A stretch of DNA of 50,878 nucleotides from Synechococcus sp. BO 8801 (GTDB lineage Bacteria > Cyanobacteriota > Cyanobacteriia > PCC-6307 > Cyanobiaceae). The notes below the pieces were generated by a model. It was not told the origin of the DNA. It made no database searches and saw nothing but the letters and a program-made list of their open reading frames with translations. Shown piece after piece: positions 1 through 50,878 of this stretch (positions within the stretch are counted from its first letter, which is position 1; each line of letters starts with the position of its first letter). The stretch spans positions 1 to 50,878 of the forward strand of contig NZ_NQKY01000021.1 in the NCBI RefSeq assembly GCF_002252675.1, given 5' to 3'. A program made the translations under genes and the position numbers.

Positions 1-91
1 CGACGTAGAGACGGTTGTTGGTGGAGGTGACCCACTCACAGAACTGGTTCCACACCGAAGCGCCGGAGCGCTGCTGGAGAGTGGCGGTCAT
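1..91 (-). CDS. psbA: Photosystem II D1 protein, N-terminal fragment (runs off the left edge)
   Basis: The reverse strand from 91 to 1 reads [20 protein letters not shown] and continues to NNRLYV, which is the cytosolic N-terminus of the D1 reaction-centre protein. Only 30 codons are present. D1 binds the cofactors of charge separation and water oxidation in the thylakoid membrane, and is the PSII subunit turned over fastest under light. The promoter and 5' UTR must lie in 92-298, which has no other gene; no clear Shine-Dalgarno sequence precedes the ATG. The diagnostic residues that separate D1 isoforms lie outside the window, so the isoform cannot be told. Confidence 0.93.
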
Positions 92-298
92 GAGTGCATG
101 AAAGAGTGCCTTCGGGCGGAAGCGCAGGCGCGCCGGCCGTGGGCGTAAGGAAGGGCGACGGATCGCCTCAAGCCAATGTAACAGACCATTGCGGCGTGTG
201 AGGCGGCGTTCATGAAGAAAGGATGAGCTTCCCGCCTGGCCTGGCCCCCCTGCCGCTGCTAGGAGGTGAGGTGCTCCGGTCATCTCGCCCTGCCGCCG

Positions 299-652
299 AT
301 GGTCTCGCGTTCGTCGCTTCCTCCTCAGACACTGCGCCGGCGCCTGCGCGGGCCGTTGCCCGCCCTGCTGCTGCTCCCCCTGCTGGCGGCCGGTTGCCAG
401 GGCCTGCCCAATCCCGAGAGCCGCCGCATCGACCAGCTCGAACTCAAGATCCAGCAGCTCGAGCAGCGGCTCAACAAGGCCGACCTGCGTCCCGACACCG
501 CCGATCCGGCCGGTAAGCCCCCGGCCGGCGTGGTCAAGTCGCTGACCCTGCGCACCGACACCGAGGACGACCGGCTGCGCATCTACTGGGCCGACGGCAG
601 CAAGACCGACCTCCCCTGCACCAAGGAACAGACCACCCTCGTCTGCGGATGA
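299..652 (+). CDS. Small lipoprotein with a coiled-coil segment
   Basis: Predicted lipoprotein of 117 aa. A basic N-terminus (RRRLRG) precedes a Leu-rich stretch and a lipobox LLAAGC, so the mature protein should be lipid-anchored. After it comes a short heptad-like helix ([17 protein letters not shown]) and a C-terminal half with a conserved-looking [15 protein letters not shown] strand pair and two Cys. I do not recognise a named family. The ATG at 299 gives a standard signal peptide; an in-frame GTG at 266 is an alternative. The stop overlaps the next gene by 4 nt (ATGA), so the two are co-translated. Confidence 0.7.
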
Positions 653-1080
653 CCATGACTTCCCCTTCCCTGCGGCCCCTGCTGGGCTGCCTGGCCCTGC
701 TGCTGGCCGTCCCCCTGGTGTGGGCCTCCCCGGCACGGGCCCAGATGACCCAGGAGCAGGCCTTCCAGCGGGGCCGCGCCGCGAACCTGGCCCGGATGCG
801 GGCCGAGGTGATCAACGGCGGCCTCGGGGTCTACCGGCCCGCGCTCTGCATGTACGAGCGCAGCGGCGGCAACTGCCTGGTGCGCGCCGATGCGGAGGGT
901 TTCCTGTTCCGCTTCTACGGCGGGGTACCCGGCTGGGTCCAGCTCGGCCTGCCGCCGACCGTGGAGAGCGAGATCCTGATCTCCCCGGATGGCCGCAGCG
1001 TCCTGAACGTCCTCTACAACGGCGTGCCCCGCTCCCAGCCCGCCGCCGCCGGCCAGAGCCAGGCTCAGCCCGGGCTCTGA
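649..1080 (+). CDS. Exported hypothetical protein
   Basis: Protein of 143 aa with a Sec-type signal peptide: a short N-region, a hydrophobic core [12 protein letters not shown] and an ASPARA-Q cleavage site around residue 31. The mature part has two Cys ([13 protein letters not shown]) that could form a disulfide, and a Gln/Pro/Ala-rich tail. The start ATG overlaps the stop of the upstream lipoprotein gene; a second ATG two codons later is possible. Family not recognised. Its 3' end overlaps the convergent gene below by 16 bp. Confidence 0.7.
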
Positions 1081-2024
1081 AGCTCCCGGGCCAGGTCCTG
1101 GAGCGCCTGGCCCCAGCCCGGCTCCACCGGCCAGGACTCCCGCCGGGTGAGGCTGAGGGCGATGCCCTTCTCGCCGTAGGCCGCCTCGTTGATGAACACG
1201 GCCCAGACGGGGCCGATCTCCTGGTCTTCCCGCGGGTGGAAGGGGATCGTGGCGCCCTCGGCCGTCAGGAACAGGGGATCGCCGGCGGCGATCGGCTGCC
1301 AGTCGCGGTTCTGGCGCTGGGGATGCACCACCGCCGCCGGGGAGCCGTCGCCATGGCGGGGCAGATCGAGGCTGCCCAGGTGCCGGTGTACCACCAGCCG
1401 GTCGGGCTGGCGCAGGGTTCCGCCGCGGGCCTCCGCCAGCACCTCCAGGGCCGCCTCCAGGGCCAGCTGGCTCTGCCGGCAGATCGGTTCCTGGATCACG
1501 CCCTGGGGCACCGGGCCCACCTCCACCACCAGCCCGCAGGGCCAGCGCTCCACCAGGTAGCCGGTCTGGGCCCGGTCCTGTTCATGCAGGTAGATCGGCA
1601 GGCCCAGGCGTCGCTGCAGGCCCGCCGCCAGGGCCAGATCGGCAGGCCGCCGGCCGTAGACCACCAGGCTGCTGCCCATGGCGGCGGTGGTGCTGTGCAG
1701 GTCAAGGGCCACCAGGCAGGGGGCGCTGCCGCCGGGCCCGTGGCGGGCCAGCAGCTCCCGGGCCCGCTCCAGTTCCCGGTCCCCCGGCCCGGGGGCATCC
1801 AGGCGGTCCGGCACGAAGCTGCGGTTGAGGTCCTGGTCGAGGTAACGCACCCCGGCGGCGTGGGCGGCGGGGTTGCCCAGCACCAGCTCCAGGGCGAGGC
1901 CACGGCTCTGCAGCAGGGCCGGGTGCCGTCGCCAGGCCTCCAGCAGCCAGGGCGCGTTGCGCTCGTTGCCGTGGGTGCCCCCCACCACCATCACCCGGCC
2001 CGCCACCATCGCCTGCTCGCTCAC
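1065..2024 (-). CDS. Aspartoacylase/succinylglutamate desuccinylase-family zinc hydrolase
   Basis: The product (319 aa with the GTG start at 2024; an ATG five codons in is an alternative) carries the zinc motif GGTHGNE near the N-terminus, the DLNRSF motif, and later an HSTT segment ([13 protein letters not shown]) typical of M14-like aspartoacylases. The family hydrolyses N-acyl amino acids, for example N-acetylaspartate to acetate and aspartate. Cyanobacterial members are usually annotated as probable aspartoacylase; the physiological substrate is unknown. It is cytosolic, with no signal peptide. It is transcribed alone, convergent with the small exported protein gene. Confidence 0.85.
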
Positions 2025-2063
2025 TGGCCCCAGCCTGGCGCAGAGTCAGGGCAGCGAACCGTG

Positions 2064-3062
2064 ATGTCCATGGCCCCGCCCGCTCCGCTGGTGCGCTCCG
2101 CCCGGCAGCTCTGGCAGTGCCAGTGGCGCCTGCTGATGGGGGGGCTCGGCCCCGCCGACGGCCAGGGCCGCTACCGGCGGCCGGCCGGGGCCTTCACCGC
2201 CCTGCCGCCGGTGCCGGAGGACGCCGCCGAAGCCGGCAGCCACGTGCTGATCGTGGGGCGAAGCTGCCCCTGGGCCCATCGGGCCTGGATCACCTGGAGC
2301 CTGCGGGGCCTGGCCCCGATGATCGACACGGTGGTGGTGGTTCCCGATCCGGACGCCGGTCGCTGGCGGTTCAGCGAGCCCTTCGAGGGCAGCGCGACCC
2401 TGCTCGAGCTCTACCGCCGCTGCGGCGCCGATCCCCGCGCCCGGGCCACCGTGCCGGCCCTCTATTCCCGGCGAACGGGGACGATCCTGGTGAACGAGAG
2501 CGCCCGCCTGATCGAGCTGCTCAACGCCTGGCCCGCTGCGCCCGGGGCTCCGGACCTGGCCCCGCCGGCGGACCTCCCGGCCATCACCGCCTGGCGGGAG
2601 CGCCTGCAGGGGGAGGTCAACGACGGGGTGTACCGCTGTGGCTTCGCCCGCAACCAGGCGGCCTACGACGAGGCCGAGGCGGCCCTGTTCGACACGCTGG
2701 AGGCGGTCGAGGCGGCCCTCGCCTCCCAGGGGGATAGCGGCGGTTGGCTCTGCGGCGGTGCCCACCCCAGCCTGGCGGACGTGGTGCTGTTTCCCACCCT
2801 GATCCGCATGGAACTGGTCTATGCGCCCCTGTTCGGCTGCAGCCGCAAGCCCCTCTGGCAGCTGCCCCGGCTGTGGGACTGGCGGCGCCGCTTCCACGCC
2901 CTCGAGGGGGTGGCCGCCACCTGCTTCCCGACGGCCTGGCGGACCGACTACTTCGGGGCCCTGTTCCCCCTCCACCCCTCCGGCATCGTCCCGGCGGGAC
3001 CGGACCTGGCCACACTGGTAGGCAGCCCGCCCCCGGCCGCCCCCGGCGCCCCCCTCCGATGA
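2064..3062 (+). CDS. Glutathione S-transferase-like protein (glutathionyl-hydroquinone reductase type)
   Basis: Protein of 332 aa. A thioredoxin-fold N-domain contains SCPWAHRAW, matching the active-site CPWxxR signature of Omega/Xi-class enzymes (ECM4/YqjG family) that use a catalytic Cys to reduce glutathionyl-quinones. NESARLIELLN follows as the glutathione-binding segment. The all-helical C-domain ends with the typical AxxCFPTAWRTDYFGALFPLHPSGIVPAGP region. The ATG at 2064 was chosen because upstream sequence belongs to the reverse-strand gene. The stop overlaps the next start (ATGA), making it first in a three-gene operon. Confidence 0.85.
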   Translation: MSMAPPAPLVRSARQLWQCQWRLLMGGLGPADGQGRYRRPAGAFTALPPVPEDAAEAGSHVLIVGRSCPWAHRAWITWSLRGLAPMIDTVVVVPDPDAGRWRFSEPFEGSATLLELYRRCGADPRARATVPALYSRRTGTILVNESARLIELLNAWPAAPGAPDLAPPADLPAITAWRERLQGEVNDGVYRCGFARNQAAYDEAEAALFDTLEAVEAALASQGDSGGWLCGGAHPSLADVVLFPTLIRMELVYAPLFGCSRKPLWQLPRLWDWRRRFHALEGVAATCFPTAWRTDYFGALFPLHPSGIVPAGPDLATLVGSPPPAAPGAPLR

Positions 3063-3733
3063 GCAGCACCCTGGCCACCCCGGACGGCGTCGACCCCGTC
3101 TTCGAGGGGGTGTATGGCACCTTCTCGATCACCGCCACCGACCGCCGCGAGGTGCTCGGCTACCGGCTGGCCCTCACGGCCGTGGCCCTCGGCCAGCTGG
3201 CCCTGCTGGCCCAGTGGCGCCAGCTGGGCCCCGACCTGCTCTGGCCCTGGTTGCTGGTGATGGCGGCCGGGCTGGGCCTGGCCCTGCGCTGGATCCACAT
3301 CTACCTGCGCCCCCTGCACCGGGCCCTGCAGCTGTTCTGGCTGGCGGGCTGCCTGGGCGGGGTGCTGCTGGCCCTGCGGGCCGGACCGGGCCAGATGCTC
3401 CCCGCCCTGGCCCAGCAACCCCTGTGGATCCTGGCGGTGGGGCCCTACTTCGCCGCCCTGGCCGGCATCGGCTTCAAGGAGTTCTTCTGCTTCCAGCGCC
3501 CCGAGGCGATCGGGGTCACCCTGCTGCTGCCCCTGGCCCTGCTCGGCCGCCTGGCCGGGGTGCTGAGCCCGGCCACCACCGCCAGCCTTCTGGCCGCCGA
3601 GGCCCTGCTGCTGCTGGTGCTCTGCCTGCGCAAGTTCCCCATGCCGGCGGCGGCGGATGTGGGCGACAAGAGCGTCTTCGCCCACCTGGAGCAGCAGCGC
3701 CTGGGCCTGGTCGAGAGCGGCGACACCCCATGA
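3059..3733 (+). CDS. DUF2301 integral membrane protein
   Basis: Cyanobacterial/plastid-type membrane protein of 224 aa. The N-terminal block GVYGTFSITATDRREVLGYR and the WIHIYLRPLHRALQLFWLAG block are the conserved signatures I recognise for DUF2301. About six hydrophobic segments are spread between residues 40 and 200, and a GFKEFFCFQRPE loop follows the fourth. Function unknown. It overlaps the GST-like gene upstream and the ABC-F gene downstream by 4 nt each, so it is translated from the same operon. Confidence 0.85.
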   Translation: MSSTLATPDGVDPVFEGVYGTFSITATDRREVLGYRLALTAVALGQLALLAQWRQLGPDLLWPWLLVMAAGLGLALRWIHIYLRPLHRALQLFWLAGCLGGVLLALRAGPGQMLPALAQQPLWILAVGPYFAALAGIGFKEFFCFQRPEAIGVTLLLPLALLGRLAGVLSPATTASLLAAEALLLLVLCLRKFPMPAAADVGDKSVFAHLEQQRLGLVESGDTP

Positions 3734-5649
3734 GCCTGATCAGCCTGGTGGGGGCCACTAAGGACTTCGGCCTGCGCACCCTGTTCGCCGACCTCGACCT
3801 GCACGTGGGTGAGCGGGACCGGCTGGGGCTGATCGGCCCCAACGGCGCCGGCAAGAGCACCCTGCTGCGGGTGCTGGCGGGCCTCGAACCGCTGGATCGC
3901 GGCGAGCGTCGCTGCCATGCCCGCACCCGGGTGGTGCTGCTCGACCAGGAGCCCCGGCTGGATCCGGCCCTGACCGTGCTGGAGCAGGTGTTCGCCGGTG
4001 ACGGGGAAGCCATGGCCCTGCTGCGGGAGTACGCCGGGGTGAGCCACCAGCTGGCCCTCCATCCAGAGGACGACCAGCTCCTGGCCCGCCTCAGCGCCCT
4101 GCAGCACCGCATGGACAGCTGCCAGGCCTGGGATCTGGAGCGCCGCTGCCGCGAGGTGCTGGAACGCCTGGGCATCGACGCGGCCCACCAGGAGCGGACG
4201 ATCGGCGAACTCTCCGGCGGCAACCGGCGCCGCGTCGCCCTGGCGGCCGCCCTGGTGGCCGAACCGGAGGTGCTGCTGCTGGACGAACCCACCAACCACC
4301 TCGATGCCGAGGGGGTCGAGTGGCTGCAGAGCTACCTGGATCGCTTCGCCGGCGCCCTGGTGCTCGTCACCCACGACCGCTACCTGCTCGATCGGGTCAC
4401 CCGGCGGATCGTGGCGGTGGATCGGGGCGAGGCCCGCCCCTATGAGGGCAACTACGGCACCTACCTGGCCCTGAAGGCGGCCGAGGAGGAGGCGGAAGCC
4501 TCCACCGCCGCCAAGCTCAAGGGAACCCTGCGGCGGGAGCTGGCCTGGATGCGCCAGGGCCCCAAGGCCCGCAGCACCAAGCAGAAGGCCCGGCTGCAGC
4601 GCATCGATGCCCTGCTGGAGGCCCCCGCCCGCCAGGGGCGCACCAGCCTGGCGATGGCCGCCACCGCCCGGCGCATCGGCAAGCGGGCGATCACCGCCGA
4701 GGGCCTGGCGGTGGCCGTGGGGGAGCGCACCCTGCTGCGGGACTTCAGCTACGACTTCAGCCCCGAGGACCGGGTGGGGATCATCGGGCCCAACGGGGCC
4801 GGCAAATCCAGCCTGCTGGAGGTGATCGCCGGCCGCCGCCCCCCCAGCGAGGGCCTGCTGGAGCTGGGGGCCACGGTGAAGCTGGCCTACTTCGACCAGC
4901 ACAGCGACGTGCTGCTGGCCAAGGACGGCAAGCGCAAGGTGATCGAGGTGGTGCAGGAGGCCGCCAGCCGGGTGCAGGTGGACGGGGTGGAGCTGACGGC
5001 CTCCCAGCTGCTGGAGCGGTTCCTGTTTCCCCCCGCCCAGCAGCACCAGCCGGTGGCCAAGCTCTCCGGGGGCGAGCGCCGGCGGCTGCACCTCTGCCGG
5101 CTGCTGATCGAGGCCCCCAACGTGCTGCTCCTGGACGAGCCCACCAACGACCTCGACGTGCACACCCTGAGCGTGCTGGAGGACTTCCTCGAGGATTTCC
5201 GCGGCTGTGTGGTGGTGGTCTCCCACGACCGCTGGTTCCTGGACCGCACCGTCGACCGCCTGTTCCACTTCGAGGCGGGCCGGCTGGAGCGCTTCGAGGG
5301 CAACTACACCAGCTGGCTGGAGCGGCGGGCCCAGGCCCCAGCCGCCGCCCCCGGTCCTGCCGCCGCCCTTGAGGCCACCCCGCAGGACACCAGGCGCGCA
5401 ACGCCAGCGACCCAGGCGGCGGCCGGGCCCCGGCGACGCAGCTTCAAGGAGGCCCGGGAGCTGGAGCGCCTGGAGAGCGAACTGCCGGAGCTCGAGCAGC
5501 GCCGCCGGGAACTGGAGCAGCACCTGGCGGCCCCCAGCGGGCCGGACTACGCCCGGCTGGAGTCCCTGACCCACGAGCTGGCGGCCCTGGTGGAGCGGAT
5601 CGCCGCCGCCGAGGAGCGCTGGCTAACGCTCAGCGAGCTGGCAGCCTGA
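3730..5649 (+). CDS. ABC-F family ATPase (Uup-like)
   Basis: Soluble protein of 639 aa with two ABC cassettes and no membrane domain. Walker A motifs are GPNGAGKST (about residue 36) and GPNGAGKSS. Signature motifs are LSGGNRRR and LSGGERRR, each followed by LLLDEPTN Walker B motifs. Between them lies the charged P-site-tRNA-interaction linker (KGTLRRELAWMRQGPKARSTKQKAR). The C-terminal 80 residues form a coiled coil rich in Glu, Arg and Leu, as in Uup. ABC-F proteins act on stalled or structured ribosomes or nucleic acids rather than in transport. The start overlaps the DUF2301 stop. Confidence 0.9.
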   Translation: MSLISLVGATKDFGLRTLFADLDLHVGERDRLGLIGPNGAGKSTLLRVLAGLEPLDRGERRCHARTRVVLLDQEPRLDPALTVLEQVFAGDGEAMALLREYAGVSHQLALHPEDDQLLARLSALQHRMDSCQAWDLERRCREVLERLGIDAAHQERTIGELSGGNRRRVALAAALVAEPEVLLLDEPTNHLDAEGVEWLQSYLDRFAGALVLVTHDRYLLDRVTRRIVAVDRGEARPYEGNYGTYLALKAAEEEAEASTAAKLKGTLRRELAWMRQGPKARSTKQKARLQRIDALLEAPARQGRTSLAMAATARRIGKRAITAEGLAVAVGERTLLRDFSYDFSPEDRVGIIGPNGAGKSSLLEVIAGRRPPSEGLLELGATVKLAYFDQHSDVLLAKDGKRKVIEVVQEAASRVQVDGVELTASQLLERFLFPPAQQHQPVAKLSGGERRRLHLCRLLIEAPNVLLLDEPTNDLDVHTLSVLEDFLEDFRGCVVVVSHDRWFLDRTVDRLFHFEAGRLERFEGNYTSWLERRAQAPAAAPGPAAALEATPQDTRRATPATQAAAGPRRRSFKEARELERLESELPELEQRRRELEQHLAAPSGPDYARLESLTHELAALVERIAAAEERWLTLSELAA

Positions 5650-6111
5650 GCGCCGGCGCCGGTGCGGGTGGGGCACCTCCAGGAGCCCCGCCCCATCCGC
5701 CATCCGGGGGGGAAGACCGCAGACCGGCCCGGCGGGCTCCGGCAGCAGCCAGGGCTGGCGCTGCACCCGGGCGCCCCGGGCTTCGTCCTGCTGCATCGCC
5801 GTCGGCTTGTAATCGTCCACGCTGCGGTGGGCCGCCATCTGGTCCCCCATGCGGCGCAGGTAGAGATCCTGGTACCACTGCACCGCGTCGGCCTGGAAGG
5901 CCTCCAGGGCCGCCTGGACGCTGGCGAAGCGCTGGCTGACGAGTCCGCTGGGAGCGCACTGTTTCCAGACCAGCACCTCCTCGAAGCCGAGGCCCCGGCG
6001 CCACTGGCGCTGCTCCGAGAGGTAGCAGTGGGTTTCGGGGCCGTTGATCCAGAAGAGCCGGCCGTGCTCGTCGATGAAATGCCGTTCCCGCCGCTTGCTG
6101 ATGCGTGTCAT
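5623..6111 (-). CDS. Conserved hypothetical protein
   Basis: Soluble protein of 162 aa starting MTRISKRRERHFIDEHGRLF. The first 115 residues look like a compact globular domain (HCYLSEQRQWRRGLGFEEVLVWKQC, SVQAALEAFQADAVQWYQDLYLRRMGDQM). The C-terminal 45 residues are Arg/Pro-rich, and the last 9 codons overlap the 3' end of the convergent ABC-F gene, so that tail may be poorly conserved. I do not recognise a family. It is transcribed alone, with its promoter presumably in 6112-6300, a region shared with cp12. Confidence 0.6.
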   Translation of the reverse strand: MTRISKRRERHFIDEHGRLFWINGPETHCYLSEQRQWRRGLGFEEVLVWKQCAPSGLVSQRFASVQAALEAFQADAVQWYQDLYLRRMGDQMAAHRSVDDYKPTAMQQDEARGARVQRQPWLLPEPAGPVCGLPPRMADGAGLLEVPHPHRRRRSGCQLAER

Positions 6112-6300
6112 GGGCCAACCGGGGCACTGTCCATTCCGCTGCTAGCCACGGAGGACCCTCCACCGCAGCCGCCGGCACCGGGTTTGCAACGCTCAGGCCC
6201 CGGCCGGGGGGTGTGAGGAGACCCACAGGAGACGGCGATCCCCCGGCCCCGACCGTATGGTGTCTGCGGTGAGTTCCGACCCGTGACGGCCGGTTTTTGC

Positions 6301-6519
6301 ATGAAGACGATCGACGATCACATCGAGAAGGACAAAGTCGAGATCGAATCGGCCAAGGCCGACGGCAATCTCGGCAAGGTGCGCCACCTCGAAGAGGAGC
6401 TCAAGGCCCTCAACGAGTACAAGGAGCACCACCCCGAAGACAGCCACGACCCCAGCCCCCTGGAGGTCTACTGCGACCTCAACCCCGAAGCGCCCGAGTG
6501 TCGCGTCTACGACGACTGA
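6301..6519 (+). CDS. cp12: Calvin-cycle regulatory protein CP12
   Basis: Protein of 72 aa ending in LEVYCDLNPEAPECRVYDD, the GAPDH-binding tail of CP12 with its redox-active Cys pair. CP12 ties GAPDH and phosphoribulokinase into an inactive complex in the dark. The N-terminal half is a charged helix (VEIESAKADGNLGKVRHLEEELKALNEY) without the N-terminal Cys pair of plant and many cyanobacterial CP12s, the usual picocyanobacterial form. The ATG at 6301 directly follows a T-run. It is a monocistronic gene convergent with obgE. Confidence 0.92.
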   Translation: MKTIDDHIEKDKVEIESAKADGNLGKVRHLEEELKALNEYKEHHPEDSHDPSPLEVYCDLNPEAPECRVYDD

Positions 6520-6552
6520 TCACGCGACGCTCCCAGATCACTCCACGCTGAC

Positions 6553-6567
6553 CGGGGGTTTCCCCCG
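6553..6567. terminator. GC-rich hairpin between cp12 and obgE
   Basis: CGGGGG-TTT-CCCCCG stem-loop lies between the two convergent stops. There is no clear T-tract on either side, so a role as a bidirectional terminator is an inference from position. Confidence 0.3.
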
Positions 6568-6585
6568 CGGGGGCCTGATCAGGTC

Positions 6586-7578
6586 TCAGGCGATGCCCAG
6601 CTGCGCCCACACCGCGGCCAGCAGGGCATCGAGTCCCTGGGATGCCGCCGCCGAGATCACCAGGGGCGGTTCGCCGGTGTGGGCCGCGATGGCCGCCACC
6701 AGCTCCTCGAGTTCGGTGGCATCACGGAGCTCCATCTTGTTGAGCACCACCAGGCGCGGGCGATCGCTGAGGCCGTGGCCGTAGGCGGCCAGCTCCTCCT
6801 CCACCACCTGCAGATCCGCCAACACATCCTCCGCACCCGCATCGACCAGATGCAGCAGCAGCCGGGTGCGCTCGATGTGGCGCAGGAACTCATGGCCCAG
6901 GCCGGCGCCGCGCGCCGCCCCCGCGATCAGGCCGGGGATGTCGGCGAACACGGTGCCGTCACCGCTCGGCCGCCGCACCACCCCCAGATTGGGCACCAGG
7001 GTGGTGAAGGGGTAGTCGGCGATCTTGGGCCGGGCCGCCGAGAGCACGGCGATCAGGGTGCTCTTGCCGGCATTGGGCAGGCCGATGATCCCCACCTCGG
7101 CCAGCAGCTTGAGTTCCAGCTGCAGCAGCCATTCCTCCCCCTCCTTGCCCTCGGTGAACTTCTCCGGCGCCCGGTTGCGGTTGCTGAGGTAGTGGGCGTT
7201 GCCCAGGCCCCCCCGGCCCCCGGCCGCCACCAGCAGCTCCTCGCCGGCGTTGGTGAGATCCCCCAGCAGGATGCCGGTGCGGCAGTCGCGCACCTCCGTG
7301 CCGCAGGGCACCCGGATCGTCAGGGTGGAGGCACTGGCCCCGCTGGAGCGATTCGGTCCGCCGCGGCGGCCATCGTCGGCGGCGAACAGGCGCCGGTACT
7401 TGAAATCCAGCAGGGTCTGGAGGTTGGCATCGGCGACGAGGAGCACGTCACCGCCGCGGCCACCGTCGCCACCGGAGGGCCCGCCGGCGGGGACGTACTT
7501 CTCACGACGGAAGGCCACGATGCCGTCGCCGCCGCGGCCGGCGCGCACGGCGATGCGGGCCTGATCGATGAACTGCAA
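6586..7578 (-). CDS. obgE: Obg-family GTPase
   Basis: Ribosome-associated GTPase for late 50S assembly. The glycine-rich Obg fold is seen at the N-terminus ([32 protein letters not shown]), followed by the G domain with GLPNAGKS (G1), the DIPGLI G3 element and NKMEL (G4). No C-terminal OCT extension is present, so the protein has the short 330-aa form. The TTG at 7578 (TTG CAG TTC ATC GAC) was chosen because family members begin MQFIDQA; longer ORF sequence upstream is not Obg-like and would run into the divergent gene. Confidence 0.9.
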
Positions 7579-7642
7579 GGAAGGGGTTCGGCCGGGGCTC
7601 GGATGAGGAACAACCCTAGGATCCCCCGGTTGCACCCCTGGT

Positions 7643-8881
7643 TTGGCCGAGGTCCGCTTCGAGAAGGTCGGCAAGACCTACCCGCCCCGTCGCGGCGGCA
7701 GCCCGGTGGAGGTGCTGCGCCAACTCGACCTGCACATCCAGGACGGTGAATTCCTCGTGCTGGTGGGCCCCTCGGGCTGCGGCAAGAGCACCCTGCTGCG
7801 GCTGCTGGCCGGGCTGGAGGCCACCACCGCGGGCGAGATCTACGTCGGGGAACGCCCCGTGAGCCGGCTGCGGCCGGCCCAGCGCGACGTGGCGATGGTG
7901 TTCCAGAGCTACGCGCTCTATCCCCACCTGAGCGTGGCCGACAACATCGGCTTCGGCCTGCGGCGCAGCCGCCACCGAAGCCTGCCCCAGCAGCTGCAGG
8001 ACAGCCTGCACCGGGCCACCCGCGGATTACCGGCCCCCCTGCGGATCGACTCCGAGCGGGAGCGCCGCATCGCGGCGCGCATCGACGAGGTGGCCGCCAC
8101 CCTGGAGCTGGAGCCGCTGCTGGAGCGCCGGCCCAAGGAGCTCTCCGGCGGCCAGAAGCAGCGGGTGGCGCTGGGCCGGGCCATCGCCCGCCAGCCGGCG
8201 GTGTTCCTGATGGATGAACCCCTCAGCAACCTGGACGCCAAGCTGCGCACCGGCACCCGCACCCAGATCGTCGAGCTGCAGCGGCGCCTGGGCACCACCA
8301 CCCTCTACGTCACCCACGACCAGGTGGAGGCGATGACCATGGGTCACCGCATCGCCGTGCTCAACGAGGGCCGGCTGCAGCAGCTGGGCACCCCGATGCA
8401 GCTGTACCAGTGGCCCTCCAACCTGTTCGTGGCCCAGTTCATCGGCAGCCCGGCGATGAACCTGCTGCCGGTGGAGGTGGCCGGCTCCGCCCAGCTGCTG
8501 CTGGGGGGGCGGCGCTTCCCGGTGGAGGGTCCGATGGCCGACCTGCTGGGCGACTGGATCGGCCACCGGATCACCGGCGGCCTGCGGCCGGAGCACCTGC
8601 GGCTGGCCCCAGCCACCAACCGCAACCTGGCGGCGGAGGTGAGCCACTGCGAAGCCCTGGGCAACGAGCTGCTGGTCACCTGCCGGCTGCTGGAGGGCAG
8701 CCACCTGGTGCTGGTGCGGGCCACCCCGGACCAGAGCGTGACCGTGGGCCAGACCGTGCATCTCGATGTCGAGCCCACGGGCTGGCGCCTGTTCGACGGG
8801 CTCGGGTCGGCCCTGCTGCCGCCCGAAGCCACCACGCCGCCGCCGCGGCAGGAACCCCAGCTGCCCGCCATCAACCACTGA
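7643..8881 (+). CDS. MalK/UgpC-type ABC transporter ATP-binding protein
   Basis: Protein of 412 aa. An ABC cassette carries [10 protein letters not shown]-loop [10 protein letters not shown], signature LSGGQKQR, and Walker [18 protein letters not shown] regulatory OB-fold domain (residues about 250-390) contains the GGLRPEHL motif seen in carbohydrate and osmolyte importers. An insertion of about 40 residues ([20 protein letters not shown]...) sits between the Q-loop and the signature. In cyanobacteria such ATPases energise uptake of glucosylglycerol, trehalose or sucrose, but no permease or binding-protein gene is adjacent, so the substrate is not assigned. Start TTG at 7643, divergent from obgE. 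Confidence 0.85.
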
Positions 8882-8911
8882 GCCATCAGCCAGCGAGGCG
8901 CTGGCAGGGCC

Positions 8912-11338
8912 TCACTTCACCCAGATGACGCTGCAGCCGGGGCCCCCATCCCCCTGCTCGGCATCGCTGACCCGCTCCACCCAGGCCAGGCCGGACAGCC
9001 AGTCCCGCAGGCCCCGCTTCAGCTTGCCGGTGCCGATGCCGTGGATCACCCACACCGGCCCGTTGGCGCCCCGCAGGCGCTCCTCCACCGCCGCCTCGGC
9101 CTCGTGCACCCGCAGACCGCGCACGTCCACCGTGTTGCCCTCGGTGCGCACCTCGGGCCCGCGGCTGCCCGGGGAACGGCGGCTGCGGATCCGCACCTGG
9201 GGCGGCGGCTCGGGGGGCGCCGGCTTCTCGCCGTGCAGCCCCTCGATGCCGGCCAGTTCCACCGTCAGCCGCAGCACGCCGCAGCGGACGGTGAGCTCGC
9301 TGCCGTCGTCGGAGATCGCCAGCACCTCGGCCGCCTTGCCCAGGGCCAGCAGCCGGATGCGGTCGCCGGCCTTGGGCCGCCAGCCGCCGTGGTCGCGCCG
9401 CTCCGGCAGGGGCCGGTGCTGCTGCTCGAGGTGCCGCAGCCGCTGGCCGGCCTGGCGGGCCGTCTCCCCGGCCACACGACCACCGACGCGCACCTCCTGG
9501 CCCACCGAGCGCAGCCGCCGGATCAGTCGCCGCACCTCCCCCTGCCCCTCCCGGATCGACAGCTCCAGCCGCTGGCGGCGCTGCTCCTGCAGTTCCGCCG
9601 ACTGCTCCTTCTGCTGCGACCAGCGCTGCAGCAGTTCCTCGTGCAGCAGCTCGGTGCGGGCCAGCAGCGCCGCCGCCGCCTCGGCCGCCTCCTGCTGGCG
9701 CTGGCGCTCCTGTTCCAGCCCCTCGATCACCCGATTCACATCACCCTCGCCGCCCGGCTCCAGCTGGGCAGCGGCCGCCGCCAGCACGGCTGGGTCGAGC
9801 CCCAGGCGGGAGGCGATCGCCAGGGCGTTGCTGCGGCCGGGGATGCCCCACTGCAGCCGGTAGGTGGGCGAGAGGGTCTCCACGTCGAAGGCCACCGAGG
9901 CATTCTCGAAGCGGGGATCGGCGTACTTGAGCGCCTTGAGTTCGCCGAAGTGGGTGGTGGCGACGGTGAGGCGGGCCCGGTCGGCGAGGTGGCGCAGCAG
10001 GGCGGCGGCCAGGGCACTGCCCTCGGTGGGATCGGTGCCGGCCCCCACCTCGTCCAGCAGCACCAGGGACGCCGGCCCCTGGGGCAGGGCCCCCAGGATG
10101 CGGGCGATGCGGCGGATGTGGCCGCTGAAGGTGGAGAGGTTCTGCTGCAGCGACTGCTCGTCGCCGATGTCGGCCAGCACCTGGCCGCACCAGGGCAGCC
10201 GGGGGGTGCCGGCGCAGGGCAGGAACAGGCCGGCGCGGGCCATCAGGGCCGCCAGCCCGAGGCTCTTGAGGGTCACCGTCTTGCCGCCGGTGTTGGGGCC
10301 GGTGATCGCCACCACCCGCAGCTCCGGGCCGACCCGGATGGTCACGGGCACCACCGGCCGGCCGCCCTCGCGCCGTTCCTGCCAGAGCAGCAGGGGGTGG
10401 CGCAGGTCGATGAGCTCGAAGGGGGCGTCGGCCGAATCGGCCAGCTCGGGCCGCACCGCCCCCAGCCACTGGCCGTAGCGGGCCCGGGCCAGGCCCGCAT
10501 CGATCCGCACCAGCACCTGCTGGAGGTGGCCGAGCGGTTCGGCCTGCTCGCCCACCATGGCGCTGAGTTCGCTGCGCACCTGCCGCTCCAGCTCCCGCTC
10601 CTGGCCCTCGGCATCGCGGATGCGGTTGCCCAGGGGAATCACTGCCTGGGGCTCCACGAACACCGTGCTGCCGGAGGCGGAGCTGTCGTGCACCAGGCCG
10701 CCCACCTGGGCGGCGGCCCCGGCCTTCACCGCCAGCACCGGCCGGCCGCCCCGCTCGCTCACCACCGTGTCCTGGAGCAGGGAGCCGTAGCGGCGCACCA
10801 GTTCCTGCAGCCGGTCGCGCCGCTCGCCGCGCAGGGCCAGCAGCTGGCGCCGCACCGCCTCCAGGGGGCCACTGGCCCGGTCCGCCACCCGGCCGCCCTC
10901 CTCCAGGCAGAAATGCAGCCGCTGCTCCAGCTCCGGCAGGGTGCGCAGTTCGGCCACCAGGGCCGTGGTGACGGGACGCAGCTCCGGGTCCTCGATCTGG
11001 CGCCGCAGCCGCCGCGCCGTCGCCAGGGTGGCGGCCAGCGCCAGCAGCTCCTCACCGCCGGCGCAGCCGCCCTTGGCGCAGAGGGCCACCGTGGCGGCGA
11101 TGTCCCCGGCCCCCTGCAGGCTCAGGCCCCCCTCGCAGAGGCCGTCGAGGGCCAGCAGCTCGGTGGTCTCCAGCAGCAGGCGGCGGCTTTCGGCCGGATG
11201 GTCGGGCAGGCCGAGGCCGGCGCAGTGGCGGCGGCCGGCGGCGGTGGCGGCGAAACCGGCCAGGTGCTCGGCCAGCCGGGGCCACTCCAGCAGCTCCAGG
11301 GTGTCCTGGTGGATCTCGCTCACAGGGGCTGCGCTCAC
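8912..11338 (-). CDS. mutS2: MutS2 family endonuclease/ATPase
   Basis: Protein of 808 aa. MutS-like core and clamp helices come first, the ATPase motif GPNTGGKT is at residues 347-354, and Walker B (LVLLDEVGAGTDPTEG) and TTHFGELK follow. A long Glu/Arg/Gln coiled coil spans about 520-640, and a C-terminal Smr domain (VDVRGLRVHEAEAAVEERL, HGIGTGKLKRGLRDWL) ends the protein. MutS2 suppresses homologous recombination and, in some bacteria, splits collided ribosomes. The GTG start at 11338 overlaps the stop of the VOC gene upstream (GTGA), so the two form an operon. Confidence 0.92.
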   Translation of the reverse strand: MSAAPVSEIHQDTLELLEWPRLAEHLAGFAATAAGRRHCAGLGLPDHPAESRRLLLETTELLALDGLCEGGLSLQGAGDIAATVALCAKGGCAGGEELLALAATLATARRLRRQIEDPELRPVTTALVAELRTLPELEQRLHFCLEEGGRVADRASGPLEAVRRQLLALRGERRDRLQELVRRYGSLLQDTVVSERGGRPVLAVKAGAAAQVGGLVHDSSASGSTVFVEPQAVIPLGNRIRDAEGQERELERQVRSELSAMVGEQAEPLGHLQQVLVRIDAGLARARYGQWLGAVRPELADSADAPFELIDLRHPLLLWQERREGGRPVVPVTIRVGPELRVVAITGPNTGGKTVTLKSLGLAALMARAGLFLPCAGTPRLPWCGQVLADIGDEQSLQQNLSTFSGHIRRIARILGALPQGPASLVLLDEVGAGTDPTEGSALAAALLRHLADRARLTVATTHFGELKALKYADPRFENASVAFDVETLSPTYRLQWGIPGRSNALAIASRLGLDPAVLAAAAAQLEPGGEGDVNRVIEGLEQERQRQQEAAEAAAALLARTELLHEELLQRWSQQKEQSAELQEQRRQRLELSIREGQGEVRRLIRRLRSVGQEVRVGGRVAGETARQAGQRLRHLEQQHRPLPERRDHGGWRPKAGDRIRLLALGKAAEVLAISDDGSELTVRCGVLRLTVELAGIEGLHGEKPAPPEPPPQVRIRSRRSPGSRGPEVRTEGNTVDVRGLRVHEAEAAVEERLRGANGPVWVIHGIGTGKLKRGLRDWLSGLAWVERVSDAEQGDGGPGCSVIWVK

Positions 11339-11772
11339 CCCGCCGGTGCCAGGGAGGTGGAGGTGGAGATGGGGGCGGGGGCAGGGGCGGGGATGGCGGC
11401 GGCGCCCACGTTGGAGGGGATTCCGGCGGCGGGCTCGTAGAGCATCTCCAGCCAGTTGCCCTCCGGATCCTGCAGGTAGAAGGAGGCGGTGCCGTCGCGG
11501 TGGTCGTGCACCGGCCCCACCCGGTGGCCCTCCGCCTCCAGCCGGTCATGCACGGTCTGCACCTCGGCGCGGTCGCTGAAGTGGAAGGCGAAGTGGGGCC
11601 CGGCGGCGGTGTAGCTGGGGCTGAGCAGGGCGATGCCGTCGCCGTTGGCGGGCGACTGCATGTAGGCCCAGTCCTGGGCATCCCAGGTGAGGCGCAGCCC
11701 GAGCTGTTCGTAGAAGCGCTTGGCACGCTCCATGTCCTGGACCCGCACCGCCACGTGGCCAAGACGCGTCAT
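11335..11772 (-). CDS. VOC (glyoxalase/bleomycin-resistance fold) protein
   Basis: Protein of 145 aa. The first 118 residues form a single VOC module: LGHVAVRVQDMERAKRFYEQLGL at the start and YLQDPEGNWLEMLYEP at the end, with His7 and Glu near the C-end as likely metal ligands. The last 25 residues are an Ala/Pro/Ser tail. It could be a lactoylglutathione lyase-like enzyme or another VOC dioxygenase; the sequence alone does not decide. It overlaps mutS2 by 4 nt. Confidence 0.8.
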   Translation of the reverse strand: MTRLGHVAVRVQDMERAKRFYEQLGLRLTWDAQDWAYMQSPANGDGIALLSPSYTAAGPHFAFHFSDRAEVQTVHDRLEAEGHRVGPVHDHRDGTASFYLQDPEGNWLEMLYEPAAGIPSNVGAAAIPAPAPAPISTSTSLAPAG

Positions 11773-11817
11773 GGGAGGGGGCAGCGACGGTTCATCGCAC
11801 CATTCAAGCGGTGCGGC

Positions 11818-12819
11818 TCAGCCGTCGCGCAGCCACTGGGCGGCGTCGCAGGCGTGGTAGGTGAGGATCAGGTCGGCGCCGGCCCGCTTGAAGCAGAGCA
11901 GGGTTTCCAGCACCACCGCCCGCTCGTCGATCCAGCCCCGCTCGGCGGCGGCCTTGACCATGGCGTACTCGCCGCTGACGTTGTAGGCGGCGATGGGCAG
12001 CTCGCTTTCGCCCCGCAGGCGATGGATGACGTCGAGGTAGGCCAGGCCCGGCTTGACCATCAGGATGTCGGCCCCCTCCTGCTCATCGAGCAGGGCTTCG
12101 GTGAGGGCTTCGCGGCCGTTGGCCGGATCCATCTGGTAGGTGCTCTTGTCCTTGGGGATGGGCTTGCTGCTCACCGCCCGGGGGGCCGAATCCAGCGCCT
12201 CGCGGAAGGGGCCGTAGTAGGCGGAGGCGTACTTGGCGGTGTAGCTGATGATCCCGACGTGCTCGAAACCCTCCTCGTCGAGGGCCTCGCGGATCGCCCC
12301 CACCCGGCCGTCCATCATGTCGCTGGGGCCGATCAGATCCGCTCCCGCCCGGGCCTGGGCCACCGCCTGGCGGCAGAGCAGGCTGATGGTCTCGTCGTTG
12401 AGCACCACTCCCTCGGCACTGACGATGCCGTCATGGCCGTCGCAGGAATAGGGATCGAGGGCCACATCGGTCATGATCGCCATGGCCGGATGCTCCTGCT
12501 TGAGCCGCCGGATCGCCCGGGGAATCAGGCCGCCCTCGTTGAAGCACTCGCTGCCGTCCTCGGTCTTGAGGCCGTCGGCCACCTTGGGGAACAGCACCAC
12601 GCAGCGGATGCCCAGGTCCCAGGCCCGGCCCACCTCCGCCACCAGCCCCTCCAGGCTCCAGCGCTGGGCGCCGGGCATGGCACCGATGGGCTCGTTGGAC
12701 GCGCCCTCGTGGACGAACAGCGGATAGATGAAATCGGCGGCACTGAGCTGGAATTCCCGCACCATGGCCCTCAGGGCCGGCGTGCGACGCAGCCGGCGGG
12801 GCCGATAGGTGAGCTCCAT
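11818..12819 (-). CDS. hemB: Porphobilinogen synthase (delta-aminolevulinic acid dehydratase)
   Basis: Protein of 333 aa that condenses two 5-aminolevulinate molecules to porphobilinogen, the first common step to haem, chlorophyll and bilins. The Schiff-base lysines lie in SYTAKYASAYYGPFREA and ILMVKPGLAYLD. The active-site region DVALDPYSCDGHDGIV lacks the triple-Cys zinc site, as expected for the magnesium-dependent bacterial and plant type. Full length for the family. Monocistronic, with its start 70 nt from the dnaJ-family stop. Confidence 0.95.
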   Translation of the reverse strand: MELTYRPRRLRRTPALRAMVREFQLSAADFIYPLFVHEGASNEPIGAMPGAQRWSLEGLVAEVGRAWDLGIRCVVLFPKVADGLKTEDGSECFNEGGLIPRAIRRLKQEHPAMAIMTDVALDPYSCDGHDGIVSAEGVVLNDETISLLCRQAVAQARAGADLIGPSDMMDGRVGAIREALDEEGFEHVGIISYTAKYASAYYGPFREALDSAPRAVSSKPIPKDKSTYQMDPANGREALTEALLDEQEGADILMVKPGLAYLDVIHRLRGESELPIAAYNVSGEYAMVKAAAERGWIDERAVVLETLLCFKRAGADLILTYHACDAAQWLRDG

Positions 12820-12889
12820 GGGGCAGATCTGACTGGCCGGATCCTACGGAAAGCCCTTCCGGCACTTGGACCGCGAAGGGGCGCGGCCC

Positions 12890-13864
12890 TCAGAGCAGGG
12901 CGGCGCTGATCCAGTCCTGGCGGGGGTCGACGCTGCGGGCCTGGCGCAGCTGCTCGAGCAGGCCCCGCTCCCGGGGGCTGAGGCTATCGGGCAGCTTCAG
13001 GGTCGGGGTGAACAGCAGGTCGCCCCGGCCGTCCTTCACCGGCCAGCCCTTGCCCTTGAGCCGCAGGCTGCGGCCGAGGGTCATGCCGGGGGGCACCTGG
13101 ATAGTGGCTTCGCCATCGGGGGTGGCCACGCGCACCTCGCCCCCCAGGGCCAGTTCGTCGAGGCTGAGGGGAAGCTCGGCCCGCAGCTGGTCGCCATCGA
13201 GGCGCCAGACGGGATGGGGCTGGAGCTTGAGGGTGAGGTAGAGATCGCCGCGGCGGCCGGTGCCGGGCTGCAGGTTGCCCTTGCCCTTCAGCCGCAGGCG
13301 GCTGCCGTCCTTGACGCCGGCGGGGATGCGCACCTGCACCCGCTCCTCGTTGACGGCCAGGGTGCGCTCACAGCCGCGGAAGGCATCGGCCACCGGCAGG
13401 CTGATGGTGGCCTCGGCATCGAGCTGCACCTGGGTGGAGCGCTCGGCGCCGGCACCACCGAAACCGGAGCCGAAGCCACCGGGGAAACCGCTGCCGAAGC
13501 CGAAACCGCCGGGGGCGCCGGCCGCGGCGCCGCCACCGAAGCGTCCCAGCAGATCGTTGATGAAGTCGTCGAAATTGCCGTAACGGCCGAAGTCGACATC
13601 GACCCCGGGGGCGCCACCGCCGCCGCCCATCTGGTTCCAGTACTGGCCGAACTGCTCGTAGCGGCGGCGCTTCTCGGGATCGGAGAGCACTTCATAGGCC
13701 TCGCTGATCTCCTTGAAACGGGCCTCGGCGGACGCATCACCGGGATTCACATCCGGGTGGTACTGGCGGGCGAGCTTGCGGAAGGCCCGCTTGATGCCAT
13801 CGGCATCGGTGCCCCTCTCGAGACCCAGAACCTTGAAATAGTCGCGGTAACCATTCACGCTCAT
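12890..13864 (-). CDS. J-domain chaperone of the DnaJ/CbpA type without zinc fingers
   Basis: Protein of 324 aa. A J-domain (residues 5-72, with HPD in [10 protein letters not shown]) is followed by a long Gly/Phe linker ([29 protein letters not shown]) and then directly by two beta-rich substrate-binding domains (CTD I/II). The CxxCxGxG zinc repeats of canonical DnaJ are absent, so this is a class II/CbpA-like co-chaperone for DnaK. No dnaK or grpE is in the window. Confidence 0.9.
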
Positions 13865-14036
13865 CTCGTCACGCTCATGTCGCCAGGGCGCCCGTCACCG
13901 TCGAACCTGGAAATTGTCCCAGTCCCGCCGCTGAATTCACAGGCCCGGGCAGGGCGGAAGCCCGTACGGCAGAGGGGTACGGCCGCTGGGCACGACTCTG
14001 GGGGCGGCCTAGATTTCCGGCCTCGCCGCCCCGCCG

Positions 14037-14510
14037 ATGCCCCCCCTTTCCCGACCCCGCCCCCCCCGGCGGCCTACGGCCCCGGCGCTGCTGCTGCTGG
14101 GCGGGCTGTCCGCCCTGGCGGGGGGCCTGCTGAGCTTCAGCCCCCCGGCCCACGGCGGCCAGGCCGGCGGCTCCACCACCCCCACCCTCGGTGAGGCCCT
14201 GGCCCCCTCCGGCGGCGAGCAGCTGGCGCTGACGGAGCATCTGCGGCGGATCGGGGCCGTGTTCTACGGCGCGTGGTGGTGCCCGGCCTGCTTCCGCCAG
14301 AAGAGCCTCTTCGGCCAGCAGGCGGGGGACCGGCTGCCCTACGTGGAGTGCGACAAGACCAGCGAGGGCCGGGAACGCTGCCAGGCGGCGGGCATCAAGG
14401 CCTACCCCACCTGGGTCCTGGGCACCAGCCGGGTGGAGGGTGTGCAGACCCTGCAGGAGCTGAAGCGCTGGAGCGGCTTCACCCAGACGCCGGGAACGGT
14501 TACCCCCTGA
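14037..14510 (+). CDS. Membrane-anchored or exported thioredoxin-fold protein
   Basis: Protein of 157 aa. A Pro/Arg-rich N-terminus precedes a hydrophobic helix (ALLLLGGLSALAGGLLSF). The thioredoxin-like domain has FYGAWWCPACFRQKSLFG, with the redox pair CPAC, and a cis-proline region IKAYPTWVLG. Two further Cys (ECDK, ERCQ) are positioned as in the thioredoxin domain fused to vitamin K epoxide reductases of cyanobacteria. A disulfide oxidoreductase outside the cytosol is the likely role. The ATG at 14037 gives a normal signal anchor. No VKOR gene is adjacent. Confidence 0.8.
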   Translation: MPPLSRPRPPRRPTAPALLLLGGLSALAGGLLSFSPPAHGGQAGGSTTPTLGEALAPSGGEQLALTEHLRRIGAVFYGAWWCPACFRQKSLFGQQAGDRLPYVECDKTSEGRERCQAAGIKAYPTWVLGTSRVEGVQTLQELKRWSGFTQTPGTVTP

Positions 14511-14593
14511 GGGCGGGAACGGAGCAGCGAATCACCCGGAAAACCACGTGTCCACTGACACACAGATGTCGAGGCACGAGGTAGACGGCATGG

Positions 14594-15016
14594 ATGAATT
14601 TGGTAGAGTCCCTAAACCAGTTCCGCAGAACACTGAAACCCGTTCGAAGCCAATCTCCTCTCCCCAGGGACATGAAGGAGTCAAGACTTCCCGCTCGAGA
14701 ACCCAAGTTTTCAGCGCCCTTTTTTCAGATTCTCATTAAAGTCGAGGTCTATTTTCAGGATCATTGCTATTCCGGCCATCTCTGGGATGTGAGCCGTTCC
14801 GGCGCCTGCATCCGCAGCTTTCAGCAGGTCCCCATGGGAACCCCCGCCCAGATTCGCTTCCACGATCCCAGCGACGAGGAGATCATTGAAGCCAGGGGCG
14901 AGCTGATCTGGATGAATCAGCTCAGGGGTGCCCACTACTCGGGGCTCAGGTTTGAAGAGGGTTTCGACATTTCCAAGACTTTTCTCAGACTGCTGATCAA
15001 GGCGGAGGAGCTCTGA
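14594..15016 (+). CDS. PilZ-domain protein
   Basis: Small soluble protein of 140 aa, or 114 aa from the internal ATG at 14672. The c-di-GMP-binding signature is visible as RLPAR (RxxxR) followed by DVSRSGACI (D/NxSxxG) about 45 residues later. A beta-barrel ending LRGAHYSGLRFEEG completes the domain. PilZ proteins relay cyclic di-GMP levels to motility, secretion or polysaccharide export. The gene stands alone and is visibly less GC-rich than its neighbours, so recent acquisition is possible. Confidence 0.75.
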   Translation: MNLVESLNQFRRTLKPVRSQSPLPRDMKESRLPAREPKFSAPFFQILIKVEVYFQDHCYSGHLWDVSRSGACIRSFQQVPMGTPAQIRFHDPSDEEIIEARGELIWMNQLRGAHYSGLRFEEGFDISKTFLRLLIKAEEL

Positions 15017-15052
15017 CGCCGCGAGTCTGAACTTCCGTGGGCGGAGGGATGT

Positions 15053-15092
15053 CCAGTCATGACTGGCGCCGGGGTGAGTCACATCCAGTCAT
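15053..15092. promoter_or_regulatory. CCAGTCATGACTGG palindrome plus a third half-site
   Basis: A perfect 14-bp palindrome at 15053-15066 is followed by a further half-site, CCAGTCAT, at 15085-15092. They lie 70-110 bp upstream of the small exported-protein gene at 15165, where a dimeric regulator could bind. Regulatory role inferred. Confidence 0.35.
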
Positions 15093-15164
15093 CGAAGCCC
15101 GCAGCAACCACAGCGGTGAAATCCATACGATCCGGTGGTCCCCGTCGCTTGACGACAAGCAGCC

Positions 15165-15449
15165 ATGAACCTGCTCCATCACACCCTCGCCGCCAGCCTC
15201 CTCCTCGGCACGGTCGCCACGCCGGTGCTGGCCGATTCCTCCGATTCCCTCAAAGGCAAGATCCAGTCCGTCGATGCCGGCCGACGCTCCTTTGTCGTCG
15301 GGGGTCAGACGCTGCTCACCAATGCGTCCACGGACTACGACGATGGCCTGAAGGCCTTCGCCGATCTGAAACCGGGGATGGAGGTGAAAGTGGAGCACTC
15401 CCAGCGTGGGGGCACCCGTTTCGCGAAGGAGATCGAGCTGGACGACTGA
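15165..15449 (+). CDS. Small exported protein with an OB/SH3-like domain
   Basis: Protein of 94 aa. A signal peptide (LLHHTLAASLLLGTVATPVLA) is cleaved near residue 24. The mature part, SLKGKIQSVDAGRRSFVVGGQTLLTNASTD followed by LKPGMEVKVEHSQRGG, has the beta pattern of DUF5666-like single-barrel domains. Function unknown. The upstream 150 bp contain the CCAGTCAT sites. Convergent with the low-complexity gene that follows. Confidence 0.7.
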   Translation: MNLLHHTLAASLLLGTVATPVLADSSDSLKGKIQSVDAGRRSFVVGGQTLLTNASTDYDDGLKAFADLKPGMEVKVEHSQRGGTRFAKEIELDD

Positions 15450-15477
15450 GGCCTCCCGGCCTGAGCCGCCCGCCTCG

Positions 15478-15825
15478 TCAGCGCCGGACCATCCCGGCGC
15501 CGGGCGCCCCGTAGCCGAGCCCGGGGCGTACACCGGCCCCGGAGGCTGGCCCGCCGAGGCCACCGGGATTACCCTCCGGCCCCCGCTCCAGGCCCGCTCC
15601 GGCCTCGCCGAATCCGGCCCCCGGCAACACCCCGGCGCCGGAGGCCGGCCCACCCGCACCCCCGGCACCCGCACCCCCGGCACCGGCGCCGGGGGCCACC
15701 CCCACGCCGGAGGCCGGCCCGCCGAGCCCGCCCGGGTTGGGCCGGGCCTGGCTGGCGCCGGGGAGGGCCAGGGCGATGGCCACCACCGCGACGGCCGGAA
15801 CGATGAGGAGCTGGCAGCGTTTCAT
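15478..15825 (-). CDS. Gly/Ala/Pro-rich exported repeat protein
   Basis: Protein of 115 aa. A clear signal peptide, MKRCQLLIVPAVAVVAIALALPGASQA, is followed by low-complexity repeats built on NPGGLGGPASGxGVxPGxG and PGAGxGxAGAG. The tail is GMVRR. Such composition is typical of surface or periplasmic filler proteins. The signal peptide and sustained reading frame argue for a real gene, but the GC-rich repeat makes coding potential hard to judge. Confidence 0.5.
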   Translation of the reverse strand: MKRCQLLIVPAVAVVAIALALPGASQARPNPGGLGGPASGVGVAPGAGAGGAGAGGAGGPASGAGVLPGAGFGEAGAGLERGPEGNPGGLGGPASGAGVRPGLGYGAPGAGMVRR

Positions 15826-15937
15826 CGCCGGTCATGCGCAGGAGTCCTCGTCCTAGCAAGGTCGGGACGCCTTGCCGCCGAAGGCACGGGTGGGGCCAAC
15901 GGGGGCTCCTAGAGTCCTCCTTTGGGCCCTGCAGGCC

Positions 15938-17170
15938 ATGAACGGCGCCCTGCGGGTCCTGCTGCTGACGCTGCCGCTCAGCCTTCTCTCGGGCTGCGGC
16001 CTCGCTACGGAGGAGCTGAGGGGAACGGCCTATCTGGCCATCAGCGTCGAAGGTGACCAGCCGCTGACCAAGGCGATCCTGCAGGAAGAGGTCCTGCAGG
16101 CGCAGGCGATCGTGGCGGCCTTTCGCCAGCTGCACCCCCACGTGGCGATCGAAACCAACCTCCTGCGGGAGAGTGCCTTCATCGGGGAGGTGCGTCGCCG
16201 GCAGGCCGCCGGCTTCGGCCCCGATCTGATGCTGGTGGCGGGCTCCACCGCCCACGCCCTGGTGGAGGCCGATCTGGCCCGTGGCCTCCAGCTGCCCCAG
16301 GCCACACGCCGCCAGGTGGACGCCGATTCCCTGCAGCGGCTGGAGATTCCGCCGCGGGGTCTGGCGGGCCTGCCGATTCTGAGGCGACCGCAGCTCGCCT
16401 GCTACAACCGCACCCGGCTGGCCGCCAGCCCGACCAGCACCGACGACCTGCTCAGAGCGGCCCGCGGGGGACTGCGGGTGGGGCTGGCGGTGGAATCGCG
16501 CAGCCTCTTCTGGAGCACGGGCCCCCTGGGGGCGGATCGGGCGATCCTCGCCGCCGCCGCCGGGCGACCCCTGGCGGCCGGCGAACGGGAGGGGCTGCAG
16601 CGGTGGCTGGCCTGGCTCTCGGCCGCCAACTTCAACCAGCAGGTCTTCATCGAGCCCGACCAGGAAGCCCTGGTGCAGGGTCTGCTGGAGCGGCGCCTGG
16701 ACTGGATCCCCTGCAACAGCGGCAGCCTCAGCCGGCTGCGCCGCAGCCTGGGGACCGCCCTCGGGGTGAGCGACCTGCCCGCCGGACCCTACGGGCCGCC
16801 GACACCGATCACGCGGCTGCGGGTGCTGGCCTTCGGCACGGACTCCACCGCCCGGCAGCGGCGCGTGGCGGAGGCCCTGGCCGTGTTTGCGCTGAACCCC
16901 TGGATCCAGAGCACCCTGACCACCGACAACCAGGACATGCTGCCCACCAATCGCTTCGTCCCGCCCTCGGCGCTGCACACCCCCGTGCTCAAGGCGATGC
17001 AGCGCTCCGTGCGGCAGGCCGACGCCAGCGACGCCATCGCCCGGCTGCTGCCCGCCGGCGATCCCCGCGACCGCGAGCTCACGCGCCTGGTGACGGCGGT
17101 GGCCTTCGGCGAGATCACGGCGGCGGAGGCCACCGGGGATGTGCTCAGGGCCCTGGCTCCCAGGCCATGA
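15938..17170 (+). CDS. Extracellular solute-binding lipoprotein (family 1-like)
   Basis: Protein of 410 aa. Signal and lipobox are LLLTLPLSLLSGCG, so Cys becomes the lipidated N-terminus. The rest has the two-lobe layout of ABC-importer binding proteins: an N-lobe with VEGDQPLTKAILQEEV and FGPDLMLVAGST, a hinge LPILRRPQLACYNRTRL, and a C-lobe ending VLKAMQRSVRQADASDAIARLL. The ATG at 15938 was chosen to give a short signal peptide. No permease or ATPase gene is nearby; instead the stop overlaps the MscS gene (ATGA). Ligand unknown. Confidence 0.75.
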   Translation: MNGALRVLLLTLPLSLLSGCGLATEELRGTAYLAISVEGDQPLTKAILQEEVLQAQAIVAAFRQLHPHVAIETNLLRESAFIGEVRRRQAAGFGPDLMLVAGSTAHALVEADLARGLQLPQATRRQVDADSLQRLEIPPRGLAGLPILRRPQLACYNRTRLAASPTSTDDLLRAARGGLRVGLAVESRSLFWSTGPLGADRAILAAAAGRPLAAGEREGLQRWLAWLSAANFNQQVFIEPDQEALVQGLLERRLDWIPCNSGSLSRLRRSLGTALGVSDLPAGPYGPPTPITRLRVLAFGTDSTARQRRVAEALAVFALNPWIQSTLTTDNQDMLPTNRFVPPSALHTPVLKAMQRSVRQADASDAIARLLPAGDPRDRELTRLVTAVAFGEITAAEATGDVLRALAPRP

Positions 17171-18411
17171 ACGACCTGCTCGGCCAGATGGTCGGCTGGC
17201 TGCCGATGCTGGGCCGGCCCCAGGTCCTGCTCCAGCTCGCCCTGGTGGCCCTGGCCGTGGCGGTCAGCCGCCTGGCGGGCCACCGCTGCGGGCCGCCCGG
17301 CCGCTCAAGGTGGCTGGCACTTGCCGCCACGGGGGTGGTGGGTGGCCTGGGCTGGGGCCTGCTGACCATCGCCCGTCAGCCGACGGCCCTGGCCGTCCTG
17401 CTGATCACCCTCGTGGCCAGTCTGCAGGTGTCGGAGCTGGTGCTGCATCGGGCCGAGCGCTGGCTTCCCGAGGATCAGATTCAGCCGCTGCGCCATCTGC
17501 TGATCCGGCCGTTCCTGCTCGCCGGACTGCTGTGGACGCTGATCGAGCAGCTGGACACCCGCGCCGAACTGGCCCTGATCCCCCTGGGCCGCTGGATGGG
17601 CGCCAATGTGAATGTGGGCGACATGACGCGACTGGTGGTGGTGCTCTACCTGCTGCTCGTCGCCTCAGGACCGCCGTCGCTGGGGGTGGCCTGGCTGCTG
17701 AAGCGTTGCTTTGCCCTGGAGCGGGTGAGTGCGCGCGCCATCGGCCTGATGGTGCGCTACGCGGTGATCAGCCTCGGAACCGTGGTGCTGCTGGAAACGA
17801 TCGGCTTCAACAGCACCGCCCTGCTGGCCATCGCCGGGGGGCTGTCGGTGGGCCTCGGCTTCGGCGTCAAGGAGGTGTTCGGCAACTTCGTCAGCGGCCT
17901 GTGGCTGCTGTTCGAAGGCTCCCTGCGGCCTGGCGACATCATCGCCCTGGACGGCGACTTCTGCGAGGTGCGCCGCCTCGGCCTGCGGGCCACCCGGCTC
18001 TGGCGCGACCGGGACAACGCCGAACTGGTGATTCCCAACCAGACCTTCTTCAACTCCAGCACGGTGGAGTTCAGCGTCGGCCGCACCCGCTTTCTCACCC
18101 AGATCGCGATCAGCGTCGATGCTGGCCAGCCCGCGGGCACGATCCTGGCCCTGCTGGAGGAGATCGCCGCCGCCGTGCCCGGCGTGGAGAGCCATCCGCC
18201 CCCGAAGGCCTACCTGCAGGGGGTGGGGGACCGCGGCGGCGATTACGTGGTCAAGTTCTGGATCCACAGCCCCTTCGCCAACCGCAGGATCTGCAGCGCC
18301 GTCGTGGCGGCGGCCATGGAGCGGTTCCGAGAGCTGGGCATCGCCCTGCCATTCCCACGCCTGATCGTGGAGCGCGCCAGGACGGAGCCGCCGGGAGGAG
18401 CCTCCGGATGA
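17167..18411 (+). CDS. MscS-family mechanosensitive channel
   Basis: Membrane protein of 414 aa. There are about five N-terminal TM helices (to residue 230). The pore helix and first beta-domain are in TALLAIAGGLSVGLGFGVKEVFGNFVSGLWLLFEGSLRPGD, where the Gly/Ala-rich TM3 and the GVKEVFGNF hinge are the MscS signature. The cytoplasmic vestibule continues to about 400. Its stop (18409-18411) directly touches the left attachment repeat of the inserted element. Before insertion the gene was probably convergent with ssrA. Translational coupling to the solute-binding lipoprotein suggests joint function. Confidence 0.85.
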   Translation: MNDLLGQMVGWLPMLGRPQVLLQLALVALAVAVSRLAGHRCGPPGRSRWLALAATGVVGGLGWGLLTIARQPTALAVLLITLVASLQVSELVLHRAERWLPEDQIQPLRHLLIRPFLLAGLLWTLIEQLDTRAELALIPLGRWMGANVNVGDMTRLVVVLYLLLVASGPPSLGVAWLLKRCFALERVSARAIGLMVRYAVISLGTVVLLETIGFNSTALLAIAGGLSVGLGFGVKEVFGNFVSGLWLLFEGSLRPGDIIALDGDFCEVRRLGLRATRLWRDRDNAELVIPNQTFFNSSTVEFSVGRTRFLTQIAISVDAGQPAGTILALLEEIAAAVPGVESHPPPKAYLQGVGDRGGDYVVKFWIHSPFANRRICSAVVAAAMERFRELGIALPFPRLIVERARTEPPGGASG

Positions 18412-18454
18412 TTGGGAAGGGCCCTTCCAGGCCCCATGGGTCATTTGGGTGACA
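18411..18454. repeat. Left attachment-site repeat
   Basis: Matches 29667-29710 at 40 of 44 positions, with a 22-bp exact core at 18433-18454 that begins CCCATGGGTCATTTGGGTGA. It includes a hairpin (GGGCC/GGCCC, 18419-18434) equivalent to the ssrA terminator at the other end. It is the displaced copy of the tmRNA 3' end. Confidence 0.85.
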
Positions 18455-18549
18455 CAGATTCACGAAGCCAGGGCCCATCACGAGAACCTAGTGCTAGCAC
18501 GGGATTCAGGGGAGTCCCATGGAGTCTGGGGTAAGCTGAGAGAAGGATT

Positions 18550-18569
18550 TTGCACACGGCTTGCACACA
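18550..18569. promoter_or_regulatory. Candidate integrase arm-binding site, left
   Basis: TTGCACACGGCTTGCACACA is a tandem pair of TTGCACAC with an 11-bp period, inside the left end and 117 bp from the att core. It is matched at 18 of 20 positions by the site at 29599-29618. Lies just upstream of the integrase ATG, so it could also regulate that gene. Confidence 0.55.
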
Positions 18570-18592
18570 TCTGGTGTGATCCCCTCTCCTCC

Positions 18593-19807
18593 ATGCCTGC
18601 CGCCCGTTACACCAAGCCGTGGGAGATCGGCTTCCGAGGTGCCGCGAAGGTGGCGACTGGCTGGACGGTGAGCCCACATCGAGGGAAAATCCGGCTCCAG
18701 GTCCGTCGTGCCGGCCAGCGGGCAGAGGGGGTGGTGCTGCCGCTGGAGTGGGCTCCGGCATCGGTCAACCCAGCACTTCAGCTCATCGGAAGGATCTACA
18801 AGCTCGTGGCCAGCAATCGGGAGACGCTTAGGAGCGCCTTGGCGATCACACTGGGGCAGAGCGACACCATGGCCCCGTCCACTGACTGGGAGGCCATCGC
18901 TGCCAGCTTGCGCGATGCCCTGCAGAACGGGCGCAACGAAATCCGCCTGCAGACCTGGAGAAGCAACTACGCCCCGTACATCGAAGAAGCCATTCGCCAG
19001 CTCACCGGCACCAAACCGCCTGTGGATGGGCATGAACTCCTTCGTCGCACCTTGGTGCGGTGGAGCGGCAAGCCTCCGAGCCGGGCCGCTTGCTGCATCG
19101 CCTTACGGAACCTGACCGACCACGCCGTAGCTAGACACCATCAACCGAGCTGCTGGAGGATTAGCGCGGTCAGCATCAAAGAGTTGCGTGGCCGACCAGC
19201 TGCAAAACGGATCAAGGCAACGCTTGAGGACAGGGAGCTGCTTGACCTAATCGAGGCCATCGAGGCGCGCAATCCGGAATGGTCCAACGTGCTCCGCCTG
19301 CTTACGCTCTACGGCCTGCGCCCAGTGGAGCTCCAGCACTTGGCCGCAAAGATTGATGAAGGCGGAACATTGCGGCTTTGGTGCAGCTACCGCAAAACAT
19401 GCGGCGCCCAGATGACGGAGCCCCGCTGGTTAATGGCATGCCCACTGAAAGACCGGATCGGCAGCATGGTGGAGTGGAATCTTGCCGGGGCACTGGATGC
19501 CGACCTGCTTGAACTTCCACGAGGGTCTGATGGCGGCTTGGCAATGCTTGATGGGCACTACGTGGAGAAGTACCTGGCCCGACAGCCTGAATGGCGCAAA
19601 CTAAGGGAGCAGTACGAAGCGCGAGGAGAATGGTTACGCCCTTATACCTTCCGCGACAGCTACAGCCTGCGCTGCCACCGCTATGGGGTGGAAGTAGGTG
19701 CCGTAGCGATGGCCATGGGACACAGCCTGGCAGTCCACTCCAGCAGTTATCGCTGGGCATCTGATAAAACAACAGCTGCCGCTTTCGAAGCAGCCTTTAA
19801 GAAATGA
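18593..19807 (+). CDS. int: Tyrosine recombinase (integrase)
   Basis: Integrase of 404 aa. Box I is LTLYGLRPVELQHL (Arg243). Box II is FRDSYSLRCHRYG...AMGHSLAVHSSSYRW with Arg360, His377 and nucleophile Tyr386. The position normally held by His in HxxR is Tyr357 (YSLR). The N-terminal part (1-180) should hold arm- and core-binding domains. The ATG at 18593 was chosen; the same frame stays open back to a GTG at 18449 inside the attachment core. It should catalyse integration and excision between attP and the ssrA 3' end. No Shine-Dalgarno sequence is evident. Confidence 0.88.
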   Translation: MPAARYTKPWEIGFRGAAKVATGWTVSPHRGKIRLQVRRAGQRAEGVVLPLEWAPASVNPALQLIGRIYKLVASNRETLRSALAITLGQSDTMAPSTDWEAIAASLRDALQNGRNEIRLQTWRSNYAPYIEEAIRQLTGTKPPVDGHELLRRTLVRWSGKPPSRAACCIALRNLTDHAVARHHQPSCWRISAVSIKELRGRPAAKRIKATLEDRELLDLIEAIEARNPEWSNVLRLLTLYGLRPVELQHLAAKIDEGGTLRLWCSYRKTCGAQMTEPRWLMACPLKDRIGSMVEWNLAGALDADLLELPRGSDGGLAMLDGHYVEKYLARQPEWRKLREQYEARGEWLRPYTFRDSYSLRCHRYGVEVGAVAMAMGHSLAVHSSSYRWASDKTTAAAFEAAFKK

Positions 19808-19862
19808 GCCGATAACGGAGCGGATGGAGAGCGTGTTCCTGCGGTTCTTCCTGGCGCAGTGA

Positions 19863-20207
19863 TCAGAACCCTGCACGCTTGCACGCGGCCTCAACCTCTT
19901 TATTCAGCACCTCTGTGTTCGTAACGGTTGGCGGCATCGCGGCCTTCACGTTGTCGGGGAGCCCCGCCACCTTGGCCTTGATTGCCTCGCCGGTGGCCAC
20001 CGTGCGACGGCCGTAGAAGCAGGCCATCGCCATGTCCTTCTGGTCAAGCGCACCGCTGGCCACCCGGCTGTCATAGGCCATTGATTGCGCCATGACGGTC
20101 AACATGCTGATCGAGGTGGCCACGTCAGCGGTCTTGGTCGCCTCAGATTGAGGGTTGCTGCCGCATCCGGCGAGGGCGAGGGCCAGCAGGAGGGCAACAA
20201 TGCGCAT
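19863..20207 (-). CDS. Small lipoprotein
   Basis: Protein of 114 aa with a compact signal (MRIVALLLALALAGC) and a lipobox LAGC, then a mainly helical, soluble domain (ATKTADVATSISMLTVMAQSMAYDSRVASG) with a second and third Cys (MACFYGRR, EAACKRAGF). Small lipoproteins of this kind are common in phages and islands, for example as spanin-like or envelope proteins, but no specific family is recognised. It is the last minus-strand gene before the convergent integrase. Confidence 0.65.
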   Translation of the reverse strand: MRIVALLLALALAGCGSNPQSEATKTADVATSISMLTVMAQSMAYDSRVASGALDQKDMAMACFYGRRTVATGEAIKAKVAGLPDNVKAAMPPTVTNTEVLNKEVEAACKRAGF

Positions 20208-20258
20208 GGTGAAAGCTGACCCAAACAGAGGATAGGGCTGTTGGAGCTTTGCTCTGGA

Positions 20259-20738
20259 TCAGCTCAACGAATTGATCATCCTGATCTGGGTGGTCCCGGC
20301 GCTGTTCCGCACCTGGACAGGCACGGTCCATTGCTTCTGCCGCAGGGCCCTCACCTCGGCGCTCAGATCGGCCACAGCCAGCCCGAGCTGGGCAAGCGTC
20401 TGTTCACTGCCACGGCGGCCAGCAGGTGCCTGCGCCGGGGTGGTCACGGTCGTCCCGGTGCGCCGCTGCATCGCCACGGCATGGTGCGATGCCACCACCG
20501 AGGCGCTGGGGCCGGTCATGCCGGCCTCCTTGAGCTGGCGGGTCATGGCAGCCGGAATCACGGTGCCTGCCGTCGGGGCGGTCCAGAGGCTGTTCGCTGG
20601 AGCGTTGATCAAAGACAGACGACCGGCAGCGGAAAGGAAGGCCTCACGGCCAAGGCTGACGCCGCCGGGGCCGTCGTTGATGCGGTAGCGGTGGCCACCC
20701 TCGACCCCGCCGCCGGTGAAGCGGGCGGGGCCTGAGGC
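20259..20738 (-). pseudogene. C-terminal fragment of a phage tape-measure-like protein
   Basis: The reverse frame reads ARFTGGGVEGGHRYRINDGP, then GGVSLGREAFLSAAGRLSLI and WTAPTAGTVIPAAMTR. This resembles the GGPVxxGxxYxVGExGPE...GxVIPA block near the C-terminus of tail tape-measure proteins. The remainder (residues AQLGLAVADLSAEVRALRQK) is a short coiled coil ending in MINSLS. Upstream of about 20738 the frame no longer looks like protein and overlaps plus-strand genes. The long N-terminal part expected of a tape measure is missing. A shorter functional tail-related protein cannot be excluded. Confidence 0.5.
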
Positions 20739-20907
20739 CAGCCGCCTGCGACAGATACCGCTGCAGCTGCTCGGCGCTGGTGGCAGCGTCGGCAAGTTCA
20801 GGGTGCGGATCCTCACGGGCGACGGGCCGATGGTGATGGTTGCCCAGCACGAGAAGGGCGACTGGGAGGTGCGGGTCCTTACCATGAGCTGCCGGGAGCG
20901 GGATTGA
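20716..20907 (+). CDS. Small hypothetical protein
   Basis: ORF of 63 codons from a GTG. The C-terminal part VGKFRVRILTGDGPMVMVAQ followed by HEKGDWEVRVLTMS alternates polar and hydrophobic residues like a small beta-sheet domain. The first 25 residues look non-coding and the true start may be downstream. The main support is the TGATG junction with the next gene, which implies coupled translation. Unrecognised. Confidence 0.35.
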   Translation: MKRAGPEASRLRQIPLQLLGAGGSVGKFRVRILTGDGPMVMVAQHEKGDWEVRVLTMSCRERD

Positions 20908-21149
20908 TGGCCTCGACCGTGACGATCTCGATCTGGTGGCGCGGCCGTGGGCTTCCCCGCTTCGCACTGGACGGCCGGCCTGTGAGCCTCGATCAACTGG
21001 CGGTGGGGTACGGACTGAGCTGCGACACGGTTCTGGCGCGAATTGAGCGCGGCTTGCCACCTGCGCAATGGTTCCTCAGTTCTGCAGAGCTGAGTAGGGT
21101 GACGAAGCGGGAGGCGCGGAAGCAGATGGCCTCAGGATCAGCCCTTTAG
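20907..21149 (+). CDS. Small protein with an HTH-like segment
   Basis: Protein of 80 aa. PRFALDGRPVSLDQLAVGYG continues as LSCDTVLARIERGLPPAQWF, which looks like the helix-turn-helix found in small phage proteins (SLxxLAxxYGLSxxTVxxRIxRG). The ATG at 20907 shares its A with the preceding stop (TGATG). Its 3' end overlaps the convergent triplet gene by 12 bp. A DNA-binding role is an inference. Confidence 0.5.
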   Translation: MASTVTISIWWRGRGLPRFALDGRPVSLDQLAVGYGLSCDTVLARIERGLPPAQWFLSSAELSRVTKREARKQMASGSAL

Positions 21150-21317
21150 TTCTTGGCGTAAGGCCACCACCGCCAACATCACCTCGATCAACCGAGTGTT
21201 CAAGGCGGCCCGCTCCGGCGAATAGGCCGGGGCTGCCAATGCCTGCCGCGTCAATGGCTCCAGTTGTAGACGAAGAGCCTGTAAGCGAGTGCGTCGGAAG
21301 TCAGGTTCAAGGTTCAA
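21138..21317 (-). CDS. Third copy of a tandem small-protein family (59 aa)
   Basis: The product (TTG start at 21317) follows the same pattern as its two upstream neighbours: NLEPDFRRTRLQALRLQLEP, then LTRQALAAPAYSPERAALNT and a helix ending ALRQELKG. The start lies inside the last codons of the preceding copy (stop 21307-21309), so translation is probably coupled by reinitiation. Predicted as two amphipathic helices joined at the SPERAAL turn. Function unknown. Confidence 0.5.
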   Translation of the reverse strand: MNLEPDFRRTRLQALRLQLEPLTRQALAAPAYSPERAALNTRLIEVMLAVVALRQELKG

Positions 21318-21483
21318 GTTCCTCTCGCAGGGCCACCATCGCCCACAGCACTTCACTGACCCGGTCATCGAGGGCGGTCCGCTCCGGAGAGTTGGCTTGT
21401 TGTTCCATCGCCTGCCGGGCTAGGGGCTCCAGCTGCTCGCGAAGGGCGTCTAGGCGAGTTCGGCGCGGGTCGGGTTCTGGCAT
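21307..21483 (-). CDS. Second copy of a tandem small-protein family (58 aa)
   Basis: Starts at the ATG at 21483, MPEPDPRRTRLDALREQLEP, then LARQAMEQQANSPERTALDD and a helix ending ALREELEP. It shares the MPEPDPRR opening, the LExLAxQ heptads and the SPxRxALDxR turn with the copy at 21538-21714. The charged helical composition suggests a small dimeric coiled coil. Unrecognised family. Confidence 0.55.
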   Translation of the reverse strand: MPEPDPRRTRLDALREQLEPLARQAMEQQANSPERTALDDRVSEVLWAMVALREELEP

Positions 21484-21537
21484 CTCTAACTCGCAATTGC
21501 ACCAACGATGGCATAGGGCAGGAAGACAACCTGAAGG

Positions 21538-21714
21538 TCAGCCCTCAAGCTCAGCTCGCAGAGCCAGCACCTGCTCCAGCCGCTCCCGGAACCGCTCATC
21601 CAGGGCAGCCCTCCCTGGTGAATCAAGCCTAGATGCGAGGACCTGCTGAGCCAGGTCCTCTAGCTGGCGGCGAAGCTCCACCAGGCGGACACGGCGCGGG
21701 TCTGGTTCAGGCAT
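21538..21714 (-). CDS. First copy of a tandem small-protein family (58 aa)
   Basis: Starts at the ATG at 21714, MPEPDPRRVRLVELRRQLED, then LAQQVLASRLDSPGRAALDE and a helix ending ALRAELEG. The ATG is placed exactly where the second copy starts, which supports it over the upstream ATG at 21768. Very regular Leu spacing suggests a helical hairpin. Function unknown. Confidence 0.55.
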   Translation of the reverse strand: MPEPDPRRVRLVELRRQLEDLAQQVLASRLDSPGRAALDERFRERLEQVLALRAELEG

Positions 21715-21764
21715 CGCTTCACGATGGCAGCGGGCAGCTTGAAGCAGATTGGCACTCGAGGGAA

Positions 21765-21908
21765 TCAAGGCTCGAGCTCGAAGCCGAGCAAGCCCTCGAC
21801 GCCGAGAACATCCGCCAGCTTTTCTGCGGCATCAAGGCCATCCACGTGGATGGAGCCGGTCAGCCAGACCGCGAGGGCGAGGGCCTGATCGTTCTCCAAC
21901 AAAGCCAT
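21765..21908 (-). CDS. Very small hypothetical protein (47 aa)
   Basis: The reverse frame from the ATG at 21908 reads MALLENDQALALAVWLTGSI followed by HVDGLDAAEKLADVLGVEGL and ends GFELEP. The helical, acidic composition and the position immediately upstream of the small-protein triplet on the same strand support a real gene. No Shine-Dalgarno sequence is obvious and the family is not recognised. Confidence 0.4.
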   Translation of the reverse strand: MALLENDQALALAVWLTGSIHVDGLDAAEKLADVLGVEGLLGFELEP

Positions 21909-22216
21909 CTATGCGCTTCTCGCTGTCAACGCAAAGGAGTGTAACGGGAGCGGTTGAATGGCATCAGCCGCCGATCACGTCCAAGGCCTCCAGCCGCTGA
22001 CATGGCTTAGGGGATGGATGGCGGATGCAGGCGGCCTAGGCGCTTGCGTATCTGATCTGCGCATAGATGATCCGTGGATTGCCAACCCATGCGGCGCAGT
22101 GGATTTCAGCCTGGCCAGAATCTCAGGACAGAGGCGCTGGCCAGGATTGGCACAGCCAACCGGCACAAGCGGGCGGGTGTTTGGTAGCGGGACGATCCGT
22201 TCCGGGGGGCTAGGGG
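21909..22216. other. Stretch without a confident gene
   Basis: Open frames occur on both strands (for example plus from the ATG at 21958, minus 21975-22166), but their translations lack coherent hydrophobic patterning, and none has overlap or spacing that ties it to a neighbour. It may hold the promoter for the minus-strand small genes. Confidence 0.4.
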
Positions 22217-22564
22217 TCAGCAGGCCACCATGGCAGCCACCAGCTCGGCCTTCCTGGGGCGCTTGCTACGGACGTTGGCCATTGGGCGCAACGTGGTGAC
22301 GGGGAGGGCCTCCAGCTGCTCAGCCATCACGGCGAGGGGATGCAGCAGGGGCGGGGCCGAAGATTTCTCGTGTACGAGGGCAGCGGCCGAAGAATCCAGT
22401 GCTGGCAGCGGTTCCGGTGTCTGCGGCGCCGGGGCCGAAGATTTCTCGTGTACGGCGGTGAGCACCAAGGCCACCAGGGCGGCCGCCAGCACGATCACCG
22501 CTTCGGCAACCACCAGGGCGGCCAGCAGCAGCAGCTCGACGGTGTGCATTTCGTTCTTGTTCAC
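22217..22564 (-). CDS. Membrane-anchored protein with a SAP/HeH-like C-terminus
   Basis: Starting at the GTG at 22564 (or the ATG at 22549), the protein of about 115 aa has one strong N-terminal TM helix (VELLLLAALVVAEAVIVLAA, continuing ALVALVLT). A Pro/Ala/Ser linker follows that contains the peptide VHEKSSAP twice. The C-terminus is LRPMANVRSKRPRKAELVAA-MVAC, resembling the short helix-extended-helix (SAP/Rho-N-like) nucleic-acid-binding motif of phage proteins. A tether between membrane and DNA or RNA is conceivable but unproven. Confidence 0.55.
   Translation of the reverse strand: MNKNEMHTVELLLLAALVVAEAVIVLAAALVALVLTAVHEKSSAPAPQTPEPLPALDSSAAALVHEKSSAPPLLHPLAVMAEQLEALPVTTLRPMANVRSKRPRKAELVAAMVAC
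22353..22454. repeat. Pair of 24-bp direct repeats inside a gene
   Basis: The exact 24-bp unit beginning GGGGCCGAAGATTTCTCGTG is present at 22353-22376 and again at 22431-22454. On the coding (minus) strand both encode VHEKSSAP. A shorter trace (GGCCGAAGA) lies between them at about 22385. Likely an internal duplication. Confidence 0.8.
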
Positions 22565-22877
22565 GTTTCCAGGGGCGAAGGGTTCGCCCGCCGGGCCATC
22601 GCTTCCAGGCCTCGGCGGGCATGGGCCCCCGGCGTGATCGTCGTCCGATTCGGTTGTCGAGGTTCGATTCTTCGGGCGTCTCACCCATGCCGGACCCCAC
22701 CGCCGGGTCTTTCGTCAGTGCCTGCTGGTGGCCGGGTGCCGATCCTGCAGCGGTGGGGGCGCCGTGGCGCTCGGGGTGTCGATTCCTTGTGGCCCCCTGA
22801 CTACTGGGGGCGGCTCGGCCCGGTTTAACGCCTGTGGACGGCTGGCGGTCGGGTTGTCTCCCCCGACGTGCAATCAA
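22565..22877. other. Gap between divergent small genes
   Basis: About 310 bp between the membrane-anchored protein gene and the DUF3102 gene. A minus frame (GMGETPEESNLDNRIGRRSR...) reads in but overlaps the membrane gene in another phase and has no support. I see no RNA gene. The palindrome at 22878 begins at its right edge. Confidence 0.4.
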
Positions 22878-22922
22878 CATAGCACTAATTCGCCACGCGT
22901 GGCGGATGCTATGGTCATAGCA
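22878..22922. promoter_or_regulatory. Nested palindrome with CATAGCA sites at the DUF3102 start
   Basis: The perfect palindrome CGCCACGCGTGGCG (22891-22904) is flanked by CATAGCA (22878-22884) and its inverse TGCTATG (22907-22913). A further CATAGCA at 22916-22922 runs into the ATG. It sits directly over the likely promoter and ribosome-binding region, so repression, possibly autoregulation, is the probable role. Confidence 0.6.
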
Positions 22923-23659
22923 TGGCAAAGACGCTCAACCAATACAGCCAGCAGATCCGGGCATTGGCGCCGGATGCGTTGGCACTGGAGCGGGCTCGTG
23001 ACCTAGGCAGCCTGCTGATCGAGGCTAAGGCTGCAGTTCAGGCAGCCGGCCGCAAGTGGGGCGAATGGCTGGAGCAGGATTGCTCCCTGTCACCACGGAC
23101 TGCGCAGCGGTTCATGACAGTGGCCAAGCGGTGGGACGATCCCGCCTTCGCAGCAGCACGCGAGGCGCGGCCGGATCTGCCCCTACGGGAGGCGGACAAG
23201 GTGCTGGCTGCCAGCAGCAGCAGGAAGCGGCCAGAGCCAGAGCAGGCGGATCCTTACTCGGTGGCCATGGGCAAGTTGTCCACTGCGCTCTGGGAGCTGG
23301 AGCTGGCCTCTGAGATTCGGCAGGTTGACCGCTGGGCCGGAGCAGAGCTACACGCCGCAAAGGAAGCGGTCTGCGCTGCCAAGCGGGCCCTGATGCACGT
23401 CTATGGCGAAGAATTGATGCTTGCTTGCACCAGCGACTACACGCCATCTGCTCGCCGTGTCGAGATGGCGGTCGGCGATCGGTGCGACTGCCGCTCATCG
23501 CATGGCCCCATCTCCGGCACCATCACCGACGTTCACCCGGGTGCCTCCGGCGGCTGGAGCACCTACAGCTGGCTGCAGGACGGAGCAAATGAGCCCGTCA
23601 GGGTGGGATGGGGGCTGCCTGGCGCAGCCACTGGGCTGAGGCACTCCATCGCCACCTAG
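22922..23659 (+). CDS. DUF3102-type protein
   Basis: Protein of 245 aa. Residues 10-100 (LALERARDLGSLLIEAKAAV, GRKWGEWLEQDCSLSPRTAQ, RFMTVAKRW) match the DUF3102 pattern: a helix, then an HTH-like turn ahead of RTAQRFM. The domain is common on plasmids, phages and islands and is thought to bind DNA. The middle is helical. The last 60 residues (YTPSARRVEMAVGDRCDCRS, WSTYSWLQDG) look like a small beta-barrel. It is the only long plus-strand gene in the middle of the element, and its start is overlapped by a palindromic operator-like site. Confidence 0.7.
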   Translation: MAKTLNQYSQQIRALAPDALALERARDLGSLLIEAKAAVQAAGRKWGEWLEQDCSLSPRTAQRFMTVAKRWDDPAFAAAREARPDLPLREADKVLAASSSRKRPEPEQADPYSVAMGKLSTALWELELASEIRQVDRWAGAELHAAKEAVCAAKRALMHVYGEELMLACTSDYTPSARRVEMAVGDRCDCRSSHGPISGTITDVHPGASGGWSTYSWLQDGANEPVRVGWGLPGAATGLRHSIAT

Positions 23660-23674
23660 CCCCGTAGCGGGTCT

Positions 23675-23869
23675 CTAGGACGCCTGACGCACGCCACAGC
23701 AGCCAACGTCGCCCCGCTGCAGATGCTTGACGATGCCGGCGTCCTGGCGGGCAGCACGACGCGCCTGAGCACTCGCCAGCAGGGACAAATCGGCTCCAGG
23801 AGGGGCGGGATCATCGTCATCACGGCGACGATCGACGAGGCGGGGAATGGTAGCGAGCATGGGAATCAT
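23675..23869 (-). CDS. Small hypothetical protein
   Basis: Protein of 64 aa (MIPMLATIPRLVDRRRDDDDPA, SLLASAQARRAARQDAGIVK, ending VGCCGVRQAS). The start overlaps the stop of the upstream gene by 4 nt (ATGA), the main evidence that it is translated. Charged and without TM segments. Function unknown. Confidence 0.45.
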   Translation of the reverse strand: MIPMLATIPRLVDRRRDDDDPAPPGADLSLLASAQARRAARQDAGIVKHLQRGDVGCCGVRQAS

Positions 23870-24093
23870 TGACGGTTGATCAAGCCTTCCCTATACGTCT
23901 CCATGGTTTGAACCACCTTGTCCAGCAGCTCCGCCACGTCGCCCCCTGTTGCCCGATAGGCGTCCATGATCTCGATCATCCGAGCGAGAAGCTCTGCCAC
24001 GCTGTCGATGGTGGCAGGCTGTTCGTTCGCGGCATGAATCTCGTCTAGGAGGAGCTCTGCCAGAGCCATGTACCTCCACTTAGTGGGTTCCAT
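23866..24093 (-). CDS. Small acidic helical protein with an internal repeat
   Basis: Protein of 75 aa. Two consecutive segments are alike: SVAELLARMIEIMDAYRATG and DVAELLDKVVQTMETYREGL, an internal 20-residue duplication of an amphipathic helix. The start at 24093 could instead be the ATG at 24069 (MALAELLLDEIHAAN). The stop overlaps the next gene. No family recognised; a small oligomeric scaffold or regulator is possible. Confidence 0.5.
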   Translation of the reverse strand: MEPTKWRYMALAELLLDEIHAANEQPATIDSVAELLARMIEIMDAYRATGGDVAELLDKVVQTMETYREGLINRQ

Positions 24094-24160
24094 CGCATGG
24101 CTGACCAGGAGAGGACTCCTGCATCATGAAACGGCAGATCAGGCGACACGAGCAACCTTC

Positions 24161-24391
24161 TCAGATTGTGGCGGAGGCCTCCAGCCGGCCGCTGACTGCG
24201 CTGTAGAAGGCCTGCGCGCTGATCAGCGCAGCACGGTGCTGGGCAGCCTCGGAGGCGAGGGCGGGGGGCAGCGGCATGGCCTGGAGATCAGCCAGTAGCA
24301 GCTCGGCATCCTGCAGCAGCTCGACACCATGGGCGGCCATGTCATCGGCCAGGTCAGCGGCGTATTCGGTGGTGGTGGTTTCGGAGAACAT
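24161..24391 (-). CDS. Small helical hypothetical protein
   Basis: Protein of 76 aa, MFSETTTTEYAADLADDMAA, then HGVELLQDAELLLADLQAMP and PALASEAAQHRAALISAQAF. All-helical and acidic, with no motif I recognise. First gene of the minus-strand run below the terminator at 24493, so its promoter should lie in 24392-24490. Confidence 0.5.
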   Translation of the reverse strand: MFSETTTTEYAADLADDMAAHGVELLQDAELLLADLQAMPLPPALASEAAQHRAALISAQAFYSAVSGRLEASATI

Positions 24392-24492
24392 GACCGGGTG
24401 AATCAGGACAGCGGAAGCATAGCCTGTTCGTCAACAATCAGCGGTCCTAAAGTACAACAAACACCGCTAAGGATTGGCAACGGCAACAGACA

Positions 24493-24523
24493 CAAAAAAC
24501 GGGGGGTGCACTACGCCCCCCGC
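24493..24523 (-). terminator. Rho-independent terminator of the replication/TerS transcript
   Basis: On the minus strand a stem of six G-C pairs (GGGGGG/CCCCCC with a 7-nt loop) is followed by GTTTTTTG. It lies 50 bp beyond the stop of the TerS-like gene and closes the long minus-strand operon. Confidence 0.8.
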
Positions 24524-24569
24524 ACCATGACGTTTCTGAACCTCGCCCACCCTATTCTGCCGGAGCCGG

Positions 24570-25025
24570 TCAGTCCTCACCGTGGGGAAGACCGCGTACC
24601 CAGCTCCCGCTAGGTGGCGATGCTGCAGGCGGGGTCACGTTGACGGTCTGGAACCGCACTGGCTGAGGAGGTGGGGGATCAAACAGACCGCAAAGCCTGG
24701 CCTGCGCGTTGATGGCGCCCAAGCAAACGGCGAGGTTGCCATCGTGCAGTGCTCTGAGCTGAAGCACGGACAACGCAGAAAGCAGCTGGGATAGAAGTTG
24801 CTGCCTATCAATCTGCCAGTCATCGATGATGATCTGGCGGGCGTCAGCGATGAGCCGATCGCATGATCTAACCGGCATCCCCCAGTTATCCGAAGCAAAC
24901 CGAAGCACCTGCTGGCGGGTCTTTCCGCTGATCAGCATGGTTGCGATCTCCTGCGCACGGGAGAGGCGCAGGGCCTGAGTCGGTCTGTCCCTCCCCCCCT
25001 CAAGGTTGCCGCTGGCTGCCGTCAC
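24570..25025 (-). CDS. Terminase small-subunit-like protein
   Basis: Protein of 151 aa. The N-terminal HTH region (LRLSRAQEIATMLISGKTRQ, QVLRFASDNWGMPVRSCDRL, IADARQIIIDDW) is followed by a central helical domain (RQQLLSQLLSALSVLQLRAL, NLAVCLGAINAQARLCGLF), the layout of phage small terminase subunits that recognise pac/cos DNA. The C-terminus is Pro-rich. The GTG start overlaps the upstream stop (GTGA). With no large subunit or capsid genes in the element, a satellite-style TerS that redirects a helper's packaging is plausible. A generic HTH regulator is the alternative. Confidence 0.5.
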   Translation of the reverse strand: MTAASGNLEGGRDRPTQALRLSRAQEIATMLISGKTRQQVLRFASDNWGMPVRSCDRLIADARQIIIDDWQIDRQQLLSQLLSALSVLQLRALHDGNLAVCLGAINAQARLCGLFDPPPPQPVRFQTVNVTPPAASPPSGSWVRGLPHGED

Positions 25026-25309
25026 CCCTGACCCCCCTGGTGAGTGTCGCGCAGGGTCAGCAGATCGCTCAGCGGCATACGGGCTATCTCCTGAGGGGTG
25101 AAGGCCCGTGGGGCCGGCTGCTGCTGCTGCATGGCGGCCTGGCGCTCGCGCTCGCGCTTGGCTTCGTTGAACTCGCTGGAAAATGCGTACGACAACAGGG
25201 CGCTGGTAGGCAACTCACCCATTTCCTGTGGGGTCAGATCCCGATCAACGGGCAGGCCCATGCCGTATCTATCAGCGCGCTGGCCGGGGCGGTACTTCTT
25301 CTCAGTCAT
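25022..25309 (-). CDS. Small protein with duplicated TPQE-PxSxLL motif
   Basis: Protein of 95 aa from the ATG at 25309, MTEKKYRPGQRADRYGMGLP. The segment LTPQEMGELPTSALLSYA recurs as FTPQEIARMPLSDLLTLRD, separated by a charged, Gln-rich helix (FNEAKRERERQAAMQQQQ). The stop overlaps the TerS-like start by 4 nt, so the two are made together; it may be its partner. Not recognised. Confidence 0.55.
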   Translation of the reverse strand: MTEKKYRPGQRADRYGMGLPVDRDLTPQEMGELPTSALLSYAFSSEFNEAKRERERQAAMQQQQPAPRAFTPQEIARMPLSDLLTLRDTHQGGQG

Positions 25310-25338
25310 GGTGATGAAGGGGAGGGAGGATGGCCGGA

Positions 25339-25500
25339 TTAGAACCGGCGAGGGGATGGGGCGATCTGATCGATCAGGGCATCGGCGCCGATCTGCAAGA
25401 TGTGGCGCATGGCGGCAGACGGTCTGCAGCAATGGTGCACGGCGATGGCGTCGATCTTCTCGATCAGAGGGGACGGCAGGCGCACGGCCACCTGCTTCAT
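25339..25500 (-). CDS. Ribbon-helix-helix protein
   Basis: Protein of 53 aa from the ATG at 25500: KQVAVRLPSPLIEKIDAIAV followed by HHCCRPSAAMRHILQIGADA. The beta-strand (KQVAVRLP) plus two helices fit an Arc/CopG/MetJ-type RHH DNA-binding fold. Such proteins usually autoregulate their operon. An ATG two codons upstream is possible. Confidence 0.6.
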   Translation of the reverse strand: MKQVAVRLPSPLIEKIDAIAVHHCCRPSAAMRHILQIGADALIDQIAPSPRRF

Positions 25501-25595
25501 GGGCATCCCAGGAATGGGTGGGGCAGTGGGAAGCAAGGGAGGAGCTGCAGCCAGCTAAGTGTTCCGTTCGTCCGACGTTCGGCAGACGCGATGCA

Positions 25596-25739
25596 TCACC
25601 CCTTCGGATTGCCCCTGCGCTTCCACTTCGCCACGATCACGCGCCCCTCCTTTGTGGTCACATCCCGAGGGATGCGCAGCGGTCGAGGAGCCGCTGTCCC
25701 CGCCTTCCGGGCCCGTTTGGGGCGACGTTTGGAGGCCAC
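25596..25739 (-). CDS. Very small basic protein (47 aa)
   Basis: GTG start at 25739, two nt after the stop of the upstream gene; reads ASKRRPKRARKAGTAAPRPL, then RIPRDVTTKEGRVIVAKWKR and ends GNPKG. Highly basic, so nucleic-acid binding is likely. Support comes from its tight spacing in the operon and a coherent C-terminal beta/helix pattern. Unrecognised. Confidence 0.4.
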   Translation of the reverse strand: MASKRRPKRARKAGTAAPRPLRIPRDVTTKEGRVIVAKWKRRGNPKG

Positions 25740-25741
25740 GG

Positions 25742-25987
25742 TCAATACACCCCCGGCGTGAGATTGCCCCGCCTTCCAGGCCGCTGGCGGTCACGCGAGG
25801 GATACGCGGGCCACAGGCCTTCGATGCGGCCGACAGCCTCCAGGCGCCGGAGGATGGTGGAGCGGATGTAGTGCTCCACGGGAACGTCGTGCCGCTGGCA
25901 GTAGCTCACCAGCTCGCCGGCCGCTTCAAGGGGGAGATGCACCGTGAAGGCGGCGACGGTCGGCGATGCCTTCTTGGGGGGGGCCAT
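25742..25987 (-). CDS. Ribbon-helix-helix-like protein
   Basis: Protein of 81 aa, MAPPKKASPTVAAFTVHLPL, then EAAGELVSYCQRHDVPVEHY and IRSTILRRLEAVGRIEGLWP. The pattern strand (AAFTVHLPLE), helix, VPVEHYIRSTILRRL helix is like the second RHH protein of the cassette. The stop is 2 nt from the next GTG, and its own ATG follows the upstream stop by 2 nt. Confidence 0.55.
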   Translation of the reverse strand: MAPPKKASPTVAAFTVHLPLEAAGELVSYCQRHDVPVEHYIRSTILRRLEAVGRIEGLWPAYPSRDRQRPGRRGNLTPGVY

Positions 25988-25989
25988 GG

Positions 25990-26181
25990 TCAGAGGGCAG
26001 CGGGGTCATCGATGCCCAACTTGCGCTTGAGCTCAGCGAAGCGATGGGCGCTTGCCCGCTGCGCCATCGCAGGCGGGTGACCGCAGGCGAGGCCCACGGC
26101 CATGAGGCCGTCGCGCTCGATCGCCTGGTGCAGGCGGCGCAGGCCATCAGGGCTCATTTCGTACTGATCGGCGACGGTCAT
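25990..26181 (-). CDS. Small hypothetical protein
   Basis: Protein of 63 aa from the ATG at 26181, MTVADQYEMSPDGLRRLHQA, then IERDGLMAVGLACGHPPAMA and FAELKRKLGIDDPAAL. First gene after the long regulatory gap. Longer in-frame sequence upstream is open but looks non-coding and contains a direct repeat, so the internal ATG was preferred. A DNA-binding helix pattern is possible but not clear. Confidence 0.5.
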   Translation of the reverse strand: MTVADQYEMSPDGLRRLHQAIERDGLMAVGLACGHPPAMAQRASAHRFAELKRKLGIDDPAAL

Positions 26182-26456
26182 CGGCTTGGGAGGTTCTGGC
26201 CCAGCCTTCCGGCGACTGGCACACCTGGGGGCGAGTCTCAACAAGGACAGAGCTTCAGGGGCCTGATCTTGGACACGAATCACACGATGAGACGGGAAAC
26301 GGGCCGATTTCGGCGGGGATGAGACGCCCGGATCGTGGCTGCAGCTGGGGCGACTGGCACACCAGCGGCGGATCATCTGTGTTCTGCGCAGGTTGGCGGC
26401 AGGCACTTGGCCAAGCCGATCTCCTCGCGGGTATCAGGAGGAGACTCTCCATAAAC
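26182..26456. other. Regulatory gap with 15-bp direct repeats
   Basis: No convincing gene. Two identical 15-bp copies of GGCGACTGGCACACC lie at 26211-26225 and 26349-26363 in the same orientation, 138 bp apart. The stretch separates the symmetric GGTTG array from the small-gene operon, and probably holds that operon's promoter on the minus strand. Confidence 0.5.
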
Positions 26457-26609
26457 GGTTGATCTGGTTGGATCCCCTGCACTGGAATGGATCTGGTGGT
26501 TGCTGAAAGTGGTTGGCGATGGTTGGCGTAGTTGGGGTTCCAACCGTCACCAACCGCCTACTCCAACCGGGAGAACCCTTGTAGCAACTGCGCTCCAACC
26601 AGTTCAACC
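26457..26609. repeat. Mirror-symmetric array of ten GGTTG sites (candidate replication origin)
   Basis: Five GGTTG sites begin at 26457, 26466, 26498, 26511 and 26521. Five inverted CAACC sites end at 26545, 26555, 26568, 26600 and 26609. Each pair sums to 53066, so spacings 9-32-13-10 mirror exactly as 10-13-32-9 about position 26533, while the DNA between sites is not conserved. It lies directly downstream of the RepA-like gene. Such iteron-like dyads are typical of initiator-bound origins, and a role as the element's origin is inferred. Confidence 0.7.
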
Positions 26610-26614
26610 ACTTT

Positions 26615-27973
26615 TCAGCCATCTGCCCCTGTAAGCGCACCAGGGCGGATGGTGTAGACGGTCGTGCCGTACGCCTTCCCTTGCTTCAACAGGCCCTTCC
26701 TCACCATCGCCCAGCACTGCTTACGGATCAGCTCCACCTGCGGCTTGGTGGGGGCGTCCGTGTTGTACACGATCAGGGCGATCTGGCGGACGGCGGCCCC
26801 CTTCGGATCAGCGATCGCACCGATTGCTTCAAGCACCTGCCGCTGTTGCTCCGTCAGCGCCTGGACCGTTTCTGCCTGCCGCTCATCCGCCAGCAGCTCC
26901 GCTATGGCCTTCTGGTACTCCCCGACCACCTCGAAGGTGCCCCGCTCGAAGTCCCCACGGATCAGCAGATCCTGGAAGGGCGCCCGCCCCTCAACCACCA
27001 TCCGGCGGTGGGGGTTCTCTTTGTCGGCGATCCAGACCTTCTTCATCGGACACCGCTTCTCCATGAAGTGCAGGGAGATGCAGGCAGACACGGCGCCGCC
27101 AGCAGAGCCATGGCCACGGATGGCCTGGATGCCGATAGGCCCGGTGTCCTTCGGCGAGTGGAACAGGCATACGTGCGTGACGCCATAGGGCGCCAGCAGG
27201 GTCTGCACGTCGATGAGGGCACCGCCGGCCTCCGGTTCCTGATCGCTCCCGTAGATCCGCTGGATCGAGTGGAAGAACGAATCCGTGATCAGGACCAGCC
27301 CCGGTTCCGCTGCCGCGTGCTCCAGCAGGAGGTCCGCCCCAGCGTCGTCCCAAGCCAAGTCGTCCTCCTCCGTGTAGAGGCGGACAATCTGCGGGTGCAG
27401 CGTCCCATCAGGCTCCATCAGGCCCACGGAGCGCAGATAGGCGGCTGAATCAGCAGCGGGCTGGTCTACCCACCACAACAGGATGCGATGGGGCCCTGGG
27501 GCCACAGGAAAGCGCCCCATCAGCGGGCGGCCAAAGATCAGGTCTGCAGCGAGGCGGGCAGCGAGCTTGGTCTTGCCCACCTTGTTGTACGCCGCGATGC
27601 CGGTCAGGCATCCCTTAGCGATCAGGCCATCCACGAGCCACTGCTTCTCCGTGATCCGCGCCTTCTCCCCCCCGGCGGTGCCCTTCTCCGCGTCACCCAT
27701 CACCATGGCGCGTTGGATCTGAAGGATCCGCTGTCGCGTCTGCGATGGGGATACACGGAGTCCAAGCTCCCCGGCCAGCGTGGCGGCCTTGATCTGCCGT
27801 CGGATGCTGTTTCTTTCGTGACTCGGGTGCGCCGGGTCGAGCATGGATCGGATGACCGCTTCCCACTGGTCGATGGGTGCCAAGTCTTGCGCTGACGGCA
27901 AGGCATGCACCGTCGCCAGTTGTTGTGCCTCCTCCACCGCCAACCTGGCCAGTTCTGGGTCCCAGACGGTCAT
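26615..27973 (-). CDS. RepA-like AAA/RecA-fold ATPase (replication helicase type)
   Basis: Protein of 452 aa. Walker A AAYNKVGKTKL (Lys134, Thr135) is preceded by ITEKQWLVDGLIAKGCLTGI, and Walker B is GLVLITDSF (about 226-233). HVCLFHSPKD and the Gly-rich HGSAGGAVSA follow as further RecA-fold motifs. This is the AAA_25/RepA-type helicase layout found in plasmids and phage satellites. The C-terminal 100 residues form a winged-helix-like tail (LTEQQRQVLEAIGAIADPKG...VRKGLLKQGKAYGTTVYTI). The ATG overlaps the stop of the zinc-protein gene (ATGA). It probably acts at the adjacent GGTTG array. Confidence 0.75.
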   Translation of the reverse strand: MTVWDPELARLAVEEAQQLATVHALPSAQDLAPIDQWEAVIRSMLDPAHPSHERNSIRRQIKAATLAGELGLRVSPSQTRQRILQIQRAMVMGDAEKGTAGGEKARITEKQWLVDGLIAKGCLTGIAAYNKVGKTKLAARLAADLIFGRPLMGRFPVAPGPHRILLWWVDQPAADSAAYLRSVGLMEPDGTLHPQIVRLYTEEDDLAWDDAGADLLLEHAAAEPGLVLITDSFFHSIQRIYGSDQEPEAGGALIDVQTLLAPYGVTHVCLFHSPKDTGPIGIQAIRGHGSAGGAVSACISLHFMEKRCPMKKVWIADKENPHRRMVVEGRAPFQDLLIRGDFERGTFEVVGEYQKAIAELLADERQAETVQALTEQQRQVLEAIGAIADPKGAAVRQIALIVYNTDAPTKPQVELIRKQCWAMVRKGLLKQGKAYGTTVYTIRPGALTGADG

Positions 27974-28698
27974 GGCCGTGCCTCCGCCGTTCGGGGCAGG
28001 TCAAGCTCATACAGCGCCAGCACGATCAAATCCTGCGGTTCGTATGGCCCCATGTCTGGGGGTGGCGGGTCGGGCTCGCCCTCTGGCAACTGAGGTGACC
28101 CGGACGAATAAACGCTCAACCGGTATCCCCATGACGTTGCCCAGCGGTCGGCGTCGGCCGCCTGATACGCCAGCTCACGGTGCTTCCCCAGCAACCACAC
28201 CTGGAACTGCTCCAGCGCCGCGTGCCCTTTCGCCATGGCCGCCAGCTGGGGCAACATCCCTGCGGCCTCCTTCAGCGCCAGCTGGATAAGCTGATGCACC
28301 TCCGGGAACTCGTCATCACGCAGGTGATCAAACGGCGGTACCGCCAGCGCCTGCTCAATCAGCGGCATCAGCACCGGGATCTTCCCGGCGACGATCTCAG
28401 CCTGCGAGCGCTGCACTCTGAGGCGTTGCGACCGTGGAAGATGCTGGTGTTGTTCATGCAGCCGGAACTGCCCCCAGCCATCTGCATCGCCGAGAAAGGC
28501 CCATTCCTGGCCATCTGCGCCAGGTCCGTGCTCACCTTTGCGACATGCCCAGGTAGGAGGGGCGTAGGTGCTTCCTCTCCAGCACAGAACCAGGCCGCTA
28601 GGGGTGACCCTGCATGAGGTGTCATGTGTGCGGCCGCAGACCGCGCACGCGCTTTGGCGACTGCTAACGATCCAGCCGCCACTTGGAGAAGCCGCCAT
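27970..28698 (-). CDS. Zinc-binding replication-associated protein (primase-like N-terminus)
   Basis: Protein of 242 aa. The N-terminus has CAVCGRTHDTSCRVTPSGLVLC, a likely zinc ribbon (Cys18, Cys21, Cys29 or His25, Cys39) like those at the start of phage and plasmid primases and DNA-recognition modules. WGQFRLHEQHQHLP follows. The rest is helical with a Pro-rich, acidic C-terminus. No catalytic TOPRIM or AEP motif is evident, so it may only load or target DNA. Its ATG overlaps the upstream stop (TGATG) and its stop overlaps the RepA-like start. Confidence 0.6.
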   Translation of the reverse strand: MAASPSGGWIVSSRQSACAVCGRTHDTSCRVTPSGLVLCWRGSTYAPPTWACRKGEHGPGADGQEWAFLGDADGWGQFRLHEQHQHLPRSQRLRVQRSQAEIVAGKIPVLMPLIEQALAVPPFDHLRDDEFPEVHQLIQLALKEAAGMLPQLAAMAKGHAALEQFQVWLLGKHRELAYQAADADRWATSWGYRLSVYSSGSPQLPEGEPDPPPPDMGPYEPQDLIVLALYELDLPRTAEARP

Positions 28699-28973
28699 CA
28701 GCGCAGCCCCCCTGCGGCCTTGGAGAGCTCCTCCCGGCTGAATGCTTCAACGGAAGCGGGGTCCACCCGGTTGAAATCCGTGAAGGCTGCTTCACAACGA
28801 TCACCATGCCACTGGAAAGGTGCACGGGTTGTCAGACCGCCCCTTCGGTAGTGAGTTCCTTCGAGAAAGGGATTGAACGGGGCAGCTCGAAGACGAAGAA
28901 GGGTCTTGGGGTGAACGCCGAGACGACCCGCCATTTCGGCGGTATCGAGCCACGGCTCGGGGCATGGGCGCAT
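28698..28973 (-). CDS. HTH DNA-binding protein (excisionase/MerR-like)
   Basis: Protein of 91 aa, RPCPEPWLDTAEMAGRLGVH followed by PKTLLRLRAAPFNPFLEGTH. The segment WLDTAEMAGRLGVHPKTLLRLR is a typical winged-HTH/excisionase recognition helix. FEWH-like residues and an Asp/Glu-rich helix complete it. Start at the ATG at 28973 (a GTG sits one codon earlier). It heads the replication operon and could be the excisionase or operon regulator. The palindrome at 28988-29007 lies 15 bp upstream. Confidence 0.65.
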   Translation of the reverse strand: MRPCPEPWLDTAEMAGRLGVHPKTLLRLRAAPFNPFLEGTHYRRGGLTTRAPFQWHGDRCEAAFTDFNRVDPASVEAFSREELSKAAGGLR

Positions 28974-28987
28974 CACGAAGTCTCACG

Positions 28988-29007
28988 AGGAACTTTTTAG
29001 CGTTCCT
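28988..29007. promoter_or_regulatory. AGGAAC-N8-GTTCCT inverted repeat upstream of the HTH gene
   Basis: Six-bp arms AGGAAC (28988-28993) and GTTCCT (29002-29007) flank an AT-rich 8-bp spacer, 15 bp upstream of the HTH gene start. The geometry is suitable for a dimeric repressor; autoregulation is a guess. Confidence 0.4.
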
Positions 29008-29041
29008 GGGGACAGTGTTGTGGCTGAGAAAGCCTGCAGCT

Positions 29042-29554
29042 TCAGGGACTGGCCAAAACGCCACGCACCCACGAAGCATGCTTCGAGAGAAGGAAGCGCT
29101 GCATCAGCCGCTCGGCGGTGGAGTCTCCAAGCTCCTTGCGGACCATCTTTACGTACCAGAGGAATTCATCTCGATTTCTGCCCCGGATTGCCCTCCGTAA
29201 GGCATCTGGAGGATCCCAGCCAAGGAATCCAGCATCTAGACATTCTTCAACAGGGGTCAGCTTTGCTTCCTGGAGTCTGCCCCTCATCCGTCTGACCATC
29301 TCAGGCGTTAAGCGCTTCCCAGAAGACGTTCGACAACCTGCTGCGAAGAGGTCTTGACTCAGTGCAGCAAGACTCTTGCCCTCCCCCTGCTCAAGCACCT
29401 CTCGGTAAATGAGCGCCTTCGTGACTGCTTGATGGTGAGACTTCTGGTTTTCCTCTTCACGTGCAGGCCGAAGACCGCCAAGGGACACACCACGTGCGGC
29501 CGCCCGCCGCAGCCCCCGGCGGATGCTTGCCCCGTGTTCCTCAGGAATCTGCAT
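29042..29554 (-). CDS. Serine-recombinase-like C-terminal domain protein without a catalytic domain
   Basis: Protein of 170 aa from the ATG at 29554, preceded by a strong GGGAGGAG ribosome-binding site. Residues EEHGASIRRGLRRAAARGVS resemble the end of the catalytic domain and helix E of serine recombinases (xxxRxGLxxAxARGVxLG). KSLAALSQDLFAAGCRTSSG and KRLTPEMVRRMRGRL resemble the following DNA-binding domain (LAxxLNxxGxxTxxGxxWTxxxVxRIL). The N-terminal Ser nucleophile region is absent. It may be a DNA-binding accessory or recombination-directionality protein. First minus-strand gene inside the right end. Confidence 0.5.
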   Translation of the reverse strand: MQIPEEHGASIRRGLRRAAARGVSLGGLRPAREEENQKSHHQAVTKALIYREVLEQGEGKSLAALSQDLFAAGCRTSSGKRLTPEMVRRMRGRLQEAKLTPVEECLDAGFLGWDPPDALRRAIRGRNRDEFLWYVKMVRKELGDSTAERLMQRFLLSKHASWVRGVLASP

Positions 29555-29598
29555 TGACAGCACTCCTCCCAAGAGAAGATCGGGGCCCAAGGGACCAC

Positions 29599-29618
29599 TT
29601 GCACACGATTTGCACACA
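29599..29618. promoter_or_regulatory. Candidate integrase arm-binding site, right
   Basis: TTGCACACGATTTGCACACA differs at two positions from the left-end copy at 18550-18569 and has the same + strand orientation. It lies 71-90 bp inside the right att core and about 50 bp upstream of the recombinase-like gene. Confidence 0.55.
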
Positions 29619-29666
29619 ACGCCCAAAACAAGATGCTGTGAGACGACCAAGACCGCCGGCTGGGCC

Positions 29667-29710
29667 ATTGAAAAGGCCCCTTCCAGGGCCCATGGGTCAT
29701 TTGGGTGACA
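29667..29710. repeat. Right attachment-site repeat (ssrA 3' end)
   Basis: Copy of the 44-bp attachment repeat that forms the end of the tmRNA coding piece and its terminator. The exact 22-bp core is 29689-29710. Relative to the left copy, the two differences inside the hairpin are paired, a C-G to G-C exchange between 29677 and 29688, so the stem is preserved in both. Confidence 0.85.
29671..29690 (-). terminator. ssrA transcription terminator
   Basis: On the minus strand GGCCC-TGGAAG-GGGCC is followed by TTTT, a short intrinsic terminator directly after the tmRNA coding piece. It is part of the attachment repeat, so the element restores a terminator on insertion. Confidence 0.65.
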
Positions 29711-29865
29711 AGGCTGACCTCACCCCGTCTCCGTTAAGAGTGTCAGGCAGCCACGGGGGCGGCTTGACGGGAGAAACGAACGATGTTGTTCGCTGTTACG
29801 GGTTCGCTCTTACCGAGCAGGCTTCAGTCACCCTCCTCATGCCCCGTCGAAACCATTGCAGCCCC
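29690..29865 (-). ncRNA. ssrA: tmRNA coding piece (permuted two-piece ssrA)
   Basis: The minus strand begins GGGGCTGCAATGGTTTCGAC, the 5' acceptor-stem strand and hallmark start of tmRNA. It contains the resume ORF at 29793-29743, which encodes ANNIVRFSRQAAPVAA and a stop. This closely matches picocyanobacterial tags. GGGGCTG pairs with CAGCTCC of the acceptor piece. tmRNA and SmpB rescue stalled ribosomes and tag the nascent peptide for proteolysis. The mature 3' end (near 29690) is approximate and lies in the attachment repeat. Confidence 0.92.
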
Positions 29866-29904
29866 GGGATGACGCACCGCCGGGGGGGCGGTGGGTCGGG
29901 GGAA
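29866..29904 (-). other. Intervening segment of the permuted ssrA precursor
   Basis: The 39 nt between acceptor and coding pieces are expected to be removed during processing, as in other permuted tmRNAs. GC-rich, with a C-run and G-run that could fold. Confidence 0.6.
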
Positions 29905-29998
29905 TGGAGCTGAGCGGAATCGAACCGCTGTCCGAGACACTGGTGTGGACCACCTAGTTCGTCCGAAGACGAGCTTGTTCATCCTGCCACCTCCCCGC
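29905..29998 (-). ncRNA. ssrA: tmRNA acceptor piece (permuted two-piece ssrA)
   Basis: The minus strand ends GGACAGCGGTTCGATTCCGC followed by TCAGCTCCA, a T-arm with GGTTCGATTCC, the acceptor strand CAGCTCC and discriminator A. CCA is not encoded. It is transcribed before the coding piece, so the gene is circularly permuted as in alpha-proteobacteria and marine-clade Synechococcus/Prochlorococcus. The upstream end near 29998 is an estimate. Divergent from the RlmL-like gene. Confidence 0.88.
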
Positions 29999-30067
29999 CA
30001 GCGCAGCCGCGGCCGCAGGCGGTGGGCATCCCCGTACAAGGGGACCGCCAGCCAGCAGCATGGGGCG

Positions 30068-31243
30068 ATGGCCAGCCCCTCCTCTTTCGACGTCATCGCC
30101 GTGGTTCCCCCGGGGCTGGAGGAGCCGGCGGCGGCGGAACTGACGGCCCTGGGCGCCCATGAGGTGCGCCCCCTGCGGCGCGCCGTGGGCCTGCGGGCCG
30201 ATGCGGCCACCTTCTACCGCCTGCACCTGCAGGCCCGGCTGCCGTTCCGCTTCCTGCGCCAGCTGGCCCGCTTCCCCTGCCGCGGCCGCGAGGAGCTGTA
30301 CGGCGGCGTGCAGCACGCCGCCGACTGGGAGCGCTGGCTACCGCCCCAGCTGAGCTTCCGGGTGGAGGCCAGTGGCAGCGTGCCCGGCCTCACCCACAGC
30401 CACTACAGCGCCCTGCAGGTCAAGAACGCCCTGGTCGACCGCCAGCGCCAGGTGTGGGGGTCGCGCTCCTCGGTGGACCTGGACGATCCCGACCTGGTGC
30501 TGCACCTGCACCTCAGCCCCGGCCGGCCCGGCGGCAGCGGCCCCGAGGCGGTGCTGAGCCTCGATGGCGGCGGCGCCAGCCTGCACCGGCGCGGCTACCG
30601 GGCCGCCATGGGCCTGGCCCCCCTCAAGGAGAACCTGGCCGCCGGCCTGATCGCCCACACCGGCTGGGACGGGACGGTGCCCCTGGCCGATCCCTTCTGC
30701 GGCTCAGGCACCTTGCTGATCGAGGCCGCCTGCCACGCCCTCGGCCGTGCCCCCGGCCTGGAGCGCCGCTTCAGCCTGGAGCGCTGGCCCGATTTCGATG
30801 CCGCCCTCTGGCAGCGGGAGCGGGCCGCCGCCCAGGACCTGGCCCGCAACAGCCTCCCCGATGGGGCGCCCCTGGCGGCCGTGGTGGGCATGGAGCGGGA
30901 TCCGGCCGTGCTGGCCATGGCCCGCAGCAACGCGGCGGCGGCCGGTGTGGCCGACTGGGTCGAGCTGCAGGAGGGGGACTGCCGCGATTTCCGCCCCCCG
31001 GAAACCCCCGGGGTGCTGGTGTGCAACCCCCCCTACGGCGACCGGCTCGGTGCGGACGACGACCTGGAGGCGCTCTACGGCGATCTGGGTCGGATGGTGA
31101 AGGAGCGCTGCGGCGGCTGGACCCTGTGGCTGCTGAGCGGCAACCCCGCCCTCACGGGGGCCCTGCGGATGAAGGCCAGCCGCCGGGTGCCGGTGAGCAA
31201 CGGCGGCATCGACTGCCGCTGGCTGCGCTACGACATCCGCTGA
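30068..31243 (+). CDS. THUMP-domain 23S rRNA guanine-N2 methyltransferase (RlmL-like)
   Basis: Protein of 391 aa. The N-terminal region (FDVIAVVPPGLEEPAAAELT) leads into a THUMP RNA-binding domain (residues about 50-165). The Rossmann methyltransferase domain has DPFCGSGTLLIEAA (SAM motif I) and VCNPPYGDR, the NPPY catalytic motif of N-methylases. It matches the N-terminal half of E. coli RlmKL, which modifies G2445. The ATG at 30068 was preferred because upstream frame sequence overlaps ssrA. Confidence 0.88.
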   Translation: MASPSSFDVIAVVPPGLEEPAAAELTALGAHEVRPLRRAVGLRADAATFYRLHLQARLPFRFLRQLARFPCRGREELYGGVQHAADWERWLPPQLSFRVEASGSVPGLTHSHYSALQVKNALVDRQRQVWGSRSSVDLDDPDLVLHLHLSPGRPGGSGPEAVLSLDGGGASLHRRGYRAAMGLAPLKENLAAGLIAHTGWDGTVPLADPFCGSGTLLIEAACHALGRAPGLERRFSLERWPDFDAALWQRERAAAQDLARNSLPDGAPLAAVVGMERDPAVLAMARSNAAAAGVADWVELQEGDCRDFRPPETPGVLVCNPPYGDRLGADDDLEALYGDLGRMVKERCGGWTLWLLSGNPALTGALRMKASRRVPVSNGGIDCRWLRYDIR

Positions 31244-31313
31244 AGCGCACGCGGGCCCCGTTGCCTCAGCAGCGCTGCTAGCGGTGGGTCCTGCCTCCGC
31301 CACCGCCAGAGCC

Positions 31314-32960
31314 ATGGCCTCACTCTTTGAAGCCCTCAAGCAGGACGTGCTGGCCGTGGAGAAGGACCCGGCCCTCGACACCGGCCAGGCCACGATGGCC
31401 CTGGTAAGGGAGTGGCTGGCCTGCCACGAACCGGAGATCAGCGCCCGCAAGCTGGCGGCACCGACGGAGTTCAACGGCACGCTGATGCAGTGGTTCCACT
31501 GGTACAGCGACGGCGACGGCGGCCACTGGCGGCGGCTGCGCCAGGAGGCACCGGCCCTGGCCAGGGCGGGCATCACCGCCTTGTGGCTGCCGCCGGCGGG
31601 CAAGGGGGGAAGCGTGTGGGACGTGGGCTACGGCACCTACGACCTGTTCGACCTGGGCGAATTCGACCAGAAGGGCACGGTGCGCACCAAGTACGGCACC
31701 AAGCAGGAGTACCTGGAGGCCATCGAGGCCTGCCACGCCGCCGGGATGCAGGTGTACGCCGATGTGGTGTTCAACCACAAGCTGAACGCCGACGAACAGG
31801 AGCAGTACCGCGCCACCCCCTACGACCCCGGCGACCGCAACCGGCCCCTGGGGGAGGAACGCACGATCAGCGCCTGGACCCGTTTCCGTTTCGATGGCCG
31901 CGGCAACAATTACTCATCCATGCAGTGGCACTGGCACCACTTCGACGCGGTGGATCACAACACGCTCGATCCGGGATTCCGGGCCGTCTGGCGCACCCAG
32001 GGCGCCGGCTTCGAGGGCAACGTCGATCTGGAGAAGGGCAACTACGACTACCTGATGGGCAGCGACCTCAACGTGAACCATCCGGAGGTGCGCGGTGAGC
32101 TCAAGCACTGGGGCCGCTGGAGCCTCGACCACGTGGGGGCGGACGGCTTCCGGCTGGATGCGATCAAGCACATCGCCAGCGATTTCTTCCTCGACTGGAT
32201 CAGCGAGCTGGAGAGCCACGCCCAGCGTGATCTGTTCGTGGTGGGCGAGTACTGGACCTACAACATCGAGAGCCTCCACTGGTATGCGGCCAACACCGGC
32301 GGCCACATGAGCCTGTTCGATGCGCCGCTGCACATGAACTTCCACCAGGCCAGCCGCAGCGGGGGCCAGTACGACATGCGCCGGCTGCTCGACGGCACCC
32401 TGATGCAGCAGCTGCCCCTGCTGGCGGTGACCCTGGTGGACAACCACGACACCCAGCCGCTGCAGGCCCTGGAGTCGGTGGTGGAGGCCTGGTTCAAACC
32501 CCTCGCCTACGCCGTGATCCTGCTGCGTGACCAGGGCTATCCCTGCATCTTCGGTGCCGATTACTACGGCGCCGAGTACACCGACAGGAAGGACGGCCAG
32601 GAGTACCGGATCGTCCTGCCCAGCCACCGCTACCTGATCGACCGCTTTCTGCTGGCCCGCAGCCACTGCGCCTATGGCCCCCAGTACGACTATCTCGACC
32701 ACGTCAACACGATCGGCTGGACGCGCCTGGGCACCCCGGGGCACCCGGGGGCCATGGCGGTGCTGATGAGCGACGGGCCCGCCGGCCACAAGTGGATGGA
32801 GGTGGGCAAGCGCCACACCACTTTCCGCGACCTGACCGGGCACATCCAGGCACCGATCACCACCAACGGCGACGGCTGGGCGGAATGGCACTGCCCGGGG
32901 GGCTCGGTGTCGGTGTGGGTGGAGGAGGCGGCGCTGGCGGAGATGGGGGTCACCCTCTGA
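31314..32960 (+). CDS. Cytoplasmic alpha-amylase (GH13, AmyS type)
   Basis: Protein of 548 aa without a signal peptide, so it should act on internal glycogen-derived alpha-1,4-glucans. The (beta/alpha)8 barrel shows YADVVFNHK (region I), DGFRLDAIKHI (nucleophile Asp282), VVGEYW (acid/base Glu312) and LVDNHDT (Asp379). The C-terminal beta domain ends with HIQAPITTNGDGWAEWHCPG. About 50 residues (MASLFEALKQDVLAVEKDPA...) precede the barrel and are helical, an extension I do not recognise. The internal ATG at 31314 was chosen over 31284 for its neighbouring GAGCC and better N-terminal composition. Confidence 0.9.
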   Translation: MASLFEALKQDVLAVEKDPALDTGQATMALVREWLACHEPEISARKLAAPTEFNGTLMQWFHWYSDGDGGHWRRLRQEAPALARAGITALWLPPAGKGGSVWDVGYGTYDLFDLGEFDQKGTVRTKYGTKQEYLEAIEACHAAGMQVYADVVFNHKLNADEQEQYRATPYDPGDRNRPLGEERTISAWTRFRFDGRGNNYSSMQWHWHHFDAVDHNTLDPGFRAVWRTQGAGFEGNVDLEKGNYDYLMGSDLNVNHPEVRGELKHWGRWSLDHVGADGFRLDAIKHIASDFFLDWISELESHAQRDLFVVGEYWTYNIESLHWYAANTGGHMSLFDAPLHMNFHQASRSGGQYDMRRLLDGTLMQQLPLLAVTLVDNHDTQPLQALESVVEAWFKPLAYAVILLRDQGYPCIFGADYYGAEYTDRKDGQEYRIVLPSHRYLIDRFLLARSHCAYGPQYDYLDHVNTIGWTRLGTPGHPGAMAVLMSDGPAGHKWMEVGKRHTTFRDLTGHIQAPITTNGDGWAEWHCPGGSVSVWVEEAALAEMGVTL

Positions 32961-33008
32961 CCCCGGGGGGTCTGGCCTACCCAGGGCGGGCTGGGGGGGG
33001 CCCGGCGG

Positions 33009-33566
33009 CTACCGCAACGCTCGCCCCATCAGCAGCTGGGGCTCGACGCTCGCGACCCCCTCCAGCTGCCGCAGCCGCGCCACACACCCCAGGGCATCGG
33101 CCACGCGGCCACTGCGGGCCCGCAGCCAGGCGGCCTCGGGGGCATGGTCGGCGGCGGCGGCGATGCGGCAGCCCGCCTGCTCCAGGGCGGCGCGGTGGGC
33201 CAGCGCCGACTCCCCGGGCCGGAAGCGGATGAACAACTGGCCGGTGGGCACGGCCAGGGCACCTGTGCCGGGCTGGGCATAGACCGGGCTGAGGGACTGG
33301 CCCGCGGCCAGGGGGCCGGCGGGGACTCCGGGCAGCACGGCGATGGCTTCCGGCTCAAACGTCAGCAGCCCTTCGGTGGTGGGCAGGGGTTCTCCGTGCA
33401 GGGCGTACCAGCCGGGCTTCTGCTCGAAAGCCACCGGCCGCTCCGCGCCGACGAGGATCTGCCGGGGGAAATCGTCGAAGGACGTCGCGGGGCCCATGGT
33501 CACCTGGCGGCCGCTCCGCTGCTCCTCCACGCTATCCAGCCACACAGCAGCGCCAGAGGGTCTCAC
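33009..33566 (-). CDS. Stand-alone subtilase-propeptide-like protein
   Basis: Protein of about 185 aa (GTG at 33566; an ATG at the MGPATSF codon is an alternative). Its second half, VPTGQLFIRFRPGESALAHR and AALEQAGCRI...LRARSGRVADALGCVARLRQ, parallels the prodomain of the divergent protease (YTENLFVKFDDDAELEACEG, VLQRLGLAIKRGLSYARNAY). Both have a strand FIRF/FVKF, a helix, a second strand, and a final VASVEPQLL/VALCHPELV strand. No protease domain is present. It could be an inhibitor or chaperone for the neighbouring subtilase. No signal peptide. Confidence 0.55.
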   Translation of the reverse strand: MRPSGAAVWLDSVEEQRSGRQVTMGPATSFDDFPRQILVGAERPVAFEQKPGWYALHGEPLPTTEGLLTFEPEAIAVLPGVPAGPLAAGQSLSPVYAQPGTGALAVPTGQLFIRFRPGESALAHRAALEQAGCRIAAAADHAPEAAWLRARSGRVADALGCVARLRQLEGVASVEPQLLMGRALR

Positions 33567-33681
33567 CTCTGAAGAAGGGTGAAGAATCCCCAGGCCTGTG
33601 ACGGCTGATCACGTCCTGTTCCGCCGGCTTGAATTCGCCAGCTGATGCGCGGAGAGTGATCGCCGCAGCGATGACACCGCG

Positions 33682-35670
33682 ATGGTTCAGGTTCGCTACG
33701 GCGGCAAAGATGCGGCCCCCTACGCCCTCGATGTCAGCGACAATCACCTCGTCGTCCGCACCCTCAACCGCCAGGCGGTGATGCCGGAGCGGCCCTTCGA
33801 AGTGGCGCCGGTCAGCGCCGAGGCGCACCTGATCCTCGCCCAGTTCGAGTGCCTGACGCGCTTCCGCGAAGCGGGGGTCGAATTGTTGAGTACCCGGGCC
33901 CTCCAGGCCGATGGGGCCCTGCGCGATGCCGCCCGCAGCCTGCTCAAGGCGGAGCCCGGCATCGACTTCGCCGGCCGCGTTCTGGTGGATGGCCAGGGCC
34001 GGCCCGTGGTCTACACGGAGAACCTCTTCGTCAAGTTCGACGACGACGCCGAGCTCGAGGCCTGCGAGGGTGTGCTGCAACGCCTGGGCCTCGCCATCAA
34101 ACGTGGCCTCAGCTATGCCCGCAACGCCTATTTCGTGGCCGCTCCAGGCAACAGCGGGCTGGCGGTGTTCGCAATCGCCGAAACCCTGCTGGGCGAGGAG
34201 AGCGTCGCCCTGTGCCATCCGGAACTGGTGAGCCCCAGCCGCCAGCGCCGCCAGGCCTTCCCGCCCGAGTGGCATCTGAAAGCCACCGCCGTCAACGGCC
34301 GGCTCGTTGATGCCCACGCCGAGGTGGAGGCGGCCTGGGCCCTCAGCGACGGCAGCGGGGCGATCATCGCCGTGGTGGACGACGGCTTCGACCTCGACCA
34401 CGAGGAGTTCCGCTCCTCCGGCAAGATCGTCGCCCCGCGGGATGTGACCCGCCAGAGCGGCGACCCCCGCCCCGGCCGCGGCGACGACCACGGCACCGCC
34501 TGTGCCGGGGTGGCCTGCGCCAACGGCCAGTTCGGCGCCACAGGCGTCGCCCCCGGCGCCCGGCTGATCCCGATCCGGCTGGCCTCCGGCCTGGGCTCCC
34601 AGGCGGAGGCCGACGCCTTCGTGTGGGCGGCCCGCAATGGCGCCGATGTGATCTCCTGCAGCTGGGGCCCGCCGGACGGGGCCTGGTGGGACCCGAACGA
34701 CCCGGCCCACCGCCAGGTGGTGCCCCTGCCGGATTCCACCCGGCTGGCGATCGACTTCGCCACCACCCAGGGCCGCGGCGGCAAGGGCTGCGTGGTCCTG
34801 TTCGCGGCCGGCAACGGCAACGAGAGCGTCGACAACGACGGCTATGCCAGCTACGGCAAGGTGATCGCCGTGGCGGCCTGCAACGACCTCTCGAAGCGCA
34901 GCGCCTACAGCGACTTCGGCCGGGCCGTGTGGTGCAGCTTCCCCAGCAGCGACGGCCGCCCCTCCCTCACCCCCGGCATCTGGACCACCGACCGCTCCGG
35001 GGTGGCGGGCTACAACCAGGGCAGTCCCCAGAAGGGGGACCAGACGGGCCACTACACCAACTCCTTCGGCGGCACCTCCAGCGCCTGCCCCGGCGTGGCC
35101 GGGGTGGCCGCCCTGGTGCTGGCCCGCAATCCGGCCCTGCGCTGGGACCAGGTGCGGGAGATCCTGCGGCAGGCCTGCGTGCGCATCGACCCCACCGGCG
35201 GCAACTACGACGCCAGCGGCCGCAGCCCCTTCTACGGCTACGGGCGGGTGAGCGCCCGCCGGGCGGTGGAGCTGGCCCGCCCGCCCCAGCCGGCGGCGGC
35301 CCTGGTGTTCCAGGCGGTGCAGGACGTGCCGATCAACGACTTCCAGACCGCCACCCTCACCCTGCCGGTGGCCGCCCCGGGCCCGCTGCAGTCGATCCGG
35401 GTGGCGGTGGATCTCGACCATACCTACATCGGCGATCTGGTGGTGCGGCTGCTGCCGCCCGCCGCCCTGGGGGCCGCCCCCGTGCTGCTGCACGACCGCT
35501 CCGGCGGCGGCACCGACAACCTCAAGGTCACCTACGACGCGGTGAATGCCCCCGCCCTGGCGGCCATGAAGGGCAAGGACCCCAGCGGCACCTGGACCCT
35601 GGAGGTGTCCGACACAGCCCGGGCCGACCGGGGCACCCTGCGCAGCCTGCGGCTGGAGATGGGCTTCTGA
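33682..35670 (+). CDS. Subtilisin-family serine protease with P-domain
   Basis: Protein of 662 aa. The prodomain-like N-terminus (1-195) is followed by a peptidase S8 domain with Asp233 (AVVDDGFDLDHEEF), His270 (DDHGTACAGVA), Asn378 (FAAGNGN) and Ser466 (GGTSSACPGVAG). A C-terminal P/Homo-B domain (550-662: LQSIRVAVDLDHTYIGDLVV, SGTWTLEVSDTA) stabilises proprotein-convertase-type subtilases. No Sec signal is seen at the N-terminus, so it is either cytosolic or exported by another route. Divergent from the propeptide-like gene with a 115-bp shared regulatory gap. Confidence 0.9.
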   Translation: MVQVRYGGKDAAPYALDVSDNHLVVRTLNRQAVMPERPFEVAPVSAEAHLILAQFECLTRFREAGVELLSTRALQADGALRDAARSLLKAEPGIDFAGRVLVDGQGRPVVYTENLFVKFDDDAELEACEGVLQRLGLAIKRGLSYARNAYFVAAPGNSGLAVFAIAETLLGEESVALCHPELVSPSRQRRQAFPPEWHLKATAVNGRLVDAHAEVEAAWALSDGSGAIIAVVDDGFDLDHEEFRSSGKIVAPRDVTRQSGDPRPGRGDDHGTACAGVACANGQFGATGVAPGARLIPIRLASGLGSQAEADAFVWAARNGADVISCSWGPPDGAWWDPNDPAHRQVVPLPDSTRLAIDFATTQGRGGKGCVVLFAAGNGNESVDNDGYASYGKVIAVAACNDLSKRSAYSDFGRAVWCSFPSSDGRPSLTPGIWTTDRSGVAGYNQGSPQKGDQTGHYTNSFGGTSSACPGVAGVAALVLARNPALRWDQVREILRQACVRIDPTGGNYDASGRSPFYGYGRVSARRAVELARPPQPAAALVFQAVQDVPINDFQTATLTLPVAAPGPLQSIRVAVDLDHTYIGDLVVRLLPPAALGAAPVLLHDRSGGGTDNLKVTYDAVNAPALAAMKGKDPSGTWTLEVSDTARADRGTLRSLRLEMGF

Positions 35671-35682
35671 ACCTGGCAGGCC

Positions 35683-36048
35683 TCAGAACTTGCCGGTGAT
35701 CGCCCGGGTGGTGCGCATCAGGCCGGCGGTGGTCTCCGGCAGGTAGGGGCCCTTGAGCATCTGGCCGCCGATCCGCAGGCTGATCCCGGCCAGCACCAGG
35801 TCGATGGCGGCTACGGCAGCTGCGGCCTGCAGCCAGCTGAGGCTGAAGGCCTCGCGGATCCAGAGCAGCAGCACCAGCTCGGCCGCCACCAGGGCCAGGG
35901 TCATCAGGGTGAGGCCCATGCCCAGCATCACCCCGCCGCCCACCAGGCGCCGCTTTTCCTTATCGGCCTCCTGCAGGGCGATGCGGACGTGCAGGTCCAT
36001 CACCGAGCTGATCAGGGCCGTGACCCGGCTGAAGTTCGGACCCGTCAT
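35683..36048 (-). CDS. Phage-holin-family/DUF1469 membrane protein
   Basis: Protein of 121 aa with two close TM helices (LGMGLTLMTLALVAAELVLL and LQAAAAVAAIDLVLAGISLR). The cytosolic N-terminal helix (VMDLHVRIALQEADKEKRRL) is typical of the YqjE/DUF1469 group that accompanies ElaB/DUF883 proteins. Despite the name it is a chromosomal envelope protein, not lytic. The ATG overlaps the DUF883-like stop by 4 nt. Confidence 0.75.
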   Translation of the reverse strand: MTGPNFSRVTALISSVMDLHVRIALQEADKEKRRLVGGGVMLGMGLTLMTLALVAAELVLLLWIREAFSLSWLQAAAAVAAIDLVLAGISLRIGGQMLKGPYLPETTAGLMRTTRAITGKF

Positions 36049-36521
36049 GCCGAACGCCGACCCGACGACAGCAACAGCCCCACCAGCAGCCCCACGCCGG
36101 CGGCGATGCCGAGGGCCATCAGGGGCCGCTCCCGCACCGGCTTCTCGATCCGGGGCCGCAGGGTGGTGTTGAGCTCGTCGAGCAGGTGCTCCAGCTGCTC
36201 CTCCAGGGGCCGCAGCGAATCCACCACGTGGCCCGCCTGCTCACCGGTGACGTTGACCAGATCGAGCAGTTGCTGCTTGACGCCGGCGGTGGTGAGCCCG
36301 CTCTGGCGGCTGATCACCTCCACCACGTGGTCGAAGCTGCCCCGGGTGGCCTCCAGGGTGTGGCGAGCCACCTCAGGCCACTCCTTCTGGATGCTGGGCA
36401 GCAGGCTCTCGAAGCGTTCGCGGAACAGGTTCTGCGCCTGCTGGGCCTCGCCGCTGCCGGCGGGCGCCGGGCCCGGGGCGGGGGCCGCCGGGGACTCGAC
36501 AGGGGTGGTGTCCGTTTCCAT
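36045..36521 (-). CDS. DUF883/ElaB-like membrane-anchored protein
   Basis: Protein of 158 aa from the ATG at 36521. A Pro/Ala-rich N-terminus is followed by long amphipathic helices (residues 35-125: FRERFESLLPSIQKEWPEVA, VKQQLLDLVNVTGEQAGHVV) and a C-terminal TM helix (PLMALGIAAGVGLLVGLLLS), the tail-anchored layout of ElaB/YqjD proteins that can tether ribosomes to the membrane. It is the first gene of the two-gene operon with the DUF1469 protein. Confidence 0.7.
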   Translation of the reverse strand: METDTTPVESPAAPAPGPAPAGSGEAQQAQNLFRERFESLLPSIQKEWPEVARHTLEATRGSFDHVVEVISRQSGLTTAGVKQQLLDLVNVTGEQAGHVVDSLRPLEEQLEHLLDELNTTLRPRIEKPVRERPLMALGIAAGVGLLVGLLLSSGRRSA

Positions 36522-36621
36522 GGGGCGCTCCGTGCGACGGCTGCACGGCATCACCGTAGGAAGAAGGGCTTGTGATCGTCAGCACCTCGGTTAAATTCGG
36601 CCTGCTCGGCGCACGGGCCTG

Positions 36622-39600
36622 TTGGTTCACATCAATCAGGTCGAGCTCACCCACTTCAAGTCCTTCGGCGGGTCGATGACCATCCCGCTGGAGGAGGGCT
36701 TCACGGTGGTGACGGGCCCGAACGGCTCCGGCAAGAGCAACATCCTTGACGCGGTGCTCTTCTGCCTCGGCCTGGCCACCAGCCGCGGGATGCGGGCCGA
36801 GCGGCTCCCCGACCTGATCAACAGCGCCGTGCTGCGGGAGGGGAAGGCCGCCGAGACCAGCGTCACCGTGCGCTTCGACCTGGGCGACTGGCAGCCGGAC
36901 AGCGCAGAGGACGGCCTGGACGTCCCCGAACAGGGCCCCTGGCTGCAGCGGGGCCAGCGGGAGTGGAGCGTCACCCGGCGGCTGCGGGTGGCCCCCGGCG
37001 GCACCTACAGCAGCAGCTTCAGCGCCGATGGGGTGCCCTGCAACCTGCAGCAGCTGCAGACCCAGCTGCGGCGCCTGCGGGTCGACCCGGAGGGCAGCAA
37101 CGTCGTCATGCAGGGCGACGTCACCCGCATCGTCTCGATGAGCGCCCGCGACCGGCGCGGCATCATCGATGAGCTGGCCGGCGTGGCCCTGTTCGACTCC
37201 CGCATCGAGCAGAGCCGGGGCAAGCTCGACGAGGTGGTCGAACGGCAGGAGCGCTGCCGCATCGTCGAGCAGGAACTGCTGGCGGCCCGCCAGAAGCTCG
37301 AACGCGACTGCGCCAAGGCGCGCACCTACCAGGAGCTGCGGGAGCGCCTGCACCAGGGGCGCCTGCACGAGCAGGTGCTGGCCTGGGAGGAGGCCCGCAC
37401 CCACGGCCTGGCCCTGGCCGGTCGCCTGGAAAGCCTCGACCGCCAGCAGGAGCAGGAGCGGGAGGCGATCGTCGCCGGCGAAGCCGAGGTGGTCGCCGCC
37501 GCCGCCGCCCTCGAGCAGCTGCAGGCGGAGGTGAAGACCCTGGGCGAAGACCAGCTGCTGGCGGTGCAGGCCGAACTGGCCGGTCTGGAAACCAGTGGCC
37601 GTGAGCTGGCCCGCCAGGCGGAGCTCCATGGCCAGCAGGCCGAGGAGCTGCAGCGCCGCCGCCAGCAGCTGCAGCAGAACCAGGCGGAGCTGCGCCGGCA
37701 GCAGCAGGCCCTCGGTGAGCGGGCCGACGACGGCGCCATCGACCGCGCCGAGGCCCTCTGCCGCGACGCCGAAGCGGCGGTGGAGCTCTCCCGGCGTCGC
37801 CTCGGGGAGGTGGCCGGACGTTCCGGCAGCTGGCTGGAGGAGCAGCAGGAGCGCAGCCGCCGGCGCCAGGAGCTGCAGGAGCGGCTCGCCCCCCTGCTGG
37901 CCGAACGCCAGCAGCTGGAGGAACGGCTGCGGCAGGCGGGTGAACGGCTCGAGGAGCTGGGCGGTGAGGAGCTCCAGGAGGACGCGGCCCATGGGGAGGC
38001 CGCCGCCGCCCTGGCGGCCCTGGCGGAGCAGGAGCGCAGCCTGCGGGCCGCCCTGGAGGAACGCCAGGAGCAGGCCCGGGAGCTGGCCGAGGCCGTGGCG
38101 CTGCAGCAGCGCACCCGCGTGCGGCTGGAGCAGGAGCAGACCAGCCTGGAGCGGGACATCGCCCGCCTCGACAGCCGCCGCGAGACCCTGCAGGAGAGCC
38201 GCGGCACCGGCGCCCTGCGCCTGCTGCTGGAGGCGGGGCTGGAGGGGATCCACGGCTCGGTGGCCCAGCTGGGCGAGGTGGAGGAGCGGCTGCGGGTGGC
38301 CCTGGAGGTGGCGGCGGGGGGGCGCCTGGCCCAGGTGGTGGTGGAGGACGACCGCATCGCCGCCCGGGCGATCGAGCTGCTCAAGAGCCGCCGCGCCGGC
38401 CGCCTCACCTTCCTGCCCCTCAACCGCATCCGCGGTGGCAGTGGTGGCTCGGGGGGGGCGGCCCTGCAGCGGGGCAGCGCCGGCGGCAGTGGCGGGGCCG
38501 GAGGCCTGGTGGGGCGGGCGGTGGATCTGATCCGCCACGAGCCCGTCTACGCCGACGTGTTCCGCTACGTCTTCGGTGACACGCTGGTGTTCGCCACCCT
38601 CGCCGACGCCCGCCGGGAACTGGGCCGCTGCCGGGCCGTGACGCTGGAGGGGGAACTGCTGGAGAAGAGCGGCGCCATGACCGGCGGCAGCCTGCAGCAG
38701 CGCTCGGGCCAGCTGGGCTTCGGCCGCAGCGGCGACGGCGATGAGGCCGAGCCGCTGCGGCAGCGGCTGCTGGAGCTGGGGGAGAGCCTGCTGGCCTGCC
38801 GCCGCCGTGAAGCCGAGCTGGGCCGGAGCCTGGAGGAGGTCCGGCCGGGCCTGCTGGAGCTGCAGCAGCGCCAGGCCGCCCTCCAGGCCGAGCGCAGCGC
38901 CGCCGAGCGCACCCTGGCCCCGCGGCAGCAGCGCCGCGACCAGGTGGCCGGCCGGCGGCGGCAGCTGCAGGAGGCCCACCAGGCCGACCGCGGCCGGATG
39001 GGGGTACTCGAGCAGACCCTGCCGCCCCTGCGCCAGGCCCTGGCGGAACTGGAGGAGGCCGAGCGCGCCGCCAGCGGCAACGACGACAGTGCCCGCTGGC
39101 AGGGGCTCCAGGGTGAGCTGGAGCGGGCCGACCGGGCCCTGGTGGAGGCCCGGCGCCAGCGGGACGACCTGGAGGCGGAACGGCGTGACCGGGCCCTGGG
39201 GGCGGAGCGGCTGGGCAGCCAGCTGGAGGCCCTCGCCGGGGAGGAACGGCGGCTGGTGGAGGCGGTGCAGGCCCTGGTGGCCGAGCGCCAGCTCTGGAAA
39301 GAACGCCACCAGGCGGAGCAGGAGCGCCGCACCCTGCTGGAGCGCCAGCAGAGCGAGCTGCAGACCCGCTTCGGCGAACGGCGCCGCGCCCGCGACGGGG
39401 CCGAAGCCCACCTGGCCGGCCGGCGCCAGGCCCTGCAGCAGCGCCAGTGGGAGCTGCAGCGGCGCCAGGAGGAGCGGCTGGCCCTGGCCGAAGAGCAGCG
39501 CAGCCACGGCCTGCGGCTGGCCCAGATGGAACGGGAGCTGCCCGACCCACGCCCCGGGCTGCCCGAGGAGGTGCGCGAGGCCGGCCTGGAGGCGCTGCAG

Positions 39601-40230
39601 CAGAGTCTGCGCAGCCTGCAGCAGCGCATGGAGGCGCTCGAGCCGGTCAATATGCTCGCCCTCGAGGAGCTGGAGCAGCTGGAGCAGCGGCTGGCCGACC
39701 TGGACGACCGCCTGGAGGTGCTCAGCAAGGAGCGGGAGGAGCTGCTGCTGCGGATCGAGACCGTGGCCACCCTGCGCCAGGAGGCCTTCATGGAGGCGTT
39801 CCGGGCCGTCGACGGCCATTTCCAGACGATCTTCGCCGGCCTCTCCGACGGCGAGGGCCACCTGCAGCTGGAGAACCCCGAGCAGCCCCTGGAGGGCGGC
39901 CTGACCCTGGTGGCCCACCCCAAGGGCAAGGCGGTGCGGCGGCTGGCCTCGATGTCGGGTGGTGAGAAATCCCTGACCGCCCTCAGCTTCCTGTTCGCCC
40001 TGCAGCGCTTCCGTCCCTCGCCCTTTTATGCCCTCGACGAAGTCGACAGCTTCCTGGACGGGGTGAACGTCGAGCGGCTGGCGGCCCTGATCGCCGCCCA
40101 GGCGCACCAGGCCCAGTTCATGGTCGTCAGTCACCGCCGGCCGATGATCGCCGCGGCCACCCGCACCATCGGCGTCACCCAGGCCCGCGGCTCCCATACC
40201 CAGGTGGTCGGTTTGCCGCCGGCGGCCTGA
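36622..40230 (+). CDS. smc: Chromosome segregation SMC protein
   Basis: Protein of 1202 aa. The N-terminal head has GPNGSGKSNILDAVLFCLG (Walker A). Long coiled coils (about 170-500 and 690-1020) flank a hinge around 520-660 (GIHGSVAQLGEVEERLRVAL, EPVYADVFRYVFGDTLVFAT). The C-terminal head has MSGGEKSLTALSFLFALQRF and PFYALDEVDSFLD. It loops chromosomal DNA with ScpA/ScpB, whose genes are not in the window. Start is TTG at 36622, giving VHINQVELTHFKSFGG, the usual N-terminus. The hinge carries a Gly/Ser-rich insertion (GGSGGSGGAALQRGSAGGSG). Confidence 0.95.
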   Translation: MVHINQVELTHFKSFGGSMTIPLEEGFTVVTGPNGSGKSNILDAVLFCLGLATSRGMRAERLPDLINSAVLREGKAAETSVTVRFDLGDWQPDSAEDGLDVPEQGPWLQRGQREWSVTRRLRVAPGGTYSSSFSADGVPCNLQQLQTQLRRLRVDPEGSNVVMQGDVTRIVSMSARDRRGIIDELAGVALFDSRIEQSRGKLDEVVERQERCRIVEQELLAARQKLERDCAKARTYQELRERLHQGRLHEQVLAWEEARTHGLALAGRLESLDRQQEQEREAIVAGEAEVVAAAAALEQLQAEVKTLGEDQLLAVQAELAGLETSGRELARQAELHGQQAEELQRRRQQLQQNQAELRRQQQALGERADDGAIDRAEALCRDAEAAVELSRRRLGEVAGRSGSWLEEQQERSRRRQELQERLAPLLAERQQLEERLRQAGERLEELGGEELQEDAAHGEAAAALAALAEQERSLRAALEERQEQARELAEAVALQQRTRVRLEQEQTSLERDIARLDSRRETLQESRGTGALRLLLEAGLEGIHGSVAQLGEVEERLRVALEVAAGGRLAQVVVEDDRIAARAIELLKSRRAGRLTFLPLNRIRGGSGGSGGAALQRGSAGGSGGAGGLVGRAVDLIRHEPVYADVFRYVFGDTLVFATLADARRELGRCRAVTLEGELLEKSGAMTGGSLQQRSGQLGFGRSGDGDEAEPLRQRLLELGESLLACRRREAELGRSLEEVRPGLLELQQRQAALQAERSAAERTLAPRQQRRDQVAGRRRQLQEAHQADRGRMGVLEQTLPPLRQALAELEEAERAASGNDDSARWQGLQGELERADRALVEARRQRDDLEAERRDRALGAERLGSQLEALAGEERRLVEAVQALVAERQLWKERHQAEQERRTLLERQQSELQTRFGERRRARDGAEAHLAGRRQALQQRQWELQRRQEERLALAEEQRSHGLRLAQMERELPDPRPGLPEEVREAGLEALQQSLRSLQQRMEALEPVNMLALEELEQLEQRLADLDDRLEVLSKEREELLLRIETVATLRQEAFMEAFRAVDGHFQTIFAGLSDGEGHLQLENPEQPLEGGLTLVAHPKGKAVRRLASMSGGEKSLTALSFLFALQRFRPSPFYALDEVDSFLDGVNVERLAALIAAQAHQAQFMVVSHRRPMIAAATRTIGVTQARGSHTQVVGLPPAA

Positions 40231-40322
40231 GCCGACCGCGTGGGCCACAATGGGCCGACCAGGCTGTTCCAGGCCGTGAAGTCGCTCCCGTTCCCCCTGC
40301 CGTCCAGCCCCGATCTCCGGAT

Positions 40323-41501
40323 TTGACCTCCCCGATTCCCCCCTCCACCGAGCCCGCCGCCCCCAGCGACCGCCTCTGGCTGCGCTCCGAACTGATGGGC
40401 ACCCAGGTCATCACCCGGGACACCGGCCGCCGCCTGGGCGTCGTCGGCGAGGTGGTGGTCGACATCGACCGGCGTGAGGTGATCGCCCTCGGCCTGCGGG
40501 ACAACCCCCTCACCCGTTTCCTGCCGGGCCTGCCCCGCTGGATGCCGCTGGACCGCATCCGCCAGGTGGGTGACGTGATCCTGGTGGATTCAGCCGACTC
40601 CCTGGCCGAGGGGTTCAACCCCGAGCGCTACAGCAAGGTCATCAACTGCCAGGTGATCACCGAGTCCGGCGAACAGCTCGGCCGCGTGCTCGGCTTCAGC
40701 TTCGACATCGAGACCGGCGAACTCACCACCCTGGTGATCGGTGCCCTCGGCGTTCCCCTGCTGGGGGAAGGGGTGCTCAGCACCTGGGAGATGCCGGTGG
40801 GGGAGGTGGTCAGCAGCGGGCCGGACCGGATCATCGTCTACGAGGGGGCCGAGGAGAAGCTCAAGCAGCTCGGCACCGGCCTGCTGGAGAAGCTGGGCAT
40901 CGGCGGCGCCAGCTGGGAGCAGGAGGAGCGGGACCGGTTCCGCACCGGGGCCGTTCCCGCCGAGAACCAGCTGCCCGCGGGCCAGCCCACGGTCCAGGAG
41001 CAGCGCCGGATCCAGCCGGCCGCCAGCCGCAGCTTCCAGCCCGCCGAGGAACTGGAGTACGTGGAACTGGAGGAGCGGCGCGAGCGGGAGCCCCTGCGCC
41101 AGCGCCGCTACCTCGACGACGACCTGCCGGAACCGCGCCAGCGCCCCGAAGCCCGCCCGGCCGAGGCCTACGGGCGCGAGGGCGAGCGGATGGCGCCGGA
41201 CCGCTACGACGACCGCGTTCCTGACCGCACCCCCGACCGCATCCCACCCCAGCGCTACGGCGAGGAGCGCTATCCCGAAGAGCGCTACAGCGAAGATCGC
41301 TACAAAGAAGACCGCTACCCCGAGGAGCGCTACCGGCCCGAGCGCGGTTACGAGCCGGAGCGGGATCGTCCTGAGCCCCCCCGGGGACGGGAGCCCCAGC
41401 GGGACCCCTACGCCCCCCCCGAAGAAGCACCACCCCGGGAGGCCCCCCGCGCCAAGGAGCCGGTGGATGTGGAGCCCGAGATCCTCGACGACCCCTGGTG
41501 A
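40323..41501 (+). CDS. PRC-barrel protein with an RY-repeat tail
   Basis: Protein of 392 aa (TTG start). Two PRC-barrel domains (LWLRSELMGTQVITRDTGRR, GVVGEVVVDIDRREVIALGL; then INCQVITESGEQLGRVLGFS, DIETGELTTLVIG) occupy residues 20-185. A long charged, disordered tail follows. It contains six consecutive pentads of the type RYxEE/RYxED (41253-41342) and a Pro/Glu/Arg-rich end. PRC barrels serve as adaptor domains in photosynthetic reaction centres and RNA maturation (RimM). The role here is unknown. Adjacent to smc on the same strand. Confidence 0.8.
   Translation: MTSPIPPSTEPAAPSDRLWLRSELMGTQVITRDTGRRLGVVGEVVVDIDRREVIALGLRDNPLTRFLPGLPRWMPLDRIRQVGDVILVDSADSLAEGFNPERYSKVINCQVITESGEQLGRVLGFSFDIETGELTTLVIGALGVPLLGEGVLSTWEMPVGEVVSSGPDRIIVYEGAEEKLKQLGTGLLEKLGIGGASWEQEERDRFRTGAVPAENQLPAGQPTVQEQRRIQPAASRSFQPAEELEYVELEERREREPLRQRRYLDDDLPEPRQRPEARPAEAYGREGERMAPDRYDDRVPDRTPDRIPPQRYGEERYPEERYSEDRYKEDRYPEERYRPERGYEPERDRPEPPRGREPQRDPYAPPEEAPPREAPRAKEPVDVEPEILDDPW
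41253..41342 (+). repeat. Six 15-bp tandem repeats inside the PRC-barrel gene
   Basis: The repeats encode RYGEE RYPEE RYSED RYKED RYPEE RYRPE. Codon-level divergence between units (CGCTACGGCGAGGAG versus CGCTACAAAGAAGAC) shows the repeat is maintained at protein level rather than recently copied. Confidence 0.85.
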
Positions 41502-41519
41502 AAGGGCAGCCGCCCCGCC

Positions 41520-41936
41520 TCAGCCCTCGCTGAACTGCAGCGACGCCGAGTTGACGCAGTAGCGCAGGCCGGTGGGGTTGGGCCCGTCGTTGAAGACGTG
41601 GCCGAGGTGGGCGTCGCAGGTGGCGCAGCGGATCTCGGTGCGCTCCATGCCGTGGGAGCGGTCGGTGTGGGTGGTGATCGCTCCATCACTCACCCCCTGC
41701 CAGAAGCTGGGCCAGCCGGTGCCGGAATCGAACTTGCTGGCGGAACTGAACAGCTCGCTGCCGCAGCAGACGCAGTGATACATACCGGTGGCCTTGTTGT
41801 TCCAGTAGGCGCCGGTGAAGGCCCGCTCGGTGCCCCCCTCGCGGGCCACCCTGTACTGCTCGGGCGTCAGCTTGGAGCGCCAGTCGGCATCGGCGGGGAC
41901 AGTGCTGGCTGAGGTGGTGGAATCGCTCGGCTGCAT
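41520..41936 (-). CDS. msrB: Peptide-methionine (R)-S-oxide reductase
   Basis: Protein of 138 aa that reduces methionine-R-sulfoxide in proteins. The SelR domain is complete: two zinc CxxC pairs (CVCCGSELF and [10 protein letters not shown]), GWPSFW, and the catalytic Cys in [12 protein letters not shown]. The ATG at 41936 begins [11 protein letters not shown], a short disordered leader. Divergent spacing of 38 bp to the next minus-strand gene upstream. Confidence 0.95.
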
Positions 41937-41974
41937 GGTGGCGAGCCCCGCATGGGGCCATGGTGAGCTGAATC

Positions 41975-43273
41975 CTATCCAGATCGCACAGGCACACCGG
42001 AGCGCTCCGGCGGCGGCAGCAGGCCCCGCACCATGGCCGCCACCGCCGCCACGGCGCCCGGCTGGCCCCGCAGGCTGCGCAGGTCGTCGGCCATGGCCGC
42101 CAGGCGCTCGGGATGGTCCAGCCAGTCGGCGGCCTCGGCGGCGATCTGGGCCGGTTCGATCGGCCCCACCCGCTCCGGCACCACGGCGCGGCCGGCGGAG
42201 ATGTTGGGCCAGGCCAGGAAGCCGCGGTGGCGCATCCGCCAGGCCGTGAGGGCCACTCCCACCAGACGCCGCAGCAGGGGCAGCCTGGCCACCAGCCCCA
42301 TCCAGCCGTCCCAGGCCTGCATCACCGCCAGGTGCTGGGTGGGCACCAGCACGATCATCGGCACCGCCAGGGCGCCCAGCTCGGCCGTGTTGGCCCCCAC
42401 CGTGGTGAGCGCCAAGGCGCACTGACTCAGGGCGGCATGGGCGGGATGGCGCTCCAGCAGCAGGATGCGGGTGCCGGCCGCCGTGACGATCTCGTCGCCC
42501 TGGAGCTGGGGCTCACCGGCTCCCTGGTGGCGGTTCAGCGGGTTGGAGGGGCCGCCGTAGGCCAGCAGTTCCCGCACCGAGGTGGTGGGGGCCACCGGCA
42601 GCAGGAAGCGGCAGCCGGGCCGCAGGGCCGCCAGCCGGTCGGCGGTCTCGAGCAGGAAGGGCACCCCCACCAGCAGCTTGGCCCGCTTCGAGCCGGGCAG
42701 CAGGGCCACCCAGTCGCCGGGCGGGAGTGGATCGTCCTGGCGGGCCAGGGTCGAGAGATCGGCCATCAGGTCTCCCACCACCGTGGCCCGCTGCCGCCAG
42801 CGGGGGGCCAGGCGGCCGGCCGCGGTGGGCCCCATCACGGCGATGCGGTCGTTCCAGCGGGGCCAGCGGGCCACCCACTCGGCATAGGTGAGGTGGCGGT
42901 AGCCCAGACGGGCCGACAGCAGCACGGTCCAGAACTGGTCGCCGCCGAGGAACACCACCACGCCCCGCTCGGGCCAGGGGCCGTGGCGCCGGGGCCGCAG
43001 CAGCATCCACCAGAACCGGGAGGCCGGCAGCACCCGCTCGAACAGGCCCCAGCCCTCGGCCACCCGATGCTCCGCCCCGGTGGCGTTGGGGCACGGGACC
43101 AGCACCAGCCGCAGGCTGCAAGGGGCGCCGGGATCGCGGGGCCGCAGGGGCTGCAGCTGATGGAGCTGCTCGGCCAGCGGGCGCACCCAGGTGCTCAGCT
43201 CGCCGGGGCCGTTGCTGACCAGCACGATCGCGCTCGCGGCGGCTGGAGCGGAGACCGGCGACGGCTGGGTCAA
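41975..43273 (-). CDS. Lipid-A-disaccharide-synthase-related glycosyltransferase-like protein
   Basis: Protein of 432 aa. The N-terminal Rossmann-like start [20 protein letters not shown] and later [40 protein letters not shown] and [20 protein letters not shown] match the LpxB-related family conserved in cyanobacteria. True LpxB makes the lipid A precursor disaccharide; this paralogue may transfer another sugar. Its gene starts 42 bp downstream of tRNA-Leu on the same strand. The C-terminal 20 residues are Pro/Arg/Ser. Confidence 0.75.
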
Positions 43274-43314
43274 GAGAACCGCAGGTTCCGGGGGACGGGG
43301 CTGGAGAAGAAAAA

Positions 43315-43396
43315 TGCGGATGGCGAGACTTGAACTCGCAAGGCCGAAGCCACACGCCCCTCAAACGTGCGTGTCTACCAATTCCACCACATCCGC
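43315..43396 (-). tRNA. tRNA-Leu (anticodon GAG)
   Basis: The minus strand starts GCGGATGTGGTGGAATTGGT and ends with T-arm GAGTTCAAGTCTC and acceptor CATCCGC plus A. The anticodon loop TTGAGGG gives GAG (reads CUC/CUU). A long variable arm (GTGGCTTCGGCCT) fits a class II tRNA. Acceptor arms pair perfectly over 7 bp. CCA is not encoded. A T-run follows the 3' end. Confidence 0.95.
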
Positions 43397-43555
43397 GTGG
43401 TCGGATCGGGCCGGGGCCTTCACCGACTGAGCAATATACGCACAGGCTTCCCCACCCCCGGCGACCCCTAGGCAGGGGTGGTGCCGGTGAGCACTGATAC
43501 AGTCCGCCCCGGCACGGCCGCACCCCCGCCAGCCCCTTCGCCCGGACCTGCACGG

Positions 43556-44905
<1,350 letters not shown>

Positions 44906-44936
44906 GCGGGCCCCAGCTCAGCCTCCTGACCCCAGC

Positions 44937-45266
44937 TCAGCCGACTGACTGGCTGCGCAGCAAAGCGAGGGTGACCAGCCCCTGCTGACCCACCAGCAGC
45001 TCCCGCAGCAGGCTGATCAGCCCCACCCAGATCACCGGGGTCACGTCGACGCCGCCGATGGGCTGGATCAGGCGGCGGGTGAGGGCCAGAACGGGCTCGG
45101 TGGGTGCGCCCACCACCCGCATCACCCCCTTGGTGAGGTCCACGCTCGGGTACCAGGTGAGGACGATGCGGAACAGGAACAGCAGGGTCCAGCCCGCCAG
45201 GACCAGCCCCAGGGCCAGGTGCAGCAGGGGCAGGGGCGCCAGTGCGGAAAGGGCCGGGGCCGTCAC
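44937..45266 (-). CDS. YggT-family membrane protein
   Basis: Protein of 109 aa with two TM regions (LHLALGLVLAGWTLLFLFRI and VDVTPVIWVGLISLLRELLV) joined by the typical LTWYPSVDLTKGVMRVVGAPTEPVLALTRRLI loop, as in plastid Ycf19/YggT. Members are linked to thylakoid organisation, cell division or photosystem biogenesis, without a settled biochemical role. Convergent with accC. Confidence 0.85.
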   Translation of the reverse strand: MTAPALSALAPLPLLHLALGLVLAGWTLLFLFRIVLTWYPSVDLTKGVMRVVGAPTEPVLALTRRLIQPIGGVDVTPVIWVGLISLLRELLVGQQGLVTLALLRSQSVG

Positions 45267-45351
45267 AAAGCTCTAAGCGTCGGAACCCCGATCGTAGGAA
45301 GCCGCCGTCACTGCCTAGGATCCGCCGAGCTGTCCGGAGCGAACCCCTGCC

Positions 45352-45474
45352 ATGACCCCTTCCCTCGCCAACTTCCTCAGCAGCCTCGGTTGGGGCGCGG
45401 TCATCGTGGTGATCCCCATCTCCATCGCCCTGGTGCTGATCAGCCAGAACGACCAGCTCGACCGGCGCCTCTGA
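45352..45474 (+). CDS. psbX: Photosystem II protein X
   Basis: Protein of 40 aa, [20 protein letters not shown] and [20 protein letters not shown]. One TM helix with the conserved [11 protein letters not shown] segment matches PsbX, a small PSII subunit near cytochrome b559 that affects quinone exchange at QB. Located between yggT and ycf66 as in related genomes. Confidence 0.93.
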
Positions 45475-45553
45475 TCCGACGGCCCCCCTGCGCCTGCCGA
45501 TGACACGGTGGGCGCGGTCCTTAGAGTGGGGCCCGTCGCCCGGGTGAACCGCC

Positions 45554-46528
45554 GTGGTCAACGCCAGCCTCAACTGGGCCAGCATCGTCGGCATCGTCCT
45601 GGCGGTCGGTGGAGCCTTCCTCTACTTCATGAGGAGCTTCAAGCCGGCCCTGGCCCGGGACTACGACGTGTTCTTCGCCGCCATCGGCCTGCTCTGCGGC
45701 GGCATCCTCTTCTTCCAGGGCTGGCGCCTGGATCCGATCCTGCAGTTCGGCCAGTTCCTGCTGGCCGGCACCACGGTCTTCTTTGCCTACGAGAGTGTGC
45801 GGCTGCGGGGGGTGACCACCGAGCAGGCCCGCCGCTCCTCCTACTTCGACGACGAGGAGCCCGCCGCCCCCTTCCGGCCCCGTGGTGGCCTCGGCGGTGG
45901 CCGCAGCTGGGACGACGAGCCCGACCGGTTCGATGAGCCCGAACCGCTTCGGCGCCGCATCCCCTCCCGCGAGGAACCCGAGGACGACTTCTACCGGCCG
46001 CGCCGGCCCAGCCGGGCCGCCATCCCCGAGCGGGCCGCCAGCCGTCGTGACGAGCCGGATGCCTGGGACAACCCCAGGGGCGACCGCGCCTCGGGCCGGC
46101 CCGAACGTCCCCCCCTCGACGACCGCCCGGACCGCACCGCCGGCCGCTACAGCGCCGCTGGCCAGGGCCGTTCCGCCACCAGTGATTTCGGCGCCCGTCG
46201 CCGTGACCGCGACAGCGCCCCGGAACCCCGCCGCGGCTCCCGCCCGGTGGCGGCGGCCGATGCGGCGCCCCGCTCCACCCGCCGGGGCACCGCCCCGATG
46301 GGCCGTGAGCCCGGCCCCGCGGCCGCCGGCCCCCCGGGAACCCCGATGGGCACCCCGATCCGCCCCAGCTCCCGCGGCGGCGCCGCCGATGACGTCAGTG
46401 ATGCCGACTTCTCGCCGATGGCCAGCGGCCGGCCCCGGCCCGCGGCCCCGGAGACCCGACCGCCGGCGACTGAGCCGCCCGCCCGTCCCCCTGGCACCAG
46501 GGACAACAGCTCCCGTTTCGACGACTGA
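45554..46528 (+). CDS. ycf66: Ycf66 protein
   Basis: Protein of 324 aa (GTG start). The N-terminal 90 residues hold the conserved Ycf66 membrane region: VNASLNWASIVGIVLAVGGA, FLYFMRSFKPALARDYDVFF and GILFFQGWRLDPILQFGQFL, with three TM helices. The remaining 230 residues are disordered, rich in Arg, Pro, Asp and Gly with RPR/RRD runs. Function unknown; the gene is shared with some plant plastids. Downstream of psbX on the same strand. Confidence 0.9.
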   Translation: MVNASLNWASIVGIVLAVGGAFLYFMRSFKPALARDYDVFFAAIGLLCGGILFFQGWRLDPILQFGQFLLAGTTVFFAYESVRLRGVTTEQARRSSYFDDEEPAAPFRPRGGLGGGRSWDDEPDRFDEPEPLRRRIPSREEPEDDFYRPRRPSRAAIPERAASRRDEPDAWDNPRGDRASGRPERPPLDDRPDRTAGRYSAAGQGRSATSDFGARRRDRDSAPEPRRGSRPVAAADAAPRSTRRGTAPMGREPGPAAAGPPGTPMGTPIRPSSRGGAADDVSDADFSPMASGRPRPAAPETRPPATEPPARPPGTRDNSSRFDD

Positions 46529-46583
46529 GGCCCCGCGCTGCCGGCGGCGGCGCCCCGCTGGCACCCGCCTTCCCCTGCTGGGG

Positions 46584-47105
46584 GTGGCGCTCCTGGCCCT
46601 GCTGCTCTCTGGCTGCGGCAGCTGGAGCTGGGGCCGCCGCAGCGCTGGTCCGGTGGGCTGGGGCAGCGCCGATCGCCAGGATCCGGCCCTCAGCGGCAAC
46701 GGCCGTGTGCTGGCCAGCGTGGTGCGCCGGGACGGCCGCGACACGGTGCTGCTGCAGGAGCAACCCTCCGGCACGGTGCTGCCCCTGCGCCACCTGCAGC
46801 GGCTGCAGCCCCACCGCTCCCCGTCCCTGAGCTGGAACGGCCGCTATCTGGCCCTGCTGGTGCAGGAGGGCCCCCAACGGCGGGTGGTCATCGAGGATCG
46901 GGCCACCGGACGGCTGCACCGCCTGCCGCTGCCGGGCAGCCTGGCGCCCGACAGCCTCAGCCTGGCCGCCGACGGCCGGCGCATTGCCATCGCCACCGAG
47001 GGGGACGGTCGCGCCCGGGTGCAGCTGTACGACCTCACCGCCCTGCTGGAGCCGGACCTGCCCGCCGGTCTGCCCGTGCGGGGCACCCCTGGTGAGGCCC
47101 CATGA
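46584..47105 (+). CDS. TolB-like beta-propeller lipoprotein, first of a pair
   Basis: Protein of about 173 aa. The lipobox is ALLALLLSGCGS; no ATG/GTG/TTG precedes the hydrophobic stretch, so a GTG at 46584 is assumed and the true start may use a rarer codon upstream. The rest has three WD/TolB-like repeats: DPALSGNGRVLASVVRRDGR, SPSLSWNGRYLALLVQEGPQ and SLSLAADGRRIAIATEGDGR. The stop overlaps the next gene (ATGA). A periplasmic or thylakoid-lumen protein is expected. Confidence 0.6.
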   Translation: MALLALLLSGCGSWSWGRRSAGPVGWGSADRQDPALSGNGRVLASVVRRDGRDTVLLQEQPSGTVLPLRHLQRLQPHRSPSLSWNGRYLALLVQEGPQRRVVIEDRATGRLHRLPLPGSLAPDSLSLAADGRRIAIATEGDGRARVQLYDLTALLEPDLPAGLPVRGTPGEAP

Positions 47106-47608
47106 CGGCGGGGGCCAGCAGCCGGATGAGGGCGGCAGCGGTGGCGATCGTGGCGGCCCTGCAGCCACTGCTGGCGGGCTGCATGGTCCCCCTCCCCCAG
47201 CCCCTGCTGGGGCTGAACCAGCGCCTCGAGGCGGCCGGCCCCGCCCGGGCCCCCTCCCTCGCCGGCGACTGGCTGGCCCTGATCGTCAGCAGGGGCGGCC
47301 GCGACCGGGTGGAGCTGGTGGACCTGCAGCGCCAGCAGCCGGTGCCCCTGCCGGGCCTGGAGCGCCCCGACGCCCAGCCCCTGAGCGTGGCGGTGGATGG
47401 TCGCGGTGAGCGGCTGGCCCTGGTGCGCCAGCTGGAGGGGCGCACCGAGCTGGTGCTCTACCGCCGCAACCTGATGGCCCTGCAGCCGGTGCCGCTCCAG
47501 CCCCCCGGCGTGCCCCGGCGGGTGTCCCTGCGGGCCGACGGCCGCGAGCTGGCGGTGGAGGTGAGCCGCCAGGGCCAGTGGCAGGTGGATCTGATCGCCG
47601 TGCCCTGA
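47102..47608 (+). CDS. TolB-like beta-propeller lipoprotein, second of a pair
   Basis: Protein of 168 aa. Signal and lipobox are AAAVAIVAALQPLLAGCMVP. Three repeats mirror those of the upstream protein: APSLAGDWLALIVSRGGRDR, PLSVAVDGRGERLALVRQLE and RVSLRADGRELAVEVSRQGQ. The two genes are paralogues translated together (4-nt overlap). A six-bladed propeller made from two three-blade halves is possible. Its stop abuts the convergent hli gene. Confidence 0.65.
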   Translation: MTAGASSRMRAAAVAIVAALQPLLAGCMVPLPQPLLGLNQRLEAAGPARAPSLAGDWLALIVSRGGRDRVELVDLQRQQPVPLPGLERPDAQPLSVAVDGRGERLALVRQLEGRTELVLYRRNLMALQPVPLQPPGVPRRVSLRADGRELAVEVSRQGQWQVDLIAVP

Positions 47609-47827
47609 TCAGGGCACCAGGCCCGCCCAGTGCAGGAAGGTGTCGTGGCTGAGGGCTTCGACCAGCAGCACGGCGACGAAGCCGAGCATGGCGAAACGGC
47701 CGTTGACCCGCTCGGCGTAGCCGCTCCAGCCGAAGGCCGGCACCTCGGAGGTGGTGGCGCTGGTGGCGGGCGGGATGGCGGCGGCCGGGGATGCGTCGGC
47801 TGATGGGGTGGCGGAAGGGTCGCTCAT
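47609..47827 (-). CDS. High-light-inducible (Hli/Scp) protein
   Basis: Protein of 72 aa from the ATG at 47827. The C-terminal helix has the chlorophyll-binding motif ERVNGRFAMLGFVAVLLVEA, the Hlip form of ExxNGRxAMxG. A Pro/Ala/Ser-rich N-terminus precedes FGWSGYAERVNG. Hlips bind chlorophyll and carotenoid and protect photosystem assembly under excess light. Ends one base after the stop of the convergent lipoprotein gene, and lies 4 bp downstream of the ABC transporter stop. Confidence 0.88.
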   Translation of the reverse strand: MSDPSATPSADASPAAAIPPATSATTSEVPAFGWSGYAERVNGRFAMLGFVAVLLVEALSHDTFLHWAGLVP

Positions 47828-47831
47828 CGGA

Positions 47832-49853
47832 TCAGTCCTGGCGGCCAAAGGTATAGCCGGCCGCCGGAAGCAGGCGCCAGCCGGCGTTGCCATCCAGCTC
47901 CAGCACGGTGTCGTGGTAGGCGGTGAGGGTGGGCCGGTGGCCGACGCTCACGAAGGCCATCTCCCGCTCCACCAGCAGTTCGTAGAGCGCCTTCTCCGTG
48001 GCCACGTCGAGGGCGCTGGTGGCCTCATCGAGCACCACGAACCGGGGCGAGTTGAGCAGCAGGCGGGCAAAGGCCAGGCGCTGCTGCTCGCCGAGGGAGA
48101 GCAGCCGGGGCCAGTCCTGCTTGATGTCGAGGTCGGGATAGCGGTGCACCAGCTCGGGCAGGCGCACCTCCTCAAGCACGTGGCGCAGCTGCTCGTCGCT
48201 GAAGCGGTCGGTGGGCTGGGGATAGCAGAGCTGCTCCCGCAGGCTGCCCAGCAGCATGTAGGGCTTCTGGGGGATGAACATAAGCTCCCCCACCGGCGGC
48301 CGCTGCACGTTGCCGGCGGCGGGCGGCCACAGGCCGCTCACCAGCCGCAGGAAGGAGGTCTTGCCGCAGCCCGACGGGCCCACCACCAGCAGCCGCTGGT
48401 TGGCGGTCACCTCCAGGTTGAGGTCCTGCACCAGCAGGCGGTTGGTGCGCGGCGGCACCAGATCCACATGGCTCACCAGGATCGATTCGGGACGCACGGC
48501 GCCGGCACCCGCCCCCATGGCGCCACCGGCGGAGGCCTGCTCGGCGGCGACGAACTCAGCCATCTCGGCACTGATCGACTCCACCTTGCCCTGGAAGCCC
48601 TCGAGACGGCTGATGGAGGCGGAGAAGGCGGCCAGCCGATCGATGTTGTTGACAATGTAGCTGACGGAGAACAGCACCTGGGAGAAGGCGATGCTGGCCT
48701 GGCCGAAGACGCCGAAATCAACCTCCTTGGCGAAGTAGATCGGCGCGATCACCAGCCAGGGGAGGAACCGGGAGAAGTAGTCGTAGGAGCGCTGGATGAC
48801 GCTGATCAGCGCCTCCCAGATGATCAGACGGTTGTAGTTGACGATCACCCCGTCCAGCCGTCGTTCCCCCTCCTTCTGCTCCTGGCGTTCACCCCGGTAG
48901 AAGGCGATCGATTCGGCGTTGTCGCGAATGTGGACCAGGCCATAGCGGAAATCGGCCTCCAGCTTCAGCTGCTGATAGTTGAGGTTCACCAGCTTGCGGC
49001 TGGCAAACACGATCAGGGCCGTGCCGCCCACCGAATAGGCCAGCAGCCACAGGGCCAGGGTCTGGTTGATGCTCCAGAGAACAATGATGAAGCTGAAGAA
49101 GGTGAGCAGGGCGGAGATGATCTCCACCGTCACGCTCAGGCTGGTGGCGGTGAAGCTGGCCGCATCCTGGGAGATCCGCTGGTCCGGGTTGTCGATCTCC
49201 TCAACGCTTTCATCGTTGGGGTTGAGAACGTAGTAGGCCCGGTTGGTGAGGTAGCGGCCCAGCATGCGGCCGCTGAGCCACTCCCGCCACAGCAGGCCCA
49301 GCTTGGGAATCAGGTAGCTCTGGATGGCACGGATCGGCAGCGCCAGCACCAGGCAGAAGGCGTAGATCGCGACGATCTTCCAGAACTCCTCCGCCTTGTA
49401 CGCCACCAGGGCGTTCTCGATGTTCCGGGCGATGAAGCTGATGCCGACGTTGATGCCGTTGATCACCAGGATCAGCAGGGCGATGATGCCCAGCAGCAGC
49501 CAGGGCAGCCAGCGCCCCTGGCGCAGCTTGGCCCGCAGGCTGATGAAGGCGCCCAGGCCGGCGGCGAACAGCACCATGATCACGATGCCGATCGGCCCTT
49601 TCCACACCGCCGCCACCTGCTCGGGCACCCCGGGCAGGAAGCGGTTGCGCAGCTCGGGGATCCAGGCCCCGGCCGCGGCCACCACCCCGGTGAGCAGCAG
49701 CAGGGTGAAGCCCACCACCACCGCCAGCAGGGCCACCACCAGCAGCAGAAACTGGCCGCTGCCGCCGCCGCCTTCATCGAGGGGCAGGAAGTAGGGCTGG
49801 GCCAGGCGCTGCAGCTTGCCCAGCTGCTCGCGAAGGGCCTTCAGGGGGGTCAT
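47832..49853 (-). CDS. SbmA/BacA-like (ABCD-type) ABC transporter, fused permease-ATPase
   Basis: Protein of 673 aa. The N-terminal transmembrane domain (residues 30-380) carries the family sequence LWREWLSGRMLGRYLTNRAY and IDNPDQRISQDAASFT. The C-terminal cassette has GPSGCGKTS, the signature LSLGEQQRLAFARLLL and VVLDEATSALD. This ABC_membrane_2 family transports vitamin B12, peptides or long-chain acyl compounds; cyanobacterial substrates are undefined. A linker with AGGAMGAGAGAV joins the domains. The stop is followed 5 bp later by the hli start, so both may be co-transcribed. Confidence 0.88.
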   Translation of the reverse strand: MTPLKALREQLGKLQRLAQPYFLPLDEGGGGSGQFLLLVVALLAVVVGFTLLLLTGVVAAAGAWIPELRNRFLPGVPEQVAAVWKGPIGIVIMVLFAAGLGAFISLRAKLRQGRWLPWLLLGIIALLILVINGINVGISFIARNIENALVAYKAEEFWKIVAIYAFCLVLALPIRAIQSYLIPKLGLLWREWLSGRMLGRYLTNRAYYVLNPNDESVEEIDNPDQRISQDAASFTATSLSVTVEIISALLTFFSFIIVLWSINQTLALWLLAYSVGGTALIVFASRKLVNLNYQQLKLEADFRYGLVHIRDNAESIAFYRGERQEQKEGERRLDGVIVNYNRLIIWEALISVIQRSYDYFSRFLPWLVIAPIYFAKEVDFGVFGQASIAFSQVLFSVSYIVNNIDRLAAFSASISRLEGFQGKVESISAEMAEFVAAEQASAGGAMGAGAGAVRPESILVSHVDLVPPRTNRLLVQDLNLEVTANQRLLVVGPSGCGKTSFLRLVSGLWPPAAGNVQRPPVGELMFIPQKPYMLLGSLREQLCYPQPTDRFSDEQLRHVLEEVRLPELVHRYPDLDIKQDWPRLLSLGEQQRLAFARLLLNSPRFVVLDEATSALDVATEKALYELLVEREMAFVSVGHRPTLTAYHDTVLELDGNAGWRLLPAAGYTFGRQD

Positions 49854-49923
49854 GGGCGTGGGCGGATCGCGCTATTCTCACCGCCGGCCCGACCCGGCCG
49901 GGGCCGCGGTGTGCAGCCGGTGA

Positions 49924-50268
49924 TCAGCCCGGCGGCCAGGCCAGCGGGCGGCCGCCGATCACGTGCAGGTGCAGGTGGAACACGGTCTGGCCGGCCTCGG
50001 CGCCGCTGTTGATCACCGTGCGCCAGCTCTCGAGTCCCTCCAGCCGGGCCACCTTGGCCGCCACCAGCAGCAGGTTGCCCAGCAGGGCCTGGTGCGCGTC
50101 GGTGGCCTCCCCCAGCTGGGGGATCGGCTCGCGGGGGATCACCAGCACGTGCACCGGCGCCTGGGGATTCACATCCCGGAAGGCGAGGCAGAGGTCGTCG
50201 GCATAGACCTCCTGGCAGGGAATCTCGCCGCGCAGGATGCGGCCGAAGATGGTGTCGCTGCTGGCCAT
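49924..50268 (-). CDS. HIT-family nucleotide hydrolase/transferase (HinT type)
   Basis: Protein of 114 aa from the ATG at 50268. It begins MASSDTIFGRILRGEIPCQE and ends with the histidine triad TVFHLHLHVIGGRPLAWPPG (HxHxH). HinT proteins hydrolyse purine nucleoside phosphoramidates and acyl-AMP. Full length for the family. Divergent from comM with 56 bp between the starts. Confidence 0.92.
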   Translation of the reverse strand: MASSDTIFGRILRGEIPCQEVYADDLCLAFRDVNPQAPVHVLVIPREPIPQLGEATDAHQALLGNLLLVAAKVARLEGLESWRTVINSGAEAGQTVFHLHLHVIGGRPLAWPPG

Positions 50269-50324
50269 GGGACGCCGCGGAGTGGTCAGGAGGTGGCACT
50301 GAACGGGCAGTGGGCTCCGAAGGG

Positions 50325-50878
50325 ATGTTGGCACGGTGCAGCAGCGGGGCCCTGCGGGGCGTGGAGGCCCTGCCGGTGACGGTGGAGGTGGACATCGCCC
50401 CGGGGCTGCCGGGGCTGCGGGTGGTCGGCCTGGCGGATGCGGCGGCCCAGGAATCGCGGGAGCGGGTGCGGGGGGCGCTGCGCAACGGCGGCCTGCGGGT
50501 GCCCCTCACCCGGGTGGTGGTCAACCTGGCTCCCGCCGACCTGCCCAAGGCCGGCCCCGGCTTCGATCTGCCCATCGCCCTGGGGCTGCTGGTGGCCAGC
50601 CAGCAGCTCGCGGCCGCCCAGGTGGAGGGGGTGTGGAGTGCGGGGGAGCTGGGTCTCGACGGCCGGCTGCGGCCGATCCGGGGGGTGCTGGCCCTGGCCC
50701 TGGCGGCGCGCCGACACGGGGCCCGGGCCCTGGTGGTGCCGGCGACCAATGCCACCGAGGCCGCCCTGGTGGAGGGGCTGCCCGTCTGGGGAGCCGACCA
50801 TCTGGGGGAGGTGGTGGCCCTGCTGCGGGATCCTGGTTGCGCGGCGGCGCCCGTGGCAGCGGTCGCGCCGGAGCCACC
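50325..50878 (+). CDS. comM: ComM/YifB Mg-chelatase-like ATPase, N-terminal part (runs off the right edge)
   Basis: 184 codons are present. The N-terminal fold GVEALPVTVEVDIAPGLPGL, RVVGLADAAAQESRERVRGA and VVVNLAPADLPKAGPGFDLP is the conserved Lon-protease-like domain of ComM/YifB. ComM is a hexameric helicase that drives branch migration during natural transformation. The AAA+ motifs lie beyond the window. ATG at 50325 after an AAGGG ribosome-binding site. Confidence 0.9.
   Translation, partial: MLARCSSGALRGVEALPVTVEVDIAPGLPGLRVVGLADAAAQESRERVRGALRNGGLRVPLTRVVVNLAPADLPKAGPGFDLPIALGLLVASQQLAAAQVEGVWSAGELGLDGRLRPIRGVLALALAARRHGARALVVPATNATEAALVEGLPVWGADHLGEVVALLRDPGCAAAPVAAVAPEP

Follow-up and report, generated by a model that had tools for sequence, protein, structure and literature searches.

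The window, by which we mean the whole 50,878-bp stretch of DNA analysed here, is a contig of the 3.27-Mb genome of Synechococcus sp. BO 8801 (70% G+C). An island of lower G+C content lies between 18.4 and 29.7 kb and is bounded by a 22-bp direct repeat. The genes and boundary features of the island on which this analysis draws are the following.

18433-18454, forward strand: left copy of the 22-bp direct repeat CCCATGGGTCATTTGGGTGACA, a probable att site, overlapping the start of the integrase-like ORF
18449-19807, forward strand: tyrosine-recombinase-like integrase (phrog_1, E=7.7e-6; NF040815, E=0.0017, far below cut-off)
26615-27973, reverse strand: RepA-like AAA_25 protein, 452 aa (Pfam PF13481, E=5e-15)
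27970-28698, reverse strand: 242-aa protein with a zinc-ribbon-like CxxC...C...C start (cysteines found by eye), overlapping the start of the AAA_25 gene
28698-28976, reverse strand: HTH or excisionase-like protein, 92 aa (PF12728, E=0.0041, below cut-off; phrog_66, E=0.067)
29675-29990, reverse strand: tmRNA gene, the probable integration target (Rfam RF01851, 299 bits)
29689-29710, forward strand: right copy of CCCATGGGTCATTTGGGTGACA, a probable att site, within one end of the tmRNA gene

The integrase-like ORF has no Pfam family. Recombinase types differ between the window, which has a tyrosine type, and the related elements L034, L003 and L002 described below, which have a serine type. In the ORF adjoining the tmRNA gene (29042-29668) the serine "Recombinase" domain scores weakly (E 0.07, below cut-off); this ORF might be what is left of a large serine recombinase such as the relatives have. 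The gene at 24570-25025 matches phrog_34910 (function unknown), as does its relative in L003, through which it is linked to a gene of L002.

Directly downstream of the AAA_25 gene lies an array of ten copies of a 5-bp motif arranged in two facing arms.

26457-26525, forward strand: distal arm, GGTTG starting at 26457, 26466, 26498, 26511 and 26521 (spacing 9-32-13-10)
26471-26497, reverse strand: sequence filling the 32-bp gap in the distal arm, reading ACCAGATCCATTCCAGTGCAGGGGATC on the gene strand
26541-26609, reverse strand: proximal arm, CAACC ending at 26545, 26555, 26568, 26600 and 26609 (same spacing, mirrored)

An earlier note on this DNA, made from the sequence alone, had described ten mirror-paired sites downstream of a RepA-like gene. 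Recomputing the motif positions returned its coordinates exactly, with every pair summing to 53066, and 5 bp separate the array from the end of the AAA_25 ORF at 26615. Its remark that the sequence between the sites differs on the two sides is mostly right, yet mirrored spacer positions still agree at 23 of 51 (45%), compared with 25 of 25 within the sites. The distal arm has a possible sixth site, AGTTG at 26530, that lacks a mirror partner; no additional GGTTG or CAACC occurs in 26400-26700, the nearest being the GGTTG at 26391. The centre of the array (26526-26540) has 9 of 15 G+C positions and is not AT-rich, and the next same-strand ORF of at least 80 aa past the array spans 25990-26406. 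A 20-bp direct repeat that starts GGCGACTGGCACACC lies beside the array (26211-26230 and 26349-26368, 90% identical).

The array is the densest GGTTG/CAACC cluster of the window, with 10 sites in 200 bp against 4 at the best place elsewhere (49061). When all 5-mers sharing one mirror centre within 220 bp were scanned across the 50.9-kb window, its 5 mirror pairs were the unique maximum; the sole other place with four pairs (TGCAG/CTGCA, 39434-39620) is made of CTGCAG palindromes. First-order Markov sequences of the length of the window (n=40) reached no more than 3 pairs. A scan that excluded palindromic words and allowed a span of 260 bp gave three 3-pair events in the rest of the window; 400 kb sampled from nine related genomes as twenty 20-kb stretches gave, under the same settings, three 3-pair events and no 4-pair event. 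We calculate that the probability of two sets of four spacings, within ~65 bp, coinciding by chance is about 1 in 6 x 10^5. The mirror array in the window is not due to chance.

The AAA_25 protein combines two parts. Its AlphaFold2 model (13 sequences, pLDDT 74, pTM 0.61), which replaced an earlier, poor model from 3 sequences (pLDDT 39) that was set aside, has a RecA-type helicase core of the hexameric kind at residues ~100-365 and a predicted C-terminal winged helix at ~375-442 with the order helix-helix-helix-hairpin (H-H-H-beta-beta). The core resembles RepA of RSF1010 (1olo, Z 19.4, rmsd 4.1, 221 aligned residues; 1nlf, Z 19.2, rmsd 3.2, 219 aligned residues) as well as KaiC (top row, Z 19.5), DnaB and T7 gp4, and rows within 1 Z are taken as tied. 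The C-terminal domain has no significant Pfam match, so the label "winged helix" rests on the model, and PDB sequence searches returned spurious rows only, mostly Kelch-like. Such a combination, a helicase core with a predicted C-terminal winged helix, is what would be expected of a protein that reads sites of this kind.

The 242-aa zinc-ribbon-like protein could be matched to no family when Pfam, PHROGs, NCBIfam and PADLOC were searched; it occupies the position of the Prim-Pol gene of L003, and its cysteines were compared with the C-terminus of that Prim-Pol. It has no blastp counterpart in the four relatives, which makes it the weaker candidate reader of the sites. Primase-type domains are found with or next to the helicase in three relatives: L034 encodes Prim-Pol, PriCT_2 and AAA_25 fused in one 738-aa protein, a fused Prim-Pol is indicated for L002 by 61% identity over 737 aa, and L003 has a separate Prim-Pol gene directly upstream of AAA_25. 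No recognisable primase or Prim-Pol was found in the scanned ORFs of the window (Pfam, PHROGs and NCBIfam) or of L035.

Searches with the AAA_25 protein gave 2 loci in genome contigs and matches at E <= 0.001 in 77 of 400 genomes of the family, which were a sample of a larger group. Among all 42 genomes of the genus, the genome of the window alone matched at E <= 1e-40; two other genera (31 and 34 genomes) yielded 2 and 1 genomes with matches, all already known, and 386 phylum genomes yielded 2 at E <= 1e-25. Plasmids gave no match, and among phages S-CBS1 was the only one (26%, two records). After duplicate rows were dropped (L005 and L036 equal L002, L034 equals L004, L035 equals L006 and L114 equals L007), the close homologues with 51 to 60% identity came from four further elements, L002 (G301), L003, L004 (G186) and L006 (G277). 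AAA_25 is the only gene common to all five elements in a blastp comparison of ORFs (E <= 1e-5) over stretches of 9.4 to 17 kb. L003 is a contig binned as Planctomycetota (a MAG), and its helicase is 82% identical over 424 aa to that of the Synechococcus element L002; its label reflects either mis-binning or transfer across phyla.

The earlier note had proposed aligning the same region in homologous elements, and in all four close relatives the corresponding position holds an array whose arms are spaced alike. The arrays lie within ~110 bp downstream of the AAA_25 ORF in all five distinct elements, and the sites of the relatives read NGTTG/CAACN with the arm spacing 9-32-13-10, clearly in three of them and in degenerate form in L006. 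Measured from the mirror centre, the site offsets are 76, 67, 35, 22 and 12 in the window, 102, 93, 61, 48 and 28 in L003, and 64, 55, 23, 10, 0 and -10 in both L002 and L004, each of which has six NGTTG pairs. In the latter two the sixth site stands 10 bp further along the arm, and the arms overlap at the centre, where the inner sites form CAACNGTTG palindromes. L006 retains 3 exact mirror pairs on the grid of L002, its remaining filled positions being on one arm only. Relative to L002, the distance between the arms slides by 0, +24 or +76 bp while the inner spacing of each arm is fixed. The arms are thus rigid (9-32-13-10, then 10) and the distance between them is free.

The further claim that position and short motif are kept rather than general sequence is borne out by the same alignment: the GTTG core is present at 46 of the 50 grid positions in the ten arms, and the spacers of the window are 33 to 45% identical to those of each relative, against 25% in wrong registers. 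Spacers of the four relatives are 40 to 75% identical to one another, which in part reflects simple common descent. A one-arm pattern of five sites occurred in 3 of 400 family genomes, once per strand at the array locus, and its reversed control in none; it missed the degenerate array of G277. A four-site pattern run on 399 genomes of the order found the same three genomes and matches in G273 and G309 (reversed control, one); these two matches, on one strand each, were taken as chance. Also discarded were four stretches on three viral contigs that matched the five-site pattern on one strand each and contained no GGTTG array in the mirror scan: L037, L039 and L040 (tandem or low-complexity GTTG-rich repeats) and L038 (which holds GGTTGGGCAG-like repeats).

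Additional elements surround the arrays. A second, partial forward copy (9-32) stands between the gene and the main array in L002, L003 and L004 and is absent in the window. In the same three relatives, boxes resembling CTATAT-GGAGA, seen by eye, flank the main array in opposite orientation ~26 to 27 nt beyond the outermost sites; they may belong to an unwinding element or a promoter. The filler of the 32-bp gap in the window, ACCAGATCCATTCCAGTGCAGGGGATC, aligns with an AGATC-n-GGG element of eight other AAA_25 loci that were chosen by eye, and 8 of the 58 columns are invariant across the nine sequences. Judged from this alignment, the sequence in this gap is not arbitrary; as a guess, the AGATC...GGG element might be a priming hairpin or a host-factor site.

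The arrays do not appear to have arisen as coding sequence. The window array is crossed by no ORF of at least 80 aa and by one of 68 aa (26434-26640, reverse strand). Gene-strand ORFs do cross the arrays of L003 (107 aa), L002 (79 aa) and L034 (84 aa), the last two being 48% alike over 77 aa. We rejected a coding origin because none of the inner spacings (32, 13 and 10) is divisible by three, so that the reading frame shifts between sites, and because no ORF crosses the whole array in L006. The crossing ORFs are held to be by-products, and a conserved coding region, which the earlier note had named as the finding that would count against its reading, is unlikely.

Mirrored repeats were also sought at places with more distant AAA_25 genes. 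Of 90 such places, 81 were scanned and 9 left out, giving 82 loci (one of them a repeat) and 211,618 bp. At least three mirror pairs of some 5-mer were present at 11 loci, representing 10 distinct places, and at 0 of 820 shuffled loci. This count is weak by itself, because ~12 such events are expected over the distant loci at the rate of the window itself, though ~1.6 at the rate of the 400-kb control. Five distant places (L007, L010, L081, L089 and L103) have at least four pairs, and neither control has events of that size. The motifs vary and include GGTTC (two copies in G132), TGTCAC, GATTCC, GGACC, GCATC and CGGTTG (G002). G132, whose protein is 32% identical, has a mirrored 8-32-12 array in which GGTTC replaces GGTTG at mirrored sites, as is expected of sites read by one protein. 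Its two GGTTC arrays are L121 (G132:C34) and L114 (G132:C22). At the C34 copy the match is limited to the C-terminal winged-helix part of AAA_25, in a 109-aa open frame beside the array; this copy is possibly a decoy or a remnant.

Single-sequence searches of viral contigs with the proteins of the window and of L034 found no relative, and an alignment-based search found 13 distant ones. Three mirror pairs are present at 2 of these 13 loci, and at least 5 of 7 downstream regions inspected by eye have 9-bp repeats in both orientations. Hexamers repeated at a lag of 9 bp are in excess behind AAA_25 genes, with a capped count of 305 against 110 scaled from the control; two or more such repeats occur in 69 of 88 AAA_25 regions and in 151 of 440 control windows of 900 bp. 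At 7 of the 10 distant places with at least three pairs the array is contained in the 3'-terminal part of the ORF, where 9 bp correspond to three codons, and coding repeats are therefore a caveat there. The evidence from the distant loci is weaker than that from the close elements.

We consider that the array is probably the replication origin, an iteron region, of the 11.3-kb element inserted at the tmRNA gene, on which the AAA_25 helicase would load as two head-to-head oligomers. Each NGTTG site would be read by the C-terminal winged helix of one AAA_25 subunit, and each arm (9-32-13-10) would act as a rigid scaffold on which a single oligomer, probably hexameric, is seated. Independent oligomers predict that whole arms slide while their inner spacing stays fixed, and the arm displacements among the five elements fit one oligomer per arm. 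Because the arms face each other, two helicase oligomers would be loaded head-to-head; the opposed oligomers may then unwind the DNA for a primase, and bidirectional unwinding would begin after excision or induction of the element. The earlier note had favoured a replication origin or a nucleoprotein assembly site, and this interpretation is supported by anatomy and analogy, from which we infer binding, the number of hexamers, loading and origin activity. Several observations speak against an iteron origin: the degenerate array of L006 holds just 3 exact mirror pairs, the predicted winged helix has no significant Pfam match, the scanned ORFs of the window contain no recognisable primase, the window array lacks an AT-rich centre, and the folding results given below leave some room for a structural reading.

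The main rival is a structural reading, in which the region acts as a cruciform or large stem-loop of the kind proposed for the origin of the crenarchaeal plasmid pRN1 and the sites are kept through mutual pairing instead of reading by a protein; we regard it as unlikely. According to PMC4234260, the primase-helicase-winged-helix protein of pRN1 uses as its origin a stem-loop of 100 bp that closely follows its gene. Four of the five arrays fold well as single-stranded DNA, with z-scores of -4.6 for the window (-4.7 for a longer stretch), -5.7 for L002, -5.2 for L004, -4.1 for L003 (part of the array) and -1.8 for L006, and complementarity of the spacers within an element is slightly above that across elements (mean 0.444 versus 0.376, sd 0.054). 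However, the motif of the sites is itself conserved, unlike in the pRN case, mirrored spacers agree at 41 to 59% only, and arms combined across elements are about as stable as an element's own (-38.4, sd 8.6, versus -40.7 kcal/mol, RNA parameters). Moreover, the arms of L002 and L004 overlap at the centre as CAACNGTTG palindromes, and several pairs are broken in L006.

Three other functions would assign the array to a different process. It could control the downstream gene, as an operator or other regulatory region to which AAA_25 or a repressor of the element binds, in keeping with the same-strand ORF that follows the array in all five elements and with the HTH gene that follows it in L034, of which L035 has a weak relative. 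We think this very unlikely, given that different genes lie downstream in different elements, the AAA_25 gene being the constant neighbour of the array, that at least ten sites in two rigid arms exceed the usual operators, and that the array stands at the 3' end of the helicase operon and not at a promoter. A packaging (pac/cos) or partition site of an element resembling a phage satellite is highly improbable: the phrog_34910-type gene is common to the window (24570-25025), L003 and L002, and phage contigs with AAA_25 genes also have adjoining repeats, but blastp found no relative of that gene in L034 and L035, both of which have the array, and the link is to the helicase gene. Head-to-head sites are common at recombination loci, and serine recombinase genes are near by in L034, L003 and L002. 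That the array comprises resolvase res sites or accessory sites of an integrase is nevertheless scarcely credible, since the recombinase type differs (tyrosine in the window, serine in those three) and the probable att repeats lie at the ends of the element.

The array and AAA_25 form a natural minimal pair, a helicase with a predicted DNA-binding tail and a rigid ruler of sites, with which to ask by what mechanism a DnaB/RepA-type helicase can load on double-stranded DNA when no separate loader takes part. Natural versions at three arm distances make stoichiometry, the spacing rule and head-to-head loading testable, and if the origin reading is true the geometry of a single loaded helicase oligomer could be read directly from the array. 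The same reading would mark replication origins of picocyanobacterial islands and phages and offer possible vectors. Tentatively, we suggest as a real possibility that such islands and phages share a widespread and undescribed class of origin, comprising a helicase of the RepA/KaiC fold with its own winged helix, head-to-head iterons spaced by ~9 bp behind the gene or in its 3' end, and two opposed hexamers; in the subfamily of the window each arm would be a rigid six-site ruler (9-32-13-10-10) with the arm distance free. In the literature searched, with most subscription papers outside its scope, we recognised no description of these arrays.

Several known systems share parts of this arrangement. 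According to PMC7581432, SaPI Rep and SCCmec Cch2 each use a C-terminal domain to recognise repeats located immediately behind the gene that encodes them, SaPI Rep apparently as two hexamers. Like these islands, the present integrated elements have an array of repeats close behind the gene of the putative initiator helicase (5 of 5) in which one short sequence recurs many times (5+5 GGTTG sites for the window, six NGTTG pairs in L002 and L004), and the predicted H-H-H-beta-beta domain at residues 375-442 is a candidate C-terminal reading domain. They differ in that the staphylococcal helicases are, in the same paper, MCM-like or D5-type, whereas here the helicase is a RecA-type AAA_25 protein similar to RSF1010 RepA, DnaB and KaiC, and the sites form exact mirror arms with a fixed uneven spacing of 9-32-13-10. 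pRN1 likewise combines an AEP primase, a helicase and a C-terminal winged helix, in one protein, with an origin of ~100 bp just downstream of the gene, but according to PMC4234260 its helicase belongs to SF3 and its origin is a stem-loop without iterons, in contrast to the RecA-type core and the conserved motif and spacing found here. In the IncQ plasmid RSF1010 (RepA, RepB', RepC, oriV), a separate RepC reads the iterons according to PMC4234260, whereas the helicase described here seems, from its model, to carry its own winged helix. In the stretches compared, no gene besides AAA_25 is common to all five elements, though a host protein might still play the part of RepC. The likeness to RSF1010 lies in the helicase fold, for which KaiC rows tie, and in the primase-type partner of two relatives (fused in L034, separate in L003). 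The origin repeats of phage P4 occur in both orientations. PMC4234260 describes the P4 alpha protein as a primase-helicase initiator that acts at these repeats, a further likeness, and as having a primase of the TOPRIM type, which is a difference. An iteron origin behind the gene of an initiator helicase is a known arrangement; what seems unusual here is the mirror geometry, together with a helicase of the RepA/KaiC fold that seemingly has its own origin-reading domain.
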